Source: Erysipelotrichaceae bacterium (GTDB lineage Bacteria; Bacillota_I; Bacilli_A; RFN20; CAG-826). Taken from it: a stretch of DNA of 64,000 nt. Shown one piece after another: positions 1 to 64,000 of this stretch. The notes below the pieces were generated by a model. That model ran no database searches. It was given only the letters and a program-made list of their open reading frames with translations, and had not been told where the DNA came from. Where the stretch lies: the NCBI GenBank assembly GCA_015058945.1, contig SVBF01000001.1, positions 1 to 64,000 of the forward strand, written 5' to 3'. Every line of letters starts with the position of its first letter. Position 1 is the stretch's first letter. The position numbers and the translations under genes are program-made.

Positions 1-24
1 CTGTTTTATGGCAAAATAAGGCAT
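1..24 (-). CDS. Start of a minus-strand gene, cut by the window edge
   Basis: Only the first eight codons are visible (MPYFAIKQ). The start is supported by a strong ribosome binding site, GGAGG followed by 7 nt and ATG, reading away from the first full gene. The product cannot be recognised from so few residues. Two hairpins lie in its presumed 5' leader. Confidence 0.5.
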
Positions 25-60
25 ATCAATACCTCCCTCGACAAGAGATATTGTGACAAA

Positions 61-93
61 AGAGGCGATTTCTTGCGATTTCGCCTCTTTTTG
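61..93. terminator. Hairpin with flanking T/A runs (terminator or attenuator)
   Basis: An 8-bp stem AGAGGCGA/TCGCCTCT is followed by TTTTT on the plus strand and by TTTT on the minus strand. It lies upstream of the minus-strand gene at the edge, so on that strand it could be a premature terminator in the leader. Nothing upstream on the plus strand is visible for it to terminate. Confidence 0.5.
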
Positions 94-100
94 TAAACTA

Positions 101-142
101 AAAGGGGCCTAGTCACCTTTTAGGTTTCTTAACAGCCCCTTT
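101..142. terminator. Second hairpin in the same leader
   Basis: AAAGGGGC pairs with GCCCCTTT over a 26-nt loop, with T-rich sequence after the stem on both strands. Together with the neighbouring hairpin it makes a two-terminator arrangement before the minus-strand edge gene. It also sits just upstream of the -10 box TATAAT (176-181) of the first plus-strand gene. Confidence 0.35.
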
Positions 143-215
143 CGTTTTGCTTCGTTAAGCGAAAGGCGTTAGGGGATATAATTGGGCTAGCAACCTTCAT
201 AGTCGGAGGAAAACA

Positions 216-1934
216 ATGAAAGCCAAAGTCTTTTTAGGAATACGGATCGCGGGCACGGTCTTAGCGTTTTTCAACTTGCTCATGTTCTTCGCGTTGCGCC
301 CTTGTTGGAGCGGGATCAGCAGCACGCTCGGATATAAGGGCGGGTCCAACACATTCTTGTTGGTCTTGCCGATCATCGTCTGCGTGCTGCTCTTCGTGAT
401 CCTGCTTTGCGACCTGATTCTTAAGAAGATCTTCAAGAAGGATTGGCTGCAGATACTCTTCTTAGCCATCCATGTCGTCTTCTTCGCCGCCATCATGGTC
501 GTGATCGGGTTAGGGGCGGTAGACTACATGCGCTTTGTCTGGCCGAAGTTCTTTACCGGCTTAGCCGCGGTCATCGCGTTGGTACTGCTCTATTTCTTGC
601 TCTTCGTCTATCCGAAGACGAGGCTCAAGGATCTCAAGGTCTTCAAATATGGCGTGTTAGGGGTCGCCGCCGTTTTGGCGGTGGGGGTGCTTGCGAACTT
701 CACCTTCAACTGGATCACCTGCAGCCCAGTGGTCTATGCGGTGGGGGACAAATATCAGATCGTCTTCTCCACCAGCGTCGACGCGACGGGTTACGTCGAA
801 ATCGGCGGGACGAAGTATTACGACACCTATAACGGCACGACCCGAACCTTTGACCGCATCCATAAGATCGAGGTGCCGATGGAGAAACTCGACGCGAGCA
901 AAAAGTACACGGTCCATACCCAAAAATCGATCTATTGCGGTCCTTTCGGCGGCTTCTTGGGACGAGACATTAGCCAAAGTGTGGACTTCAAACCGGTCGA
1001 TGTGACCGATGGCATCCAATATCTTTCCTTCAGCGATATTCACATGAACCTCGCTCAGGCGGCGAAGACGGCCACGTTCGTGGAGAACTATGATTTCCTC
1101 GTCCTCGCCGGCGACATCATCTCTGACGTCGAGACCTTTGAGGACGCGAACTTCAACAACGAAGTCGCCCACGCGATCACCAAAGGCCAGATCCCCGTCG
1201 TCTATGCCCGCGGCAACCATGACATCAAAGGGCGGTTCGGCCAAGAGCTCCACAAATTCGTCGGGGCGGAGGGCGATCGTTTCTATTACACCTTCTACTT
1301 CAAAGACATCTACGGCATCGTCCTCGACCTCGGCGAGGACCATGACGACGATTGGTGGGAATATTACGGCACCGCCCATTACGCGGATTACCACGAAGCC
1401 CAGATCGAATTCCTAAAGGAAGAGATCGCGAAGAAGGATTACGAACATTATCCCTATCGCGTCGCGATCTCCCATATCCCGATCCCGTTCGTGAACTACC
1501 GCCTGAACCACGAATACGTCAAAAAGACCATGACGACCTTGTTAAATCAGATGGATATCGACATGTACCTCTGCGGCCATCAACATCAACTGATGATCTT
1601 CGAGCCGGGGCTCATCGAACCGTTCACGGAGCTCTCCTACAATCCGAACTACAAGAACAAGAAATACGGCGGCTACCTCACCGACTTCAACTTCCCTTCA
1701 TTCATGGTGAGCAAACAGGGTTTCACCTTTAAAGACGCCACGAACATCACCGGGGCAAAGAGCCATATCGGTTTCTACGTCGACGTGGATTTAAGCGTGA
1801 ACGAGGAACGTTGCCATTACCTTAATAGCGCGGGCGAGAAAGTCGACGTGATGAACATGTTCTACGATAAGGCCTACGGCCAAGAGATCCGCATCGATTT
1901 GACCACGAAGGAGTTTTTGCCCCAAAACGCATAA
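216..1934 (+). CDS. Membrane-anchored calcineurin-like metallophosphoesterase
   Basis: Predicted phosphoesterase of the calcineurin-like fold, 572 residues. About five hydrophobic segments fill residues 5-167, followed by an outward or cytoplasmic catalytic domain. The metal-binding motifs appear in order: SDIH near residue 273, GDI near 298, GNHD near 332, SHIP near 418 and GHQHQ near 452. The start has a clear RBS (GGAGG, 7 nt, ATG) and a TATAAT -10 box at 176-181. The substrate is unknown; a second, lipoprotein phosphoesterase occurs further on. The domain call is secure and the physiological role is not. Confidence 0.88.
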   Translation: MKAKVFLGIRIAGTVLAFFNLLMFFALRPCWSGISSTLGYKGGSNTFLLVLPIIVCVLLFVILLCDLILKKIFKKDWLQILFLAIHVVFFAAIMVVIGLGAVDYMRFVWPKFFTGLAAVIALVLLYFLLFVYPKTRLKDLKVFKYGVLGVAAVLAVGVLANFTFNWITCSPVVYAVGDKYQIVFSTSVDATGYVEIGGTKYYDTYNGTTRTFDRIHKIEVPMEKLDASKKYTVHTQKSIYCGPFGGFLGRDISQSVDFKPVDVTDGIQYLSFSDIHMNLAQAAKTATFVENYDFLVLAGDIISDVETFEDANFNNEVAHAITKGQIPVVYARGNHDIKGRFGQELHKFVGAEGDRFYYTFYFKDIYGIVLDLGEDHDDDWWEYYGTAHYADYHEAQIEFLKEEIAKKDYEHYPYRVAISHIPIPFVNYRLNHEYVKKTMTTLLNQMDIDMYLCGHQHQLMIFEPGLIEPFTELSYNPNYKNKKYGGYLTDFNFPSFMVSKQGFTFKDATNITGAKSHIGFYVDVDLSVNEERCHYLNSAGEKVDVMNMFYDKAYGQEIRIDLTTKEFLPQNA

Positions 1935-1938
1935 GGAA

Positions 1939-1959
1939 AACCGCCCATTAAGGACGGTT
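1939..1959 (-). terminator. Terminator of the double-glycine peptide gene
   Basis: AACCGCCC/GGACGGTT forms an 8-bp stem with one mismatch. On the minus strand it is followed by TTTTCCTT, so it fits the end of the minus-strand peptide gene that runs towards it. Confidence 0.5.
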
Positions 1960-1976
1960 CGTGGATCGACGTGGGA

Positions 1977-2198
1977 TCAGGACTCGATTTTGCGATGTCC
2001 ATCGTCCTTGTCTTTGTCTTTGTTCTTGTCATCATCACCGCCGCATCCGCCGCCATTGACCGCGGCGAGCTGCTCGTCGCTAAGCTCGACGTGCTGCGCC
2101 TTGGCGAGGCGGAGAAGGTCGTTCACGTTGTCGCAATCGCGGACTTTTGCGATCTGTTCGGGGGTGAGACCTTTGAGCAATTCCTGCTTGACGTTCAT
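1977..2198 (-). CDS. Double-glycine (Nif11-like) leader peptide, RiPP/bacteriocin-like precursor
   Basis: A 73-residue peptide whose first 50 residues look like a Nif11-type leader. An amphipathic helical region with LLRLAKAQ is followed by LSDEQLAAVNGG, the classic double-glycine cleavage site of C39-peptidase transporters. The remaining core (about 23 residues) starts GCGG, has a single Cys and is an Asp/Lys-rich low-complexity stretch ending DGHRKIES. The start has an excellent RBS (GGAGG, 7 nt, ATG) and there is a terminator after the stop. No modifying enzyme or peptidase transporter is present in the window, so any processing would be in trans. It could instead be a secreted signal or a metal-binding peptide. 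Confidence 0.75.
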   Translation of the reverse strand: MNVKQELLKGLTPEQIAKVRDCDNVNDLLRLAKAQHVELSDEQLAAVNGGGCGGDDDKNKDKDKDDGHRKIES

Positions 2199-2445
2199 GA
2201 TGTTTCCTCCTTCGTCTTGGCATCATCATACAAGACCCATAGTCACAGAGTTGTCACACATTAGGACAAAAATGAAAAAATCAAAAACGACGATGAAAGC
2301 AACGGGCCTCGAACGAACGATACTCGAATCGCCGCGCTCGTCTATTCGCTTACGCGGAAAGATGGGGAAGAACCAAAGGCGAAAGAATAGAAGCGGTGGC
2401 TTTGCCACCCCATTTTCGCGTATCACGCCTAACGCGTGCAGTTGA

Positions 2446-2451
2446 TATAAT
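2446..2451 (+). promoter_or_regulatory. -10 box of the lipase-like lipoprotein gene
   Basis: A consensus TATAAT lies 44 nt before the ATG, with a GAGGT ribosome binding site between them. The -35 is weak (GCGTGC area). The preceding intergenic stretch (about 250 nt) also contains a hairpin GGTGGC-TTT-GCCACC at 2395-2409 of unknown role and otherwise nothing I recognise. Confidence 0.5.
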
Positions 2452-2495
2452 CAAATTTGCGGATAACATCGTTTCCGCAGCATGAGGTAACCACC

Positions 2496-4868
2496 ATGAA
2501 AAGAAACAAAGCATTGCTCATTCTTGCCGCTTCGTTTTTGCTCGTCTCCTGTGGCGAGGCGCCTGCCTCTTCCGCCGTTTCGTCCTCGGAAGAAGTCAGT
2601 AGCAGCGAAGAGGGCTCCAAAGAGATCGAAGGACTCGTCCGCAAGAACATCGAGGTCCGGATGGTCTCGCATTTCGGCGACGAGTTCGGCGAAAGCGAAT
2701 TCACCGACACTGCCCTTTATAGTGACTATTGGTTCCTCGACGATTCCAAAGAGGTCAACTATGAACTCGCGTTGATGTCCTCGATGGTCGATGGCGCCTC
2801 CTATGCCTCATCGAAGGAATCTCACGGCGAGAAGATCATCGAATTCCTCGACGATGCCGGATACCATGGCATTCAGCTTAACGAATATTACGACAAAGGG
2901 CTCTTCCTCGAAGATTCCATGGGCGCGATCATCGGCCGCAAGTCCATCAAGGACTATGACGGCAAAGAATACACTCTCCTCGCCGTCTTCCCCCGCAACG
3001 CCGGATATCACGACGAGTGGATGGGCGACTTCAACCTCGGCGCGGAAGGGATTCACGAAGACTTCCTCGAGATCCGCGACGAAACGCTTCGCTTCATGAA
3101 GCGCTACATCGCCGACAATGGCATCACCGGCGAACTCAAGGTTTGGAGCGCCGGCTATAGCAGGGGCGCCGCCACCGCCAACCTCCTCGGCGCCTTCCTC
3201 GCGGAGGACGTCGGCTATTTCGGCGATGACGTGAGTCTCGATCCCGAAAACCTCTTCGTCTATACCATCGCCACCCCGGCCGTCGCCCCTTCCGACCTAA
3301 ACAAGACTGAACTACTAAGTGTTTCCGGACCTCGTGGCGCGGGTTTTCACGACACCGATACCCCCGCCTTCGTCTATGCGGGCGAAGGCAAAGTCAACTT
3401 CGCCGATGAGCGCTACAAAGCCATCCATAACTTCGTCGGCGTCGGCGACTATGTCACGAAACTCCCGCCGCAAAACTGGAACTTCACCCGCTTTGGCGTG
3501 ACCGAGAACATACTCTATGGCAGCGAGGCGTTCCTCAAAAACCTCGAAAAGCTTAGCCCAGAGACCGCGGATACCTTCATCGGCGGCAAGAATTACGAGA
3601 CCGAACTGCCGAACAAGACCTTCGACATCGAGACCTGCACCATCGTCGATGTTGATTCCAAGCAATCCGCCAACGCGATGATCGACGAACGCCTGGCCAT
3701 CCTCATGGGCCTCGCCGGATCGCGCGAAGGCTACATCGAGAAAGGCTTTGATCGCCTTCTCGGCGGCGCGGCCGCGATCTTCGGCACCGATTGGAAAGGC
3801 TTCTTCGACGGCATCAAGGAAAACATCGGCGCCGCGGTGAAAGCCGGCATCCTCAATTACCTCGCCTATGCCCAAAAACAGTCGGGGTTAAGCGAAGCCA
3901 AGACCGCCGCCACGATCCTTAAGTCTCTCTTCGCCAAACAAGACGTCGCGCTCGACGCCTATACCGATCAGCAATTCCTCGCCGACTTCCTCGATTTCCT
4001 CATCAACGACTATCAGCAAGGCGGCAAGGCCTCGACGCGCGCTACCGTCCTTTCCGTCCTCATCCCCGCGCCCTATGGCAAGCTCTACATGGACTTGTTG
4101 AACTTCGCGAAGGACAATCAGATCACCGTGAAGACCGTCGACGAAGTCGTCTTGCTCCTCGCCAAGTTCGTCAGTGCGAACAAGACGGACGAGAACGTCA
4201 TCGCGCTGATCGAGGCCCTCGCCAAAGCGATTCCCTCGCAATACGCCTCCTTCCTTCCGATGATCGCTTCGGGGATCGGCAAGGATTACAGCGACCCCAC
4301 CCTCTACCCGGACGATTTCTCCAAGACTAAGGCGGCGATCGTCGACATCCTCGACGCCTGCGCTAACGGCGTCGACACGGAGGAGACGAAAATGAGTGCT
4401 TCCTACCTCCGCTATATGCTGATCAACATGGTCGGGACGTTTGCCTTCTCTGGAAAACAACACCTCATCGATCTGCTCGCCAACGGCACCCACGAAACCG
4501 ACGATACCACGGTGACCCGCGACCCCGTCGCCCTTGACCTGCTCCTCGAAGACGTCCTCGACCTCACTCTCCCTAAAGATAGCGAAGGCAAGCGCGTTCC
4601 CTTGAATAAGGCCGCCGACGATAGCCTCGTCGCTCTCCTCGATAAGGGCAGGACCGAGATCAACGGCATCTACGTCGATATCCTCAAACAGAGCCCGGAG
4701 ACGGTGCGCGAAATCATCTTCACCGTGTTATGCAACCCGGGCGAGAACTACGATGTCCGTCACGACATCGAAAGCGCCGTGACCTTCATCGACAAGATGC
4801 AGTTCCTCTTCCCCGCGCATAGCCACGAGATGTATATGTGCTACCTGAAGACGCAGATCAAAGCCTAA
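2496..4868 (+). CDS. Large lipoprotein with lipase/alpha-beta hydrolase motif
   Basis: A 790-residue lipoprotein. The signal peptide ends in the lipobox LVSC with Cys at residue 19, followed by a Ser/Glu-rich linker. Near residue 218 the sequence GYSRGA matches the nucleophile elbow GxSxG of lipases (class 3-like and related alpha/beta hydrolases), preceded by a predicted beta strand (LKVWSA). The last 400 residues are mostly helical and unrecognised. ATG at 2496 is chosen because it follows GAGGT and starts a proper signal sequence. It is probably a cell-surface lipid or ester hydrolase; the other catalytic residues could not be assigned by eye. Confidence 0.8.
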   Translation: MKRNKALLILAASFLLVSCGEAPASSAVSSSEEVSSSEEGSKEIEGLVRKNIEVRMVSHFGDEFGESEFTDTALYSDYWFLDDSKEVNYELALMSSMVDGASYASSKESHGEKIIEFLDDAGYHGIQLNEYYDKGLFLEDSMGAIIGRKSIKDYDGKEYTLLAVFPRNAGYHDEWMGDFNLGAEGIHEDFLEIRDETLRFMKRYIADNGITGELKVWSAGYSRGAATANLLGAFLAEDVGYFGDDVSLDPENLFVYTIATPAVAPSDLNKTELLSVSGPRGAGFHDTDTPAFVYAGEGKVNFADERYKAIHNFVGVGDYVTKLPPQNWNFTRFGVTENILYGSEAFLKNLEKLSPETADTFIGGKNYETELPNKTFDIETCTIVDVDSKQSANAMIDERLAILMGLAGSREGYIEKGFDRLLGGAAAIFGTDWKGFFDGIKENIGAAVKAGILNYLAYAQKQSGLSEAKTAATILKSLFAKQDVALDAYTDQQFLADFLDFLINDYQQGGKASTRATVLSVLIPAPYGKLYMDLLNFAKDNQITVKTVDEVVLLLAKFVSANKTDENVIALIEALAKAIPSQYASFLPMIASGIGKDYSDPTLYPDDFSKTKAAIVDILDACANGVDTEETKMSASYLRYMLINMVGTFAFSGKQHLIDLLANGTHETDDTTVTRDPVALDLLLEDVLDLTLPKDSEGKRVPLNKAADDSLVALLDKGRTEINGIYVDILKQSPETVREIIFTVLCNPGENYDVRHDIESAVTFIDKMQFLFPAHSHEMYMCYLKTQIKA

Positions 4869-4885
4869 GCATCATCACGTCTTAC

Positions 4886-4916
4886 GCCGTCCTTGACCGG
4901 ACGGCTTTCTTTTTCT
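4886..4916 (+). terminator. Rho-independent terminator after the lipase-like gene
   Basis: A perfect 7-bp stem GCCGTCC/GGACGGC with a 6-nt loop is followed by TTTCTTTTTC, 18 nt after the stop codon. Confidence 0.85.
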
Positions 4917-4959
4917 GTTCCATATTTTATGGAAAGGCGGATAATCCTTGCTTGGCATT

Positions 4960-6261
4960 ATGCTTCCGACCTTGATCATCTCCATCGTGACGTTCGTGTT
5001 GGTGACCCTATCGATCATCTTCTTTCCCTCGATTAAAATCGGGAAGGTTCGGCTCGATACCTATTGGATGGTCGCTTTGCTCGGCGCGGTGATTCTCATC
5101 GCCACGTCGTTGGCCCCGATGAACGAGGTACTGAATCAACTCGTCGCCCCCAATAGCATCAATCCGTTGAAGATCCTGATCCTCTTCTTCTCCATGACGA
5201 TCCTTTCGATCTATCTGGATGAAGTGGGGCTCTTTCGTTATTTGGCGTGCCTAGCGACGAAAAAGGCGGTAAAGAACCAATTCGGTCTCTTCCTCGTCCT
5301 CTACGCCTTGACGTCCGTCCTTACCTTATTCACATCCAACGACGTCGTGATTTTGACGTTGACGCCGTTCATTTGCTTCTTCGCCAAAAACGCGAAGATC
5401 AACCCGTTGCCCTTCCTCATCGCCGAGTTCGCCGCGGCCAACACGTGGTCGATGGCGCTGATCATCGGTAACCCCACGAACATCTATTTGGCCACTTCGG
5501 CGGGCATCACTTTCCTCGGTTACCTTAAGGTCATGATCGTCCCGACTTTATTCGCGGGCCTCGTGGAGTTTTCGCTCATCCTATTGATCTTCCATAAGCA
5601 ACTCCATCAGCCGATCCGGATCGAAAACGAGGAATACCGTATCGAAAGTCATTCCGATTTGGTCTTGGGGGTTAGCCTGCTCGTCGTCTGCTTGGTGCTG
5701 CTTACGGTTTCCAATTACGTCCATTTTGAGATGTGGATCGTCTCCGCGGCGTGCGCGGTCAGCTTGCTGCTTGGGGCGTTGATCCTCCGGTTAGTCACCA
5801 AGCGTCATTGGAATTATCTCGGCGACTCGTTCCGCCGCCTTCCCTATCCTTTGATCCCATTCATGCTTTCGATGTTCGTGATCGTCGTGGCGCTACATAC
5901 GCAGGGTATCTCCGCCGCGCTTGGGGAATGGTTGAACCGCGGCAACCCGATCTTCGTCTATGGATATGCCTCTTTCCTCGCGTCCAACGTCATCAACAAC
6001 ATCCCGATGAGCATCCTCTTCTCTTCGCTCCCCCAGGGGCTAGCGGAACCTTTGTACCGCCAAGCCGTCTATGCGAGCGTCATCGGCAGCAACATCGGCG
6101 CCTTCCTCACGCCGATCGGCGCCTTGGCGGGCATCATGTTCTCCTCGTTGCTCCATAAATACGAAGTGAAATACACCTTCCTCGACTTCACAAAATATGG
6201 GGCGATGATCGCCTTGCCCACGATCACCGTGGCGTTGCTCGGTCTCTTCTTGGTGCTTTAG
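4960..6261 (+). CDS. ArsB/NhaD-superfamily membrane transporter
   Basis: An integral membrane permease of about 433 residues with roughly 11 hydrophobic segments. Two signatures of the ArsB/NhaD/SLC13-like ion transporter superfamily are visible: TSNDVVILTLTPF near residue 125 and GNPTNIYLA near 170, each in a re-entrant-looking stretch. A related motif ASNVINNIPMS comes in the second half, as expected for an inverted-repeat fold. The substrate (arsenite, Na+/H+ or an organic anion) cannot be told. An in-frame TTG 12 nt earlier is an alternative start. The 3' end overlaps the convergent NERD gene by 4 nt. Confidence 0.8.
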   Translation: MLPTLIISIVTFVLVTLSIIFFPSIKIGKVRLDTYWMVALLGAVILIATSLAPMNEVLNQLVAPNSINPLKILILFFSMTILSIYLDEVGLFRYLACLATKKAVKNQFGLFLVLYALTSVLTLFTSNDVVILTLTPFICFFAKNAKINPLPFLIAEFAAANTWSMALIIGNPTNIYLATSAGITFLGYLKVMIVPTLFAGLVEFSLILLIFHKQLHQPIRIENEEYRIESHSDLVLGVSLLVVCLVLLTVSNYVHFEMWIVSAACAVSLLLGALILRLVTKRHWNYLGDSFRRLPYPLIPFMLSMFVIVVALHTQGISAALGEWLNRGNPIFVYGYASFLASNVINNIPMSILFSSLPQGLAEPLYRQAVYASVIGSNIGAFLTPIGALAGIMFSSLLHKYEVKYTFLDFTKYGAMIALPTITVALLGLFLVL

Positions 6262-6932
6262 AGCTTAAAGGAATAGCCGCATTTCGGGCAGCGGTATTCG
6301 TAACCATGGACCTCGATGCGCGCGTCGCAGCAAGGGCATAATCCCCGCTCAATCGCATAGGTCATCTCGGCCTCCTGCTCTTTCTTTACCTGCTTGATGA
6401 TGCGGATGTTCTCAACGTGCTCTTTGCGCGAAATGTCTGCGCCTACTGAGGCGATGAGCGACTTCATCTCGTCGAGTTCTTTTTGGCCATATTCCCGTTC
6501 AAAGGGATAGGAATCGATAAAAAGAGCGAGGTCTTGCAGGTTAATCACGTTTTCGTCGGGGAGATAGGGGGCGTTATCGCAGACGAAGACGACGACCGGG
6601 ATGGGCTTGTACTTGCTCTTCAACGCTTTCCTTAACGCGATCGCGTGCGATCTGTTCTGGCGTAGTGGATCAGAGATTTTGACCTTTTGACCGCGGATGG
6701 TTTTGTACCAGTAACCGGAAGCCTCATCGACCTCGATCTTGCCGAAATAGTTCTTGGTTTCGATGACGAAAAGGCCGTGGGGGTGGATTAAGACATGGTC
6801 GAGCTGATGGCTCATGCCTGAGGCGGCGTTGATGAGGGTAAGGTCATCGAAAAGATAGTGGGGCGCCTTTAGTTTTTTGATGAGGGCGCTGACTCTCTTT
6901 TCGCCTGAGGCGCCTCGACTCGCTCGCGACAT
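6258..6932 (-). CDS. NERD-domain protein with C-terminal zinc ribbon
   Basis: A 224-residue protein with a nuclease-related domain (NERD) at about residues 10-125. LDHVLIHPHGLFVIETKNYFG shows the D...ExK pattern of PD-(D/E)xK-like nucleases. The C-terminus carries CPCC...CPKC, a probable zinc ribbon. NERD proteins are thought to process DNA, but most are uncharacterised. The gene lies 3 nt after the Gly/Ser-rich zinc-ribbon membrane protein on the same strand, so the two are probably co-transcribed. Both have a C-terminal zinc ribbon. Confidence 0.82.
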   Translation of the reverse strand: MSRASRGASGEKRVSALIKKLKAPHYLFDDLTLINAASGMSHQLDHVLIHPHGLFVIETKNYFGKIEVDEASGYWYKTIRGQKVKISDPLRQNRSHAIALRKALKSKYKPIPVVVFVCDNAPYLPDENVINLQDLALFIDSYPFEREYGQKELDEMKSLIASVGADISRKEHVENIRIIKQVKKEQEAEMTYAIERGLCPCCDARIEVHGYEYRCPKCGYSFKL

Positions 6933-6935
6933 GTT

Positions 6936-7886
6936 TTAGATCTTCGGGGCGATGGAGTCGTTGAGCAACGCGCCGCACTTAGGACAACGGGCGACGGTGC
7001 CGGGGATATAGAGATTGCCGCAGTTGGGACAGGGGGCTTTGGTCGCGGAGGCTTCGATTCGGACCGCGTTTTGAAGCCCTTTGTTGCGCGACATGTTGAC
7101 GATGGTCGAGACGAGGGCGAAGGTGAGCGCGCCTTCCCATATGGCGATGAACGCCCACATGCCGGGCTGGATCTTGAAAGTCGTGTCCATCAGGTTCGGG
7201 AGGATGAGGTTGAAGGCGTCGTTAAGGGAAGCGGCGACGGGCTTACTCGCGGTGAGACTGTTATAGACCGATTCGTTGAAGCGCTTGGTGACGTCCTGGG
7301 TGAGGATGTTGTCGGTGTTGTTGCCCTGCATCCCCTCAAAGGCCCATTTCGCCCCGGTGGCGTTATCGTCGCTATAGACGATGAGCCAATGGGATTCGTC
7401 CTTGAAACGGTTGATGTAGGCGTCATAGGCATAACCTTGGAGGGAGGCATAATGGGTATTCCATACGCCGTTATCGACGGTGAGGACGCTCGGACAGATG
7501 CCGGAGACGGTGAAGAACTGGTCGAAGGTGGCCTTCAGCGTGGCTTCCTCTTCAGCGGTCATGACGTTTTGGTCGTCTTGGATGACGATGGTGGTGGAAT
7601 AGTCGGTGTTCAGCTTGGTGGGGTGGTGGTAACCGGAATAGAGAAAAATGCCGAGGCCGACCGCCATCATCAACGACATGATGACGATGCCGGCGACGTT
7701 GCCTTTGCCGTTAGGCTTATTGGGGTTATTCGTGTAGATGGTGCGTAGCCTTCCCCTCGGGGTGTAATAGGCGTAGCAAACCGCGCCGGGGAAATAACGG
7801 GTGGAAGTGCGGTAGGACGGGCCGCTATGGGAGGAACCGGACGAGAATCCGCCTCCGCTCGAGCCGCCGCCGGAAGAACGAGGCAT
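6936..7886 (-). CDS. Gly/Ser-rich two-TM membrane protein with zinc ribbon
   Basis: A 316-residue protein of unknown function. The first 25 residues are Gly/Ser low complexity. Hydrophobic segments lie near residues 62-85 and 243-265, with a soluble region of about 150 residues between them. The tail carries CPNCG...CPKCG. The central domain loosely recalls the TPM/YgcG phosphatase-like fold, but I cannot confirm it. The start is supported by AAGGAG 7 nt before ATG. It heads a two-gene unit with the NERD protein and diverges from the next lipoprotein gene. Confidence 0.7.
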   Translation of the reverse strand: MPRSSGGGSSGGGFSSGSSHSGPSYRTSTRYFPGAVCYAYYTPRGRLRTIYTNNPNKPNGKGNVAGIVIMSLMMAVGLGIFLYSGYHHPTKLNTDYSTTIVIQDDQNVMTAEEEATLKATFDQFFTVSGICPSVLTVDNGVWNTHYASLQGYAYDAYINRFKDESHWLIVYSDDNATGAKWAFEGMQGNNTDNILTQDVTKRFNESVYNSLTASKPVAASLNDAFNLILPNLMDTTFKIQPGMWAFIAIWEGALTFALVSTIVNMSRNKGLQNAVRIEASATKAPCPNCGNLYIPGTVARCPKCGALLNDSIAPKI

Positions 7887-7982
7887 AATGATGCTCCTTT
7901 CGTCACTATTGTAGATGATTTATACGTTCTTAGGGCCGCGGTTTGCTTTGCAATTCTCCTCGGCACACGGATAATAATTCCC

Positions 7983-8837
7983 ATGATGAAAAAACAGCCC
8001 CTGTTCCTCTTGTCGTCCTTCTTGTTGCTCGCTTCTTGCGGGGAGCCGCAATCGAGCCTATCTCACGAAGCGGAGAACACCCCCGAAGCCTCTTCGGTGG
8101 TCGCTTCCCCCGCGGCGGAGAGCGCCGTCACTTCCGAAACGCCCAAAGACCCCACGGTCGCGGACCTCAAGGAGGATCTGTCCAACTTCGTGCCTTTCTA
8201 CATGGGAAAACTTGAATCCTTTTCGTCTTACCGTTCGGAAACCCATGGATCGACCAAGGCCAAGGTCTGGTTCGTCGAAACGACCCAGACGATCGACGTC
8301 CTTTCCATCAAGGGCGACTATTCCTATTTGAAGAATGAATCCCACGGCAGCGTCGACTCGGTCCACGAGGCCTATTTTCATGGGCAAAAGACCTTGGTCA
8401 AAAACCTCGGCGAGGACAAATTCGCCGAGAAGACCATGGGCGAATATTTGGACGCCTATGGCGTGAACCCCCATGGCCATAGCATCGAGGGTTATTCGCT
8501 TACCGGAGCCGCGATCAACTCGCTCATCAGGGCAGAAGGGGAGGGCAATCTCTTTGAGATGACCTTCGACCCCGAAAAGGCCACGAATAACGTCCGCATC
8601 CAGATGAAGGCCTTCGGTGGGCTCGACGATTATCCCGTCTTCTCCTCCATCAAGATCACGTTGAAGATCCAAGACGACTTCACCCCGATCACCTATGAGG
8701 TCAAAGCCAGCTACAAGGCCAAGAAGTGGGGCGTGGAATCCGATTGCCACCAGGAATACACGGTCACCTTCTCCGCCTTTAACGCCTCGCCCGAAGTGCC
8801 AAACCTCGAGGCGATCCGCAGCGAATACAACTTCTAA
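7983..8837 (+). CDS. Lipoprotein of unknown function
   Basis: A 284-residue predicted lipoprotein. The signal peptide ends LLLASC with Cys at residue 19, followed by a Ser/Glu/Pro linker and a beta-rich soluble domain with no recognised motif. A GATAAT -10 box lies 7 nt before the start and there is no Shine-Dalgarno sequence, so the mRNA is probably leaderless. It lies 12 nt upstream of the YCGP repeat gene, probably as one transcript. Confidence 0.72.
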   Translation: MMKKQPLFLLSSFLLLASCGEPQSSLSHEAENTPEASSVVASPAAESAVTSETPKDPTVADLKEDLSNFVPFYMGKLESFSSYRSETHGSTKAKVWFVETTQTIDVLSIKGDYSYLKNESHGSVDSVHEAYFHGQKTLVKNLGEDKFAEKTMGEYLDAYGVNPHGHSIEGYSLTGAAINSLIRAEGEGNLFEMTFDPEKATNNVRIQMKAFGGLDDYPVFSSIKITLKIQDDFTPITYEVKASYKAKKWGVESDCHQEYTVTFSAFNASPEVPNLEAIRSEYNF

Positions 8838-8849
8838 GGAGACATACCC

Positions 8850-9191
8850 ATGGCAAGAATTCGAAGATATTGCGGCCCGATCATCGCCGAAACCGATGGC
8901 ACGCGTCTACGCGAGTACTGCGGTCCCATCAAATACGAGCTTAGCGGCAGGGGAGTCCGTGAGTATTGCGGCCCGATGAGATACGAATTCGATGGCAACC
9001 GCATCCGTGAGTATTGCGGTCCCATCGTGCTGGAGTTCGACGGCAAGAACCTGCGCGAGTACTGCGGCCCGATCGTCGCGACGGTCGAAGGCAACCATAT
9101 CCGTCAGTATTGCGGCCCGATCCTTTATGAGATCGAGGGCTTCATCACCAACCAAGAGCTGATGATGGTCTTGGCCTTGCTTTTCGCCTGA
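8850..9191 (+). CDS. Six-fold YCGP 16-residue repeat protein
   Basis: A 113-residue protein made of six consecutive 16-residue repeats. Each has the core (I/L/V)REYCGPI, then a short strand and a (D/G)G turn, followed by a C-terminal tail FITNQELMMVLALLFA. The repeats alternate predicted beta strands and turns, which suggests a small beta-solenoid or beta-flower fold with a ladder of cysteines. There is no signal peptide. RBS AAGGAG lies 8 nt before ATG. I cannot assign a function. The Cys ladder could bind metal or be structural; the hydrophobic tail could mediate membrane association or oligomerisation. Confidence 0.8.
   Translation: MARIRRYCGPIIAETDGTRLREYCGPIKYELSGRGVREYCGPMRYEFDGNRIREYCGPIVLEFDGKNLREYCGPIVATVEGNHIRQYCGPILYEIEGFITNQELMMVLALLFA
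8862..9149 (+). repeat. Six tandem 48-bp coding repeats (YCGP units)
   Basis: The Cys codons fall at 8871, 8919, 8967, 9015, 9063 and 9111, exactly 48 bp apart. The nucleotide text varies at synonymous and loop positions, so the repeats are old and held by selection on the protein, not a recent slippage expansion. Confidence 0.9.
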
Positions 9192-9246
9192 CGCCACCTC
9201 AGCCGATTAATGCTATAAATATAACGACACCGAAAAGAGGAGAACC

Positions 9247-10392
9247 ATGAACAGCAAATCCAAACTCATTTTGCTCGCGCTGGTCCCGTTAAGCCTCGCC
9301 TCCTGCGGGGAGGTGAAACCGTGTCTTAGCCACCTCGAGGACTATGCCTTCGAGATGGCCTACCACGACGATTTCAACATTCTGCAGCTGACGGACATCC
9401 ACTGGAACTACAACACCTCGACCATCAAATCCAAAGTCTATTTGGACAAGGTCTTCGAGGCTACCACGAAGCATATCCGCGAGGCCCAAGGGCCCGACGC
9501 GCGCATCGACCTCGTCGAGATCACCGGCGACCAATTCATGCTCGCGAACGCCTACCACGTCGATTCGTTCATCGAATATTTCGAGGCCCAAGCGGAGAAA
9601 TACGGGTTCAAATACGCGGTCATCTGGGGCAACCACGACCATCATGGCATCTATAACCCCAATTGGCTTTCCGACCGTTTTCTCAAGGCGCCTCACGCGA
9701 TCTTCTATGACGCGAATGACGACCTCTATGGCCGCAGCAACTTCGTCATCAACCTCACTGAGGACGGTAGCGAGAACACGGAGACGTTCTGGCAGCTTGC
9801 GAACATCGATTCGGGCGCCTCTTTCTCCGAGAGGGCTTTGTCGATCTCCCGCGATTACGATTACATCCGCCCCGAACAGACCAGGTGGTGGTTGGCGGAG
9901 CATAACCGCGTCGGTGCGGATGTGCCCACAATCGCCTATTACCACATCCCTCAGGAGGAAAACCTCCAGGCATGGAACGCGATCCATGACCAGGGCGCGA
10001 CCTATAGGCACAAATTCTTCAAACTCGAGGGCTTCGCGGATAATGGCGATCCCCGTTACGCCTCCGATTTCATCGACGTCGGGCGTCTCAATAACCTCAA
10101 GGCCGCCTTTATGGGCCATGCGCATAACGTCGACTGGACGGTCGATTATGATGGCGTCGTGATCGGGCTTGGCGTCAAGACCGGCACTGAGCTCTATTAC
10201 GCGCATATCGACGTGAATAGCGATGACCCCGCGATGAAGGAGGGTCTCGCCTCGGTGGGCATCGACGAGAACTTCGATCTGATCGGCGCCTCGTTAGTGA
10301 CCCTCACGGACACGGCCGGCTCGTTTGACCTCGAGCACCTCTATCTCAACGAAAGGGCTTCGGGCGACTTCGTCCGTTGGGTGAAATGGTGA
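9247..10392 (+). CDS. Secreted lipoprotein metallophosphoesterase
   Basis: A 381-residue calcineurin-like phosphoesterase exported as a lipoprotein (lipobox LASC, Cys20). Motifs: LTDIHWN near residue 47, GDQF near 95, WGNHDHH near 128, YYHIPQEE near 236 and GHAHNVDW near 292. The layout resembles the purple-acid/Dcr2-type phosphoesterases that act outside the membrane on phosphate esters or nucleotides, though the substrate is inferred. A good RBS (GAGGAG) precedes ATG. The stop codon overlaps the start of the next membrane-protein gene (TGATG), so the two are translationally coupled. Confidence 0.87.
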   Translation: MNSKSKLILLALVPLSLASCGEVKPCLSHLEDYAFEMAYHDDFNILQLTDIHWNYNTSTIKSKVYLDKVFEATTKHIREAQGPDARIDLVEITGDQFMLANAYHVDSFIEYFEAQAEKYGFKYAVIWGNHDHHGIYNPNWLSDRFLKAPHAIFYDANDDLYGRSNFVINLTEDGSENTETFWQLANIDSGASFSERALSISRDYDYIRPEQTRWWLAEHNRVGADVPTIAYYHIPQEENLQAWNAIHDQGATYRHKFFKLEGFADNGDPRYASDFIDVGRLNNLKAAFMGHAHNVDWTVDYDGVVIGLGVKTGTELYYAHIDVNSDDPAMKEGLASVGIDENFDLIGASLVTLTDTAGSFDLEHLYLNERASGDFVRWVKW

Positions 10393-11396
10393 TGAAACGC
10401 TTCTTTGCCAAGGATAATTTCCTTTTCTCGGGATTCGACGCCCATCAACGTCATAAGTCGCTGTTCGTCGCGGGGATGATCGCCTTGCTTTTCCTCGCCT
10501 CGAGCTTTACCTTCGTCAACGCTTTATACGCCTTCGCCGATGCGCTCGGCTCCCTCGTCTCCGGCTCCATGGACGTCATGGTCTATGACTTACTCCGCTC
10601 GGTGCCGCTTTTCCTCTCCTGCTTCATGTCGATCTGGGGACTATTGCTCTTCCATGCCTATTTCCGTAATGCGGACGAGGCGCGGCGGACACGCTCGCTT
10701 TATAAGAACAGCATCACGATCTTGTGCTTCGGTGGCGTCAACGTCCTCTATATCCTCATCGGCTTGGCCGCCGGCAAGTTCGTCTCCCTCATCGAGGGCA
10801 GCCCCTCGCCGATCTATCCCTTGGACGCGTTCCTCTATTCGCTGCTATACATCGCCTTAGGTATCTTCGGTCTCGTTTACGCGAAGAAACTCGAGTCCAA
10901 GTTACCCTATGTGGTGCCTAGCCGTGGCCCGATCGTGACCAAGGCGCGCTTTGGCTACTGCTTCTTCGTCTCGATCTGGATGATCATCGGCTTCTTTTGC
11001 TTCTGGGGCTTCCTCCTCGGGCTATTCATCATCGACTTCGAGCATGGTCACCTCGCCTATGGCATCGCACTATTGCTCGTCTATCTGACCAACTTCTGTT
11101 TCCTCGTCGTCTGGGAGTTCTACTATAACGAGCTCAAAGAGGAGGCCCGTAAACGGGTTTTGTTGCCCTTATCGATCATCGCATTATGCGTCTCGGTGCC
11201 GGTCATCGCCTATTATTTCATCGCCTTGGGTCTCAACTTGGACGGCCCCGCGAATATTGGCTTCGGCGTTTCGCCGATCGCCTTCGCGGCGAACCTTAAC
11301 ATCGCGGGCTTTATCCTCGTGGCCGCGCCCCTCATCGTCGCGGTGACGGCGTTTGTCAAGGCGCTCGTCCTCCGAAAAAAGAGCAAAGCCGAATAA
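10392..11396 (+). CDS. Polytopic membrane protein of unknown function
   Basis: A 334-residue protein with about eight hydrophobic segments and a basic N-terminus (MKRFFAKDNF). No family motif was recognised. The ATG at 10392 overlaps the stop of the upstream phosphoesterase, and an in-frame ATG at 10386 is also possible. Coupling to the phosphoesterase lipoprotein suggests a shared envelope role. A terminator follows. Confidence 0.7.
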   Translation: MKRFFAKDNFLFSGFDAHQRHKSLFVAGMIALLFLASSFTFVNALYAFADALGSLVSGSMDVMVYDLLRSVPLFLSCFMSIWGLLLFHAYFRNADEARRTRSLYKNSITILCFGGVNVLYILIGLAAGKFVSLIEGSPSPIYPLDAFLYSLLYIALGIFGLVYAKKLESKLPYVVPSRGPIVTKARFGYCFFVSIWMIIGFFCFWGFLLGLFIIDFEHGHLAYGIALLLVYLTNFCFLVVWEFYYNELKEEARKRVLLPLSIIALCVSVPVIAYYFIALGLNLDGPANIGFGVSPIAFAANLNIAGFILVAAPLIVAVTAFVKALVLRKKSKAE

Positions 11397-11401
11397 GGAA
11401 G

Positions 11402-11431
11402 CGGCGTCGCGCATGGCGGCGCCCTTTTTTT
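11402..11431 (+). terminator. Terminator after the phosphoesterase/membrane pair
   Basis: A GC-rich stem (GGCGTCGC/GGCGGCGCC type, with a GCAT-containing loop) is followed by a run of seven T residues. Confidence 0.75.
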
Positions 11432-11462
11432 GAACGCGTGCCTGCGCTAGAATTTAGGGCAC

Positions 11463-13142
11463 ATGGAGTTGATCCGCACTGCCTTAACGCATTTTGATTC
11501 CGGCCTCGAGCGTTTTTTCGCGAAGAAGTGGCACTGGTTCATCACCATTCCCGCAGTGACTTTGCTGATCCTCGTCCTCTATCTGATCTTCTGCTTTACG
11601 GGGACCACCTATGGCGATTATGGCTACCGCGATGGGATCGCCCGTGGCTTCGCGAGGGGACTAGGCGGGATCGTCATCATCCTTTCGCTCGCTTACATCA
11701 TCTTTGAGCAGATTTTCGGTCGGCTCACCGCGCGAAAGGTGGTTTGGGCCTTCCTCGTCATCTCCTCGACGTTATTGACCTTATGGGGCTTTCAACATCA
11801 CCTCAACGGTTCCCATCACCATGACGCGGGGGCGTTAGGCTCGGGCAACCATTGGTCGATCATCTATGACATCTTCTCCACCGGCAAGATCCCGGCGGTG
11901 AACATGCGGAACCAGTACTATCAGCCGAAGTTCTTCCATACCCTGATCGCCGGGCTCATGAAGTTCAACATGGTCTTCGTCCACGTCGGGGACACCCCGG
12001 TCGCGACCACTCCGGCGGCATTATCCCGTTACCCCGCCTATACTCTGGACGCCTATGCCTCCTTGGAGCTCACCAGGGTCTTCATGATCCTTTTGGGCAT
12101 CGCCTCGCTTTATGCGATCTACCGCATCTATGCCGGGCTTGGGCTAAAGGGCAAGAAACTTGGGCTATGCACCGCGATCACCATAATGATCCCCGAGTTC
12201 TGGTTCATCCAGTTCTTCCTCAATAACGATGGCCTCGCCTTGACGCTTTCCCTAATGGCTTTGGCCTTCGCCTTGGAATTCAAGAAGCGGCAGGGGATCG
12301 TCCCGCTTCTATGCTCCGCGGTTTGCCTGGGACTTGGCATGATGGCCAAGCTCAACGCCGCCTTGATGGCGATCCCGATGGCGCTGGTCTTCCTTTACGT
12401 CGTCATCGAGAAATTGCGGGAAAGCCCGCAGAAAGGACACGATTTGCTCATATTGCTCGGCAAATTCGCCTTGTTCGCGGTGATCGTGTTCCCGTTAGGG
12501 TTATGGACGCCGATCCTTTATAAGGTCAAATATGACATGCCGATCGGCTATGTCTTGGACCTCACGCCCACCCAGGAAGCGAAGGAAAGCTATGGCATGT
12601 ACATCGACCCGACGTTCTATAGCTTCTTCCGCCGCTGCATCCCCTTCCCTTCGGAAGATCTCTTCTATAGTCCCTTCAACTACCGCTGGAGGCATAAGGT
12701 CAACGGGGTCTACGTCAACGAGTATGGCGTCATCGACTTCAACTGCTGGACCGCCTTCTTCAAGACGTCCTTCTTCGACGAGTGGGACGATTTCGCCCGT
12801 CATCAGGGCCACTTCGTCACCGGCATCCTGGTCTTTGGGATGTATTTGCAGGCCCTGCTTTCCTACCTCGCGATTTTGGCGGGCGTCTTCTACGCGGTCC
12901 GCTTCGTCGTCGAGAAGCGCTTCAAGGGTTCTTGGCTTTTGCCCGCCTTCTTGGCCGTGACCGTCATCACCTACGCGACCAACTATGTCATCTTCGTGAA
13001 CAAATACCCGGTGGGTTGTTCTCAAAACGCGCGCTACCTCATGCCCATTTGGATTCCGATCCAATGCGTCGTCGGCTCGATGATCGTCGACCTGACGGAC
13101 CGCTTCGCCGCCTCGAAGAAGAAATACGGCGCGGAGGCATAA
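11463..13142 (+). CDS. GT-C-like polytopic membrane glycosyltransferase, putative
   Basis: A 559-residue protein with 10-12 predicted membrane helices. A long first outside loop (about residues 115-175) is rich in His, Asp and aromatic residues. This is the architecture of GT-C glycosyltransferases, which use polyprenyl-phosphate sugars; no specific subfamily could be named. It begins a run of tightly spaced genes: 3 nt to the next membrane protein, then the mutase-like flavoprotein and GtrA. TAGAAT lies 9 nt before ATG with no RBS, which suggests a leaderless mRNA. Confidence 0.65.
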   Translation: MELIRTALTHFDSGLERFFAKKWHWFITIPAVTLLILVLYLIFCFTGTTYGDYGYRDGIARGFARGLGGIVIILSLAYIIFEQIFGRLTARKVVWAFLVISSTLLTLWGFQHHLNGSHHHDAGALGSGNHWSIIYDIFSTGKIPAVNMRNQYYQPKFFHTLIAGLMKFNMVFVHVGDTPVATTPAALSRYPAYTLDAYASLELTRVFMILLGIASLYAIYRIYAGLGLKGKKLGLCTAITIMIPEFWFIQFFLNNDGLALTLSLMALAFALEFKKRQGIVPLLCSAVCLGLGMMAKLNAALMAIPMALVFLYVVIEKLRESPQKGHDLLILLGKFALFAVIVFPLGLWTPILYKVKYDMPIGYVLDLTPTQEAKESYGMYIDPTFYSFFRRCIPFPSEDLFYSPFNYRWRHKVNGVYVNEYGVIDFNCWTAFFKTSFFDEWDDFARHQGHFVTGILVFGMYLQALLSYLAILAGVFYAVRFVVEKRFKGSWLLPAFLAVTVITYATNYVIFVNKYPVGCSQNARYLMPIWIPIQCVVGSMIVDLTDRFAASKKKYGAEA

Positions 13143-13145
13143 GAC

Positions 13146-15506
13146 ATGTCCTTCCTCTTCGCGATCGTTTTCGCTTTGACCCTTCCCTTTGCCACCCGCG
13201 GGGCGAGGTATCTTTGGTCTTTGCGTAAGGAAAAGACGCCTTTTGTCGTTAAGGATTACTGCATCCGTAGCCTTTTGGATGGGGCGATCAACCTCGTCTT
13301 CAATTTGCTCGTCGCGTTATTCGCGTTTTTGATCTTTTTCGGAATGAGCCTTTCCTCTTCCGCGTTACTTTTCCTTTCGACGTCTTTATTGCTCTCCTTG
13401 TTCCACTTTGGCGACCTCATCTGGACCGTCATCACCGAGAAGAAGGTCCCAAAGAAAGCTATCGCCCGTTCGGGGATCCTCGTTGGCTCTTTGGCCTTGT
13501 TCCTCCTTCTCGATGGCCTCGTCTTTAACGGGGCGGCGAAAAAGAAGGACATGGTACCCTTATCTTTCTCCGCGACCGACTCCTCTTACGTCGTTAGCAT
13601 GACGGGCTTCACGCCAAACGAAGACGGCACGCTTACCTCGATCAGACAGAAAGCCACGATCGAAATCGAGAACCTTCCCAAAGACGTGAAGACCGTCTAC
13701 CTCGACTTCGTCCCGTCGAACTCCCAAATGGAATTCGTCGTCCATGCGAAGGACGGGACGAACTATTCCCGCGTGGCCGCCTATGACATCAACGCGGCCT
13801 ACCAAGACTATTGCCTCGTCGACCTACGGAAAGGCGCGACCGCGTATCGCTTCGAGTTCAATTTGGAGACGACCCGACTAAGGAACCAACCCTTCACCTT
13901 AAAGGGATTCCGGTTTAACGCGGAACCTCCGTTGACGTTTAGCTTGCTCCGCTTCTGGTTCGTCGTCGGCCTCGCTTTCGTCGCCTATAAGATCCCCTCG
14001 TTAGCCAAGAAGGCCAACGAATCCCCAAATAATGCCAAGAAGGCTAAGCTGACCTTGCTCGCCTTCGTCGGCGCCTCATTGATCGTGTTGCTCCTGGTGG
14101 CGTTATTTTCCCCGCGGGGACCCGACAGTCTTTTCGCGGAGTATCCGATCGCGAAGAACGACCTCACCAAATACGACATCTACGTCAAACTCTTCGACGC
14201 GTTCCGTAAAGGGCAACTGCATCTCGACGTCGATCCCGACCCGAAACTCGTGGCTTTGGGGATGGATGCCTATGTGCCTTCGGCCCGAAATGCGGCGGGG
14301 GCGTCGGTCTTATGGGACCATGCCTTCTTTGACGGCAAATACTATTCCTATTTCGGCGCCGCCCCGGTCATTTTGGTGAGCTTCCCGACCTATTGGATCA
14401 CCGGCGCCGCCCCGACGGGGTTATACCTGCAATTCGTGGCTTTTATCTTATCGATCGCGGCGATGTTCTATCTCGCGATCATCCTGACGCAGGTGTTCTC
14501 GTTCAAGCCCCATCCTTTGGCGTATGGGGCGTTCGTGCTGCTGCTTTGCTTTGGCGGGCTCTTCTTCAACCTCGTCGTCTTCCGCATGACCGACTTCAAA
14601 TACCGCGTCGCGGTGGATTATGGGTTATTGGGCGCCTTGCTCTTCGTCTGCTTTGTCCTCGAGGCGTATCGCGGCTATAACGCGAAACTGATGCTCGGCT
14701 TTGCGGGATTAGCCTTCGTCTCCATCATGGGCAGCCGTCCGGATTTCGGGTTCTGGCTGATCTTCGTCGCCCCCTTATTGCTCTTCATGCTCTGTGATAA
14801 GCGTAAATCGTGGCGGGAGCGTCTACTGAACTTTGTTCCGATGGCGGGCGTTCTTCTCGTCGGGGCCATCTTGCTCATCTCCTATAACGTGGTCCGCTTT
14901 GGCAGCGTGCTCGAATTTGGGCAATCGTATCAGCTCACGGCCTTCGACATGCGCACGATCAAACTCTCGACCTCGGGTATCCGCGGGGCCTTGTTCCATT
15001 ATTGGGCGCAGCCGTTCCAGGTCCGCACGATGTTTGGCTATATCACCACGCAGTTCACCGCGATGCCCTTCGACACCCATCCCTATAAATCCGGGACGGT
15101 GGGTTTGCTTTCGGATCCGATGGTCTATCTCTGGCTCTTCTTGATTCCCGCGGTGGCGTTAGAGAAGCGGTGGCATTGGAGGATTACATTGATCTTGATG
15201 CCCTGCGTCGCCTTATTCACGAGCTGGACCGTCTATTCCTTAGGCGGGACTTGCTTCCGTTACATGTTGACCCTTTATCCTTTAGCGGCCGTCATCGGTT
15301 TGGTCGCCTTTGCCCGCTTCGCCGCTTTACCCATCCACCCGCAGACGAAGATGGTCGGCTATGGCTTAGCGATGGCGATGTCCGTGGGCGGGATGCTCTT
15401 TGGCATGAACCTGCTCTCGGTGCCTTTCGACGGCATGAGGGGAGAGGATATGCTCGGCTTCTTCTACTATGGCATCCGCGACTTCCTCGGGGCGAGGAAC
15501 GTCTAA
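13146..15506 (+). CDS. Large polytopic membrane protein, GT-C-like
   Basis: A 786-residue protein. Four N-terminal helices are followed by a soluble beta-rich domain (about residues 130-255), then about ten more helices. The second half begins with a loop containing Asp-rich DVDPDPK and YYSYFGAAPVI, which resembles the periplasmic-face loops of polyprenyl-phosphate glycosyltransferases. The membership is inferred from architecture and neighbours only. It follows the other GT-C-like gene by 3 nt. Confidence 0.6.
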   Translation: MSFLFAIVFALTLPFATRGARYLWSLRKEKTPFVVKDYCIRSLLDGAINLVFNLLVALFAFLIFFGMSLSSSALLFLSTSLLLSLFHFGDLIWTVITEKKVPKKAIARSGILVGSLALFLLLDGLVFNGAAKKKDMVPLSFSATDSSYVVSMTGFTPNEDGTLTSIRQKATIEIENLPKDVKTVYLDFVPSNSQMEFVVHAKDGTNYSRVAAYDINAAYQDYCLVDLRKGATAYRFEFNLETTRLRNQPFTLKGFRFNAEPPLTFSLLRFWFVVGLAFVAYKIPSLAKKANESPNNAKKAKLTLLAFVGASLIVLLLVALFSPRGPDSLFAEYPIAKNDLTKYDIYVKLFDAFRKGQLHLDVDPDPKLVALGMDAYVPSARNAAGASVLWDHAFFDGKYYSYFGAAPVILVSFPTYWITGAAPTGLYLQFVAFILSIAAMFYLAIILTQVFSFKPHPLAYGAFVLLLCFGGLFFNLVVFRMTDFKYRVAVDYGLLGALLFVCFVLEAYRGYNAKLMLGFAGLAFVSIMGSRPDFGFWLIFVAPLLLFMLCDKRKSWRERLLNFVPMAGVLLVGAILLISYNVVRFGSVLEFGQSYQLTAFDMRTIKLSTSGIRGALFHYWAQPFQVRTMFGYITTQFTAMPFDTHPYKSGTVGLLSDPMVYLWLFLIPAVALEKRWHWRITLILMPCVALFTSWTVYSLGGTCFRYMLTLYPLAAVIGLVAFARFAALPIHPQTKMVGYGLAMAMSVGGMLFGMNLLSVPFDGMRGEDMLGFFYYGIRDFLGARNV

Positions 15507-15548
15507 AAACTATTGTGGCGCGCGCCTAGGTGCTAAGATTATTCCACT

Positions 15549-17114
15549 ATGGCAAAGAAAACCTGTCTCATCATCGGCGCCGGCCCGGCTGGGCTAAGCG
15601 CCGCCTATGAATTATTGAAGCATCCGGAGGCGGACATCCATCCGATCATCCTCGAGGAATCGGAGGATATCGGCGGCATTTCCAAGACCATCGAATACCA
15701 CGGCAACCGCATCGACATCGGCGGCCACCGTTTCTTCTCCAAAGACGAGACCGTCATGGCCCTTTGGAACGAGGTCATGCCCTTACAGGGCGCCCCGGCG
15801 AAGGACGATATCTTGCTGAACCGTTCCGTCCCCCTCGCGGAGAACGGACCCGATCCCGAGCAAGAGGACCGCGTGATGCTTAACCGTCACCGCATCTCCC
15901 GCATCCTCTACCTCCATAAGTTCTTCGACTATCCGGTCTCGATGCGCTTCTCTACCTTCAAGAACATGGGCTTCGGCCGCACGTGGAAGGCGGGGTGGGG
16001 CTATATCGCCTCCTGCATGCATAAGCGCAAAGAAAACTCCCTTGCGGATTTCTACATCAACCGCTTCGGCAAACCGCTTTACCAGATGTTCTTCGAGGAC
16101 TACACCGAGAAGGTGTGGGGGCGTAATCCCGATAAGATCGATCCCTCTTGGGGCGCCCAGCGCGTCAAAGGGCTTTCCTTATGGAAAACCTTGGGCAACG
16201 CCTTGGCCAAACCCTTCCGCAAGAACTCCAAGAAAGTGGAGACCTCGTTGATCCAAGCTTTCTATTACCCCAAGAAAGGCCCGGGCCAACTCTATGAGAC
16301 CATGGCGGACTTAATCCGCGAAAAAGGCGGCGAGATCCGCTTTGGCGCGAAAGTCACCGGCGTCGTCTTGAAAGACGGCCACGTCGATAAGCTCGTCATC
16401 AACGGCAAAGAAGAACTTCGTGGGGATTACGTGATCTCTTCGATGCCCCTGAAGGACCTCTATGAGGCCATGGGCAAGGACAGCGTCCCCGAGAAGGCCT
16501 ACGACACCGCGACCACGTTGCCGTACCGCGACTTCATCACCGTCGGCTTGCTTTGTAAGAAACTGCTCATCGATAACGGCAAAAAGCCCAAGTTCAAAAC
16601 CGTCTCCAACATCCTCCCGGACACCTGGATCTATATCCAAGAACGCGAGGTCAAAGTCGGCAGGCTCCAGATCTTCAACAACTGGTCCCCCTATATGGTG
16701 AAGGACCTCGAGAACACGGTCTGGATCGGCCTAGAGTATTTCGCGAACGAGGGCGACGAGCTTTGGGAGCAGGGCGACGAGGAATTCATCGCCTTCGCCA
16801 AAAAAGAGCTCGCCTCCATCAACGTCATCGACGAGGATGACGTCATCGACGCTGTGCGGGTGAAGATCAAGAAAGCCTACCCGGCCTATTTCGATTCCTA
16901 TCACGACATCCAAACCGTCCGCGACCACCTGAACACGATCGATAACCTCTATTGCGTCGGCCGTAACGGGCAGCACCGTTATAACAACATGGACCATAGC
17001 ATTTTGACCGCGCTTACCGCCGTCTCCTCCATCCTCTACCCCGAGAAAGTCGCGAAGGAGTCGGTGTGGGAGGTCAACACCGAGAAGGAATACCACGAGA
17101 CGAAGAAGGCCTGA
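15549..17114 (+). CDS. FAD-dependent oxidoreductase, UDP-galactopyranose-mutase/amine-oxidase-like
   Basis: A 521-residue flavoprotein with an N-terminal Rossmann dinucleotide motif [16 protein letters not shown], then [11 protein letters not shown] and [12 protein letters not shown]. These are typical of the COG1232/Glf-like NAD(P)-binding FAD family found in surface-glycan loci. A C-terminal [14 protein letters not shown] closes the FAD site. It may rearrange or oxidise a nucleotide sugar for the glycan built by the neighbouring membrane transferases. A true UDP-galactopyranose mutase is about 370-390 residues, so this is a longer relative and the reaction is uncertain. TAAGAT lies 9 nt before ATG with no RBS. 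Confidence 0.75.
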
Positions 17115-17116
17115 CC

Positions 17117-17671
17117 ATGAAAAAGATTTTCTCCAACGACAAAAGCATTTTGATGGAGCTCGTCCGCTTCGTCATCATCGGCCTTTACGGGACGTTGATC
17201 GATTTCGCGATCGAGGGGTGGATCACCTCCGTCGTCGCGAACAAGACCTCGACGATGGGACACGTCGCGGCGTTCTTCGTGATGTTCGCGATCTCAATCG
17301 TCGGTTTCATCGTCGCCACCCCGGCCACATGGTCCTTAACTTCGATCTGGGGCTTCCGCAACGTCGAGAAGGAATCCGAGGAGAAGGCGCGTTCCCTTAA
17401 GGGAAGCCTCATCTTCACCTTCTGGGCCTTCATGGGCTTGCTCGGCGGGGCGGTCATCCAATTCCTCGGTTATATGATCTGCATCGAGTGGAGCGGTTGG
17501 AACATCAACATCCTCGGCGGTTTCAACTTCGACGCGATGTTCAACCAAGGCCAGATCGCCGTCTTCTATGCCTGGGCGACGGTCATGGTGATTCGCACGG
17601 CCTTCACGATGGTCTTCAATTACCTCACCCGTAAGTTCTTTATTTATAAAGCCCCCAAGGCCGAAGAGTAA
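17117..17671 (+). CDS. GtrA-family membrane protein
   Basis: A 184-residue protein with four hydrophobic segments. The start LVRFVIIGLYGTLIDFAIEGW fits the GtrA family, whose members are proposed to move or present polyprenyl-linked sugars. It lies 2 nt after the mutase-like gene and ends the glycan operon, with a strong terminator behind it. The C-terminal TRKFFIYK resembles the family end (FxxxKFFVF). Its combination with GT-C proteins and a Glf-like flavoprotein recalls actinobacterial arabinogalactan loci. Confidence 0.8.
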   Translation: MKKIFSNDKSILMELVRFVIIGLYGTLIDFAIEGWITSVVANKTSTMGHVAAFFVMFAISIVGFIVATPATWSLTSIWGFRNVEKESEEKARSLKGSLIFTFWAFMGLLGGAVIQFLGYMICIEWSGWNINILGGFNFDAMFNQGQIAVFYAWATVMVIRTAFTMVFNYLTRKFFIYKAPKAEE

Positions 17672-17692
17672 GCGAGCTATGCATACCCACGA

Positions 17693-17720
17693 AGCGCGCC
17701 TTTATTCGGGCGCGCTTTTG
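17693..17720 (+). terminator. Terminator of the glycan operon
   Basis: AGCGCGCC pairs with GGGCGCGCT across TTTATTC and is followed by TTTT. Confidence 0.85.
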
Positions 17721-17736
17721 GTTTATCGTATAAGGC

Positions 17737-19272
17737 ATGAAAAATCGTTTGCCTATCCTTTTGCTCCTCGGGCTACTTTTCTCCGCCTCGGGCTGCAGCA
17801 CCAACATCAGCAGTTTGGCTTCCTCTAGTGAACCTGTTTCCTCCGGCAAGGCCTCCTCTAGTGCCTCGTCGAGCAAATCCTCCTCGAGCAGCAAGGGAAC
17901 TTCCAGCGCCGCCCCTTCGAGCGAAGAGCAAAGCGAGTCCGCTCCCACTTCGAGCGAAGCCCCATCGAGCCAAGCCCCATCTAGCGAGGCGCCTTCTAGC
18001 CAAGCCCCATCTAGTGCGGACACCTCGGTTGCCGTCAGCATTCCGGAGCAAGACGCCCACTGGGATTTGGATTTCACCGAATACGGCACAGAATTCATCA
18101 TCACCCTCGGCAAACAGATCAAGGCCAGCGGCAAACTCGGCACGAAGAGTGGTGCGTTAAGCATTGGCGCGAAAGCCGCGGCTTATCCTAACGAGAATTC
18201 TTCGACGTTTATTCCCTTCTACCACGCTCCGAAAGATTCGGAAAAGACCACCACGAGCGCGTGCAACAGGGAGCACACTTGGCCCGATTCCCGCGGCGGT
18301 GGCAGCAAGGCTGGTGGCAGCGAAGTCGAAAGCGACCCCATCATGCTCCGTCCCACCCTCACCGACGACAACTCGAGCCGTGGCAACAAGTTCTACGGCA
18401 CCGGTTCGAGCGAATGGGATCCCGCTTCCTGCGGATACGAAGCCGCCCGTGGCGAATCCGCCCGCGTCATCCTCTATACCGCGGCCTGCTACTACGAATC
18501 CCATGGCTTAACGCTTTCGAACAATCCGAACGATGGCACGAGCAAAAAGACGATGGGAACCCTCAAGACCCTTTTGAAATGGAACCGCGATTATGCGCCC
18601 TCTGATTTCGAAAAGCTCGTCAACGAGCGTTACGACAAGATGGGCTATCGCCGTAACCCCTTCGTCGACCATCCCGAATACGCGAACTGGATCTGGGACG
18701 ACAACGGTTTCCGCACCACCCCCTATGGCGGAGACGTCCCGACCCCGACCCCGGGCAGCAGTGAAGTCACGAGCCGCGACGACGCCAAGGCGTTGAACCT
18801 CGTCACCGACCTTTCTAATCTCGATGGCAAGAGCCTCGTCATCACTGGCACGAACTCCGGCACCGTCTACGCCCTCACCGACCAGGAGAAGAGCGAGACC
18901 CTTCCGTGGTATCTCGTCGGCACCGAAGTCACCGTCGAAAACGGCAAGCTCTATTCCGAGTCGGATTTGGTTTACTTCACCTTCGACGAGGTCCAGGAAG
19001 ACACCTATAACATCTCCACTTCGGACGGACGTTTCCTCTATGGCTACACCGCCGGAACCCATTACTCAATCGGCCTAGTGAAGACCGAGCAGGAAATCCG
19101 CGACGCGCAAAGCGGCACGACCATCAGCAAGATCTCCAAAGATTGGAAGGTCGTCCCCGGCGATAACGGCGAACTGCAGATGATCGCCGCCGAATCGTAT
19201 CTGGAATACTACAAAGGCTCGTTCTGCGGTTATAACAAGACCCCGAACGATCCCATCATGCTTTTCGCCTAA
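17737..19272 (+). CDS. Secreted endonuclease I-family lipoprotein
   Basis: A 511-residue lipoprotein (lipobox SASGC, Cys20) with a Ser/Pro/Glu linker of repeated APSS(Q/E) units (about residues 25-95). An endonuclease I/NucM-type nuclease domain follows at about 110-330. Its hallmarks are NREHTWPDS near residue 172, then DPIMLRPT and DDNSSRGNKFYG; the His of REHTWP is the expected catalytic residue. The C-terminal 170 residues form a beta-rich domain of the kind found in other gut nucleases. It probably degrades extracellular DNA for food or defence. A uridine kinase gene follows, which fits nucleic-acid salvage. Confidence 0.88.
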   Translation: MKNRLPILLLLGLLFSASGCSTNISSLASSSEPVSSGKASSSASSSKSSSSSKGTSSAAPSSEEQSESAPTSSEAPSSQAPSSEAPSSQAPSSADTSVAVSIPEQDAHWDLDFTEYGTEFIITLGKQIKASGKLGTKSGALSIGAKAAAYPNENSSTFIPFYHAPKDSEKTTTSACNREHTWPDSRGGGSKAGGSEVESDPIMLRPTLTDDNSSRGNKFYGTGSSEWDPASCGYEAARGESARVILYTAACYYESHGLTLSNNPNDGTSKKTMGTLKTLLKWNRDYAPSDFEKLVNERYDKMGYRRNPFVDHPEYANWIWDDNGFRTTPYGGDVPTPTPGSSEVTSRDDAKALNLVTDLSNLDGKSLVITGTNSGTVYALTDQEKSETLPWYLVGTEVTVENGKLYSESDLVYFTFDEVQEDTYNISTSDGRFLYGYTAGTHYSIGLVKTEQEIRDAQSGTTISKISKDWKVVPGDNGELQMIAAESYLEYYKGSFCGYNKTPNDPIMLFA

Positions 19273-19309
19273 TACGTGAAGGATTTGCAACGAAATCGGA
19301 GGTAAGGTT

Positions 19310-20005
19310 ATGCCAGCGATGATCTTAGTCGGCGGAGGTTCTTCCTCCGGAAAGAGCTATTTGACCCATGCCGTCACGGAAGTGATCGGCAAGGACAAGG
19401 TCACCCTTTTGACGCTGGACGACTACTACAAAGATCAGGCGAATCTCACCATGGAGGAGCGCCTCCAGGTCAACTATGACCACCCCAACGCCTTCGACTG
19501 GCCGTTGATGCGTAGCCAGCTACGCGCCTTAAAGGAAGGTAAGCCCATCGAGAAGCCGATCTACGACTTCAAGGAGCGCACCCGCAGCGACAAGACCGAG
19601 GTCATCGAACCCAAGGAACTCATCGTCATCGAGGGCATCATGGCCCTCGTGGACCGTCAGCTCCGCGAACTCGGCGACGTGCGCGTCTTCATCCAAGCCA
19701 AACCCGAACGCCGCTTCCTCCGCCGTATGATCCGCGACATCAAAGAGCGTGGCCGTACCATGGAAAACGTCGTCTCCCAATATTTCGCGACCGTCCAACC
19801 GATGTACGACGAAGTGGTGGAGCCGAGCTCCATCTACGCCGACCTCATCGTCAATAACGACGGCGTCGCGAACTTGGCCATCGACGTCTTGACCGTCGTC
19901 TTCAACCAACAACTGGAGAAGTCGTTGCAAGGGACGTTGCAAAAACGGGCGATGAGCGAAGAATTCACCAACGAGGTGTTCGCTTCGCTCCTCAAGAAGG
20001 AATAA
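19310..20005 (+). CDS. udk: Uridine kinase
   Basis: A 231-residue cytosolic kinase that phosphorylates uridine/cytidine in pyrimidine salvage. Features: P-loop GGGSSSGKS at residues 8-16, LDDYYKDQ, YDHPNAFDWPLM and the IYDFKERTR region, all standard for Udk. The RBS is GGAGG before ATG. Slightly longer than typical (about 210). It is followed 1 nt later by a small membrane-protein gene. Confidence 0.9.
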   Translation: MPAMILVGGGSSSGKSYLTHAVTEVIGKDKVTLLTLDDYYKDQANLTMEERLQVNYDHPNAFDWPLMRSQLRALKEGKPIEKPIYDFKERTRSDKTEVIEPKELIVIEGIMALVDRQLRELGDVRVFIQAKPERRFLRRMIRDIKERGRTMENVVSQYFATVQPMYDEVVEPSSIYADLIVNNDGVANLAIDVLTVVFNQQLEKSLQGTLQKRAMSEEFTNEVFASLLKKE

Positions 20006-20006
20006 C

Positions 20007-20159
20007 ATGGCTCTTTTGGCAACCTCTTCCGTCATCGGCATCATCGTCGCGATCGCGCTTGTCGCGGTGACGATCACGGTCTGCATCTACCTCTATTCGC
20101 AAAAAGCGAAGGGGGCAGGGGAAGAAAAGGAACAAGAAAACCACGAGGATGGGCGTTGA
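20007..20159 (+). CDS. Small single-pass membrane protein
   Basis: Fifty residues: MALLATSS, then one hydrophobic helix (about residues 8-30), then SQKAKG and an acidic tail EEKEQENHEDGR. The gene starts 1 nt after the udk stop, and its end lies inside the terminator stem, so it is part of the udk transcript. GAAGGAATAA in the end of udk serves as RBS. Function unknown. Confidence 0.6.
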   Translation: MALLATSSVIGIIVAIALVAVTITVCIYLYSQKAKGAGEEKEQENHEDGR

Positions 20160-20171
20160 CCCATCCTTTTA
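20147..20171 (+). terminator. Terminator overlapping the small membrane-protein stop
   Basis: GGATGGG/CCCATCC, a 7-bp stem with loop CGTTGA, which includes the TGA stop, is followed by TTTTATTA. Confidence 0.85.
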
Positions 20172-20231
20172 TTACTTTGCCCAAAGTAATACGGGATACA
20201 CCTCTCACGCGCTTGCGCTTATAATCTTGCT

Positions 20232-22304
20232 ATGGCCGACTTTGTCCGGAAAAACCGTAAGAAGAACGTGTCGATGTCGGATGCGCTTCGTTGGATGCGC
20301 GTCCGCCTTTTGGTTTTGACGTTCCTCGAGACGGCGTTACTCATCACCGCCATCGTGTTCTATTTCTACGATTTCCCCGCCGGATTCAAGGAGCGGATGA
20401 AGCCCGATTATTGGATTTTCGCGATGGTCGGGGTCTTCGCGATCAACATGATCGTCCTCTGGCTCTCGATGGCCCGCCTCTCCTCGTTAAGGCATAAGAC
20501 CGACCTCGACGCGGCCTCCATCATCGGTTCCGACGTCCAGGAAGCCTATAACTTCGGCGAGATCGGCTTGATCGTCACCGATAACCGCGACAACGTCATC
20601 TGGGACAACAACCTGCTCAAAGACCGTCAGGTGAACCTCCTCGACATGAACATCCTCGAGTGGCAGCCGGCGTTACGCGATTTGAAGAACGCGCCCCCCG
20701 ACATGGTCGTCAAGATCGAGGCCAACGGCCGTAACTACAACGTCAAATACCTCCCCGAGGCCCATCTTTACATTTTCAAGGACACCAGCGAATACGAGTC
20801 GATCTTCAATTACTCCCGCGTCCACGCGACCGTCGTCGGCGTCATCATGATCGACAACTTCACCGAGATCGTCGGTAAGACCGAGGACGAAAACAACGAC
20901 CTCGTCACCTCCATCCGTCAGGAGATCCTCAATTACTGCAAGGAGAAGGGCGTCTTGCTCCGCCGTTTCCGTAACGACTCCTATTTCGCGGTGTGTAACT
21001 ACGCTTCGTTGCAGAAGATGGAGGAGGATGGCTTCTCGTTGCTCACGAAGGTCCGTGTCCTCGGCAAGGGGCAAAACATCGCCCCGACCCTCTCCATCGG
21101 CTTCGCCCACGACTTTCCAAGCGTCATCAAGCTCAACGAAATGGCCTCTTCCGCGATCGATATGGCCATGTCCCGCGGCGGCGACCAGGCGGTCGTCTCC
21201 CATTATGGCGAGGACATCAAGTTCTTCGGTGGCAAGACGGCGGCCTTGGAGAATAGCTCCGCGGTCAAATTCCGCACCAACGCCGACGCGATCCTCTCCA
21301 TCATCTCCGATTCCAAGGAAGTGCTCGTCATGGGCCATAACGACATGGACATGGACGCTTTGGGCGCCTGCATCGGCGTCTACGCGATGTGCTTGCACCT
21401 TGGCAAACCCTGCTACATCATCATCGATTTGAAGCGCACCGAAAAGAAGACCCGTTACGCCTTCCTCGCGACCTTCGACAAGGAGACCAGGGACCGCATC
21501 GCGATCTCCCCGCGCCAAGCCGAGGAGCGCCTCGCGGCCAATCCGAGCGCCCTGCTCGCCGTCGTCGACGTCTCCGTCCCCAATAACGTCATGGCGCCCC
21601 GCGCCTTGGAGAAGGGCAACAAGACCATCGTCATCGACCACCATCTCCGCGGCGAATCCTATCTCGATAAGCCGGTCTTCGAATACGTGGACCCCTCGGC
21701 CTCTTCCGCCTCGGAAATCCTCGCCGAGTTCATCCATTACGCCTCGGGCTCCCCGCGCATCGAGATCCCGTCGCACCTCGCGACCACGATGCTCTCCGGC
21801 ATCTTCCTCGACACCACCTTCTTCAAATCCAACTCCGTCGGCGTCCGCACCTTTGAGGCGGCGGAAGTGCTCCGTGAGTTCGGGGCCGACCCGCGCCGGG
21901 CCGACGACTTCCTCAAGGACGAGTATGAGGAATACCTGCTCGTCAACAAGATCGCGTCTACGATGAAGATGCCTTATCGCGGCGTCATGTACGCGGTCTG
22001 CGACGAATCCGACATCATCGAGCGTTCGACTTTGGCGAAAGCCGCGAACACCATGATGTCCCTGAAAGACACCAACGCCGCCTTCGTCATCGGCAAAGTC
22101 GAGGAGAAGGAGTGGCGTATCTCCGCCCGCAGCGACAACACGATCAACGTGCAGCTGCTTTGCGAAAAAATGGGTGGTGGCGGCCATTTCTCGATGGCGG
22201 CCTGCACCTTCCAGAACTCGACCCTCGCGGTCGTCGAAGGAAAACTGTTGAACACCTTGCAGACGTATCTGGACGACGCCCGCAACGACGTAGGAGGACA
22301 TTAA
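20232..22304 (+). CDS. gdpP: Cyclic-di-AMP phosphodiesterase GdpP
   Basis: A 690-residue membrane enzyme that hydrolyses c-di-AMP to pApA. Order of parts: two N-terminal TM helices (about 25-75), a PAS-like region (about 90-190), a degenerate GGDEF domain with SRGGDQ (about 195-345), a DHH domain with [12 protein letters not shown] near 365 and IDHHLRG near 470, and DHHA1 ending in GGGGH near 655. It leads the conserved gdpP-rplI-dnaB order seen across Firmicutes. TATAAT lies 6 nt before ATG with no RBS: a clear leaderless candidate. Confidence 0.93.
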
Positions 22305-22305
22305 C

Positions 22306-22764
22306 ATGAGAGTCATTCTGTTATCCGACGTGAAGAAAGTCGGCAAAAAAGGCGAGACCGTCACCGTTTCCGATGGTTACGGCGCGAATTTCCTTATCCC
22401 TAGAGGCTTAGCCAAGCTCTCCACCGAGCAGACCCAAAAGGAACTCGCCCGCGACAACGCCGCCGAAGAGGCGCGCCAAAATGAGCTTAAGGCCGAGGCG
22501 GAGAAGATCGCCGAGCGCTTAGAGCATATCGAGGTCAAGTTCAAATCCAAGGTCGGCAAAGACGGTAGAATGTTCGGCACCATCTCCCCGAAGGAGATCG
22601 CCGAAGGCTTAGAAAAACAGTGGGGCATCCAGATCGATAAGCGCAAATTCATCGACAAATATCCCGTGAACGCCTTGGGATATGCCAGGCTCAAGATTGA
22701 GTTATATAAGGGCAGTCAAGGCCAAGTCATCGGTACGGTGATCGTCCACATCGAGGAGGAATAA
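22306..22764 (+). CDS. rplI: 50S ribosomal protein L9
   Basis: A 152-residue ribosomal protein. The N-terminal [17 protein letters not shown] and [12 protein letters not shown] are the L9 signature, followed by the long connecting helix and the C-terminal rRNA-binding domain. The RBS AGGAGG lies inside the end of gdpP; the gap is 1 nt. Normal length. Confidence 0.97.
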
Positions 22765-24228
22765 ATGGCCAGCTTCGTCTCCCTCCCCTCCAACGTCGAG
22801 GCCGAACGGGTCGTCTTAGGCTCCTGCCTCATCGATCCGACCGCGGCCGAACTCGCCCTCGCCTCATTGCAGACGAAGGATTTTTCGGGCGCCGACGAGC
22901 GTAACCCCCTCATTTTCGAGGCCATCGTCAAACTCTATGAGAACGACATGCCGATCGACCCCCAGACGGTCATCAACATGCTCGTGAACCTCAAATATGA
23001 GAAGGCCAGCGGCGGCAACGCCTACATCTACGAACTCATCAACGGCGTCATCAACCCCGATAACGTCGAGTTCTACATCAACATGGTCCAGGAGCAGTCG
23101 TTGCTCCGCGAGCTTTTGCTCAAGACCGACGAGATCCAAAAGAAATACGCCAAAGGCGTCGCCAATATCGGCGAGTTCATCGTCCATAGCAACGACGAGA
23201 TTTCGCAAATCGCCCAAAAGCGCAACGTCAAGCACATGCAGACCGCGGCGGAAGTGGCGAAGATCGTCGACGAGAACATCGCCAAATCCATCGAGAACGA
23301 CCGCGGTATGCTCGGCGTCTCCACCGGTTACCGCAAACTCGACCAATATACCCACGGCTGGCAAAAGGGGGACATGATCATCTTGGCCGCCCGTCCTTCC
23401 GTCGGTAAGACGGCCCTAGGCATGAACCTTGCCTTCAACGCAGCCCAAAGGGACAAAGTCCCGGTCGCCTTCTTCTCCCTCGAGATGAGCGCGCCCAAGA
23501 TCATGGAACGTCTCATCGCCTCGCGTTGCTATGTCTCCAACGACAAGATCCAAACCGGCAGGCTCTCGAGCCAAGACCGCGTCAAAGTCGCCGCCGCCAT
23601 CAAGGAGATCTCGCAGACGAAGATCTTCTTCGACGACACCCCGAACTCCAGGTTAGGCGATATCGTCGCGAAGGCCCAGCGCCTCAAGAACTCCCATCCG
23701 GACCTTGGCTTAATCGTCATCGATTACCTCGGCCGCATCCGTTATTTCGATAAGGCGGACGCTTCGGCGAGGCAACAAGAGGTCTCCTATATCTCCGGCG
23801 AGCTTAAGACCCTCGCGCGTACGCTAAACGTGCCCGTGTTGGTGCTCTGCCAGCTTAACCGTAACGCCGAGAGCAACGACAACAAGGTCCCGAGCCTTAG
23901 CAACTTACGCGAATCGGGCTCCATCGAGCAGGACGCCGACATCGTCATGCTCATGTACCGTGAGGACTATTACACCGCCCTCGGCCAGACCGCGAAGAGC
24001 AAGTCCTGGGCCAAGGACAAAGGTCCGGAGGCTAACGCTCCGAAGCCGCCTTTAAGCGAAGCCGAACGCGAGAAGAACGGCGACCTCTCCGAGGTGAAGG
24101 TCAATGTCGCGAAAAACCGTAACGGCCAAGTGGGCACGGTTACTCTTTTCTTCCAGAAAGCGTTCTCCCGCTTCGATGATCCTTCCCCCGAGTACGAGGC
24201 CCGCATCGCCTCGGAAGAAGAGGGATAA
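22765..24228 (+). CDS. dnaB: Replicative DNA helicase
   Basis: A 487-residue helicase (DnaB/DnaC of Bacillus nomenclature) that unwinds DNA at the replication fork. An N-terminal helical domain (about 1-150) is followed by a RecA-like motor with Walker A ARPSVGKTALG near 211, FSLEMS and a Walker B-type IVIDYLGRI near 316. No intein is present. It follows rplI directly (RBS GAGGAGG), and its TAATG end overlaps the start of the next gene. Confidence 0.96.
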   Translation: MASFVSLPSNVEAERVVLGSCLIDPTAAELALASLQTKDFSGADERNPLIFEAIVKLYENDMPIDPQTVINMLVNLKYEKASGGNAYIYELINGVINPDNVEFYINMVQEQSLLRELLLKTDEIQKKYAKGVANIGEFIVHSNDEISQIAQKRNVKHMQTAAEVAKIVDENIAKSIENDRGMLGVSTGYRKLDQYTHGWQKGDMIILAARPSVGKTALGMNLAFNAAQRDKVPVAFFSLEMSAPKIMERLIASRCYVSNDKIQTGRLSSQDRVKVAAAIKEISQTKIFFDDTPNSRLGDIVAKAQRLKNSHPDLGLIVIDYLGRIRYFDKADASARQQEVSYISGELKTLARTLNVPVLVLCQLNRNAESNDNKVPSLSNLRESGSIEQDADIVMLMYREDYYTALGQTAKSKSWAKDKGPEANAPKPPLSEAEREKNGDLSEVKVNVAKNRNGQVGTVTLFFQKAFSRFDDPSPEYEARIASEEEG

Positions 24229-24986
24229 TGAACATCGTCTTCGTGAGCCTTGGCTCCAAAGGCAACGCGACCCTGATCCAGCAAGGCTCCACCATCATCC
24301 AAATTGACATGGGGGTCACCCTGAAGTCGGTGAAAAAGGGGCTCGAATATTTGCACGCGACCCCTAAGGACATCTCCGCCTTATTCATCACCCATGAGCA
24401 CGCTGACCACATCGGTCAGCTTTCGCTTTACCGTAAGCTCGATATGCCGACCTATGCCGGCAAGGGAACGATTGAGGGATTAACCGAAGAATACTATCTC
24501 CATGAAGGGGAAGCGGTGGACGTCGGGGAGATCACCGTCTTGCCGTTTTGCTCTTCCCATGACGCGAATAACCCAATGAACTTCATCTTGCTCGCGGGCG
24601 GGAAGAAGTTTGGCTATGTGACCGATACGGGATACATCAAGAACAACGGTTTGGCATTGCTTCGCGATTGCGACTATTACCTCATGGAAGCCAATTATGG
24701 CGTGAAGGAATTGCTTCAGGGTCCCTATCCTCCCTTTTTGAAGCGCCGCATCCACGGTAAGAAAGGCCATCTCTCCAATATCGACGGGGCACATTACCTC
24801 CTCGATTTGGTGGGGGAGAAGACCAAACAGATCTTTCTTGGACATATCTCGGACGAGAACAATACGCCAGAACTCGCGGAGGCGACTTATCGCGAGGTTT
24901 TTGCCGAAAACGGCAAGAGCTTAGAACACATCAAATTGACCGCAATTCCCCAATTAACCCTGCAACTCGGGGGTGATTTGCTATGA
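24228..24986 (+). CDS. walJ: Metallo-beta-lactamase-fold hydrolase, WalJ/YycJ-like
   Basis: A 252-residue protein with the zinc-binding motif THEHADHIG near residue 51, SSHDANNP near 108 and a C-terminal GHISDENNTPE. This matches YycJ/WalJ, which is linked to cell-wall and DNA-replication coordination downstream of the WalRK system. The walRK genes themselves are not next to it here. It overlaps dnaB and rlmH at both ends, so it is translationally coupled. Confidence 0.88.
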   Translation: MNIVFVSLGSKGNATLIQQGSTIIQIDMGVTLKSVKKGLEYLHATPKDISALFITHEHADHIGQLSLYRKLDMPTYAGKGTIEGLTEEYYLHEGEAVDVGEITVLPFCSSHDANNPMNFILLAGGKKFGYVTDTGYIKNNGLALLRDCDYYLMEANYGVKELLQGPYPPFLKRRIHGKKGHLSNIDGAHYLLDLVGEKTKQIFLGHISDENNTPELAEATYREVFAENGKSLEHIKLTAIPQLTLQLGGDLL

Positions 24987-25462
24987 AAATCACGCTTTAT
25001 TGCGTCGGTGCCTTAAAGGAATCCTATTGGAAGGACGCGGTGAGGGAATACCAAAAGCGCCTCGGCGGTTATTGCGATTTTAGCCTCGTCGAAGTCGGTG
25101 ACGTTCCCTGCAAAGAGAAGGCGTCGGAAAAGGAAATGACCGAGGTTAAGGACAAGGAAGGGGAGAAGATCCTCGCCAAGCTAAAGCCGAACGAATATCT
25201 GATCGCCCTAGACTTGAAGGGCAAGCAATACGACTCCGTCGACCTCGCGCATCATCTCGACCAAAAACTCACCCAAAACGGGGCGAGCCTATCGTTTGTG
25301 ATCGGCGGGTCGCTTGGCTTAAGCGACGCGTTAAAGGCGCGCGCGAACGAGGCGCTTTGCTTTGGGCTAGGAACGTTCCCACATCAACTCGCGCGGGTGA
25401 TGTTATTAGAGCAACTTTATCGCAGCTTCCGCATCTTGCGCGGCGAGCCATACCATAAGTGA
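24983..25462 (+). CDS. rlmH: 23S rRNA pseudouridine-1915 N3-methyltransferase
   Basis: A 159-residue SPOUT methyltransferase that modifies helix 69 of 23S rRNA. It starts MKITLYCVGALKESYW and has LDLKGKQYDS, FVIGGSLGLSD near residue 106 and the C-terminal EQLYRSFRILRGEPYHK, all diagnostic. Standard length. Its start overlaps walJ by 4 nt, and its stop abuts the convergent HAD gene. Confidence 0.96.
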   Translation: MKITLYCVGALKESYWKDAVREYQKRLGGYCDFSLVEVGDVPCKEKASEKEMTEVKDKEGEKILAKLKPNEYLIALDLKGKQYDSVDLAHHLDQKLTQNGASLSFVIGGSLGLSDALKARANEALCFGLGTFPHQLARVMLLEQLYRSFRILRGEPYHK

Positions 25463-26263
25463 CTAAATCAAACCGAAATGGCTGATGGCGTTGGCCCAGC
25501 CGTTTTCGTCGATGTCGTCGGTGATGTAATCGGCGGCGTCTTTGGCGATGTCGGTGGCTTCCGCCATCGCGACCCCGATGCCCGCGTTAGTGAGCATCTC
25601 GCGGTCGTTATTCCCATCGCCGAGGCATAAGGCGTTCTCGGGTTTGTAACCATAGTAATCGAGGACGGATTCGATGCCGCGCCACTTATCGCTATCCTTT
25701 AGCATGATGTCGACGGCGAATTCGTCCCACCTGGCGGATTTGCAGTTTTGCAAGTGGGGGAGGAAGAGCGATTCCTCGATCTCGTCGCAGAAGGCGATCA
25801 TCTGATAAACGGTGCGGTCATAATGGTCGGGGAAGTGACGGGGCTGGGGAAAACGGGTGCCGTATTTCTCATGGGCGGAGATGACGCGGTCGTCGATCAT
25901 GTTGATGTGGCCTTCGTTCTCCTCGATGAGGGTCAATCCGAATTTGAGTTTCTTCGCGAAGAGGATCAGTTTGTCCACGACGGCCTCGGGGATTGGGTAA
26001 CGATAGATGACCTTGCCCGCGATGATGGCGTTGCTGCCGTTCATCGTGACCATGCCGTCGGGGTGGATTACGTTGAGGATGCCGCTTTTGCGGATCAGAT
26101 AGAAATTGCGTCCAGAGCAAAGGAAGACCTTGATGCCTTTTTCCTGCAGCTTATGAATGGCTTCGACCGCCGAGGCGGGAACGCCTCCGGTGACATGGGA
26201 ATAAAGGGTGCCGTCGATGTCGGTGAAGACGATTTTGATGTCTTTGGGATCCTGAGTCTTCAT
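25463..26263 (-). CDS. Cof-type HAD-superfamily phosphatase
   Basis: A 266-residue hydrolase. Motif I is FTDIDGTLYS near residue 14, motif II is FLCSGRN near 52, and the C-terminal GDGNNDREML followed by GVAMAEA carries motifs III/IV. Cof proteins dephosphorylate sugar phosphates, FMN and similar compounds; the substrate is not deducible. ATG at 26263 is preferred (GAGG 11 nt upstream); a GTG 15 nt earlier is possible. Confidence 0.9.
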   Translation of the reverse strand: MKTQDPKDIKIVFTDIDGTLYSHVTGGVPASAVEAIHKLQEKGIKVFLCSGRNFYLIRKSGILNVIHPDGMVTMNGSNAIIAGKVIYRYPIPEAVVDKLILFAKKLKFGLTLIEENEGHINMIDDRVISAHEKYGTRFPQPRHFPDHYDRTVYQMIAFCDEIEESLFLPHLQNCKSARWDEFAVDIMLKDSDKWRGIESVLDYYGYKPENALCLGDGNNDREMLTNAGIGVAMAEATDIAKDAADYITDDIDENGWANAISHFGLI

Positions 26264-26316
26264 ATTCTTTTGCCTCACATTTTTAATAGGATAAACTATC
26301 CGTCGAGAGAAAGAAT

Positions 26317-26655
26317 ATGACCTATCCCGAATTTGACCGTTATCATGAAATCCAAGACCCTCTGAACCACCTCGTCCATTGCTATGAGGACGAAGAGGGC
26401 AATCGCTTTTACGTTGAACCCGGCTTTTATGACGGTATCCTCGGCTTCAAGGAAAAGCGCGCGGAACGCTTTGAGGACCTCATGAAGGAACTCGATGCGA
26501 CCATTAAGAAAAACCATAAGGTCATCTTCACCGCCGACTTTGAGAATCCTTGGATCGAACGCGAGGGATTCATCTATCGCGAGATCTTCGATTTGACCGA
26601 CCCGTTACGCATCTTCGTCGAAGACAAATCCCGCGGTTCCGACTATGGTGACTGA
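26317..26655 (+). CDS. Conserved-looking hypothetical protein
   Basis: A 112-residue acidic, aromatic-rich soluble protein with no motif I recognise. The RBS is GAGAAAG before ATG, with TAAACT as a possible -10. Codon use matches the core genes. It overlaps the next flavoprotein gene by 11 nt, so the two are probably one operon. Confidence 0.65.
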   Translation: MTYPEFDRYHEIQDPLNHLVHCYEDEEGNRFYVEPGFYDGILGFKEKRAERFEDLMKELDATIKKNHKVIFTADFENPWIEREGFIYREIFDLTDPLRIFVEDKSRGSDYGD

Positions 26656-27199
26656 ACCCATATTATTTATAGATGCGTGCGTGCGTAAGAATAGCCGCAC
26701 GAGACGCTTGGCGGAGGCGTTGCTCTCCTCTTTCGGCAAGCCTTATCACGTCCATGATTTATCCAAACTTGGTCTAAAGCCTTTGGACGAAAAGGCCATC
26801 GAACATCGCGACGCTTGCATCCGTCACGTCAATTACCAGGACTACCCTTTGGCGAAAGAATTCGCTAAGGCGGGGACGATCGTGATCGCCGCCCCGCATT
26901 ATGATTCCTCTTTCCCTTCCGCGTTGAAGGTCTATCTGGAGAATATCTATGTCATGGGCCTGGTAACGCGATATGACGCTTCCGGTAGACCCGTAGGCCT
27001 ATGCAAGGCGGAGAAGCTTTATTACGTCGCGACTTCCGGTGGACCGATGGAGACGCGCTTTGGCTATGAGTATGTCCGCGCGCTTGCGACGGAAGTCTTT
27101 GGCATCAAAGAAACCGAACTCATCTACGTCGATAACCTCGACCTCATCGGGGTCGACGGCGAGAAAAAAGTCGACGAATATATCGCTTCCCACTTCTAG
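26645..27199 (+). CDS. NAD(P)H-dependent FMN reductase, azoreductase-like
   Basis: A 184-residue flavodoxin-like protein. The start FIDACVRKNSRTRRLAEALL gives the FMN phosphate loop. APHYDSSFPSALKVYLENI near residue 80 and ATSGGPMETRFGYEY near 128 are typical of AzoR/MdaB-type oxidoreductases that reduce quinones or azo compounds. It overlaps the hypothetical gene upstream, and a terminator follows. Confidence 0.83.
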   Translation: MVTEPILFIDACVRKNSRTRRLAEALLSSFGKPYHVHDLSKLGLKPLDEKAIEHRDACIRHVNYQDYPLAKEFAKAGTIVIAAPHYDSSFPSALKVYLENIYVMGLVTRYDASGRPVGLCKAEKLYYVATSGGPMETRFGYEYVRALATEVFGIKETELIYVDNLDLIGVDGEKKVDEYIASHF

Positions 27200-27216
27200 A
27201 TAGTGAGGTAAGGAAA

Positions 27217-27241
27217 ACGCCGCACAACTGCGGCGTCTTTT
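27217..27241. terminator. Bidirectional terminator between convergent genes
   Basis: A perfect 8-bp stem ACGCCGCA/TGCGGCGT with loop CAAC, TTTTTG on the plus side and TTTTCC on the minus side. It serves the azoreductase-like gene and the convergent membrane-protein gene. Confidence 0.88.
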
Positions 27242-27256
27242 TGTTAGGTCTATAGC

Positions 27257-28330
27257 TTATTGGGCCGGGCGTAAGGAACGCATCGACATCCACATCATCC
27301 TCATGCCGTAGGCGAACATGAAGAAGATGAAGGAATATTGGGTGAGCCAGAAGCCGAGAATCATGGCGATGAGGGACGGGGTGAAGGAAGCCCAGTAGGC
27401 CATCTTCTGCGTCTCCCAGAAGGTGTAGATGCGGAAGGGGTTCTTCTTGCCGCGGGTCATGAGGAACATGAGCAAGCCGAAGAGGATTACCAAGCCGAGG
27501 TCGATCGCGGCGAAGATGCCGGTATATTGCCAGGTACCCGCGATCTTATCGGTCTCGTAGGAGGCGTTGATGAGGTCGACCATGAAGGTGCGGACCCTCT
27601 CCTCATATTTGATGGAGGTGTAGTCGAGTCCTTCGGACTTCAATGTTTTGGCGAGCTCGGTGAAGCTCTTGCCCTCCAAACGGTCATAACGGCCGGTGAG
27701 CGGGGCGTAGGCGACGGTGGCGTTGCGCTTACGGAAGCGGATGCTCTCCTTGCCGAAGATCAGGTAGGAGGCACGGAATTCCTTTTGGTCTTCGGTGCCG
27801 CGGGGTTCGGCGGTGTAGGGGTTCTTGTATTCGTCAATGGACTTATAGAAGGCGCTGTCGGAGAAATTCGAGTTGTTGAAGAAGACCTCGAAGGCCGGTT
27901 CGCCGGTGGAGGCGCGGTCGACGGTATACCATTTCTCGGCGCCGCCGACGAGGGCGGTGTAGCCGTCGTTTTGGAAATTGAAGGTGCCGTTTTGAATGGT
28001 GAGGACGATTTCGCGGTCATTGCCGTCGGGGTCATAGACGAGGGCGTTGACGAAAGAGGACACGCCTTGTTCGTAGTTGGCGGAAGCGCCATTGAAGATG
28101 GCGGCGGATCCCTGGACGTTGATGCGGCTCACGAAGGTCGGCAAAATCGCGAGGACCACGGAAGCGAGGGCGATGGTGATGGGGATGAGGTCGAGGGCGC
28201 CCTTCATCTCACGGGCCGATTTGATGCAGGCGTCGTTGGAGAGAAGGGTCGCAAACCCGGTTTTCAGGCGGTCGGCCGCCTCGGGGGACATCCTCTTTTG
28301 CTGTTTCTTCTTTTTCTTGTTTTTGGACAT
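27257..28330 (-). CDS. Membrane protein with extracytoplasmic domain (DUF1189-like?)
   Basis: A 357-residue protein. A Lys-rich cytoplasmic start is followed by a TM near residues 48-70, an outside domain of about 185 residues, then three to four TM helices ending in FMFAYGMRMMWMSMRS. The layout is reminiscent of DUF1189 membrane proteins, but I could not confirm that by motif. It diverges from the next membrane-protein gene. Function unknown. Confidence 0.65.
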   Translation of the reverse strand: MSKNKKKKKQQKRMSPEAADRLKTGFATLLSNDACIKSAREMKGALDLIPITIALASVVLAILPTFVSRINVQGSAAIFNGASANYEQGVSSFVNALVYDPDGNDREIVLTIQNGTFNFQNDGYTALVGGAEKWYTVDRASTGEPAFEVFFNNSNFSDSAFYKSIDEYKNPYTAEPRGTEDQKEFRASYLIFGKESIRFRKRNATVAYAPLTGRYDRLEGKSFTELAKTLKSEGLDYTSIKYEERVRTFMVDLINASYETDKIAGTWQYTGIFAAIDLGLVILFGLLMFLMTRGKKNPFRIYTFWETQKMAYWASFTPSLIAMILGFWLTQYSFIFFMFAYGMRMMWMSMRSLRPAQ

Positions 28331-28456
28331 ATGCGGTTATCTTTTGCTTAAAGCAAAGAAAACGATACCTTAGTTTGCCCTTTTTGAAAATAGGCAATGC
28401 CTATGCGCCCTGAATAAAGGGGCATTATTCTTTCGCTTTGCTATAATGGCGGGGCA

Positions 28457-28951
28457 ATGAACGGAAAACGCCTGCGAAAAATACTCGGCATCGTCGCGAC
28501 GACCTTGCTCTTAGCGGCCCTTGGCTTGATGTTTTTGCCTTTGCTCAAGACCTCGACCGGGGCGGGAGAGGAGATTCTCTTTTACGGCTCGACTTTGCTC
28601 TTCGGCGGCAAGATCGACCTCGAGCTTCCCTCGGGCGTCTATTCGTTCTCGTTCCAGACGAACATTTATTTGCTCATCGCCACGCAGACCTTCTTGCTCG
28701 GGGCGATTTCCTGCCTCCTTGCGAAGCAAAGCTCCTTCAACCGCGTGTTTTCGTTGGTGCTCTCCATCGCGGGGATCGTGTTGCTTGCCCTCTCGCCCAC
28801 AACGGTCGCGCGTTCCTCGACGCTTAGCCAAAAAGACTTTGTCTTCGCTTATGGCTTTATACTGAGCGTCGTCTGCGCCGGGCTTGCGGTTTTGATCGAA
28901 GCCGGCTTGCTTTGCTTTGCCCTTGTCGGATCGAAAAAGCGGAAACAATAA
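28457..28951 (+). CDS. Four-TM membrane protein
   Basis: A 164-residue protein with four hydrophobic helices (about 10-32, 65-92, 97-118, 128-158) and a basic tail. No family recognised. It is a very clear leaderless candidate: consensus TATAAT at 28442-28447, 9 nt, then ATG, with no Shine-Dalgarno. It is the last gene before the tmRNA. Confidence 0.65.
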   Translation: MNGKRLRKILGIVATTLLLAALGLMFLPLLKTSTGAGEEILFYGSTLLFGGKIDLELPSGVYSFSFQTNIYLLIATQTFLLGAISCLLAKQSSFNRVFSLVLSIAGIVLLALSPTTVARSSTLSQKDFVFAYGFILSVVCAGLAVLIEAGLLCFALVGSKKRKQ

Positions 28952-29025
28952 GTTGTTTCGCTTGAAAAGCGCGTCAAGCCGTTTATATTTATGAAGCCCT
29001 CAGGGGCAACTGTTCTTTGACAAAT

Positions 29026-29423
29026 GGGGCCGTCATGGTTTTGACGGAGGAGAATCAACTTAATGGCTGCAGTGGTCTGGTAGACCTAAAGACCAAACCA
29101 AAATAACTGACAATAACGTCAAACCCTGGATGGTGAACAATCGTTCCGCCGTCCTCGCTCGCGCTTAATCTAGCACCCAACCATAGGTTCCGCAGTAGCG
29201 GACGAGCACGCTCCCCACGCTTTCTCACCCTGGGCGTGGACGAGTGCCATATAAAGGTGATCGCGGATTGACTCGGCTTAACTCAGTCCGTTAAATCTCC
29301 TTAGCCTCGCCTAGCGAATTCGACGTCGTTGCCGTCGCTAGGCTAGACATAACGACGCCTAAACTGTAGGCGCTGTTAGGGGGACTCCTTCGGACCTGGG
29401 TTCGATTCCCAGCGACTCCACCA
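29026..29423 (+). ncRNA. ssrA: Transfer-messenger RNA (tmRNA)
   Basis: The 398-nt RNA rescues stalled ribosomes. The 5' end GGGGCCGUCAUGGUUUUGACGG and the 3' end with T arm (CUGGG-UUCGAUU-CCCAG), acceptor CGACUCC and encoded ACCA are diagnostic. The acceptor stem pairs GGGGCCG with CGACUCC, with one C-A mismatch at the fifth pair. Helix P2 is supported by GCUGCAGU near the 5' side against ACUGUAGGC on the 3' side. The 3' third contains several stable stems, for example CCTAGCGA/TCGCTAGG at 29310-29342. A terminator follows. The 3' end is the target of repeated insertions (see the repeats downstream). Confidence 0.96.
29109..29168 (+). other. tmRNA proteolysis-tag reading frame
   Basis: By alignment with the UAACU that precedes the resume codon in Bacillus tmRNA, the resume codon is GAC at 29109. 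The tag reads DNNVKPWMVNNRSAVLARA and stops at TAA. With the alanine carried by tmRNA the tag is 20 residues. It ends LARA, not the usual LAA; the AD(x)N start resembles Mycoplasma tags. Confidence 0.85.
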
Positions 29424-29435
29424 TCAGTATCCGAG

Positions 29436-29465
29436 TCCCAAGTCATAGTTGACTTGGGATTTTTC
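29436..29465 (+). terminator. tmRNA terminator
   Basis: A 10-bp stem TCCCAAGTCA/TGACTTGGGA with loop TAGT is followed by TTTTTT. Related hairpins recur after the tmRNA fragment and at about 34.9 kb. Confidence 0.9.
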
Positions 29466-29595
29466 GTATTTTGGGTCCAAAAACGGCGACTAATTACTTG
29501 CGTTTTCAGATGGTAAAATACCCTTGCTTCGGAAAAAAGTGACTGGCATCCTAGCCGATCCAAGGACGAAGCGCAGTGCGCCAATTCAGAAGGAT

Positions 29596-30204
29596 ATGAT
29601 TGTAAGGGTTAATTATCTTGGATTCTTCCCACTAGGAGACGAAGCCACAATATCAAGCGTCCATTTTTTGAAGTGCCCTTGGAAAAGCATAAATGGCCTT
29701 GTCATTCCTATTGGAAAGAAGAAAGTTGTAAGCCCCATCTTTTGTTATCTGTTTTGCGCAGTTGAAAACGATGAAGCAGTTTTCTTTTTCGCTTTCGAAT
29801 ACGGCCTAGCCCATTACCATATTTATATTCCCAATGATAAATCGAAGAGCAGGCTGGAACGAAGATTTTCAACAGCCATCAAAGAACTCAAAACTTTATA
29901 CCGGGGCTTTAGCTCTAATCGAATCGTCGAATTCATGAGAGACAAGTATCTTCATGGTGACAAAGCGTTCATATCGGAAGATGGGAAGAGACGCGCGGTC
30001 ATTACTCTCAAAGAAGACTCATCGGTTGAAGTTGTGTTTGAGCGCCTCAACATATATTCCCCTGAAGAAACAATACACGCTTCCCTTCCGGGCTGTTGGC
30101 TTGAAGAGGGGCCGCACACGAGTTGTTATGATTCAATGGATCGTGCAATTAATGACCTCGGGCTAAATTCGCCAAAATGGGAAGAGTTGAACTTCAAACA
30201 ATGA
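29596..30204 (+). CDS. Hypothetical protein carried in the first tmRNA-linked unit
   Basis: About 202 residues from ATG 29596; an upstream in-frame TTG at 29524 would give 226. It has mixed alpha/beta character with no recognised motif. Its codon use and lower GC differ from the core genes. It lies alone between the tmRNA terminator and the 70-bp end element, which suggests it is the cargo of a small inserted unit. It could be a defence, immunity or toxin-type protein, but the sequence gives no evidence for any of these. Confidence 0.6.
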   Translation: MIVRVNYLGFFPLGDEATISSVHFLKCPWKSINGLVIPIGKKKVVSPIFCYLFCAVENDEAVFFFAFEYGLAHYHIYIPNDKSKSRLERRFSTAIKELKTLYRGFSSNRIVEFMRDKYLHGDKAFISEDGKRRAVITLKEDSSVEVVFERLNIYSPEETIHASLPGCWLEEGPHTSCYDSMDRAINDLGLNSPKWEELNFKQ

Positions 30205-30322
30205 TTAATGTGCAGCGAAGGCGGCTTTTACGTTTCTAACACCCGAGTTTGATTGTTCAAGGTGTGAGACCAAAAGCTCGAACGCCAAAATTTTCATAAA
30301 CACACAGCCATTTCTCTTAATA
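30205..30322 (+). other. Spacer between cargo gene and 70-bp end element
   Basis: I see no gene here. A minus-strand reading frame crosses it but has no RBS and runs through the 70-bp element. Confidence 0.4.
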
Positions 30323-30392
30323 GACCTCTCCAAAATCTGAGCAATCAAGAAACCGGACGCGGATACCGTCCAATACGGGGCGACTCCACCAT
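30323..30392 (+). repeat. 70-bp unit-end element, copy 1
   Basis: The element is 62/70 identical to a second copy at 33849-33918. It contains an inverted repeat GGACG-CGGATAC-CGTCC and ends in GGGGCGACTCCACCAT, whose last 12 bases equal the tmRNA acceptor end (CGACTCCACCA plus T). It lies 968 bp after the tmRNA 3' end. It looks like the far attachment junction of an element that inserted at the tmRNA 3' terminus. Confidence 0.8.
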
Positions 30393-30403
30393 TTAGTGCC
30401 ATT

Positions 30404-30437
30404 AGCTCCGGGATGATCCGGAGCTTTTCTTTCTTTG
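30404..30437 (+). terminator. Terminator just past the end element
   Basis: A perfect 8-bp stem AGCTCCGG/CCGGAGCT, loop GATGAT, then TTTTCTTTCTTT, only 12 nt after the tmRNA-like CCA. It could be the original tmRNA terminator, displaced by the insertion. Confidence 0.75.
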
Positions 30438-30451
30438 CAAGGACAAAATAC

Positions 30452-30580
30452 ATGGAAAAGAAACAATCTGGAAGGCTTACCACTCAGCATAAACAATCTC
30501 AAGGGATTATCGGCATTGTTTTGGAGATCATTTACGGCGTCTTTCCTACGCCAAACCCCGCAAAAAGCACCAATTTCTAA
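30452..30580 (+). CDS. Possible 42-residue peptide
   Basis: ATG with an AAGGA sequence 8 nt upstream encodes MEKKQSGRLTTQHK, then a hydrophobic stretch GIIGIVLEIIYGVF and PTPNPAKSTNF. It is a single-helix-like peptide, directly behind a terminator. It has no recognised family. From 30581 to 30722 I see nothing certain. Confidence 0.3.
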   Translation: MEKKQSGRLTTQHKQSQGIIGIVLEIIYGVFPTPNPAKSTNF

Positions 30581-30722
30581 AAAACGCGGCTGATGGAGTT
30601 CTAGCGAATAAGTGGGCGGTGCGAAAAGCCTTCTCCACTTTTTTGATGACCATTGGGAAAGAGAATGCCTTTGGGAGGACCGAGAGGGGATGACGCCAAA
30701 ATCGTTGGCCGTGGGGCCGCAT

Positions 30723-32654
30723 CTATTCCATGGCGAGGGTGACGATGGTGGGGATCAAGAAGGTGAGTATATACAAAGCGTAATAGAGGATGTTGGAGAC
30801 GTTGCTGCGGTTTTTCCCCGCCGGCTTATAGAAAAGAAGGAGGGGGATCAGACAGAAGATGAGGGTATGGTCATCGAGACGAAGGTACGTCCTGCCGCCG
30901 GAAGGCACGAGATAGAATATGGCCGTATAAATGGCGATGATGAGGCATAGGATCAGGTTCTTTTTGAATTGGACGCTGGGACGGCTCATCACTTCGTCGA
31001 CGTTTTCCTTGCCATAGCGTTTGGCAAGGAAGTGGCGGAAGAGGAAAAGTTCGAACAAGAACGCGATGCCGACGAACATGCCATCCACGTCGCGGACGAA
31101 GAAGAACGAGCTGACCCAATAATTGGGCGGGATGGCTTCGGCGCGGTAAAGGATCGAAAGGACGACGGACAAGATGGCGATGCCCGTGGGGATCAGCGAA
31201 AGAAGGCGGAACACCTTGCGCTTGACGAGCCATGATGGCGGGTCTTCGAACAAGAAGAAACCGATGAAGGCGAAAAGGCCCATCGACATGAAGATGTTGC
31301 CCGGTAGCATCTTGGAGAGGAATTGGGAGATGGTGATGCCCATGAAATCGGTTCTGATGGTCGAATCCAAGGCGAAGAACACCGAATTGACCGCAAGATA
31401 AAAGGTCACGGCCATGGTAAAGAACGCGGCGGCGGTGAAGGTCAGGTTGCGCCGCGTCTCGGCGATAATGCCGATAAGGGCGACGACCAAGAGGACTTGG
31501 CCCGCGGCGTTGATCATCTTGAACAACGGGTAGAGGTCTTCGACGGCGGGGGTGGCGAGGCTGGCGTCGATGATGTGCATGAAGATCGAGCCCAAGACGA
31601 TGAGGGCAAAGCCGACGCCGCGGATCACCCATTCGCCTAGCACCGGCCGGATATGCGTTTTGGCGCAGAAGCGCTCGATGGGGCCCTCCAAGATGACCGC
31701 GGCCCCTTTTCGTTCCTCCGGCGGCGGAAGGGTTGACGTTTCGATGCCAGGCAGGGTGACGAGGAGGTCTTCTCCTTCGCGTTCGGTGAGGGCACCTTCT
31801 TGGAGGAGGCGGCGCTTTTTCTTTTGGATGAGGAGGCGGGCTAAGCCCAAGATGAAGAGCATCGTGATCGGGCCGCCAAAGAAGGAGAGCACGGCGGCGA
31901 TGCTTAATAATCCAGAGCCCGCCTCGCTGGCTTCAAAACTGCGCTTGATGCCTTTGAACACGCTGTCCGAATGGACCCCAAAGCCGTCGATGACCGCTTT
32001 GGCTTTGGGAAAGAAATCGCGTAACAAACCTTCGGAGTTTTGGTTGATTTCCGCGATGATCTGGGGGTCGAGGTCGATGCCCCAATCGTCATAATAGTCG
32101 TGGTTGAGCTTTAATTCGCCTTGGATGGAGCAATCGTATTTGGTGCCCGCGTTGACCAGAAAGTAGTCATAGAAAACGTAAGGGGAGCCGTCGTTATGGA
32201 TGACGAGGGTTTGGGCGACAAAGACAAAATCATGGTCGTTCTGATAAGCGCGTTCGAGAAAGTGGCTTAGGGTTAGCCCAAGAACCAACCCATAATCTTC
32301 GTAGAGGACCTTGGTGGCGATGCCAAGGTAGTTGGAACAGAGGTTTTCGTTGCTGACGTAGACATAATAGGTTTCTTCGTCGAGGGTTCTTTCCGTACCG
32401 ACGAAGGACTTCCCGTAGAAGTCATAATCGATGAGGAAGGGGTCTTCGGCCTGCCCTTGGTCGATCACTTGCTTCCTCAGGGATTGGAAATCTTTGCCAC
32501 TAATTGCGGCGGGGTTGCTGTAGGAAACGCCCGTGACGGCAAAAAGGGTGGTGATGGCAAGGATGTAGACAAGACTGATGACGCCGAGGGAAATCACGCC
32601 CTTTTTGCTAAAGAAGGACGAAAAGACTTTCTTAAGAAAACCCTTTGCTTTCAC
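30723..32654 (-). CDS. Large polytopic membrane protein of unknown function
   Basis: A 643-residue protein. One N-terminal TM (about 20-42), an outside domain of about 190 residues, a TM, a cytoplasmic stretch of about 70 residues, and about eight further TM helices. Codon use and GC match core genes, so it is probably an original chromosomal neighbour, not cargo. The start is a GTG; TAGTAT on the minus strand (32666-32661) lies 6 nt before it with no RBS, another leaderless candidate. No family recognised. Confidence 0.7.
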   Translation of the reverse strand: MKAKGFLKKVFSSFFSKKGVISLGVISLVYILAITTLFAVTGVSYSNPAAISGKDFQSLRKQVIDQGQAEDPFLIDYDFYGKSFVGTERTLDEETYYVYVSNENLCSNYLGIATKVLYEDYGLVLGLTLSHFLERAYQNDHDFVFVAQTLVIHNDGSPYVFYDYFLVNAGTKYDCSIQGELKLNHDYYDDWGIDLDPQIIAEINQNSEGLLRDFFPKAKAVIDGFGVHSDSVFKGIKRSFEASEAGSGLLSIAAVLSFFGGPITMLFILGLARLLIQKKKRRLLQEGALTEREGEDLLVTLPGIETSTLPPPEERKGAAVILEGPIERFCAKTHIRPVLGEWVIRGVGFALIVLGSIFMHIIDASLATPAVEDLYPLFKMINAAGQVLLVVALIGIIAETRRNLTFTAAAFFTMAVTFYLAVNSVFFALDSTIRTDFMGITISQFLSKMLPGNIFMSMGLFAFIGFFLFEDPPSWLVKRKVFRLLSLIPTGIAILSVVLSILYRAEAIPPNYWVSSFFFVRDVDGMFVGIAFLFELFLFRHFLAKRYGKENVDEVMSRPSVQFKKNLILCLIIAIYTAIFYLVPSGGRTYLRLDDHTLIFCLIPLLLFYKPAGKNRSNVSNILYYALYILTFLIPTIVTLAME

Positions 32655-32708
32655 GGGAGAATACTACCATCAAACAAAAATAGAGAATAGCAAGCAGCAC
32701 ATCTTTGC

Positions 32709-32946
32709 GGTTCCGCAGCAGCGGACGAGCACGCTCCCCACGCTTTCTCACCCCGGGCGTGGATGAGTGCCATATAGAGGTGATGGTGGGCTGACTCGGC
32801 TTAACTCATCCCATGAGATCTCTTAGCCTCGCCTGGCGCATTGGGCACCGTTATCGGCGCTAGGTCAAACCACAACGACGCCTAAACTGTAGGCGCTGGT
32901 TGGGGGACTCCTTCGGACCTGGGTTCGATTCCCAGCGACTCCACCA
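32709..32946 (+). pseudogene. 3' fragment of a second tmRNA
   Basis: A 238-nt copy of the tmRNA 3' part (about 85% identical by eye to 29184-29423), starting just after the tag region and including the T arm, acceptor and CCA, and followed by the same type of terminator. It has no 5' half and no tag. Base changes are compensatory in at least two stems: CCTAGCGA/TCGCTAGG becomes CCTGGCGC/GCGCTAGG, and an A-T pair becomes G-C in the stem at 32788-32812. So the fragment derives from a functional tmRNA that diverged elsewhere, and not from a recent local duplication. Confidence 0.85.
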
Positions 32947-32958
32947 TCAGTATCCGAG

Positions 32959-32987
32959 TCCCAAGTCCTGACTGGCTTGGGATTTTT
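32959..32987 (+). terminator. Terminator behind the tmRNA fragment
   Basis: A 9-bp stem TCCCAAGTC/GGCTTGGGA (one G-T) is followed by TTTTT. It is homologous to the terminator of the intact tmRNA, so the duplicated block extends past the tmRNA end. Confidence 0.85.
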
Positions 32988-32994
32988 CGATATA

Positions 32995-33023
32995 TTGCGT
33001 ACATAAAAATGTACATATATAAT
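32995..33023 (+). promoter_or_regulatory. Promoter and YefM-type operator
   Basis: TTGCGT and TATAAT are separated by exactly 17 bp. The spacer holds an inverted repeat GTACAT-AAAA-ATGTAC (32999-33014), and ATGTACAT at 33009-33016 is itself a palindrome with the TGTACA core known from the Escherichia coli yefM operator. A degenerate core CGTACA lies 12 bp upstream. Binding of the antitoxin or the toxin-antitoxin complex here would block RNA polymerase. Confidence 0.8.
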
Positions 33024-33042
33024 GAGCGCGGAGGTTGGAAAT

Positions 33043-33294
33043 ATGCCTGTTACAAATGCTACCGCGCTGAGAAAAAACTTATTTGGAACCATTGAGAATG
33101 TTGTCGCCTACAACGAGCCTGTGACTGTGACTTCGAAATCCGGCAACGTCGTTATGATTTCCGAATCCGATTATAACGCCTTGATGGAGACAGTTTATTT
33201 GATGTCCAACCCCGCCTTTATGGAAGGCTACAAAGAAGCAAAGAAACAGGATCGCTCCACCTACGAAAAATTAAATTTGGACGAGGAGTGGTAA
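33043..33294 (+). CDS. YefM/Phd-family antitoxin
   Basis: An 83-residue antitoxin that neutralises the downstream RNase toxin and represses its own promoter. N-terminal MPVTNATALRKNLFGTIENV and VTVTSKSGNVVMISESDYNALMET are the Phd/YefM fold; the C-terminal GYKEAKKQDRSTYEKLNLDEEW is the toxin-binding tail. ATG 33043 is chosen because GGAGG lies 8 nt upstream; an ATG at 33022 falls inside the -10 box. The toxin gene follows after 3 nt. Confidence 0.9.
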   Translation: MPVTNATALRKNLFGTIENVVAYNEPVTVTSKSGNVVMISESDYNALMETVYLMSNPAFMEGYKEAKKQDRSTYEKLNLDEEW

Positions 33295-33297
33295 ACG

Positions 33298-33558
33298 ATG
33301 TACGAGGTTCTTTTCTCCAAAAGGGCCATCAAGGACCGGGAGCTTTTGAAATCCGCCGGCCTTTCCGAAAAGGCGAGGGCTCTTTGCAAAATTATTGCAG
33401 AGGATCCATTCCGCAATCCGCCACCCTATGAAAAGCTAGTCGGGGACCTAAGTGGATCCTATTCTCGCAGAATTAACGTCCAACACCGTCTCGTGTACGA
33501 TATCGACAAAGAAAAACACATCGTCTATGTCTTGAGGATGTGGTCTCATTGCAAATGA
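33298..33558 (+). CDS. YoeB/Txe-family mRNA-cleaving toxin
   Basis: An 86-residue RelE-fold endoribonuclease that cleaves mRNA in the ribosomal A site. The YoeB pattern is visible: YEKL (Glu45), SRRINVQHRLVY (Arg64) and the C-terminal RMWSH (His84). The usual last catalytic Tyr after His is Cys85 here, followed by Lys. The change might weaken the toxin or be tolerated. It pairs with the YefM-type antitoxin and sits in the second tmRNA-linked unit. Confidence 0.88.
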   Translation: MYEVLFSKRAIKDRELLKSAGLSEKARALCKIIAEDPFRNPPPYEKLVGDLSGSYSRRINVQHRLVYDIDKEKHIVYVLRMWSHCK

Positions 33559-33848
33559 GGGCATGAGCGGGTTATAGACCATTACGGTCAGATGCAAAAT
33601 GTAAGCAATTGTCCTTCACAAGAAGGAATCATTATTTCATTAGAGGATTTTTTGGCCGGCATCAACGATCGGACATCCGGCAAAGGGATAAAGCAAATCG
33701 ATTTTTATCTTCGAAACTATCCCCATTATCACAGTTGCTCAATTGGTCTCTATATCGATAAGTTCAATATCAATGGCGAAACAAGGCGCAACAATAAATA
33801 CTCGTTTCCACAATGAACCGAATTTCCGCTTGGTCTTTTTAGTAAGAC
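33559..33848 (+). other. AT-rich spacer in the second unit
   Basis: A 74-codon reading frame from ATG 33592 crosses this stretch but has no RBS and no recognisable domain; it may be a relic. Nothing else is evident. Confidence 0.35.
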
Positions 33849-33918
33849 GACCTTTCCAAAATCTAGGCAACCAGCAAACCGGACGCGGATACCGTCCAGA
33901 ACGGGGCGACTCCACCAT
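33849..33918 (+). repeat. 70-bp unit-end element, copy 2
   Basis: Same element as at 30323-30392, including the GGACG/CGTCC inverted repeat and the terminal CGACTCCACCAT. It lies 971 bp after the 3' end of the tmRNA fragment, so the YefM-YoeB genes occupy a unit of the same size and with the same ends as the first one. Confidence 0.8.
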
Positions 33919-34082
33919 CGTTAACAGCTTTATGCGAACACTTCTATGTCGATAGAAACATGTTCGGATTCACCCGCGACGCGACCGAATTAATGAAGAA
34001 GAACTGCCTCAAATTCGGTTATAAATACTATCGCGGAAAGAAAATCGAGGGGGCCTGAAATTGGCATCCCCTCTTTTCATTG
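33919..34082 (+). other. Possible gene remnant
   Basis: An open frame from 33918 to 34058 encodes a short Tyr/Lys-rich segment (MFGFTRDATELMKKN, then KFGYKYYRGKK) and ends TGA. No start signal is seen. It may be the tail of a decayed gene cut by insertion of the 70-bp element, but I do not recognise it. Confidence 0.3.
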
Positions 34083-34517
34083 TTAGGCGTATTTGGGTTC
34101 GCCATATTCCCTTTTCATTGCTTTTGTTGAGACGACCCACTGTTTGCCGTATTTGCAGGCATCGACGCCTGCTTTTAGCTTTCCATATGCTATTGCTTTG
34201 CGGAGCGTCGATTCGTTGAGACCCCACATCCTGGTAGCCTCGACGAACGCGACGAGCCCGTCGAATGGTGTGGCAATATCGGCTCCGCCGTAGAAAAGCT
34301 CTTCGCAAGAAAGGTCTATTTCATCATTCCAAATGACCCCGTATCCCCCTGGGCCAACATGGGCCTTCTCGAACAGGTCGTTTTCCTTGAGTTGCTGGAA
34401 AACGGGAATCTCGTCGAAAACGGGTTTGACGTCATATATTTTGCTTACTCCCTCGACGAATTGGGCGAGCAAGCGGTAGTCCTCTAAAGGGACGACATGG
34501 TTAAGTTTGTGGAACAT
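34083..34517 (-). CDS. DUF2442 protein with C-terminal excisionase-like HTH
   Basis: A 144-residue protein. Residues 1-85 resemble DUF2442 (VVPLEDYRLLAQFVEG, GGYGVIWNDEIDLSCEELF). The C-terminal third is a MerR/excisionase-type helix-turn-helix (ATRMWGLNESTLRKAIAYGKL). ATG 34517 has GGAGG upstream. It is the second gene of a pair with DUF4160, 16 nt downstream of it. This pairing occurs widely next to mobile elements and is suspected to act like a toxin-antitoxin module; the HTH would then be the autoregulator. Function not proven. Confidence 0.78.
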   Translation of the reverse strand: MFHKLNHVVPLEDYRLLAQFVEGVSKIYDVKPVFDEIPVFQQLKENDLFEKAHVGPGGYGVIWNDEIDLSCEELFYGGADIATPFDGLVAFVEATRMWGLNESTLRKAIAYGKLKAGVDACKYGKQWVVSTKAMKREYGEPKYA

Positions 34518-34533
34518 TGCTTTTCCTCCTGGA

Positions 34534-34788
34534 TTACTCAAGCGGTTTGATCTTTCCGATCTTGCCGGTTTCCCACATTTCAGCAAGCTCTGAACGATGG
34601 ATCTCCATCCACTCCCGCACTAGTCGCAACGCACGATTGGGGAGCTCCCCTTCGAGGATGTCCCCATTTTCGATGATAAGCGTCGCGTTATGCTCTCCAT
34701 ACGATGCATGGATGTGGGGCGGATTGTGCTCGCGGGGCTTGTGATACATGTAGATGACGATTCCGTAGAATGCGGCTAACAGTGGCAT
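34534..34788 (-). CDS. DUF4160 protein
   Basis: An 84-residue protein with the DUF4160 signature HNPPHIHASYGEHNATLIIENG and GELPNRALRLVREWMEIHRSEL. The start ATG 34788 follows AGGAGG with 8-nt spacing. First gene of the two-gene DUF4160/DUF2442 unit. Its role is not established in the family. Confidence 0.85.
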   Translation of the reverse strand: MPLLAAFYGIVIYMYHKPREHNPPHIHASYGEHNATLIIENGDILEGELPNRALRLVREWMEIHRSELAEMWETGKIGKIKPLE

Positions 34789-34881
34789 TGGTCTATCCTC
34801 CTGACATAATAAATATATCACGGAAGCGTGATAAATTCAATGCTATTGCCTTGTGTATATCTGCAAAACGTATGCAACGGA

Positions 34882-34925
34882 CCACCATTGCGAACAAATC
34901 CCAAGTCATAAGCGGCTTGGGATTT
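34882..34925 (+). repeat. Decayed tmRNA 3'-end/terminator relic
   Basis: CCACCAT is followed, after 10 nt, by a hairpin AAATCCCAAGTC/GGCTTGGGATTT that closely matches the terminators of the tmRNA and of the tmRNA fragment (CCACCAT, 11 nt, TCCCAAGTC there). There is no tmRNA body. The CCA ends 970 bp after the end of the second 70-bp element. It looks like a third, degraded junction. Confidence 0.6.
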
Positions 34926-35394
34926 CCCAGCAGATTAAATTAGCCTATTTCAAAATCGGCAAAAGAGTCATTTTTGAAAGCAAACATAGTGTTGCTTGAA
35001 TCTTTGCTCGGCTTTCCCAAAGTGGGTTTATCCATTTATGGATTTGCTTTTGTTCATAAACCGGCACATTGATTAAGCTCTTGGGATTAAGCCTGCCCTT
35101 GGGATTATTGGTCAAACACCAATAAGCACATATCTTATCGGTTACCAACAAAAATGTTGTCAACAAAAATGTTGGGAACATTAAAACCAGTGAAAGGGAA
35201 CACAAAAAGCAAAAAATATGACGGACGCATTGAGATCTTAATAACCCCGGGTCGTTTGATTATCAGCGTTTTTTTCTTTTCACCGGAACGGGTTTGAACC
35301 ACCCTATCTTATTGCGACCACTGAGTATGCTCGAAAACATCCTGCCGAGACCTTCCTTTATCGCTCTCAGGGGTTCGGGTGTGTCTCTTCCGCA
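34926..35394. other. AT-rich remnant region
   Basis: No convincing gene. A minus-strand frame at 34945-35205 lacks an RBS. The stretch contains a tandem palindrome (separate entry) and, at its end, in-frame codons leading into the WYL fragment. It is probably decayed mobile-element DNA. Confidence 0.5.
35145..35173. repeat. Tandem palindrome CAACAAAAATGTTG x2
   Basis: Two identical 14-bp imperfect palindromes separated by one base. The arrangement resembles a double operator, but no gene start is close on either strand, so it may be a relic. Confidence 0.6.
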
Positions 35395-35598
35395 GGCTTT
35401 ACTCATTGGCAGACCATCGAGCAGATCGACGAGAACACGATCAAAGTTTCGCTAGATATGCAAAACGAAGGCGCGATCGTGAGTTTTGCCCTAGGCTGCG
35501 GACTCGATTTGTATATTCTGTCCCCGGATTGGCTCAAAGAACGTGTGCGTGACGTGGCTAAGGAACCAGCCGCGCGGTACGACACCGAAGCGAATTAA
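35395..35598 (+). pseudogene. C-terminal fragment of a WYL-domain transcriptional regulator
   Basis: Sixty-seven codons to a TAA encode THWQTIEQIDENTIKVSLDM, then FALGCGLDLYILSPDWLKERV, the C-terminal part of WYL-domain regulators (the strand before the final helix, and the L(S/E)P-W-L motif). The HTH and most of the WYL core are missing and no start is visible, so this is a broken gene. Confidence 0.7.
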
Positions 35599-35682
35599 CT
35601 CATCAATTGGAAGAACAATCCAGCCTTGTTTTACTGGATTACATAAGACCAAATACCAAGACTGTTTTCCGTGCACATTCAT

Positions 35683-35708
35683 TTACAAAAAGATTACATT
35701 GTCTTACA
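35683..35708 (+). promoter_or_regulatory. Three phased TTACA repeats upstream of the RelB-type gene
   Basis: TTACA occurs at 35683, 35694 and 35704, that is, about one helical turn apart, 26-51 bp before the antitoxin start. They could be binding sites for the antitoxin (autoregulation); this is inference. Confidence 0.35.
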
Positions 35709-35733
35709 AATGAAATACGGAAGGTGAAGGAAA

Positions 35734-36033
35734 ATGGCTATTGTTCAATTTAGAGTCGAAGACGAATTAAAAAAGGAGGCCGCTTTTGTGTTCGAGAGAT
35801 TAGGCTTGGATTTGTCTTCTGCGATGAGGCTCTTTTTGAGGCGGTCCGTCGATTGTAAAGGCATACCTTTTCCAATGACGCTATCGGAAAACGCATACCA
35901 AGCTACCGAAGCCGCTAACATTATGAGGGAATCCCAAGACATTTCGGCCAAAAACGGCAATTCCGAAATGACTCTTGAGGAAATAAATAAGGAAATCGCT
36001 CTCGCCCGAGCCAAGAGGAGAAAAAGAGAGTGA
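35734..36033 (+). CDS. RelB/DinJ-family antitoxin, apparently orphan
   Basis: A 99-residue protein. The N-terminal IVQFRVEDELKKEAAFVFERLGLDLSSAMRLFLRR is the ribbon-helix-helix DNA-binding domain of RelB/DinJ. The tail is Lys/Arg-rich where the toxin-binding segment should be. GGTGAAGG serves as RBS. No RelE/YafQ toxin follows: the next frame (GTG overlapping the stop) has no toxin motif and is crossed by an antisense gene and terminator. It may be a remnant of a toxin-antitoxin pair. Confidence 0.82.
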   Translation: MAIVQFRVEDELKKEAAFVFERLGLDLSSAMRLFLRRSVDCKGIPFPMTLSENAYQATEAANIMRESQDISAKNGNSEMTLEEINKEIALARAKRRKRE

Positions 36034-36061
36034 CTTTTTATGCCACCATTGATGCCGGCAT

Positions 36062-36085
36062 AAAAAAAGCCGCGCAATCGGCGGC
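36062..36085 (-). terminator. Terminator of the 38-residue acidic gene
   Basis: On the minus strand GCCGC-CGATTGC-GCGGC is followed by seven T residues. It lies 38 nt past the stop of the small minus-strand gene and marks that gene as real. Confidence 0.75.
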
Positions 36086-36122
36086 CATGGATATCTGTGT
36101 TTCTCGCGGTATCGCTCGGACT

Positions 36123-36239
36123 TTAGTCTTCGTAATACTCGTGGTCCTCGGGGTAACCGAGTTCCTCATCGAGGCTCTCGTCAGAGAAGATCGCTTCAAT
36201 GCTGCTGAGCTCGTTGCTATACCTTTCTTCGTTTTCCAT
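36123..36239 (-). CDS. Small acidic protein, 38 residues
   Basis: MENEERYSNELSSIEAIFSD, then ESLDEELGYPEDHEYYED: nearly half the residues are Asp/Glu. RBS AGGAGG with 8-nt spacing precedes ATG, and a terminator follows. No family recognised. Acidic proteins of this size include DNA mimics and anti-restriction factors, but also ordinary hypothetical proteins. It lies antisense to the frame that follows the orphan RelB. Confidence 0.55.
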   Translation of the reverse strand: MENEERYSNELSSIEAIFSDESLDEELGYPEDHEYYED

Positions 36240-36576
36240 TGTTCTTGCCTCCTGTATCGGTGACTTTTTCGCCAAGCTCTTTCGCTTGGTTCACATGAAT
36301 ATAGGCCTTTTAAAAAACTAAGTAAGAGGGAATGCATCATTTGAAACCGCTTTCTTGAAAAATGCCGAAAAATTCCGATGAACACTGAATTTTCAGTTTC
36401 GTTAAATCTTAGAAAAGTACAAATATAAGAAAACGAATTCTTTCGATGGAATCCATAGAAAACAAAGGTGAAAAACGGGAAGCCCTTACAATGATGTGAA
36501 TTGGATAAAACCGCCCGATTTCGTTATTTTCAATTGGACGGCGCGGGAAAGCGGTGGGGGCGATATAATTATGCCG
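36240..36576. other. Intergenic stretch at the right edge of the accessory region
   Basis: It holds the promoter side of the small acidic gene and, at 36564-36569, a TATAAT box for the next plus-strand gene. Composition is AT-rich up to about 36490. I see no gene or repeat. Confidence 0.5.
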
Positions 36577-37014
36577 ATGGCAAAACCGACCAAAGCGGAA
36601 GTAAAACGCGTTTTAGGCGCCTTGAAGCGCAGCAAAAAGAAATTCGTGAGTCTCGAGGCTCTTTCGCGCCTTGTCGGACTTTACCCCGATGTCCTTGGGG
36701 ATACTCTTGCATATTTCGAACCCATGATCCGCATGGATCCCTCCATCAATACCCGCGACCTCGTCCCGGCGATGCAGGAATACCTCGCCGAGCCCCTTAA
36801 GCCCGTCGTGGCGAATAAGCCCAAGCGCGTCACCGTCTCCAAAAAGGAGCTCTCGCAATATAGCTCCATCGCGGACTTCGTCTTCAAAAAGATGACCAAC
36901 GTCGGTGGGCTCGTCGACACCTCGGCCGTCCTCTCCGACGAAGACCTCCACTTGTTGGAGCGTCTGGTCCAACTCGAAGTCGCCCGGCGGAAAAAGGGCG
37001 GAAAAAGGAAATAA
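36577..37014 (+). CDS. Conserved-looking basic protein of unknown function
   Basis: A 145-residue protein, basic at both ends (MAKPTKAEVKRVLGALKRSKKK and RRKKGGKRK), with a central winged-helix-like helical part (FVSLEALSRLVGLYPDVLGD). No family recognised. ATG 36577 is preferred because TATAAT lies 7 nt upstream and there is no RBS, matching other leaderless genes here; an ATG 6 nt earlier would be too close to the promoter. Confidence 0.65.
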   Translation: MAKPTKAEVKRVLGALKRSKKKFVSLEALSRLVGLYPDVLGDTLAYFEPMIRMDPSINTRDLVPAMQEYLAEPLKPVVANKPKRVTVSKKELSQYSSIADFVFKKMTNVGGLVDTSAVLSDEDLHLLERLVQLEVARRKKGGKRK

Positions 37015-37129
37015 TTCCCGGGCGACCGGGATTTTCTTTTATTTAAGCGCACGCCTTAGGCGCGAAAATCATTGAGCGCGTAAATTCAAATCACTATACT
37101 AACTTCGTTAAAGGAGATTTTTAGCTACA

Positions 37130-40100
37130 ATGGCAGAAATCAAAAAATCATTTAAGTCGGTCGACGGCAACACCGCGGCCGCAATGGGTAGCTACCACTT
37201 CACCGAAGTGGCGGCCATTTACCCGATCACGCCGTCGTCCCCGATGGCGGAGAACGTCGATATCTTCGCCTCCAAAGGCCAGAAGAACTTCTTCGGCGCT
37301 CCGGTGAAGCTCGTGGAAATGCAATCCGAAGCCGGTGCCTCCGGCGCGGTCCACGGCGCCCTCCAAGGCGGTTCGCTCGCGACCACCTACACCGCTTCTC
37401 AGGGCTTATTGCTCATGATCCCGAACATCTATAAGTGGTGCGGCGAGTTGCTCCCGGCGGTCCTCCATGTCTCCGCCCGTTCCCTCGCGACCCGCGCCCT
37501 TTCCATCTTCGGCGACCATCAAGACATCTATGCCATCCGTCAGACCGGCATCACGATGATCTGCTCCAACTCGGTCCAAGAGATCGCCGACCTTACCCCG
37601 GTCGCCCACCTCGTCGCGATCGAGTCCTCCGTCCCCGTCTGCCATTTCTTCGACGGTTTCCGTACCTCCCACGAGGTCCAGAACGTCGAATTCGTCGATG
37701 AGAACGAATGGAAGAAGCTCCTCCCGATGGACAAAGTCGAAGAGTTCCGTGCCCGCGCTCTCAACCCGCACACCCACGCCGTGACCCGCGGCGGTGCCGA
37801 GAACGACGACATCTATTTCCAGGGCCGCGAAGCGCAGAACGTCAAAGTCGACGACGTCTACGCCGCCGCCGAAAAGTATTTCGCCGAAGCCACCAGGCTC
37901 ACCGGCCGTGAATACGCCCCCTTCGTCTACGTCGGCGCCCCCGACGCGACCAAGGTCATCATCGCCATGGGCTCGGTCACCGAGACCGCCGGCGAAGTCG
38001 TCGAAGAACTCAATAAGCGTGGCGAGAAGGTCGGCTTGGTCAAAGTCCACCTCTATCGTCCGTTCTCCGCCAAGCGCCTCGTGAAGGTCATCCCTTCCTC
38101 CGTCAAGAAGATCGCCGTCCTCGACCGCACCAAAGAACTCGGTGCCCAAGGCGAGCCGCTCTATCAGGACGTCCTCGTCGCCCTCGCCTCCGAAGGCAGG
38201 GGAGACATCAAGGTCCTCGGCGGACGTTATGGCCTTTCCTCCAAGGACACCCAGCCCAAGGACGTCAAGGCGGTCTACGACTTCCTCGACGCCGCGAAGA
38301 ACTGGAATGGCTTCACCGTCGGCATCAAGGATGACGTGACCCATCTCTCCATCCCCGTCGACGACAAGTTCACCGTCCCCAGCAACTACACCTCCTGCCT
38401 CTTCTATGGCTTAGGCTCCGACGGCACCGTCTCCGCGAACAAGAACTCCATCAAGATCATCGGCGACGCGACCGGACAATATGCCCAGGCCTACTTCCAG
38501 TACGACTCTCGCAAGGCCGGCGGCACGACCCGTAGCCACCTCCGCTTCGGCAAAGAGCCGATTCACAGCGAGTACTACGTCAAGAACGCCGACTTCATCT
38601 CCTGCTCGCTCGACACCTATATCTTCAAGTTCGACATCATCGCCAACCTCAAGGAAGGCGGAACCTTCTTGCTCAACACCTCCATGGACGATGAGACCCT
38701 CATCAAGTCCATGCCGAACCGCATGAAGCACCTCCTCGCCGAAAAGAAGGCGAAGTTCTACGTCATCGACGCGAACAAGCTCGCCCTCGAAGCCGGCATG
38801 GGCCGTCACACCAACACCACCATGCAGGCCGCCTTCTTCTACCTCAACCCCTCCATCATGCCCTATGCCGATGCCGAGAAGTGGATGAAGAAGTACGTCC
38901 TCAAGACCTTTGAGAAGAAGGGCATGGACGTCGTCGAGAAGAACTATGCCGCCATCGACAAAGGCGCCCAGGGCCTCCGCGAGGTCCCCGTCGATCCGAA
39001 GTGGGTCGAACTCTCCGTCAACAAGGTCATCTCCGCCGATAGCGGCGACACCTATTACGACGAGTACGTCGAAGTCATCGACCGCCTCGACGGCGACGAA
39101 CTCCCGACCAGCGCCTTCACCAAGCACGAGTTGCTCGACGGCACGATGAACGAGAACATCACCTTCCGTCAGAAGCGCGCCATCGCCGACCGCGTCCCCG
39201 TCTGGAACCCGGTAAGCTGCATCCAGTGCAACCAGTGCGCCCTCGTCTGCCCCCACGCGACCATCCGTCCGTATCTCCTTAACGCCGAGGAGGTCGAAAA
39301 GGCCCCCGCGATCGTCAAGGGTGCGCTCAAACCCGCGATGGGCACCGCCGACAAGACCCTCCAATTCCGCATCCAGGTCAGCTCCGACAACTGCGTCGGT
39401 TGCGGACTCTGCGTCGCCGAATGTATGGGCAACAAGACCGCCATCAAGCTCGGCAAGGAACCCGCGCTGAAGATGGTCGACGCGCATACCCAGCGCGAAC
39501 AGCAAGTCGGCGCCGACTATTGCTACGCCAACGTCTCCGAGAAGAAGGGACAATTCCCCGCTGCCTTGGAAGCCGGCGTCAAGGGCATCGGCTTCAAGAA
39601 GCCGTACATGGAAGTCTCCGGCGCCTGCGCCGGCTGCGGCGAAGCCCCGTACTATCGCCTCGTGAGCCAGCTCTTCGGTCAGGATATGCTCGTCGCTAAC
39701 GCCACCGGCTGCTCCTCCATTTACTGCGGCTCCACCCCGCTCACCCCGTTTGTCAACGAAAACGGCAAGAACGGTCCGGCCTGGGCCAACTCCCTCTTTG
39801 AGGACAACGCCGAATACGGCTTCGGCATGAGGATCGCGACCGACCAGAAGCTCGCCCTCATCACCTCCTTGCTCCTCGCGAACAAAGAAAGCGTCGAACC
39901 CGAACTCAAGGAAGTCATCGAGAAGTATCTTGCCAACATCAAGAACCGCGACCTCTGCAAGCAGATCGTCCCCGAACTCGTCCGCTTGGTCAAAGCGTCC
40001 AAGAACGAGGAAGTCAAAGGCATCCTCGACTACGAACGCGACCTCGTCGATAAGTCCGTGTGGATCGTCGGCGGCGACGGCTGGAGCTACGATATCGGTT

Positions 40101-40699
40101 ACGGCGGCGTCGATCACGTCCTCGCCAACGAAGCCGACGTCAATATCCTCGTCCTCGACACCGAGGTCTACTCCAACACCGGTGGCCAGGCCTCCAAGTC
40201 CTCTCAGACCGGCTCCATCAACAAGTTCACCGCTTCCGGTAAGAAAGAGGCCAAGAAGAACCTCGCCCTCATGGCGATGGCCTATGGCCATGTCTACGTC
40301 GCCCAGATTGCCTTAGGCGCCAACCCCGCCGCGGCCATCAAGGCGATCAAGGAAGCCGAATCCTATAACGGACCCTCGCTCATCATCTGCTACTGCCCCT
40401 GCGCCGAACAGCACATCAAGGGCGGCCTCGTCAACTCCATCAAGGAAGAGAAAGAAGCGGTGGAATGCGGCTACTTCCGCACCTTCCGTTACGATCCTCG
40501 CCTCGCGGAGGAAGGCAAGAACCCCTTACAGATCGACTGCGCCGAACCCGATTGGTCCAAGTTCCGCGACTTCATCATGCAGGAGACTCGCTTCTCCATG
40601 CTCCCGATCGTCAATCCCGAGCACGCCGAAGAGCTCCTCAACAAGTGCGAAGCTTACGCCAAGAAGCGTTGGGAAGCGATCAAGCGCTTCGGCGACTAA
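37130..40699 (+). CDS. nifJ: Pyruvate:ferredoxin (flavodoxin) oxidoreductase
   Basis: A 1189-residue homodimeric-type enzyme that turns pyruvate plus CoA into acetyl-CoA, CO2 and reduced ferredoxin. Order: N-terminal pyrimidine-binding domain (ITPSSPMAE near 30), CoA/linker domains, two 4Fe-4S motifs (CIQCNQCALVCP near 700 and CVGCGLCVAECMG near 755), CAGCGEAPY near 825, and a TPP-binding domain with GDGWSYDIGYGGVDH near 980. RBS AAAGGAG. Length is normal. It marks an anaerobic, oxygen-sensitive energy metabolism. Confidence 0.97.
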   Translation: MAEIKKSFKSVDGNTAAAMGSYHFTEVAAIYPITPSSPMAENVDIFASKGQKNFFGAPVKLVEMQSEAGASGAVHGALQGGSLATTYTASQGLLLMIPNIYKWCGELLPAVLHVSARSLATRALSIFGDHQDIYAIRQTGITMICSNSVQEIADLTPVAHLVAIESSVPVCHFFDGFRTSHEVQNVEFVDENEWKKLLPMDKVEEFRARALNPHTHAVTRGGAENDDIYFQGREAQNVKVDDVYAAAEKYFAEATRLTGREYAPFVYVGAPDATKVIIAMGSVTETAGEVVEELNKRGEKVGLVKVHLYRPFSAKRLVKVIPSSVKKIAVLDRTKELGAQGEPLYQDVLVALASEGRGDIKVLGGRYGLSSKDTQPKDVKAVYDFLDAAKNWNGFTVGIKDDVTHLSIPVDDKFTVPSNYTSCLFYGLGSDGTVSANKNSIKIIGDATGQYAQAYFQYDSRKAGGTTRSHLRFGKEPIHSEYYVKNADFISCSLDTYIFKFDIIANLKEGGTFLLNTSMDDETLIKSMPNRMKHLLAEKKAKFYVIDANKLALEAGMGRHTNTTMQAAFFYLNPSIMPYADAEKWMKKYVLKTFEKKGMDVVEKNYAAIDKGAQGLREVPVDPKWVELSVNKVISADSGDTYYDEYVEVIDRLDGDELPTSAFTKHELLDGTMNENITFRQKRAIADRVPVWNPVSCIQCNQCALVCPHATIRPYLLNAEEVEKAPAIVKGALKPAMGTADKTLQFRIQVSSDNCVGCGLCVAECMGNKTAIKLGKEPALKMVDAHTQREQQVGADYCYANVSEKKGQFPAALEAGVKGIGFKKPYMEVSGACAGCGEAPYYRLVSQLFGQDMLVANATGCSSIYCGSTPLTPFVNENGKNGPAWANSLFEDNAEYGFGMRIATDQKLALITSLLLANKESVEPELKEVIEKYLANIKNRDLCKQIVPELVRLVKASKNEEVKGILDYERDLVDKSVWIVGGDGWSYDIGYGGVDHVLANEADVNILVLDTEVYSNTGGQASKSSQTGSINKFTASGKKEAKKNLALMAMAYGHVYVAQIALGANPAAAIKAIKEAESYNGPSLIICYCPCAEQHIKGGLVNSIKEEKEAVECGYFRTFRYDPRLAEEGKNPLQIDCAEPDWSKFRDFIMQETRFSMLPIVNPEHAEELLNKCEAYAKKRWEAIKRFGD

Positions 40700-40722
40700 T
40701 CGCCTAAAGCCAAAAGGTCATA

Positions 40723-40750
40723 GCCACCGGTTCGCCGGTGGCTTTTCCTT
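40723..40750 (+). terminator. nifJ terminator
   Basis: GCCACCGG-TTCG-CCGGTGGC, a perfect 8-bp stem with a stable tetraloop, followed by TTTTCCTTT. Confidence 0.92.
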
Positions 40751-40784
40751 TGCTTTGCGCATACGCGTAATCCATAATTAATCC

Positions 40785-41672
40785 ATGCCCGCGATCAAGA
40801 TCAATTTCGTCCCGGAAGAGATCGGTCCCTTCCACCAGCATCACGCGAATAAGACGTCGATGAAGCATGGTTTTTATTATGAGATGCTGACGGAGTTGCC
40901 TTTCGCGAAGGATAAGCGTCACATCCGCGTCTGGCTGCCGGATTCCTATGATTTCTATGGCGAGGGCCATCACCCGGTCCTCTATATGTCGGATGGGCAA
41001 AACCTGGTCGACAAATACCTGACCCGTTATGGGGATTGGCATTTGGACCGCGTCATCGCGACGTTAAGGAAAGAAGGCTATCCCGAGCCGATTTTGGTCG
41101 GTATCGATTGCCCTAAGGATTCGCAGCAACGTTCCAATGAATTAAATCCCCCTTATCCCGTCTTGCGCCGCGTGCGGAAGAAAGAAGGGGCGCCGAAGCG
41201 TCCGATCGGCGACCAATTCATCGCCTATATCGTCGAGAAGCTGAAACCGTTGATCGATGAGACCTTCCATACCGACCCAAGGAAGGAGTGCACCGGCATC
41301 GGTGGATCCTCCATGGGCGGCATCATGTCGTTTTATGCCTGGTTATGCTATCCGAAGACTTTCGGTTATTCGCATTGCTTCTCCCCGCCGTTCTTCTTTT
41401 ATAACCATCGTCAGCTGCGTCGCATCCTTAAGACCTACGATCCCCGTCCCGAAACCCATGGACGCATCTTCCTTTACGTCGGCGGCAAGGACTTTGAGAA
41501 GACCTTCACCAAAGGTGTGTTCTGGATGCATAAGGAACTCGAGAAGTTCGGCTATGGCAGTGGTACGATGGGGTTTGCCTATGAGGAAAAGGCCATCCAT
41601 CACGAGGAGTGGTGGTATCGATATTCGTTCCCTGCTTTGCGTTTTTGGCTCAGCGAGCTGCCTAAAGAATAA
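40785..41672 (+). CDS. Alpha/beta-hydrolase esterase (esterase D/feruloyl-esterase-like)
   Basis: A 295-residue hydrolase of the putative-esterase family: GIGGSSMGGIMSFY near residue 170 contains the nucleophile Ser (GxSxG), preceded by HPVLYMSDGQNL (oxyanion region), and HHEEWWYRYSFPAL near the end may hold the catalytic His. No signal peptide, so cytosolic. Such enzymes remove acyl groups from sugars. CATAAT lies 6 nt before ATG with no RBS: probably leaderless. Confidence 0.8.
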   Translation: MPAIKINFVPEEIGPFHQHHANKTSMKHGFYYEMLTELPFAKDKRHIRVWLPDSYDFYGEGHHPVLYMSDGQNLVDKYLTRYGDWHLDRVIATLRKEGYPEPILVGIDCPKDSQQRSNELNPPYPVLRRVRKKEGAPKRPIGDQFIAYIVEKLKPLIDETFHTDPRKECTGIGGSSMGGIMSFYAWLCYPKTFGYSHCFSPPFFFYNHRQLRRILKTYDPRPETHGRIFLYVGGKDFEKTFTKGVFWMHKELEKFGYGSGTMGFAYEEKAIHHEEWWYRYSFPALRFWLSELPKE

Positions 41673-41762
41673 AACTACGAATAATAAACCGGAATCCCAG
41701 TGACAATTGTCTCGGTGTTTTTTTGTCGCGTGTGATAATGGTAGGCAATGTGAGGTGACCCT

Positions 41763-43457
41763 ATGGTAGAAAACCCTTTGTCGCGTAATAAACTATTCCT
41801 GTTTTTGTCCGAATTCATCGTCGGCGTGAGCCTGATGGGCGTGGAGATCGCCGCGAACCGCCTCTTCGTCCCCTACGTCTCCGGGACCCAGGTGGTTTTG
41901 ACGATCGTGACCGTTACGGTCATGCTCGGCATGGCGCTAGGCAATTTCGTCGGTGGGCGGCTTTCGGAGAAGAAAAACGCGCAAAACCGGCTTTATATTT
42001 TGCTGACCGCCGCGGGTTTATGGGTGATTTTGACCGCTTTCGTGGGCAGATACGTGATCGCGGGTTTAGCCGCGGTGTTCGCCTTGTTCGTCAACGCTGG
42101 GCTCATCGTTTTTGTCACCGTATTCTCCTCATTGTTCTTGCTTTTACCCCCGATGCTTATCTTCGGTATGGTTACGCCAAACCTTGTTAAGTTCGCGGTA
42201 GGGGAAGGGAAGTTTAGTGGCAAGATCGTCGGGGTCATCGAGGCCTGCAATACGATCGGTTCCGTACTTGGAACCTTATTGCCTACCTTCGTGACGATTC
42301 CTTTTATGGGCACCCCCATGAGCTTCTTTTTCTTCGGCATCATCCTCGTCTTGCTCGGTCTCTCTTATTTGCTTACCGGCGTCATCAACAACATGCGCCT
42401 AAAGAAACAAGAAGCGGGGGAAGGGGAGGAGAAATCTTCCAAGAAAGGCGTCGTCGGTACGATGACCTTCGCCGCGCTTTCGTTTGCGTTACTCGTCGTC
42501 GCGGGCGTTTGGAATAGTGGGGCTCGTTTTACCTTTTGGGACGACAAGAAGATCATCTACGAAGGCGAATCGATGTACAACTACCTCAAGGTCACCGAGG
42601 ATGGGTCCAAGCGTTATTTCTCCACCAATGTCATGTTCGGCGTGCAGTCGACCTACGACAAAAACGGCGGGCTCACGGACATGTATTACGACTATTCGAT
42701 GATGGGTGCCTTCATGGCAAAGCAAAAGAAAGCAAATGGTCCTTTGGACGTCCTCGTCCTAGGCAACGCGACCGGCACCCATGCAAGGCTGCTCAAAAGC
42801 GAGCGTTATTTCCCTTATGAGACAAACATCACCGGAGTCGAGATCGACGAGAAGATCATCGAGCTCGGTTATCAGTATTTCGATTGCCCTCGCGACATGA
42901 AAGTGGTCGCGGATGACGGTCGTAGCTATTTGGAAAAGCAAAAAGGGACGTATGACCTCATCTTCATCGATGCCTATTCCTCCATCGCCGCGCCGTTCCA
43001 GATGACGACCGTGGAATTCTTCTCCAGCGTCTACTCCCACCTTAACCCGAACGGCGTCATGGTCATGAACGTGAACATGTATTCCAAAGAGAGGGGTTCG
43101 ATGAACGAGCTTCTCACGGACACGGTTTCCTCCGTTTTCGATTCGGTGCAGACCTATCGCCTAAAAAGTGGCACCAATCTAGAGCTCTTCGCTACCAAAG
43201 AAGCGAATATGACCATCTGGATGAAGGATTCGTTATCTTTGGTTTCGGATCCGACGTTAAGCCTAAGGTGTGGGGATGTCGCTTCGACTTCGATTATCCC
43301 AACCGACCACGGCGCGCGCCTCACCGACTCTAGCGGTGACGTCGAACTCTCCGCCCTTTCCGCGGTGGATGGGCTCATCTTCGTCGAGCTTGACGGTTAT
43401 CGCCGCGCGTTCCAAGACGGTGGGCTTCCCGGACTCTTCCGTTATCTATTCGGATAG
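41763..43457 (+). CDS. Membrane-fused spermidine-synthase-like protein
   Basis: A 564-residue fusion. Six to seven TM helices (about 10-215) form an MFS-like/SpeE-associated membrane domain, and one more TM near 232-250 leads into a methyltransferase-fold domain related to polyamine aminopropyltransferases. In the fold, VLGNATGTHARLL near 332 replaces the canonical GGGDG glycine-rich motif; GVEIDEKIIELG near 358 and DDGRSYLEK near 383 are present. The altered motif makes true spermidine synthesis doubtful. RBS GAGGTGA. Confidence 0.8.
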   Translation: MVENPLSRNKLFLFLSEFIVGVSLMGVEIAANRLFVPYVSGTQVVLTIVTVTVMLGMALGNFVGGRLSEKKNAQNRLYILLTAAGLWVILTAFVGRYVIAGLAAVFALFVNAGLIVFVTVFSSLFLLLPPMLIFGMVTPNLVKFAVGEGKFSGKIVGVIEACNTIGSVLGTLLPTFVTIPFMGTPMSFFFFGIILVLLGLSYLLTGVINNMRLKKQEAGEGEEKSSKKGVVGTMTFAALSFALLVVAGVWNSGARFTFWDDKKIIYEGESMYNYLKVTEDGSKRYFSTNVMFGVQSTYDKNGGLTDMYYDYSMMGAFMAKQKKANGPLDVLVLGNATGTHARLLKSERYFPYETNITGVEIDEKIIELGYQYFDCPRDMKVVADDGRSYLEKQKGTYDLIFIDAYSSIAAPFQMTTVEFFSSVYSHLNPNGVMVMNVNMYSKERGSMNELLTDTVSSVFDSVQTYRLKSGTNLELFATKEANMTIWMKDSLSLVSDPTLSLRCGDVASTSIIPTDHGARLTDSSGDVELSALSAVDGLIFVELDGYRRAFQDGGLPGLFRYLFG

Positions 43458-43492
43458 TGGGGGCAATCCCGGACGTTACGACCATAGAAAAA

Positions 43493-43516
43493 GCCTCGAG
43501 TCGTCTCGAGGCGATT
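43493..43516. terminator. Bidirectional terminator between the SpeE-like gene and tRNA-Pro
   Basis: GCCTCGAG-TCGT-CTCGAGGC, a perfect 8-bp stem. GATTTTCTT follows on the plus strand and TTTTTCT on the minus strand. Confidence 0.88.
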
Positions 43517-43525
43517 TTCTTAATC

Positions 43526-43602
43526 TGGTCGGAACGTCGGGATTTGAACCCGAGACCCCTACCACCCCAAGGTAGTGCACTACCAAGCTGTGCTACGTCC
43601 CG
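43526..43602 (-). tRNA. tRNA-Pro (anticodon TGG)
   Basis: On the minus strand: acceptor CGGGACG/CGTTCCG, D arm with AGCTTGGTAGT, anticodon loop with TGG (CTTGGGG), T arm TCGGG-TTCAAAT-CCCGA, discriminator A and encoded CCA. All four stems pair. A TATAAT -10 box lies upstream at 43617-43612. The rest of the 349-bp gene gap (to 43806) holds this promoter and a small palindrome CTTCCTTAAGGAAG. Confidence 0.96.
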
Positions 43603-43806
43603 GCAAGGGGAATTATACTCATCGTGCTTTGCTTTGCCATAACAATTTACCTTCCTTAAGGAAGAAACGGGCGTGGTAGGGGCTCCATCGACGGAAGATC
43701 ACCGCATATAAAACGAGAAAAAATGCAGAGACACTAAAAGTATGGATGTTTTTCGCGAGCCATTTTTCGCTTTCTTGCTATCATCTATTCGAAAAGAGGA
43801 AATCAT

Positions 43807-44325
43807 ATGTTACCCATCATTTTGCAAAGAAGGACCTGCCGCAAATTCGACCATGAGAAAGCGGTGGAGAAAGAAAAGATCGAAGAGATCGTCAAAGCCG
43901 GGCTTCACGCTCCCAGCGGCATGAACCGTCAGCTCGGCGAGATCTTCGTCATCCGCGATCCTAAGTTTCGCGACGAATACGCGCGCCTTAACGCCAAGGT
44001 GTTGGGCCGTGAGGACTTTGACCCCTTCTATGGGGCTCCGGTGATTTTGCTCATCGCCTCCTTGGAAAGCCCCTTCGCCGACCTCGATGGGGGAGCGATG
44101 ATGGAGAACATGCTCCTCGAGGCGACAAACCAAGGCCTATCCACCTGCTGGATCCACCGCGCGAAAGAAGAGCTGAAATTGCCGGAGACCATCGAACTAT
44201 TCGCCTCCAAAGGCATCGACATCACCGCCTATGAAGGCGTGGACCAAATTGCTTTGGGCTATGGCCTAGGCGAAGCCCCAAAAGAGAAAATCCTCCGCGA
44301 AGGCCGCGCTCATTACATCGACTAG
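43807..44325 (+). CDS. Nitroreductase-family flavoprotein
   Basis: A 172-residue FMN oxidoreductase. RRTCRKFDHEKAVEKEKIEEIVKAG and HAPSGMNRQ at the N-terminus bind FMN; GAMMENMLLEATNQGLSTCWI near residue 97 and ALGYG near the end are family hallmarks. It is probably a quinone or nitro-compound reductase. RBS GAGGAAATC before ATG, with TATCAT as -10. Confidence 0.9.
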   Translation: MLPIILQRRTCRKFDHEKAVEKEKIEEIVKAGLHAPSGMNRQLGEIFVIRDPKFRDEYARLNAKVLGREDFDPFYGAPVILLIASLESPFADLDGGAMMENMLLEATNQGLSTCWIHRAKEELKLPETIELFASKGIDITAYEGVDQIALGYGLGEAPKEKILREGRAHYID

Positions 44326-44374
44326 AAGCAATTTCTTCGTCTTCTAGGACTTTGTCCTATATAATGCTTTCGCT

Positions 44375-47239
44375 ATGGAAAAGAACTCGCGGAACTACAT
44401 CATCGTCAAGGGTGCGAAAGAGAACAATCTCAAGAACATCGATTGTTGCATCCCAAAGAACTCTTTGACCGTCTTCACGGGCGTTTCTGGCTCAGGCAAA
44501 TCCACCCTCGCCTTTGACACGATCTTCGCCGAAGGGCAACGCCGCTACGTCGAGTCGCTTTCCTCTTACGCTCGCCAGTTCCTCGGCGGCTTTGAAAAAC
44601 CCGACGTGGAGACCATCGAAGGTTTGTCCCCCGCGATCTCCATCGACCAGAAGTCGACCTCCCATAACCCGAGGTCGTCCGTCGGCACCGTGACGGAAAT
44701 CTATGATTATCTCCGTCTTCTTTTCGCGCGCGTCGGCGTGCCCTATTGCCCCAATCACCATCACCCGATCGAGGCTTATTCGCCCGTCGCGATGACCAAC
44801 GCCATCCTCCAATACGAGGCGGGTTCGAAAGTGCAGATCCTCGCCCCGATCGTCAAAAACGAAAAAGGGACCCACGCGGATACTTTGGCCAAAGTGAAGA
44901 AGCAGGGCTTTACCCGCGTTCGTGTGGATGGTCAGTTCATGCTCATCGAGGAAGTGCCCGCTTTGGAGAAGAACAAACGGCACGACATCGACATCGTCGT
45001 CGACCGCCTCGTCATCAAGGAAGGACTGCGTTCCCGCGTGAACGAGGACGTCGAGCTCGCCTTGGATTTGGGACACGGTTATCTCGTTATTTATAACGAT
45101 AAGGGCGAGCGATTGCTCTCCCAACACCATAGCTGTCCGGAATGCGGCTTTTCGGTGCCGCATCTTGAGCCGCGTCTATTCTCCTTTAACGCCCCTCTAG
45201 GTTGCTGCCCCGACTGCAAAGGCCTTGGCATCAAGCGCGAGGTCGCGATCGACTTGCTCATCCCAGATCCCGAGAAATCCATCAACGAAGGCTGCATCCG
45301 TTACCTCAATAACATCGTCGGTACCACCAACCTCGAATGGCAGGAATTCGAATACCTTTGCAAGTTATATAAAGTCGATTTGGACACCCCGTGGAACAAA
45401 CTTCCCAAAGCCAAGCAGGACATCGTCTTATATGGCTCCCCCGAAGTCATCAAATACACGTTGACCTCCGTTAACGGCAACAAGATGAACCGCAACCAGG
45501 TCATCGAGGGTATGAAAACCCGCATCGAGCGTCTCTACCGCGAGACTTCCTCCGAATGGATGCGCGGCTATTATGAATCCTTCATGCGCGACTCCACCTG
45601 CGCGACCTGCGGTGGGGCAAGGCTTAACGAAGCCGCCTTATCGGTCAAGGTCAGCGGACTCAATATCTTCGAGGCCACCTCTTTGCCTTTAGACGAGTTC
45701 GCGAAATGGTTAGACAAAGTTGGGGAGGAACTCGACGCCTCTGGCCACCAGATCGCGGACATGGTCTTGCGCGAGATCAAAGCCCGTACCCATTTCCTCA
45801 TCGACGTGGGTCTGGATTACCTCACCTTATCCCGTTATGCGATGACCCTTTCTGGCGGCGAAGCCCAGCGCATCCGCCTCGCGACCCAGATCGGCTCGCG
45901 CCTCTCCGGCGTCCTTTATGTTTTGGACGAACCTTCCATCGGTTTGCATCAAAAAGACAACGCCGTCCTCATCGAGACCCTTAAGAAGATGCGCGACTTA
46001 GGGAACACGCTTATCGTCGTCGAACATGACGAAGATACGATGCGTTCCGCCGATTACATCGTCGACATCGGCCCCGGCGCGGGCGTCCATGGCGGCGAAG
46101 TGGTCGCCGAGGGCACCCCAGAAGAAGTGGCGAACACCCCGAACTCCATCACGGGCGATTACCTCGCCGGACGCAAATTCATCCCCGTTCCCGCTAAGCG
46201 TAGGAAAGGCAACGGCCTTAACCTAGAGATCCAAGGCGCCTATTGCCATAACCTCCAGAAGGTGAACGTGAAGTTCCCCTTAGGAAAACTCATCGTCGTC
46301 ACCGGCGTCTCCGGCTCAGGCAAATCCTCCTTGATCAACGAGACCTTGGTCAAAGGCGTCGAGGACGCGATCTCTAAAAAGAAGAACGTCACCCCCGCGC
46401 CTTGTAAAGCGATCAAGGGCATCGAGAACATCGACAAGCTCATCGCGATCACCCAGGAACCCATCGGGCGCACCCCGCGTTCCAACCCCGCGACCTACAC
46501 GGGTGTCTTCGATGACATCCGCGCCCTTTTCGCCGAGACCGACGAAGCCAGGGCCAGGGGATACGACAAAGGCCGTTTCTCCTTCAACGTCTCCGGTGGG
46601 CGATGCGAGAAATGCCAAGGGGCGGGCGTCACCCGCATCCCGATGTCGTTCTTACCCGACGTCTATGTCCGTTGCGACGAATGCGAGGGCAAGCGGTATA
46701 ACGAAGAGACGCTTTCGTGCACCTATAAGGGCAAGAATATCCACGATGTGCTGGAGATGCGCATCGAAGAAGCCTGCAAATTCTTCGGGAATCGCCCGCA
46801 AATCCTGCACAAAATCAAAACGTTGAACGACGTGGGTTTGGGATATGTCAAACTCGGCCAGCCCGCGACGGAGCTTTCCGGCGGCGAGGCGCAGCGCGTC
46901 AAACTCGCGACCGAGCTCCAGCGCCGTCCCACCGGCAAAACCCTCTATGTCCTCGACGAGCCGACCACCGGACTCCATAGCTATGACGTTGCTAGGCTCA
47001 TCGATGTGCTCCAATCGATCGTCGACCACGGCGACACCGTGGTGGTCATCGAACATAACCTCGACGTCATCAAAGTGGCGGACTATATCATCGACTTAGG
47101 CCCCCAAGGCGGTAACCGCGGCGGGCGCATCGTCGCCACCGGTACCCCGGAAGAGGTGGCTAAGGTCGAGGGGTCCTATACGGGCGAATATCTCGCGAAG
47201 GTCCTCAAACACGCTAAAGACAACGGGCAGATTAAATAG
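44375..47239 (+). CDS. uvrA: UvrABC excinuclease subunit A
   Basis: A 954-residue ATPase that recognises DNA damage in nucleotide excision repair. Two ABC modules: Walker A GVSGSGKSTL near 31 and GVSGSGKSSL near 640, with LSGGEAQR signatures near 492 and 832. Zinc modules CPECGF...CCPDCKG near 250 and CEKCQGAG...CDECEG near 745. TATAAT lies 9 nt before ATG with no RBS. uvrB is not in the window. It heads a uvrA-lgt-trxB run. Confidence 0.97.
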   Translation: MEKNSRNYIIVKGAKENNLKNIDCCIPKNSLTVFTGVSGSGKSTLAFDTIFAEGQRRYVESLSSYARQFLGGFEKPDVETIEGLSPAISIDQKSTSHNPRSSVGTVTEIYDYLRLLFARVGVPYCPNHHHPIEAYSPVAMTNAILQYEAGSKVQILAPIVKNEKGTHADTLAKVKKQGFTRVRVDGQFMLIEEVPALEKNKRHDIDIVVDRLVIKEGLRSRVNEDVELALDLGHGYLVIYNDKGERLLSQHHSCPECGFSVPHLEPRLFSFNAPLGCCPDCKGLGIKREVAIDLLIPDPEKSINEGCIRYLNNIVGTTNLEWQEFEYLCKLYKVDLDTPWNKLPKAKQDIVLYGSPEVIKYTLTSVNGNKMNRNQVIEGMKTRIERLYRETSSEWMRGYYESFMRDSTCATCGGARLNEAALSVKVSGLNIFEATSLPLDEFAKWLDKVGEELDASGHQIADMVLREIKARTHFLIDVGLDYLTLSRYAMTLSGGEAQRIRLATQIGSRLSGVLYVLDEPSIGLHQKDNAVLIETLKKMRDLGNTLIVVEHDEDTMRSADYIVDIGPGAGVHGGEVVAEGTPEEVANTPNSITGDYLAGRKFIPVPAKRRKGNGLNLEIQGAYCHNLQKVNVKFPLGKLIVVTGVSGSGKSSLINETLVKGVEDAISKKKNVTPAPCKAIKGIENIDKLIAITQEPIGRTPRSNPATYTGVFDDIRALFAETDEARARGYDKGRFSFNVSGGRCEKCQGAGVTRIPMSFLPDVYVRCDECEGKRYNEETLSCTYKGKNIHDVLEMRIEEACKFFGNRPQILHKIKTLNDVGLGYVKLGQPATELSGGEAQRVKLATELQRRPTGKTLYVLDEPTTGLHSYDVARLIDVLQSIVDHGDTVVVIEHNLDVIKVADYIIDLGPQGGNRGGRIVATGTPEEVAKVEGSYTGEYLAKVLKHAKDNGQIK

Positions 47240-47251
47240 GAGAATTGAACC

Positions 47252-48838
47252 ATGGGCATCTTCCTCATCTTCTTCGGTTGGCTCTTCATCGTCGGCAGCG
47301 GCGTCTATGGCGTCCTCAAGATCAAAGCCTTCAACAAATCCGGCGCGAAGGAATTCGATAAGCCGTTCTTACGCACGATGGGCATCGGCCTAGGCGTCGC
47401 CGCGGTTGGTGGCATCCTTTCCAACATCGGCTATGCCTTGCAAGGCAAATGGCCGATCGATCCCGGGCATTATGTGATGCTGCTTATCGGTGCGCCCGTC
47501 TTCTACGCGGCGGTTTTGGCCTTCTTCGTCACCTTCTATTTCCGTTATTGGCGGACCGACATGGCGGACAAATGCCGTAAGAACAATTCACTCGTGATGA
47601 TTGTTTCGATCCCGCTTGCCTTATTCGCCTTCCTTTTGGCGGGCGAGGGCATGGGCCCATATCTCACCTATCCGCTCGTCAAGGGTTTTGCAATCAATAA
47701 CCAAGGTTGGGTTTGGCTCCGTCCGGACACCTATACTTCCGGCGGGCTTCAAATCGTCTGGTACGGCGTGCTCATCGTCGGCGCGGCGGTCCTCGCCTAT
47801 AAGATCTCCGATCACCATTTCTATCAGAAGTATGGCCGTCATGGCATCATCGACACCTGCTTCCTCATCGCCTTCCCTTGCGGCATCTTGGGCGCCCGCA
47901 TCTGGTATGTCGTCGGCAACTGGAACGGCGACGTCGGCGGCATCGTCCCCTTTGCGGAGCGTTTCGCCAGGGGTGAGTGGTGGTCCATCTTCGCGATTTG
48001 GGAGGGTGGTTTAACCATCTTAGGCGGCGCGGTCGGCGGTATTCTCGGTGGCGTCCTCTACATGCTTTTGAAACGGCGCTACGTCGATATCCGCTTTGCG
48101 ATCGACGCGATCGTCCCCACGATTTTGCTCGCGCAGGCCATCGGCCGTTTCGGCAACTTCTTCAATCACGAGGTTTACGGTAACCTCACCATGATGGACC
48201 AGTGGCCGTTATTGCCCACTTGGATCAAATACAACATGGCCGTGAGCTGGAGTGGGGGACAGCCCGTCTTCGACCCCGTCAGCAAGACCATCGGCGGCGT
48301 CACCTATACCGGCAACATGTATGTGCCGCTGTTCTTGATCGAGGCTTTGCTCAACTTCCTCGGCTATTTCATCATCATGTATTTAGTTCCCAAGGGTTAT
48401 GGCTTCCTCGCGAAGAAGATCACCAAAAAAGAAGACGGTGGCGCCTTGGCTTTGGCCATGGGCGACAAGCTCGGCTTCTATCTGATCTGGTATGGCGTCG
48501 TGCGCATCATCATGGAGCCGCTTCGCGACCCCGATTTCAACATGGGCACGAACGGCATGTGGAGCTTCTGGAACTCCATGGTCTATATCATCCTCGGCGC
48601 CGTCGTCATCGTGGCGATGCAGCTTTGGGCCTATATCCGTCGTCGAAAGGGACTTCCCGTGGAAATGGGTGGCTATATCCCCGAGAAAGTGGTCGCAGAA
48701 GGTCCGAAGGAAGCCCCCGTCATCAAGAAGAAAGACGACCATAAGAACGATTTCGCCAAACCGGCATCGGTCAAGAAACCGTCCGATTTGGATAAGCCGA
48801 AACCGATTAAGAGAAACACCGACAAGGAGGAAGAATGA
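47252..48838 (+). CDS. lgt: Prolipoprotein diacylglyceryl transferase, extended
   Basis: A 528-residue membrane enzyme that attaches diacylglycerol to lipobox cysteines, and therefore serves the many lipoproteins in this window. The Lgt core is at about 150-460: YGVLIVGAAVL, GILGARIWYVVGNW near 212, IWEGGLTILGGAVGG near 250 and GRFGNFFNHEVYG near 293. It has an N-terminal extension of about 140 residues with four TM helices and a charged C-terminal tail of about 70 residues rich in Lys/Pro/Asp. Typical Lgt is about 270-300 residues. Confidence 0.92.
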   Translation: MGIFLIFFGWLFIVGSGVYGVLKIKAFNKSGAKEFDKPFLRTMGIGLGVAAVGGILSNIGYALQGKWPIDPGHYVMLLIGAPVFYAAVLAFFVTFYFRYWRTDMADKCRKNNSLVMIVSIPLALFAFLLAGEGMGPYLTYPLVKGFAINNQGWVWLRPDTYTSGGLQIVWYGVLIVGAAVLAYKISDHHFYQKYGRHGIIDTCFLIAFPCGILGARIWYVVGNWNGDVGGIVPFAERFARGEWWSIFAIWEGGLTILGGAVGGILGGVLYMLLKRRYVDIRFAIDAIVPTILLAQAIGRFGNFFNHEVYGNLTMMDQWPLLPTWIKYNMAVSWSGGQPVFDPVSKTIGGVTYTGNMYVPLFLIEALLNFLGYFIIMYLVPKGYGFLAKKITKKEDGGALALAMGDKLGFYLIWYGVVRIIMEPLRDPDFNMGTNGMWSFWNSMVYIILGAVVIVAMQLWAYIRRRKGLPVEMGGYIPEKVVAEGPKEAPVIKKKDDHKNDFAKPASVKKPSDLDKPKPIKRNTDKEEE

Positions 48839-48839
48839 C

Positions 48840-49751
48840 ATGGAGCGTTACGATTGCCTCGTCATCGGCGCAGGGATCGCCGGCATCACCGCTGGCATCT
48901 ACCTAAAGCGCAGCAACCTCTCTTGCCTCGTCCTCGATAAGGACGCCCCCGGCGGCAAACTCAACAACATCCATCGCATCGACAATTACCCCGGCGTCGC
49001 TAGGATCGCCGGACCCGAACTCGCGATGAGTCTGTTTAATCAGGCGAACGACTTAGGCGTCGTCTTCGATTACGGCGCGGTGAGCGAAGTCCGTAAGGAA
49101 AACTGCCTTTTCCTCGTCAAAACCGACGTGAATTCCTATGAAGCGAAGTCTTTGATTGTCGCCACGGGGATCGAGAACAAGAAGCTCGGCGTCCCCGGCG
49201 AAGCCGAATATAGCGGCAAAGGCGTCTCTTACTGCGCGACTTGCGACGGCAATTTCTTCAAGGGCATGCCGGTCGTGGTCTATGGCTATAAGGACCATGC
49301 GGTCGAAGACGCGATCTATCTAAGCGGTTTAGCGAGCCACGTCTACGTCTTAGCCCCGCAGGAACTTGAAACCACCCAAGCCCACCGCGAGGAATTGCTT
49401 CGCGCGGATAACCTCACCCTCTTGGAAGGGGCAAAATTGCTTCAGGCCAAAGGCGAAGGCAAACTTCAGTCCGTCACCTATGAACTTAACGGCGAGCAAC
49501 ACGAATTAGAGACCGCCGCTTTGTTCCAACTCAATGGCGAGAAATCGTCCTCGATGTTCTTGTCTTCTTTAGGTGTTAAAACCAACAAGGGCTTCATCGA
49601 GGTTGGCCCGAATATGGAGACCAATGTCCCCGGGCTATTCGCGGCAGGGGATGTGCTCGACAAGAAACTTCGTCAGCTCGTCAACGCCGCGGGTGAGGCG
49701 AGCGTCGCCGCGACCATGGCGATCGCCTACGTCCATTCGCTTAAGGCTTAA
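48840..49751 (+). CDS. trxB: Thioredoxin reductase-like flavoprotein
   Basis: A 303-residue FAD/NAD(P)H disulfide reductase. N-terminal VIGAGIAGITAGIYLKR binds FAD; the redox pair CATC lies in YCATCDGNF near residue 136; the C-terminal GLFAAGDVLDKKLRQLVNAAGEASVAA is typical of TrxB. The NADPH site, usually GGGDSA, reads VYGYKDHAVEDA here, so the electron donor may differ from NADPH. ATG is just behind the lgt stop with AGGAGGAAG as RBS. Confidence 0.87.
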   Translation: MERYDCLVIGAGIAGITAGIYLKRSNLSCLVLDKDAPGGKLNNIHRIDNYPGVARIAGPELAMSLFNQANDLGVVFDYGAVSEVRKENCLFLVKTDVNSYEAKSLIVATGIENKKLGVPGEAEYSGKGVSYCATCDGNFFKGMPVVVYGYKDHAVEDAIYLSGLASHVYVLAPQELETTQAHREELLRADNLTLLEGAKLLQAKGEGKLQSVTYELNGEQHELETAALFQLNGEKSSSMFLSSLGVKTNKGFIEVGPNMETNVPGLFAAGDVLDKKLRQLVNAAGEASVAATMAIAYVHSLKA

Positions 49752-49772
49752 GTCCGATAAACATCTAGAAAG

Positions 49773-49795
49773 AAGCCGGATCCGCGGCTTTTTTC
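49773..49795 (+). terminator. Terminator of the uvrA-lgt-trxB run
   Basis: AAGCCG-GATCCG-CGGCTT followed by TTTT, 21 nt past the stop. Confidence 0.8.
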
Positions 49796-49931
49796 ATCGG
49801 TTATCCATGTCAAAGACATGAAAACCTAAATCGGAAGAAAAGTAAGTTTTCAGTCGAAAAAACGTCAGGAACGGATCGATTGAGCGCGGTTTTGTCTTTT
49901 GATACACCGAAACCCGTGGTAACTTATAACC

Positions 49932-50783
49932 ATGATTGACGTCATCCTTCTTAGCGGCGCCTCGGGCGCGGGAAAATCCACGGTCTGCCACGCGTTTGAG
50001 GAGCGGGGCTTCCGCATCGTCGAGAACGTGCCATTAGGGGCGCTTCCCGCCTCCATCGACGCGATGGTGGCCAATTCCTCTTATTACGCGAAAGTCGCCC
50101 TGATTTTGACTTTGGACCAGCTCAAGGACGCCCAAGCCTATTTAAGGACGCGCGAAGACATCGAACTCACCGTGGTGATCCTCGACTGCGGACAACATGA
50201 ACTCTTGTCGCGCTTTAGGCTTACCCGTCACGTCCATCCGCTGCAAAGCCAAGGCCTGTCGTTAGAAGAGGCCATCCTCAAAGACAAAGAGACCATCACC
50301 CATATCCGCCCGGTCGCCGACCTATATCTGGACACGACCGGCATGGACGTCGCCACGTTAAGGGAAGTGGCGTTAGCCAACATCGAGGGTGAGGAGATCT
50401 CACATCTGGTGGTCCGCTTCACTTCCTTTGGATATAAATATGGCGTCCCGCGCGACGCGGAGACGATCTTCGATTGCCGTAACGTGCCTAATCCCTTCTG
50501 GGTTAAGGAATTACGTCCCCTCACCGGCTTGGACCAACCGATCATCGATTGGCTCGAGAAGCACGAGGAGACCGAGGAATCGTATCAGGAGATGGTCACG
50601 TACCTGACCTATTACCTCGCTAAAGCGAGAAAGGATAAACGGAACTACGTCTCCATCAGTCTCGGCTGCTCGGGCGGCCAGCATCGCTCGGTCTATTTCG
50701 CTGAGCGGCTCTATAACCATTTCAAAAACGAATATAAGGCGTTCGTCACCCATCGCGAAATCGCCCGTTATAAGGGGAAATAG
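49932..50783 (+). CDS. rapZ: RNase adapter protein RapZ
   Basis: A 283-residue P-loop protein: LLSGASGAGKSTVCHAFEERGF at the start, FTSFGYKYGVP near 160, DCRNVPNPFW near 178, and the C-terminal GCSGGQHRSVYFAE. In Bacillus the homologue (YvcJ) binds nucleotides; in enterobacteria it controls sRNA decay. Followed 2 nt later by whiA, the conserved order. No RBS; TAACTT lies 6 nt before ATG. Confidence 0.93.
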   Translation: MIDVILLSGASGAGKSTVCHAFEERGFRIVENVPLGALPASIDAMVANSSYYAKVALILTLDQLKDAQAYLRTREDIELTVVILDCGQHELLSRFRLTRHVHPLQSQGLSLEEAILKDKETITHIRPVADLYLDTTGMDVATLREVALANIEGEEISHLVVRFTSFGYKYGVPRDAETIFDCRNVPNPFWVKELRPLTGLDQPIIDWLEKHEETEESYQEMVTYLTYYLAKARKDKRNYVSISLGCSGGQHRSVYFAERLYNHFKNEYKAFVTHREIARYKGK

Positions 50784-50785
50784 CC

Positions 50786-51757
50786 GTGGCGGAACGCAAG
50801 AAGAACAAGGGTGAACTCTCCTTTGCCATGATGGCGAAGGAGGAGATCGCCTCCCATGATTTCCCGGAGGAACTGCAGCGCTCCTTGCTCTCTGGCTTTG
50901 CCAAGACCGGCGGATCTTTACGCTTAGGCGAAGCGGGGGAGGAACTCGACCTTAGCAGCGAGTCCGCCCGTATCGCGAAAACCTTATATCTGCTCGCCGG
51001 AAAGCGTTATGGGGGACTTCCCCATTTCGCCTATTCGCGCAGTTTCGGCAGGGGTAAGAAGACCCGCTTCCACGTCTTGATCCCCAATGGTAACGAGGTC
51101 CTCGAAGACCTGAAGGTCGATTTCCTCACCGGCAAGATCAACCCCGAGGTCGTCGCGGACGATTTGGAGGCGCGTTGCTACCTTTCCGGCGCCTTCCTCG
51201 CGAGCGGCTCAGTCAACGATCCTTCCTCGAGCAACTACCACCTCGAGATCGCCGTGAGCAGCCAATCCTACGCGAAATGGCTAAGCCATTTGATCAACAA
51301 GATCCTCGACCACCATTTCAACGCGAAGGTCTCTAGCCGCAGAAACCAGTGGATCGTCTACATGAAGCGCAGCGACCAAATCTCCGAGTTCCTGGTCCTC
51401 ATCGGGGCCACGGAGGCCTGCCTTAAATTCGAGTCGGTCCGCATCGACCGCGAGGAGGTCAACATCGAGAACCGCCTCGATAATTTGGACGCGGCGAACA
51501 TGTCCAAAACCTTGGCGACCGGCCAGCGTCAGGTGAAGCAGATCGAATACCTCCTCGCAAAGCGAGGTTTCGATGCTTTCCCTAGCGACAAATCCCGCGC
51601 TTTGATGAAGATTCGCTTGGCCCATCCCGAGGCGAGTCTAGGGGAACTTGCGGAGTTACTCTCCGAGGAACTCTCCGCGACCGTGAGCAAGAGCAACGTC
51701 AACCATCTCTTCCGTTCCTTGGAGGAACTCTATCTGCAAGAAGGAGGGGAGGCATGA
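50786..51757 (+). CDS. whiA: WhiA-family DNA-binding regulator
   Basis: A 323-residue protein. The N-terminal region and YLSGAFLASGSVNDPSSSNYHLEI near 133 form the LAGLIDADG-like domain; the C-terminal HTH lies at about 225-320 (RLAHPEASLGELAELLSEE, then SKSNVNHLFRSLEEL). WhiA influences division and gene expression in Gram-positives. Start GTG 2 nt after rapZ. The usual third gene, crh, is replaced by a small XRE regulator. Confidence 0.93.
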   Translation: MAERKKNKGELSFAMMAKEEIASHDFPEELQRSLLSGFAKTGGSLRLGEAGEELDLSSESARIAKTLYLLAGKRYGGLPHFAYSRSFGRGKKTRFHVLIPNGNEVLEDLKVDFLTGKINPEVVADDLEARCYLSGAFLASGSVNDPSSSNYHLEIAVSSQSYAKWLSHLINKILDHHFNAKVSSRRNQWIVYMKRSDQISEFLVLIGATEACLKFESVRIDREEVNIENRLDNLDAANMSKTLATGQRQVKQIEYLLAKRGFDAFPSDKSRALMKIRLAHPEASLGELAELLSEELSATVSKSNVNHLFRSLEELYLQEGGEA

Positions 51758-51972
51758 GCAAACAATACATCGCCTTTGCTTTAGGCAAACGCATCGCCTA
51801 CCTCCGTAAGCAGAAGGGGTGGACCCAACTGCAGTTCTCCTTGGAGACGGGCATCGCGAAAAGCTATGTCTGCGAACTCGAATCCGGCAAGCGCAACCCG
51901 CACCTTTTGGTGCTAGAAAAAGTATGTGATGGCCTCGGCATCACTTTCTCCGAGCTCTTCGAAGGGTTATAA
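51754..51972 (+). CDS. XRE-family helix-turn-helix protein
   Basis: A 72-residue Cro/CI-type DNA-binding domain and little more: LGKRIAYLRKQKGWTQLQFSLETGIAKSYVCELESGKRN contains the HTH. The start overlaps the whiA stop (ATGA), and GGAGG in the end of whiA is the RBS. It may autoregulate the operon; targets unknown. Confidence 0.9.
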   Translation: MSKQYIAFALGKRIAYLRKQKGWTQLQFSLETGIAKSYVCELESGKRNPHLLVLEKVCDGLGITFSELFEGL

Positions 51973-52083
51973 GTCCCAATCAATCCGCGGCGATAGCCGT
52001 TTTCCAGCGAAATAATCCCTTTAAAGGGAAAGCGCGAACGCGTTATACTATTCCCGCAATCAAAAGGAGGACATAGTTTAGTC

Positions 52084-53151
52084 ATGTCAGTTAAAGTTGC
52101 GATTAACGGATTCGGACGCATTGGTCGTCTCGCTTTCCGTCAGATGTTTGGTGCCGAAGGCTACGAAGTCGTCGCCATCAACGACCTCACGAGCCCCAAG
52201 ATGCTCGCCAACCTCTTGAAGTACGACACCGCCCAGAAGGGTTATTGCGGCGTCATCGGCGAGAATCTCCACACCGTCGATTCCATCGAACCGGAATACG
52301 AGGAAGACGGCAAGACCATCAAGGTCCCGGGCGCCATCATCGTCGATGGCAAGAAGATCACCATCTATGCCGAACCCAAAGCCGTGAACCTCCCCTGGGG
52401 TAAGCTCGGCGTCGACGTCGTGCTCGAGTGCACTGGCTTCTATTGCTCCAAAGAGAAATCCATGGCCCACATCGAAGCCGGCGCCAAGAAAGTCGTCATC
52501 TCCGCCCCGGCCGGCAAGGACCTCAAGACCATCGTCTTCTCCGTCAACGAGAAGACCCTCACCAAGGAAGATCAGGTCATCTCCGCCGCTTCCTGCACCA
52601 CCAACTGCCTCGCCCCGATGGCGAAGACCCTCAACGATACCTTCCCGATCCAGTCCGGTATCATGACCACCGTCCACGCCTACACCGGCGACCAGATGAT
52701 CCTCGACGGCCCGCATCGTAAAGGCGACCTCCGCCGTGCCCGTGCCGGTGCCGCGAACATCGTCCCGAACTCCACCGGCGCCGCCAAGGCGATCGGCCTC
52801 GTCATCCCCGAACTCAACGGCAAGCTCATCGGCTCCGCCCAGCGCGTCCCCGTCCCGACCGGCTCCACGACCATCCTCGTCGCCGTCGTCAAGGGCGAAG
52901 ACGTCACCCCGGAGAAGATCAACGCCGCGATGAAGGCCGCCTCCTCCGCTTCCTTCGGCTACACCGAGGAACCGCTCGTCTCCTCCGACGTCATCGGTAT
53001 GCGCTTTGGCTCTCTCTTCGATGCCACCCAGACCATGGTCACCAAGGTCGGCGAAGGCCTCTTCCAGGTCCAGGTCGTCGCTTGGTACGACAACGAGAAC
53101 TCCTACACCTCTCAGATGGTCCGCACCATCAAGTACTTCGCGGAGCTCTAA
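52084..53151 (+). CDS. gap: Glyceraldehyde-3-phosphate dehydrogenase, type I
   Basis: A 355-residue glycolytic enzyme that makes 1,3-bisphosphoglycerate with [17 protein letters not shown] binds NAD at the N-terminus; [12 protein letters not shown] near 172 contains the catalytic Cys; [15 protein letters not shown] closes the protein. RBS AAAGGAGG. Slightly longer than the usual 335 residues because of an insert near residues 60-85. pgk and tpiA are 3.4 kb downstream instead of adjacent. Confidence 0.97.
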
Positions 53152-53166
53152 TCCCATTCGTCAAGA

Positions 53167-53197
53167 AAGTGCCTCCCTCGCGGGGCACTTTTCTTTT
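53167..53197 (+). terminator. gap terminator
   Basis: AAGTGCC pairs with GGCACTT across TCCCTCGCGG and is followed by TTTTCTTTT. Confidence 0.85.
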
Positions 53198-53235
53198 AGA
53201 AAACGCTTTCTTAATAGGTGCTTGTTCCCGTATTG

Positions 53236-53264
53236 TTGATTTTTCCGCCCGCGTTTTTTACAAT
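53236..53264 (+). promoter_or_regulatory. Promoter of the lipoprotein behind gap
   Basis: TTGATT and TACAAT separated by 17 bp, 31 nt before the ATG, with AAAGGAAC as RBS. Confidence 0.7.
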
Positions 53265-53294
53265 GCAGGCGTTTCAAGAAAGGAACATCACGAC

Positions 53295-54464
53295 ATGAAA
53301 AAGAATCTCATCTTATTAAGTGCCTCGGCCATGCTTCTCGCGGGCTGCGGCGGCTCCGCGAATAGCGGTTACGTCGCCGAACCTAGCGGCGGCAAGGTGG
53401 TCGAAGCCACCGTCCTCGCCGAAGCGGCGAAGAAACTTTCCGGCAACCTGCCGGCCAAAAAAGCCATCGGCATGAAGCTCGACGGCAGCGGCAAAGTCGA
53501 CGGCTCCCTCTCCTTCAGAAGTAGCGCCGAACTCGGCCCCTTATCGGGCAAGGCCTATAAGGTTAACCTCGAGGCCAACATGAATGGCAACGCGGGCTTA
53601 GGTTCCTTCGAGCAGTCCGCGAAGGGTTCCGCCTCCGCCTCCGCCTCACTTAAGGGCAACCTCGTCCTCCCGGCCATCACCGGCGTTGATTCCGAGACCA
53701 TGTCCTTCAAAGTCGAGGACAAGACCGTGAACCTCGACGCTTCGCTTAATGCGAAGGCCTACCTCGAGGAAGGCACCGTCTACGCTGACCTCACCGGACT
53801 CAAAGACGGCGTCACCAAGTTCTATAACGCCATCCTCCCCGTCATCGGCGGTGGTATCGGCTTAGTCGAACAGCCCGAAATCCCTGACGTCTTCAAGAAA
53901 TTCAAACTCGCCTTGCCGGAAGAGTTCGTGGCTACCCTCGGCCAGCTTCCTGAGAGTTTGCAGGAACTTGCCGGAAAGGTCGCGGAATTCCTTGGCAGCT
54001 TTGAAGAACTTAAGTCCGAAGCCGCCAGCGGCGAAGCCAAGAAGCTTCTCGAAGGCATCGAGTTCAAGACCTATGACGGCGGACTCTTCGGCATCCACGT
54101 CGCCGCGGATCTGAAGGACATCGTCTCCTTCATCCCCGCCGAACAAACGGAAGCCTTAAGCGTCATCAACAAAGTCTTGGAGAAAGTCGGCGCCTCCGCC
54201 GAAGCGCTCCTCCTCTTCTCCGAGACCGAGGTTCGTTCTGCCGGATTCACCGTCAAAGTCGACGTCAAAGACCTCGACTTCGCCTCCTTCGTGGAAGGCG
54301 AGGCGCAGGCGCAGATGCCGTTTGATAAGCTAAACCTCTCCTTCGAGGCTGGCGAGAAGATCGAGTTCTCTTATGACAACGCGGTCCAGATCGAAACCCT
54401 CGCGGATAAGACCGGCTACGAAGAGCTTCCCACCGACGCTCTTCCTGACCTTGACGAGGAATAA
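53295..54464 (+). CDS. Lipoprotein of unknown function
   Basis: A 389-residue predicted lipoprotein (lipobox LAGC, followed by GGS). The mature part is rich in beta strands with Gly/Ala/Ser (GSASASASLKG) and a helical middle (about 210-300), acidic overall. The composition resembles LolA/LprG-like lipid-binding folds, but this is a guess from pattern. It has its own promoter and terminator and separates gap from pgk. Confidence 0.72.
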   Translation: MKKNLILLSASAMLLAGCGGSANSGYVAEPSGGKVVEATVLAEAAKKLSGNLPAKKAIGMKLDGSGKVDGSLSFRSSAELGPLSGKAYKVNLEANMNGNAGLGSFEQSAKGSASASASLKGNLVLPAITGVDSETMSFKVEDKTVNLDASLNAKAYLEEGTVYADLTGLKDGVTKFYNAILPVIGGGIGLVEQPEIPDVFKKFKLALPEEFVATLGQLPESLQELAGKVAEFLGSFEELKSEAASGEAKKLLEGIEFKTYDGGLFGIHVAADLKDIVSFIPAEQTEALSVINKVLEKVGASAEALLLFSETEVRSAGFTVKVDVKDLDFASFVEGEAQAQMPFDKLNLSFEAGEKIEFSYDNAVQIETLADKTGYEELPTDALPDLDEE

Positions 54465-54483
54465 ACCAAAACCCATTGGGATT

Positions 54484-54512
54484 GGCCCGGCATTGCCCGG
54501 GCCTTTCTCTTT
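54484..54512 (+). terminator. Terminator of the lipoprotein gene
   Basis: A 7-bp stem GGCCCGG/CCGGGCC with loop CATTGC, then TTTCTCTTTT. Confidence 0.88.
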
Positions 54513-54528
54513 TACGCACGGCAAACGC

Positions 54529-54584
54529 CTTGCAATCTCCTGGAATTAATTAATTCCCTTGCCCTAGAACCTCATTGGGCAAGG
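54529..54584 (+). repeat. Hairpin repeat upstream of the BspA-like gene
   Basis: CTTGCAATnnCCTGGnATTAA followed by a hairpin CCTTGCCC/GGGCAAGG. A related copy lies downstream of the same gene (56414-56487), in the same orientation. Confidence 0.6.
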
Positions 54585-54633
54585 TCGTTTAAAAACCCAG
54601 TGGCTATAATAGATTTAATCGCCGACTAAAAAG

Positions 54634-56370
54634 ATGAAAAAGAACGTTCTATCGATTTCCATATTACCCATTTGCTTGGTCCTGATTTCCTGTGGGTCGC
54701 ATGACTCGGGCAGCGGTTCTTTTGATCCGGCTGAATCCCCGCTTTCTTTTTCTTGGGACGAAAAGGAAGAGGGATATTGGGTCAAGGGGTCCTCAGCGAC
54801 CATAAAAGGGGACATCAGCATACCTTCCTTATACGAAGGGGAGCCGGTGATTGGAATTGATTCGAACGCGTTTCGTCTTTGCGAAGGCATTACTTCCATC
54901 CGTATCCCCTCTTCCGTCCGTCACATCGGCCCGGGCGCGTTTGATTATCGACCGGAAGGAAAGCAACTGTATTTCGAAATCGAATCGATGCAGAAATGGC
55001 TTTCCGTTTCGGGTAAGCAACATCTCAACCGCAATGTGCATCTGCTTTATCCAAACGGCGAGGAAATCAAAGAAGCCGCCATTCCTTTTGGCGTCACTGA
55101 AATCAACGATTACGAATTCGCCTCCTGCTCGTTCTTAACATCCGTCGACATTCCAAACTCCGTTCTTTCCATTGGCTCCTATGCTTTCGAATGGTGCGCC
55201 TCTTTGACGAGCATCAGCGTTCCTGAATCGGTCTTGGACATCGGATGGAATGCCTTTCCTGGGTCAGAGCCTTTAGACAAGCTTTACCACCTTTATCACA
55301 ATGCCTATTATCTAGGGAACGACGAAAACCCCTATCTTTGGCTCATTTGCCGCAAAAACGAGAGCATATCTTCTTGTCTCGCTCACGAACGCTGCCGTCA
55401 CATTTATTCCGATGCCTTCGCCTCTTGTCGCAATCTGACCGAGATAACGTTCGGTAGGAGTGTTGAATCCATTGGGGATCGCGCCTTCTCCTCTTGCACC
55501 GCTTTAGAGCATGTAACTATCCCCTCTTCCGTAAAGTCCATTGGCTATGAAGCGTTTGCCCACTGCGTCTCTTTAGTGGATCTTTCCCTTGAATCGGGCG
55601 TTAAAAAGATAGGGGATGGCATGCTTCTTGGCTGTAAAAGTCTTTCCTCGCTTTTCCTTCCCGCCTCCATCGAAAGCGTTGGCGACGCCGCTTTTGCCGG
55701 GTGTATGTCTTTAGGGGAAATTCGCGTTGACGAAACAAACCCGTCCTTTGCTTCAAGGGAAGGCGTTCTTTACGATAAGGACATCGAGGATTTGATTCAT
55801 TATCCCCAGGCGAAAACCGGGGTATTCGCGGTTCCGGATTCCCTGGCCCACATCCCGTCCAACGCCTTTGACGAAGTGGCGTGGGGCTATTCGTTCTCCG
55901 TATCGCCCAACAACCTTCATTTTTCTTCAATCGGCGGCGTTTTATATGATAAAGAGGCGACTCGCTTGATCCGCTTCCCTTACCGAGCCTTTGGGGAATA
56001 TGAGTTCTTGGCATCGATCGAAAGCATTGCCTATCACGCCTTTTTTCGGAACGAATTGCCTCCGCTTTTGCGTTTGACCCAAAACCTGGTTGAGATTGAG
56101 GAGATGGCCTTTGCGAACAGTACGGGCGTGGAACGCTTGATTTTGGGCAAAAAAGTCACGAAAATCGGCAAACTCGCCTTTGGTGCGGCAGGTGTTTCCA
56201 AACTTTTCTATGAGGGCAGCCAAGCAGAATTCGAAACGGCTTCGCGTGAATGGGAACCTGGCTGTGGTTTGGGTAGGGCGGCAACCTTTTATTACAGCGA
56301 AACCAAACCCCTGACGCCGGGCTCATATTGGCATTACGTCAACGGGGAGCCCACGCTTTGGAATGAGTGA
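54634..56370 (+). CDS. BspA-type leucine-rich-repeat lipoprotein
   Basis: A 578-residue surface lipoprotein (lipobox LISC, Cys20). From about residue 70 it has many BspA/LRR_5 repeats, each like (L/I)xxIxxPxSVxxIGxxAFxxC (for example near 92, 180, 275, 298, 320 and 345), ending in a FYEGSQAEFE cap. Such proteins bind host or bacterial surfaces in gut and oral bacteria. TATAAT at 54604-54609; no convincing RBS. Codon use is less GC-biased than in the flanking glycolytic genes. Flanked by related hairpin repeats, so it may have been inserted. Confidence 0.87.
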   Translation: MKKNVLSISILPICLVLISCGSHDSGSGSFDPAESPLSFSWDEKEEGYWVKGSSATIKGDISIPSLYEGEPVIGIDSNAFRLCEGITSIRIPSSVRHIGPGAFDYRPEGKQLYFEIESMQKWLSVSGKQHLNRNVHLLYPNGEEIKEAAIPFGVTEINDYEFASCSFLTSVDIPNSVLSIGSYAFEWCASLTSISVPESVLDIGWNAFPGSEPLDKLYHLYHNAYYLGNDENPYLWLICRKNESISSCLAHERCRHIYSDAFASCRNLTEITFGRSVESIGDRAFSSCTALEHVTIPSSVKSIGYEAFAHCVSLVDLSLESGVKKIGDGMLLGCKSLSSLFLPASIESVGDAAFAGCMSLGEIRVDETNPSFASREGVLYDKDIEDLIHYPQAKTGVFAVPDSLAHIPSNAFDEVAWGYSFSVSPNNLHFSSIGGVLYDKEATRLIRFPYRAFGEYEFLASIESIAYHAFFRNELPPLLRLTQNLVEIEEMAFANSTGVERLILGKKVTKIGKLAFGAAGVSKLFYEGSQAEFETASREWEPGCGLGRAATFYYSETKPLTPGSYWHYVNGEPTLWNE

Positions 56371-56413
56371 AAGGGACGGTGCGCCTTTGGGGCGAACCGC
56401 CGTCTTTCCTGGT

Positions 56414-56487
56414 CTTGCAATTACCTGGGATTAAGACACTCGGCTTGACTCTAGTCCCTTGCTCCATAGCCTCGCGTTGGGCAAGGG
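56414..56487 (+). repeat. Hairpin repeat downstream of the BspA-like gene (also terminator)
   Basis: CTTGCAATTACCTGGGATTAA, a spacer, then CCCTTGC/GCAAGGG around an 18-nt loop followed by TTTTTA, so it can terminate the gene. It is related to the upstream copy over both the linear and the hairpin part. Confidence 0.65.
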
Positions 56488-56581
56488 TTTTTATTTCGCC
56501 CGAAAGCCCAAAGGCGTCTTTCATACACATGCGCGTGGAAGTGGTGTAAGATTAATCCACACAAGGAGTAACCATATCAAC

Positions 56582-57835
56582 ATGCTTACCGTCAAACAAT
56601 TACCCGACCTCCACGGAAAGAAAGTCTACGTCCGCGTCGACTTCAACGTTCCGCATAAGGGAGAGGTCATTTCCGATGACAACCGCATCCGCGCGGCCAT
56701 CCCCACCATCAAAGCCTTGCTCGAGAAAGGCGCCCGCGTCCTTCTCATGTCCCACCTCGGCAAAGTCGACTGGAAGAAGCTCAAGAAGGGCGAAAAGACC
56801 CAGGAAGACATCGATGGCCAGATGAAGAAGAACAACCTCTGCATCGCCGTCGAGCCGCTTAAGAAGCACATCTCCGAAGCCATGGGTCATGACGTCAACG
56901 TCGCCTTCTGCCCCGAAAACCGCGGCGAAGCCCTCAAGGACGCCGTCGATGCGCTTAAGGATGGCGAGATCCTCCTCGCCCAGAACACCCGTTATCAGCC
57001 GGGCGAAGAAAAGAACGACCCCGAACTCGCTAAGGAATGGGCCGGCCTCGTCGACGCGTTCGTCATGGACGCCTTCGGCTCCGCCCACCGCGCCCACGCC
57101 TCCACCGTCGGCGTCCCCGAGATCCTCAAGGCCGAAGGCAAGCCCGTCTTCCTCGGCTTCCTCATGATCAAAGAGGTCGAGAACCTCACCCGCTGCGTCG
57201 AGGTCAAACCCGAAGACCGTCCCTATGTCGCGATCCTCGGCGGTCTCAAAGTCTCCGACAAGATCAAAGTCATCGACGCCCTCATCGATAAGTGCGATTA
57301 CATCATCATCGGCGGCGCGATGAGCTATACCTTCAAGAAAGCCCGCGGCGAGAAGATCGGCTCCTCCTTCCTCGACGAAGCCTCCCTCGAATACGCGAAG
57401 AACTGCCTCGAGAAGGCCGGCGACAAGATCGTCCTCCCCGTCGACTCCGTCATCACCGATTCCTTCGAACCGGTCGAAGGCCGCAAGATCGAAGTGGTCG
57501 ATGAAATCCCCGAAGGCTTCGAAGGCGTCGATATCGGCCCCAAGTCCGAAAAACTCTTCGCCGAGACCATCGCCAAAGCCAAAATGGTCTTCTGGAACGG
57601 CCCGATGGGCGTGTTCGAACAGCCGGAATTCCAAAGCGGTACCAAGGCCGTCTGCGAGGCCATCAAGGAACTCGACGGCAAAGCCTTCACCGTTTGCGGC
57701 GGTGGCGATTCCGCCGCGGCCATCAAACAGTTCGGCTATAAGGACAACTTCTCCCACGTCTCCACCGGCGGCGGAGCTTCGCTCGAGATGATCGAGAACG
57801 AAGGCCATCTCCCCGGCGTCGACGTCTTGAGGTAA
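56582..57835 (+). CDS. pgk: Phosphoglycerate kinase
   Basis: A 417-residue glycolytic kinase. YVRVDFNVPHKGEVISDDNRIRAA at the N-terminus, LLMSHLGK near 54, DAFGSAHRAHAS near 162, and the C-terminal GGGDSAAAIKQFG and STGGGASLEMIE. AAGGAG lies upstream of ATG 56582. Followed 5 nt later by tpiA. Confidence 0.97.
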   Translation: MLTVKQLPDLHGKKVYVRVDFNVPHKGEVISDDNRIRAAIPTIKALLEKGARVLLMSHLGKVDWKKLKKGEKTQEDIDGQMKKNNLCIAVEPLKKHISEAMGHDVNVAFCPENRGEALKDAVDALKDGEILLAQNTRYQPGEEKNDPELAKEWAGLVDAFVMDAFGSAHRAHASTVGVPEILKAEGKPVFLGFLMIKEVENLTRCVEVKPEDRPYVAILGGLKVSDKIKVIDALIDKCDYIIIGGAMSYTFKKARGEKIGSSFLDEASLEYAKNCLEKAGDKIVLPVDSVITDSFEPVEGRKIEVVDEIPEGFEGVDIGPKSEKLFAETIAKAKMVFWNGPMGVFEQPEFQSGTKAVCEAIKELDGKAFTVCGGGDSAAAIKQFGYKDNFSHVSTGGGASLEMIENEGHLPGVDVLR

Positions 57836-57840
57836 TCGAC

Positions 57841-58599
57841 ATGCGCAAAAAACTCTTACTCGGCAACTGGAAAATGAACAAAACCCGCCCCGAGGCGAAG
57901 GAATTCGCCGAAGGTTGCGGCGAGATGGTCGAATATGCCATCTCCCATGGCATCGACGTCGGCGTTGCCCCGACCTTCGTCTGCCTCTGCCCCGTCATCA
58001 AGCACGCCCCGGCGGAACTCATCGTCGCCGCCCAGAACGTCAACGAGCATCCGAGCGGTGCCTATACCGGCGAAATCTCCATCCCGATGCTCCAAGAGAT
58101 CGGCGTGAAGTGGTGCATCCTCGGCCATTCGGAACGCCGCGAATATAACGGCGAGACCTCCGAGGCCTGCAATCTCAAGATCAAAGCCTTGCTCGCGGCG
58201 GGCATGACCCCCGTCTATTGCTGTGGCGAATCCCTCGCGACCTTCGAGGAAGGCAAGACCAAAGCCTTCGTCGAGGAGCAGATCCGCACCGGACTTAAGG
58301 ACCTCACCCCCGAGGAAGCGCGCAAAGTCGTCATCGCCTATGAGCCCATCTGGGCCATCGGCACCGGCAAGAGCGCGACCAAGGAGATCGCCGAGGACAC
58401 GATCGGTTCCATCCGCGCCGTCCTCCGTTCCCTCTTTGGCGGAGCCGCTGAAGACATCCGCATCCTCTATGGCGGATCGGTCAAACCCAACAACATCGCC
58501 GAATACATGTCCGAACCCGACATCGACGGCGCCCTCGTCGGCGGCGCGTCCCTGACGCTCGAATCCTATAAGGGCCTCATCGAAGGTTTGGTGGGCTAA
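57841..58599 (+). CDS. tpiA: Triosephosphate isomerase
   Basis: A 252-residue TIM-barrel enzyme: NWKMNKT near residue 9, GHSERRE near 96 (catalytic His), AYEPIWAIGTGKSAT near 166 (catalytic Glu and the flexible loop) and YGGSVKPNN near 210. Standard length. Co-transcribed with pgk and followed after 1 nt by the Bax-inhibitor gene. Confidence 0.97.
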   Translation: MRKKLLLGNWKMNKTRPEAKEFAEGCGEMVEYAISHGIDVGVAPTFVCLCPVIKHAPAELIVAAQNVNEHPSGAYTGEISIPMLQEIGVKWCILGHSERREYNGETSEACNLKIKALLAAGMTPVYCCGESLATFEEGKTKAFVEEQIRTGLKDLTPEEARKVVIAYEPIWAIGTGKSATKEIAEDTIGSIRAVLRSLFGGAAEDIRILYGGSVKPNNIAEYMSEPDIDGALVGGASLTLESYKGLIEGLVG

Positions 58600-58600
58600 T

Positions 58601-59398
58601 ATGGCTTACGCTAGCTTCCATGAGAGCCAGCAGCAACCGTCCAAGGTCAACGACCTGACCTCCGGTGGCCTTTCCGAAGGAAAAGCCATCGCCAAAATCT
58701 ATGGCTACATGGGCATCGCCCTCCTCGTGACCGCCGTGGTCGCGACGGGCGTCGCCTGGCTCTTCTCCACTCAGATCAACCTGAACCTCAGAGAAGGGTC
58801 CATCGACACCGCGAACCGTTGGTTCTACGTCGTCGTGGGCGCCTGGATCGTCTCGCTGTTCGCCTTGCTGATCCTCTCCTTCGTCATTCCTATCCGCGCT
58901 TCGCGCAGCGGGAAGTCGCTATGGGTTCCCTACATCCTCTATTCGGTCTTCATGGGCATCGCCCTCTCGGCGGTCTTACTGGCTGGCATCCCGTTCTGGA
59001 TGATCGGTGAGGCCTTCGGCATCACCGCCCTTGCCTTCGGCGCGATGTTCCTCATCGGCTGGAAGTCGAAGAAGGGCATCGGCGTCGTGAGCTTCATCGC
59101 GATGTCCTTGCTCTCCACGATCCTCATCGTGGCCATCTGCGGGCTCTTCATCCTCATGTTCCGCGGCTTCACCGCCGACGGCGCCTTCTGGTTCGACATC
59201 GGCATCACCGCCGCGATGATCGGCGTCATCATGCTCGTCACCATCGTCGATACCTACCGCATCAAGCAGATCGTCTCGCGTTCCGACCAGAGCACGAACA
59301 TCTACCTCTATTGCTCCTTCGTGATGTATACGGACTTCATCAGCATCTTGCTCCGCGTCCTCTACATCATCGCGCGTCTTCAAAGCAGGAACAGCTAA
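58601..59398 (+). CDS. Bax inhibitor-1/YccA-family membrane protein
   Basis: A 265-residue protein with a polar N-terminus of about 30 residues and seven TM helices. GLSEGKAIAKIYGYMGIALL, SVFMGIALSAVLLA and the C-terminal DTYRIKQIVSRSD with YTDFISILLRVLYIIARLQ fit the BI-1/TMBIM family (pH-dependent Ca2+ leak channels such as YetJ). It is 1 nt behind tpiA. Confidence 0.9.
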   Translation: MAYASFHESQQQPSKVNDLTSGGLSEGKAIAKIYGYMGIALLVTAVVATGVAWLFSTQINLNLREGSIDTANRWFYVVVGAWIVSLFALLILSFVIPIRASRSGKSLWVPYILYSVFMGIALSAVLLAGIPFWMIGEAFGITALAFGAMFLIGWKSKKGIGVVSFIAMSLLSTILIVAICGLFILMFRGFTADGAFWFDIGITAAMIGVIMLVTIVDTYRIKQIVSRSDQSTNIYLYCSFVMYTDFISILLRVLYIIARLQSRNS

Positions 59399-59437
59399 TT
59401 AAAAACAAACTCTCCTAAGAAATCTGGGGATGGCAAA

Positions 59438-59468
59438 GCGCGGTCAGCAATGGCCGCGCCTTTCCTTT
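59438..59468 (+). terminator. Terminator of the pgk-tpiA-Bax inhibitor operon
   Basis: GCGCGG/CCGCGC with a 10-nt loop, followed by CTTTCCTTT. Confidence 0.7.
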
Positions 59469-59619
59469 ATGTCGCCTTGCTTTGCAAAAACTGCCGAACT
59501 CCAACGCGGCAAAGAATGGCAAAAAAAGGCAAGGACTTTGCCTCTTCAATTTCGCTCAAATATCTTTTAATTCGGACTTAATAACCTTATATAATTTGCA
59601 AGCAGGAGTTGAAAAAAGC

Positions 59620-60342
59620 ATGAAAAAAATAACAGTTCTGATGTTACTTCCCATGGTGGCGCTTACAGGATGTAACAATGCCAAGGTAATCAGCGAAGCG
59701 GAAGCGAAAACGATTATTGAGCAAATTAACGCCAAGCAAAAAGAAAGCCCCATCAATGAATTCAAATTGATTTATGACGAAACCGTTGACGGCGTTAAGG
59801 CTACTAACCTCACGGAATATAGCGAACCAAAAACTTATTTCCATATTCTCGACGGTGATCTTGAAGCTTGGGCTTATGCCAAAGATTCAAAATATTATTT
59901 CGTAAACCATGATTCCAGCGAAGGCACCGAGGTCAAAGAATATTATGAATTTGGCGAGGACGGAAAAGTCGTGTTCGACCTCATGTCCGAGGAAATAAAA
60001 CAAAACGCAACTGCGGAATTCAATGATTTCGGCATTCTTGATCTGGAAGCGATGAAGAATGAATACGTTCCTGGTCTAGAAGTGAATTTCCAATATACCA
60101 CCGAAGGCGAAGGCTCTTTGAATTTTTCGGCCGAATGCAAATGGAATTCCGAAGGACTAACGGAAAGAATCGTCCTCAATGGCAGCTATAAAGATTATAG
60201 GCCATATGAATTTACGTATTTGGGAGAGGGTAGTGTAGACGGTGTTTCCTATAAAGAAGAATACACCATGACGTATCAATATACGGTTAATCCCACTTAC
60301 CCAGATTTAACGGGATATACCAAATTAACCGCTGAAGAATAG
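59620..60342 (+). CDS. AT-rich lipoprotein of unknown function
   Basis: A 240-residue lipoprotein (MKKITVLMLLPMVALTGC, Cys18), acidic and Tyr/Glu-rich, with no recognised domain. Its codon use (AAA, GAA, TAT, ATT) is clearly more AT-rich than that of its neighbours, which suggests recent acquisition. AGGAG lies about 11 nt before ATG; TATAAT lies at 59590-59595. Confidence 0.72.
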   Translation: MKKITVLMLLPMVALTGCNNAKVISEAEAKTIIEQINAKQKESPINEFKLIYDETVDGVKATNLTEYSEPKTYFHILDGDLEAWAYAKDSKYYFVNHDSSEGTEVKEYYEFGEDGKVVFDLMSEEIKQNATAEFNDFGILDLEAMKNEYVPGLEVNFQYTTEGEGSLNFSAECKWNSEGLTERIVLNGSYKDYRPYEFTYLGEGSVDGVSYKEEYTMTYQYTVNPTYPDLTGYTKLTAEE

Positions 60343-60356
60343 CAGAGTCCAAAAGG

Positions 60357-60389
60357 AGGGCGTTATCCGTGAAAACGATGCGCCCTTTT
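60357..60389 (+). terminator. Terminator of the AT-rich lipoprotein gene
   Basis: AGGGCG/CGCCCT stem with inner pairing CGTT/AACG, followed by TTTTCC. Confidence 0.65.
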
Positions 60390-60445
60390 CCTATAACTGC
60401 CCGTTTCTTTAAGGTACAATATTCCTAACCAAAGGAGATACATAA

Positions 60446-60826
60446 ATGGTCAAGTTTTATAAGTGCATGAAGTGCGGCTCCGTCGTCGCCAAGCTCAACC
60501 CCATCGGCTGCGATCCCTCTTGCTGCGGGCAGACGATGGTGGAGCTTAAGGCGGGCGTCACCGACGCCGCGACGGAAAAGCATGTCCCCGTCGTCGCCGA
60601 GAAGGATGGCAAGGTCTATGTCCAGGTTGGCGAGGTCGCCCATCCGATGCTCGAGAACCACTTCATCGAGTGGGTTTACCTCCTCACCGACAAGGGCGGT
60701 TATTTCCATTTCCTTAAGCCGGGCGGCGAACCCAAGACCGTCTTCGCCTTGCTCGAGGATGAGGTGCCTCTGGAGGTCTATGAATATTGCAACCTCCACG
60801 GCCTATGGAAAGCCGACCTCGAATAG
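60446..60826 (+). CDS. Desulfoferrodoxin-type superoxide reductase
   Basis: A 126-residue iron protein that reduces superoxide to peroxide without making O2. The N-terminal desulforedoxin-like site is CMKC...CDPSCCG; the reaction-centre ligands follow in EKHVP (Glu, His), AHPMLENHFIEWV (His, His) and CNLHGLW (Cys, His). This is the two-centre (2Fe) form. RBS AAAGGAG. It fits the oxygen-sensitive metabolism implied by the pyruvate:ferredoxin oxidoreductase. Confidence 0.93.
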   Translation: MVKFYKCMKCGSVVAKLNPIGCDPSCCGQTMVELKAGVTDAATEKHVPVVAEKDGKVYVQVGEVAHPMLENHFIEWVYLLTDKGGYFHFLKPGGEPKTVFALLEDEVPLEVYEYCNLHGLWKADLE

Positions 60827-60840
60827 GGGTTAAAAGGATA

Positions 60841-60874
60841 AAGGACAGGGCGCGCCTAGACGCGTCCTTTTCTA
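60841..60874 (+). terminator. Terminator of the superoxide reductase gene
   Basis: AAGGAC...CGCG pairs with CGCGTCCTT (bulge AGGG), followed by TTTTCTATAT. Confidence 0.7.
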
Positions 60875-60949
60875 TATAAATATACGTGCGTATAGGCGCG
60901 CGTTTGGACCCTTGGAAAACACTTTTTTGAAATTGGTGAAAATTCCCTG

Positions 60950-60977
60950 TTGACTCACCCGTCGAAAGCGGTATGAT
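60950..60977 (+). promoter_or_regulatory. rRNA operon promoter P1
   Basis: TTGACT and TATGAT with 16-bp spacing, about 315 bp before 16S. Confidence 0.7.
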
Positions 60978-61087
60978 TTTGGGCACTGCGGAAAACGCGG
61001 TGCGTCGAATTGGACCCTTCCAAGACGGCGGAAATGCTTCCCTGAAGAGGCCCCAAAAAACTTCTTCAGAAAATAGTGCGAAAGTTC

Positions 61088-61116
61088 TTGACACTATGTA
61101 AGCGGAAGCATAAATT
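61088..61116 (+). promoter_or_regulatory. rRNA operon promoter P2
   Basis: Consensus TTGACA and TAAATT with 17-bp spacing, about 175 bp before 16S. Tandem promoters are usual for rRNA operons. Confidence 0.75.
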
Positions 61117-61168
61117 ATTCAAGCACGCGATTCAGGGAGACCTGAAATGCGAGCAGCAACGCGTGCCC

Positions 61169-61182
61169 TGATCTTTGAAAAC
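61169..61182 (+). promoter_or_regulatory. boxA-like antitermination element
   Basis: TGATCTTTGAAAAC lies before 16S; the same type of sequence (TGTTCTTTGAAAAC) lies in the 16S-23S spacer at about 62947. Such boxA elements bind NusB/S10. Confidence 0.65.
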
Positions 61183-61290
61183 TAAACAGATAGACAACAA
61201 ACACTTAACGTCGATTCTTTTGAATCAAAACACAACCAGATAATTTCAAGAGACTAGGTCAAATCAACATTGAGTAATCAAATTGATAAT

Positions 61291-62807
<1,517 letters not shown>

Positions 62808-63100
62808 CTAAGGAGAAAGTTTGCTGGACTCATCGAGTTCCAGCGGTACACATTAAAACCTACGACCTTAAGCCTCTTGAATTGGTTGTGAAGTTAAGCG
62901 TTGCCGAATCTGTTTAGTTTTGAGAGATCAGTTTCTCTCAGCTCCTTGTTCTTTGAAAACCGGATATTACAAAACATGTTCTTTCTGTTGTTGTTGCGAG
63001 AAGAGACTGGTTTCAGCCGAATCAAGCAAGGACAAGAAAATATGATCAAATAAGATCGTAACAAGACACAATTACTGAAAATAAGCCGATTTAACTTATG
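62808..63100 (+). other. 16S-23S spacer without tRNA genes
   Basis: About 290 nt with processing-stem sequences and a boxA (TGTTCTTTGAAAAC). No tRNA fold is present, unlike the Ile/Ala-containing spacers of many Bacilli. Confidence 0.75.

Positions 63101-64000
<900 letters not shown>

Follow-up and report, generated by a model that had tools for sequence, protein, structure and literature searches.

Streptococcal regulons of the Blp/Com type combine a C39 exporter with double-glycine precursors that are scattered over the genome and placed under two-component control via a promoter direct repeat. All three traits recur in the system described here, whereas its regulator is OmpR/PhoB-like, a radical SAM gene is present, the effectors are zinc-ribbon peptides, and genomes that lack the peptide can still have the kinase and regulator. 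Radical SAM/SPASM maturases of RiPPs such as SkfB, PapB, and ScmE share with the maturase of this system a radical SAM core, a SPASM region, and an N-terminal extension, SkfB being the nearest by sequence; unlike them, the maturase scores far below the NCBIfam cut-offs and its substrate has a single core Cys. A third point of reference is NHLM export, which acts on precursors with NHLP or Nif11 leaders (Haft et al. 2010, PMC2887384). NHLM systems resemble ours in their ABC pair, one member of which has a C39 peptidase (best matches TIGR03796 and TIGR03797), in an HlyD-like protein, in double-glycine leaders, and in that each genome encodes numerous paralogous precursors whose cores vary. In contrast, the leader studied here is short (~50 aa) and lies under the TIGR03793 and TIGR03798 cut-offs, the HlyD-like protein has only 128-137 aa, the maturase is a radical SAM/SPASM enzyme rather than a cyclodehydratase or LanM, and the cluster adds histidine kinase and response regulator, HipA-like kinase, STAS, and SpoIIE-type genes.

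The peptide gene lies in the window, by which we mean the whole stretch of 64,000 nucleotides analysed. It probably represents an orphan-copy precursor of an NHLM-like, radical-SAM-associated double-glycine system, with maturation and export taking place in trans and expression belonging to a regulon under two-component control. The peptide would work like an NHLM-type exported precursor, although it falls outside strict NHLP, Nif11, or NHLM membership. No published description of the cluster was found among titles and opening abstracts outside the subscription literature, and this switch-controlled family of secreted peptides appears to be undescribed. An apparently orphan small ORF is now tied to a promoter box, to a regulon, and to a defined cluster for maturation and export, which makes each step testable.

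The precursor gene, its leader, and its relatives

The first-pass annotation described a double-glycine leader peptide with a single-Cys core, and the ORF of 73 aa is built in this way: its leader ends in LSDEQLAAVNGG, its core has one Cys, and homologues exist in the same genome. The features of the gene are as follows.

1977-2198, minus strand: precursor peptide gene, 73 aa, ATG to TGA (from sequence, paralogues, and dN/dS)
2049-2198, minus strand: double-glycine leader of 50 codons with Val-4, Leu-7, and Leu-12, the C39 recognition positions of PMC6363468 (from sequence)
1980-2048, minus strand: core GCGGDDDKNKDKDKDDGHRKIES, 23 residues, with Cys52 invariant in 23/23 aligned relatives (from sequence and alignment)
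2242-2258, minus strand: direct repeat TGTGAC-N5-TGTGAC, proposed response-regulator box, 60 bp 5' of the ATG (from pattern scan)
2225-2230, minus strand: TATGAT, possible -10 element, 11 bp past the box (inferred on reading the sequence)
2206-2212, minus strand: ribosome-binding site AAGGAGG; AAGACGAAGGAGGAAACA is common to both paralogues (from reading the sequence)
1937-1958, minus strand: terminator-like hairpin ACCGTCC...GGGCGGTTTT, with a similar one in both paralogues (from reading the sequence)

The source genome (20 contigs totalling 1.46 Mb at 92% completeness, with the window on contig C12) was searched for homologous leaders, and this search returned two full-length paralogues, at 71% identity on C5 (L002, adjoining the export cluster) and 68% on C20, together with a C16 homologue that shares the leader only and has a zinc-ribbon core. 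Between the window ORF and L002, dN is 0.21 and dS 0.64 (dN/dS about 0.33), third codon positions account for 26 of the 51 nucleotide differences, and the core alone has a dN of 0.26 and a dS of 1.12. The promoter direct repeat, AAGGAGG, and a hairpin-plus-T terminator are common to the window ORF and its paralogues. On these comparisons, the ORF is a genuine, conserved gene under mild purifying selection. The idea that the ORF and its core are a piece of a larger intracellular protein was ruled out, as the gene has a start, a ribosome-binding site, a stop, and a terminator to itself. It could also be supposed that duplication left the window copy behind without a function, as leader positions kept elsewhere are altered here and extra short-core copies occur in no other genome among the matches listed. 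However, the dN/dS ratio, the core values, and the intact box, ribosome-binding site, and terminator all speak against decay, which we consider improbable. The altered positions give LRLAKAQH in the window leader versus LQLAKDEG, and because of this departure a weaker recognition of the window leader is possible. The gene is flanked by a calcineurin-like phosphoesterase with N-terminal hydrophobic segments (window 216-1934, plus strand) and by a lipoprotein with a Lipase_3 domain (window 2496-4868, plus strand), neither of which has an evident link to the peptide.

The leader had been called clearly Nif11/GG-type, and of this assignment the double-glycine half stands. Its Val, Leu, and Leu before Gly-Gly fit the substrate pattern of C39 (PCAT/AMS) peptidases, which has hydrophobic residues at -4, -7, and -12, the positions that sit in the C39 groove according to PMC6363468. 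The Nif11 half is put too strongly, as a search with TIGR03798, the Nif11 model, gave no match to the window ORF at E<=10 and hence none above the curated cut-off. The same model weakly matches 11/23 related short-core precursors (best 6.3e-5), one relative scoring 13.5 bits against a cut-off of 32.3. Nor did the window ORF match the NHLP model TIGR03793, for which L002 reached 17.4 bits against a cut-off of 50.9 and 15/23 relatives match at E<=1. Class II bacteriocin models likewise stayed below their cut-offs (TIGR03949 / PF10439, 13.6 vs 21.5 and 14 vs 27.1 bits), and Pfam and NCBIfam gave double-glycine or bacteriocin-leader matches to the window ORF only below threshold. We regard Nif11 as only a weak family resemblance.

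Matches at E<=0.01 were present in the genomes of 16 of 60 relatives, or 17 of 61 with the source genome included. Applied to 15,583 ORFs of the loci analysed, a leader profile picked out 121 unique precursors, of which 92 have zinc-ribbon-like cores, 28 have short cores, and 1 is of another kind, and up to 32 leader matches occur in one genome (G030) among the matches listed. Short cores have a mean length of 17.7 aa, with polar or charged residues making up 74% and hydrophobic ones 12.5%, the composition set comprising 26 of the 28 and omitting L136, which is without Cys, and L017, which is cut by a contig end. The C-terminal motif [RK]..[IFY][DE][SDK] is found in 19/25 short cores, and a leader signature of the short class is carried by 24/26 short precursors versus 0/92 zinc-ribbon precursors. 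A Cys at +1 to +3 behind the Gly-Gly is nevertheless a trait of both classes (27/28 short and 88/92 zinc-ribbon cores), and in 81 of the 92 zinc-ribbon cores it is extra to the ribbon Cys. Zinc-ribbon cores with the same double-glycine leader often stand in tandem arrays (L004:1378-1662 on the minus strand, L036-L047, L099, and L145).

These alignments also bear on the proposal of a metal-chelating peptide of a new kind. A secreted peptide that binds metal through an Asp/Lys-rich core would suit the window core, which has an Asp run, a Cys, and a His. However, the Asp/Lys run is the least conserved stretch of the family cores and forms their variable linker, the His is not kept either, and related cores mix acidic and basic residues; what is kept is the Cys right behind the Gly-Gly and a C-terminus that is usually [RK]K[IF][DE]S. 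Chelation was rejected on account of the unconserved acidic run and seems to us highly improbable.

The putative maturation and export cluster

The observation that neither a maturase nor a transporter is encoded in the window proved correct, as radical SAM and C39 ABC matches lie on contig C5 only. The accompanying suggestion of an orphan substrate processed in trans agrees with the rest of the genome, in which a genome-wide search found one C39 transporter gene (C5:101003-103117) and which also has a radical SAM/SPASM gene (C5:94396-95787), both within a cluster spanning C5:93056-104528. The absence of any C39 transporter, named beforehand as a ground for refutation, therefore does not apply. 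The same-strand cluster comprises genes for a deoxyribosyltransferase-like protein, a 130-aa HlyD-like protein, the C39-peptidase ABC protein, a second ABC protein, STAS, a SpoIIE-type phosphatase, the response regulator, the radical SAM/SPASM enzyme, and the histidine kinase. The first ABC protein matches TIGR03796 best, at 836 bits against a cut-off of 853 that was exceeded in 0/37 genomes, and the second TIGR03797, at 622 against 709 bits. By these equivalog cut-offs the pair lies outside NHLM, though both models are the best match. The HlyD-like protein matches TIGR03794 over its first ~50 positions only, and not over its full length (22.8 vs 156.2 bits).

The radical SAM enzyme of the source genome is 74% identical to the copy in G034. 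This kind of maturase has a CNLNCLHC motif, a SPASM region, and an N-terminal extension of ~85 aa. Its best PDB sequence match is SkfB (6efn), and all NCBIfam maturase models fall far under their cut-offs (best 105 bits vs 500). The pairing of a radical SAM/SPASM maturase with a precursor, as defined for sactipeptides and ranthipeptides, is found within this genome and, in relatives, as direct adjacency to short-core precursors. More specifically, a short-core peptide adjoins the radical SAM gene in eight other genomes (G005, G034, G002, G018, G012, G027, G020, and G030), in seven of which the C39 ABC gene belongs to the same cluster, while G030 carries its ABC pair on a separate contig. The usual order is kinase, regulator, HipA-like, peptide, radical SAM, HlyD-like, ABC, ABC, STAS, SpoIIE. 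It recurs among the 70 loci that the radical SAM alignment picked out of 84,980 species genomes. Most of these loci belong to MAGs labelled Erysipelotrichaceae, Bacillales, Bacilli, Lachnospiraceae, or Clostridia, and the titles of many refer to the ruminant gut.

Across 37 genomes, the radical SAM gene is present in 15/17 with leader genes versus 1/20 without (p=2e-7) and the first ABC gene in 14/17 versus 1/20, p values in this analysis overstating independence, as the loci are related and kinship is uncorrected. The leaderless exception, G011, has cluster fragments on a short contig. All short-core genomes (11/11 in a hand-assigned set, among the matches listed) possess the radical SAM enzyme, and modification of the precursor by it is therefore plausible; we put its chances at about even. 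Zinc-ribbon-only clusters, which exist with and without radical SAM, show that the enzyme does not go with short cores alone.

We propose that the window ORF is a stand-alone extra copy served by the C5 machinery. Both the radical SAM/SPASM enzyme and the ABC exporter's C39 peptidase would read its leader, and the peptidase would cut after Gly-Gly to release a very hydrophilic peptide of ~23 aa. The likeliest site of modification would be the invariant Cys beside the cleavage site. Because the leader retains the three C39 recognition residues, the peptide is most likely exported in trans via the C5 transporter, and we consider such processing and export probable.

A HipA-fold kinase-like protein is encoded in most clusters (L043:7496-8692 on the minus strand, with 18 aligned relatives). 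Its model has a pLDDT of 89.4, and its best Foldseek match is HipA 4pu5 (E 1e-7). No such gene was found in the source genome at E<=0.01, and thus it is not needed for the explanation given here.

The promoter box and its proposed regulator

OmpR/PhoB-type regulators bind direct repeats with 11-bp spacing. The best matches of the cluster's regulator model (pLDDT 79.5) are full-length regulators of this type, and an earlier assignment to the SARP type was dropped for this reason. A box TGTKRC-N5-TGTKRC with at most one mismatch precedes 20/29 short-core and 34/90 zinc-ribbon genes (shuffled expectation 0.0 and 0.3) and was not found 5' of the other 9/29 and 56/90, in a survey that skipped precursors with <90 bp upstream and counted one truncated 'other' precursor (L042) among the 29. 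In most box-bearing genes it stands ~60 bp before the ATG. The copy at 2242-2258 is the sole exact one in the 64 kb.

In the source genome, TGTGRC-N5-TGTGRC matches 6 sites exactly and 12 with one mismatch, whereas the reversed pattern gives 5. All 6 exact sites are in front of genes, the window ORF among them. On reading the 18 sites, 13 were placed 46-68 bp and one ~87 bp before a start codon, and four were without promoter context. Promoter-placed boxes precede all three short-core genes, a nucleotidyltransferase-like gene with the zinc-ribbon peptide downstream of it, several proteins of ~360-860 aa, and two secreted-type proteins. Over 37 genomes, 105 exact sites compare with 5 for the reversed pattern, and the box is present in 13/14 genomes with the response regulator versus 5/23 without it (p=2.9e-5; counts entered by hand, with G029, whose regulator has 40% identity, counted as without).

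The histidine kinase and its OmpR-type partner would switch the window gene on through this promoter repeat, to which the regulator is predicted to bind. Through such boxes, the cluster's own precursor copy, a zinc-ribbon peptide, and various further genes would be activated along with it.

Box-preceded proteins of ~360-860 aa are also encoded at L005:12795-15120, L090:3754-13456, and L092:2622-10489, several beginning MPKLTKEEL...YVSMADY. Most are without a Pfam match, and one (760 aa) has weak PI3/PI4-kinase and Fam20C matches. In G036, which belongs to another genus (L167-L171), kinase and regulator are accompanied by five boxes, some before lipoprotein or secreted-type genes, and by no peptide or exporter.

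Possible roles outside the cell

Outside the cell, the released product would more likely be a communication or accessory peptide than a membrane-killing bacteriocin. As predicted roles, a signal is possible but doubtful and an antagonist slightly less likely, while some other function comes closer to, but does not reach, an even chance. More specifically, the mature peptide could be an autoinducer that is sensed by the membrane histidine kinase of the cluster, with positive feedback and induction of the zinc-ribbon peptides in the manner of Blp/Com. The order kinase, regulator, peptide, exporter in many clusters, the box at the peptide gene, and the short, hydrophilic core are in keeping with such a pheromone, as is the link of short cores to two-component genes near radical SAM loci (10/12 vs 4/20, p=8e-4, in 32 of 61 loci with at least 2.3 kb upstream and C39 present, the 61 drawn from the 70). 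However, a sensor dedicated to the peptide should occur only with it or covary with it, and neither pattern was found. G021 and G036 have kinase, regulator, and box, yet neither a peptide nor a radical SAM gene was detected there; the three also occur in G003 and G016, in which short-core peptides were not observed. The sensor half of the kinase is well kept (mean 56% vs 62% for the kinase half) while cores vary, and sensor and core show no covariation (rho 0.24, p 0.22, 28 pairs). The regulator and the short core co-occur in 9/12 versus 2/5 of 17 leader-bearing genomes (p=0.28), short-core genomes in this and the covariation test being assigned by hand among the matches listed. Moreover, a single kinase in G000 stands against three precursor copies that have two different cores. 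The pheromone was given up as the leading reading after the peptide-free kinase, regulator, and box of G021 and G036 and the failed covariation, and we now consider it unlikely.

A modified small peptide could also be secreted to inhibit competing bacteria, co-expressed with the zinc-ribbon peptides as an arsenal. Leader, exporter, and regulation are held in common with large and diverse zinc-ribbon double-glycine families, and NHLM exporters are tied to microcin-like precursors in PMC2887384. Against this, the polar composition of the short cores is unlike that of membrane-active bacteriocins, and no immunity gene was recognised adjoining the orphan copy, so that antagonism of this kind seems less likely still.

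More tentatively, we hypothesize that one radical SAM/C39 machine serves two peptide classes through one leader, a short, charged, single-Cys 'key' and an expanding, secreted zinc-ribbon arsenal, with a two-component switch acting via the 11-bp direct repeat. The window ORF would then be a second, diverged 'key' and the extra Cys, carried by nearly all zinc-ribbon peptides, a shared modification site. It is possible, with the same reserve, that the gut Bacilli of ruminants here make a class of radical SAM natural product that is as yet undescribed. Should the common leader indeed send a charged single-Cys peptide and dozens of zinc-ribbon peptides via one enzyme and exporter, the substrate range would be unusual, and ruminant-gut bacteria would possess a large, apparently undescribed repertoire of secreted peptides. 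Finally, we note that a radical SAM/ABC cluster with a zinc-ribbon peptide is present in MAGs labelled archaeal (L116 and L121; Methanomethylophilaceae and Thermoplasmata). The Thermoplasmata-labelled contig with the cluster comprises 224,558 bases, and these contigs may reflect either transfer or mis-binning.

Follow-up and report, generated by a model that had tools for sequence, protein, structure and literature searches.

The tmRNA gene ssrA occurs in nearly all bacteria, is single-copy and is a favourite landing site of mobile DNA. Williams, in the 2003 article 'Traffic at the tmRNA gene', reportedly described element ends that act as ssrA terminators. There are precedents for tandem ssrA islands, for displaced fragments and for tmRNA pseudogenes (PMC3146451, PMC4383910, PMC4131195). 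The tandem ssrA islands of Dehalococcoides (McMurdie 2011, PMC3146451) include units without an integrase module, carry a 20-bp repeat and in many cases code for the serine recombinase DsiB. Islands inserted by an integrase, for which tmRNA is the most favoured target, leave an intact target gene together with a fragment in direct orientation, and this displaced fragment marks the island crossover. Known tmRNA pseudogenes are recognized as a second tmRNA call, lacking one end, beside the working gene.

The window analysed here is a stretch of DNA of 64,000 nucleotides which carries an intact ssrA (copy L) and, downstream of it in the same orientation, a second ssrA that is present only as its 3' half (copy R). 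The locus resembles the Dehalococcoides islands in its integrase-less units, but these are only about 1-2.5 kb in length, carry toxin-antitoxin or single genes and are associated with long ssrA halves. It shares with the integrase islands the intact target and the direct fragment, whereas the fragment here is 238 nt long, has a 5' border that varies between genomes and is separated from the intact gene by DNA without an integrase. Unlike the known tmRNA pseudogenes, the relic has relatives that reveal its complete source locus, and another species lost not this copy but its counterpart. A likeness to integron cassette arrays exists in layout only, in that small units form an array with toxin-antitoxin cargo and a shared junction like a recombination site, but the array here is anchored at ssrA and no integrase is found at the locus. 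New here are the very small integrase-less units and a duplicated ssrA with opposite copies lost in related species. The best reading of copy R is the relic tail of a second, formerly working tmRNA gene that was truncated at its 5' side.

Arrangement of the units behind ssrA

Copy R aligned over its full 238 nt with positions 29186-29423 of the window at 87.3% identity (207/237, 2 gap columns; E = 1e-97) and was the sole other ssrA-like site in the 1.46-Mb genome carrying the window (G000). This confirmed the original prediction that the fragment matches the 3' half of the intact gene without a tag or a 5' half, and the 5' half of a second ssrA was absent anywhere in the genome. A two-piece (permuted) tmRNA was rejected on the same grounds, as there was no second 5' piece and the intact gene is in one piece. 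Two annotations were set aside as artefacts that overran into the adjoining 643-aa gene, namely an Rfam match of R reaching back to 32511 (48.3 bits) and the tags printed by ARAGORN for L and R.

A second repeat pair, overlooked earlier, was found at 30323-30392 and 33849-33918 with 89% identity and the same 3.52-kb spacing. Both of its copies end in GCGACTCCACCA, the last 12 nt of the tmRNA, and the final 12 nt of R are likewise this attachment core. Four exact copies of GCGACTCCACCA occurred in the window compared with 0.37 expected at up to one mismatch. The order of the locus is L with core, cassette 1, arm with core, terminator B and the 643-aa gene, R with core, cassette 2, arm with core, and a unit with DUF2442 and DUF4160 genes (Table 1). 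The two cassettes are about 970 bp each and directly follow L and R, respectively.

Table 1. Positions of features at the ssrA locus of the window
Feature	Position	Strand	Basis
Promoter-like site of L, TTGAAA-16-TATATT	28962..28989	+	10/12 matches; region count not above chance, position fits gene
Intact ssrA, copy L	29026..29423	+	Rfam RF00023, 128.7 bits; upstream neighbours common to relatives
Tag frame, D-NNVKPWMVNNRSAVLARA*	29109..29168	+	Read from sequence; homologous tag at same offset in relatives; missing from R
Cassette 1: terminator, 226-aa gene (29524-30204), right arm, core	29424..30391	+	Bounded by two core copies
Right arm CGGACGCGGATACCGTCC..ACGGG with core GCGACTCCACCA (core 30380-30391)	30323..30391	+	Junction comparison
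Putative third unit: terminator B, 643-aa gene, R	30392..32946		Core positions; comparison with relatives
643-aa protein gene	30723..32654	-	Common to G041 and G002 at 93-96% aa identity
Copy R, 3' half of second ssrA, post-tag hairpin to CCA	32709..32946	+	Alignment, tree, covariance model
Cassette 2: terminator (stem 32959-32982), yefM antitoxin (33022-33294), yoeB toxin (33298-33558), right arm with core (33849-33917)	32947..33917	+	Pfam PF02604, PF06769
Start of further mobile unit: DUF2442/HTH (34083-34586) and DUF4160 (34534-34821) genes	33918..34821	-	Related DNA directly after ssrA in relatives

Parts of this array recurred in other genomes. Over its last 181 bp cassette 1 matched a cassette end of G041 at 97.8% identity, cassette 2 had 95% (94.8%) identical DNA in the same genome, and DNA related to the unit from 33918 lies straight after ssrA in G018 (98.7% over 622 nt), G020 and G021. 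The 643-aa protein had no match in Pfam, NCBIfam or PADLOC. More small mobile-looking genes (DUF2442/HTH, DUF4160 and RelB) were observed past the last arm, at 33918-36400 of the window.

The recurrent junction in relatives consists of the arm CGGACGCGGATAYCGTCCNNNACGG, the core, the left end YCAGTATCCG and then a terminator hairpin, with CGGATACCG of the arm and CAGTATCCG of the left end forming inverted repeats that flank the core. The pattern of arm and core was located at 14 sites in 8 of the 31 genomes, and a reversed control pattern at none; in G041 at least three arm junctions follow ssrA in tandem. Among 84,980 species genomes the pattern was confined to metagenome-assembled genomes of uncultured Bacilli or 'Erysipelotrichaceae', several of which are named as rumen isolates, and it was not found in viral contigs. 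A gene pair, one resembling a small sigma factor and the other a membrane protein, also recurred as cargo between cassette junctions (L107 of G041, 5356-7284; L117 of G010, 1957-3848).

The homology between the two ssrA copies was originally noted to include the terminator, which was taken as a sign that it had been imported jointly with the 3' half. The homology is real, but this interpretation was rejected since the terminator is the left end of the family of mobile cassettes that follows, and the same left end also follows cores without a tmRNA. The terminator behind R resembles that of the yefM-yoeB cassette in G041. The left end of the cassette seems to act here as the ssrA terminator.

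An intact gene and a fragment in the same orientation bound foreign DNA at this locus, as at a displaced island fragment, but the integrase of such an island was missing: no integrase domain was detected among the main genes between L and R, and no integrase was found in the cassette units examined here. The ssrA 3' terminus was repeated at unit boundaries with a conserved upstream motif, as in the Dehalococcoides type (14 sites, control 0). Tyrosine recombinases of the G000 genome were located away from the ssrA locus, and no large serine recombinase was found in its assembly. Large serine recombinases were present in 7 of 8 genomes with arms versus 3 of 23 without (P 0.0003), but they were mostly only 24-49% alike mutually and did not form one family. 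A tie between these enzymes and the cassettes, as in the Dehalococcoides islands (PMC3146451), is only a lead. We infer that an enzyme encoded away from the locus recombines the core site-specifically. The large serine recombinases of arm-bearing genomes were situated on contigs other than those of the arms.

The core is also the 3' strand of the acceptor stem of the tmRNA, in which a C-A mismatch occurs at pair 5 (window 29026-29032 / 29413-29419). This mismatch had been thought to fit a mosaic origin of the intact gene; it is real, but it is genus-wide, being present in 19 of 24 ssrA genes, and it was rejected as a sign of mosaicism. As the mismatched strand is the cassette core, the attachment site may therefore constrain the mismatch.

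Functional history and decay of the 3' fragment

Copy R lacks the 5' acceptor strand and the tag reading frame of a functional ssrA, while it keeps the pseudoknot stems and the tRNA-like 3' end, with T-arm and CCA intact. The scoring of both copies by a covariance model, proposed with the original prediction, was carried out with a PK3-PK4 model of the genus built from 12 other ssrA genes, L and R both being left out. R scored 96.7 bits and the working L 87.6 bits; clearly decayed or foreign copies scored lower, for example the G005 fragment at 54.5 bits.

Both of the paired stem changes reported earlier are real, namely an A-T to C-G change in PK4 and an A-T to G-C change in PK3, and a third (C-G versus T-A in PK3) was added, giving three stem pairs with double changes between L and R. 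Two pairs were broken between the copies compared with a mean of 8.6 under random changes (P 0.001-0.002), and three or more double-covarying pairs had a probability of 0.002-0.009, in simulations that load all changes on one lineage as a simplification. Polarised by G017 and G043, the stem changes of the L lineage broke no pair, whereas those of the R lineage disrupted a single PK3 pair and two pairs of the second PK4 helix, and altered two sites of the H2 3' strand. No promoter-like site was recognisable before R.

The covariance score, the covarying pairs and a number of broken pairs too small for neutral drift indicate that R functioned within a tmRNA during most of the time since it separated from L, in agreement with the earlier view that it had been under selection within a functional tmRNA. 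Judged from the pair-breaking changes of its own lineage and the missing promoter-like site, R has begun to decay, probably recently. R most likely produces no functional RNA now, and its 3' end is retained as the yefM-yoeB cassette junction.

A plain dead tandem duplicate drifting at random, with which the sister relationship of R and L (below), the missing promoter and some broken pairs in R would agree, is very unlikely given too few broken and too many covarying pairs and a covariance score above that of the working gene. The argument that a dead local duplicate would not covary and that the fragment was consequently imported missed a further case, a second complete copy that worked before its truncation, as in G041. 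A 3' fragment with covarying stems is thus not necessarily foreign and may be a second copy that was functional until recently.

Neighbouring DNA and the origin of the second copy

Synonymous divergence of the genes flanking R was far below that of uvrA. The dS of the 643-aa gene between the window and G041 and G002 was 0.055-0.087, that of yefM and yoeB to G041 was 0.075, and that of the DUF2442 gene to G018 was 0.037, compared with 1.1-1.4 for uvrA of G017, G041 and G002; G002 also falls in another clade of the uvrA tree. Set against 1.2-1.4 for uvrA, the values of 0.055-0.087 and 0.075 show that the DNA flanking R has moved between species recently.

G041 has a full-length ssrA, preceded by its own leader, with the 643-aa gene (95.7% nt) on one side and the yefM-yoeB cassette (94.8%) on the other, and the similarity between G041 and the window ends at 32707, just ahead of the start of R. 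At the ancestral place in G041, beside the same upstream genes, a 216-nt 5' piece of ssrA abuts the end of the 643-aa gene; the flanks of this gene are on two contigs that both end inside it, so that their adjacency is inferred. Only 38 nt remain of the ancestral-place ssrA in G002, fused to the DNA that precedes the 643-aa gene, and the right-hand copy is not in the assembly. Two complete copies flanking the 643-aa gene are the simplest common state given the arrangements in G041, G002 and G000, and it is probable that two ssrA copies formerly flanked this gene and that different genomes lost different copies.

The following course of events is proposed. The ssrA 3' end in this genus of rumen Bacilli would be the insertion point of small integrase-less cassettes, each unit being bounded by GCGACTCCACCA in the observed arrangement and presumably recombining there. 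A unit with the 643-aa gene and a complete ssrA, putatively the single unit 30392-32946, would have landed downstream of the resident ssrA, so that the 643-aa gene would have stood between two complete ssrA genes, as the three genomes suggest. One copy would then have been enough: G000 would have kept the upstream gene, while its downstream one would have been stripped of promoter and 5' half, presumably by ordinary deletion; G041 would have kept the downstream ssrA and truncated the upstream one, and G002 retains only 38 nt of its upstream copy. The middles of the R copies of G000 and G041 are only about 69% alike, whereas joint movement of the 643-aa gene and ssrA in a single unit predicts about 95%. 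For this reason the proposed transfer needs a further step, either conversion by the resident copy or an independent arrival of each flank.

A tree of the 3' halves placed R and L as sisters with 99/99 support inside a clade of G017, G043 and G041, and the two copies share a derived T-arm pair. The distance between L and R was 0.14 per site, with an L branch of 0.055 compared with about 0.115 per lineage to G017. Orphan ssrA pieces of G018 and G041 were likewise kin of the resident gene. The sister relationship, the shared T-arm pair and the kinship of these orphans argue against a distant donor of R. The original prediction that the 3' half was brought in from another lineage stood in so far as R lies beside horizontally moving DNA, as the dS values indicate, but an origin in another lineage was not supported. 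It had named as contrary evidence a tree with the two 3' halves as sisters, together with substitutions falling randomly inside and outside the stems; the sister position was obtained, and the randomness was not seen. Since the divergence of L and R long predates the arrival of the neighbouring DNA, R may stem from a close sister species outside the sample or represent an old paralog.

In the former case the 3' half of R would derive from the tmRNA of an unsampled sister species that split after G017 and would have arrived with the 643-aa and yefM-yoeB DNA as a mobile unit, which we regard as quite possible. The L branch is about half the per-lineage distance to the G017 split, and in favour of this import the L-R divergence is much older than the neighbours' arrival (dS about 0.08 versus 1.1). 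Movement across genera is seen in G165, a member of another genus, in which an ssrA 3' part (L186, 5009-5186) is 93% identical to that of G008 and is accompanied by the downstream glycosidase-like 809-aa gene of G008 (5317-7746); the foreign tail, transferred across genera, is located next to rpsF-ssb, roughly 12 kb ahead of a very different native ssrA. G024 similarly has the 5' piece of a foreign ssrA, nearest to G017 and preceded by its own leader, just past the terminator of its resident ssrA (L108, 298-415). The sister position of R to the resident gene with a shared derived T-arm pair and the orphans of G018 and G041 speak against this import, as does the failure to find a closer source among the 31 genus or 196 family genomes searched. 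Searches of viral contigs for a source of R with the arm pattern and the 643-aa protein returned nothing.

An old paralog would mean that two complete functional ssrA genes persisted and that later insertions placed the cassettes and the 643-aa gene between these copies and behind them. This would accommodate the sister relationship of R and L, the functional history of R and a divergence that predates the inserted DNA, but two complete ssrA genes occur in no sampled relative and it is unusual for a single-copy gene to stay redundant for long, leaving this explanation doubtful.

A reversed mosaic, in which R is the displaced 3' half of the original host gene and L acquired its present one from an element crossing over at the post-tag hairpin, is improbable. 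The homology does begin exactly at this hairpin (GGTTCCGC), and the host 5' half with R would rebuild a full-length gene. The 3' half of L, however, pairs fully with the host 5' half in H2, where R has two altered sites, and the fragments of G005, G018 and G165 begin elsewhere, indicating no fixed crossover site. G041 also has DNA between the 643-aa gene and ssrA that is missing from the window, as if deleted.

Under the reading of R as the tail of a formerly complete second copy, a complete ssrA with its own promoter might itself travel as a cassette, using its own 3' end as attachment site, inserting by the resident ssrA and sometimes replacing it. We consider this rather unlikely; if true, G041 would represent a finished takeover and G000 a failed one. 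The genus is one whose ssrA landing site seems to bring extra copies of which species keep different ones, and it would offer a test of whether a ribosome-rescue RNA can be replaced by horizontal transfer. The locus also adds an array of very small integrase-less cassettes at ssrA.

Other ssrA pieces and the tmRNA tag

More orphan ssrA 3' pieces with differing 5' borders were observed in three relatives at L036 (G005, 3860-4010), L051 (G018, 4712-4851) and L115 (G044, about 4172-4236).

A tag homologous to that of copy L (VKPWM.., offset 83) was identified in four relatives by ARAGORN, and Asp seems to be the first residue of the genus tag. Across the window (29109-29168) and the relatives VKPWM is kept, and the tag ends in ARA or ACA rather than LAA.
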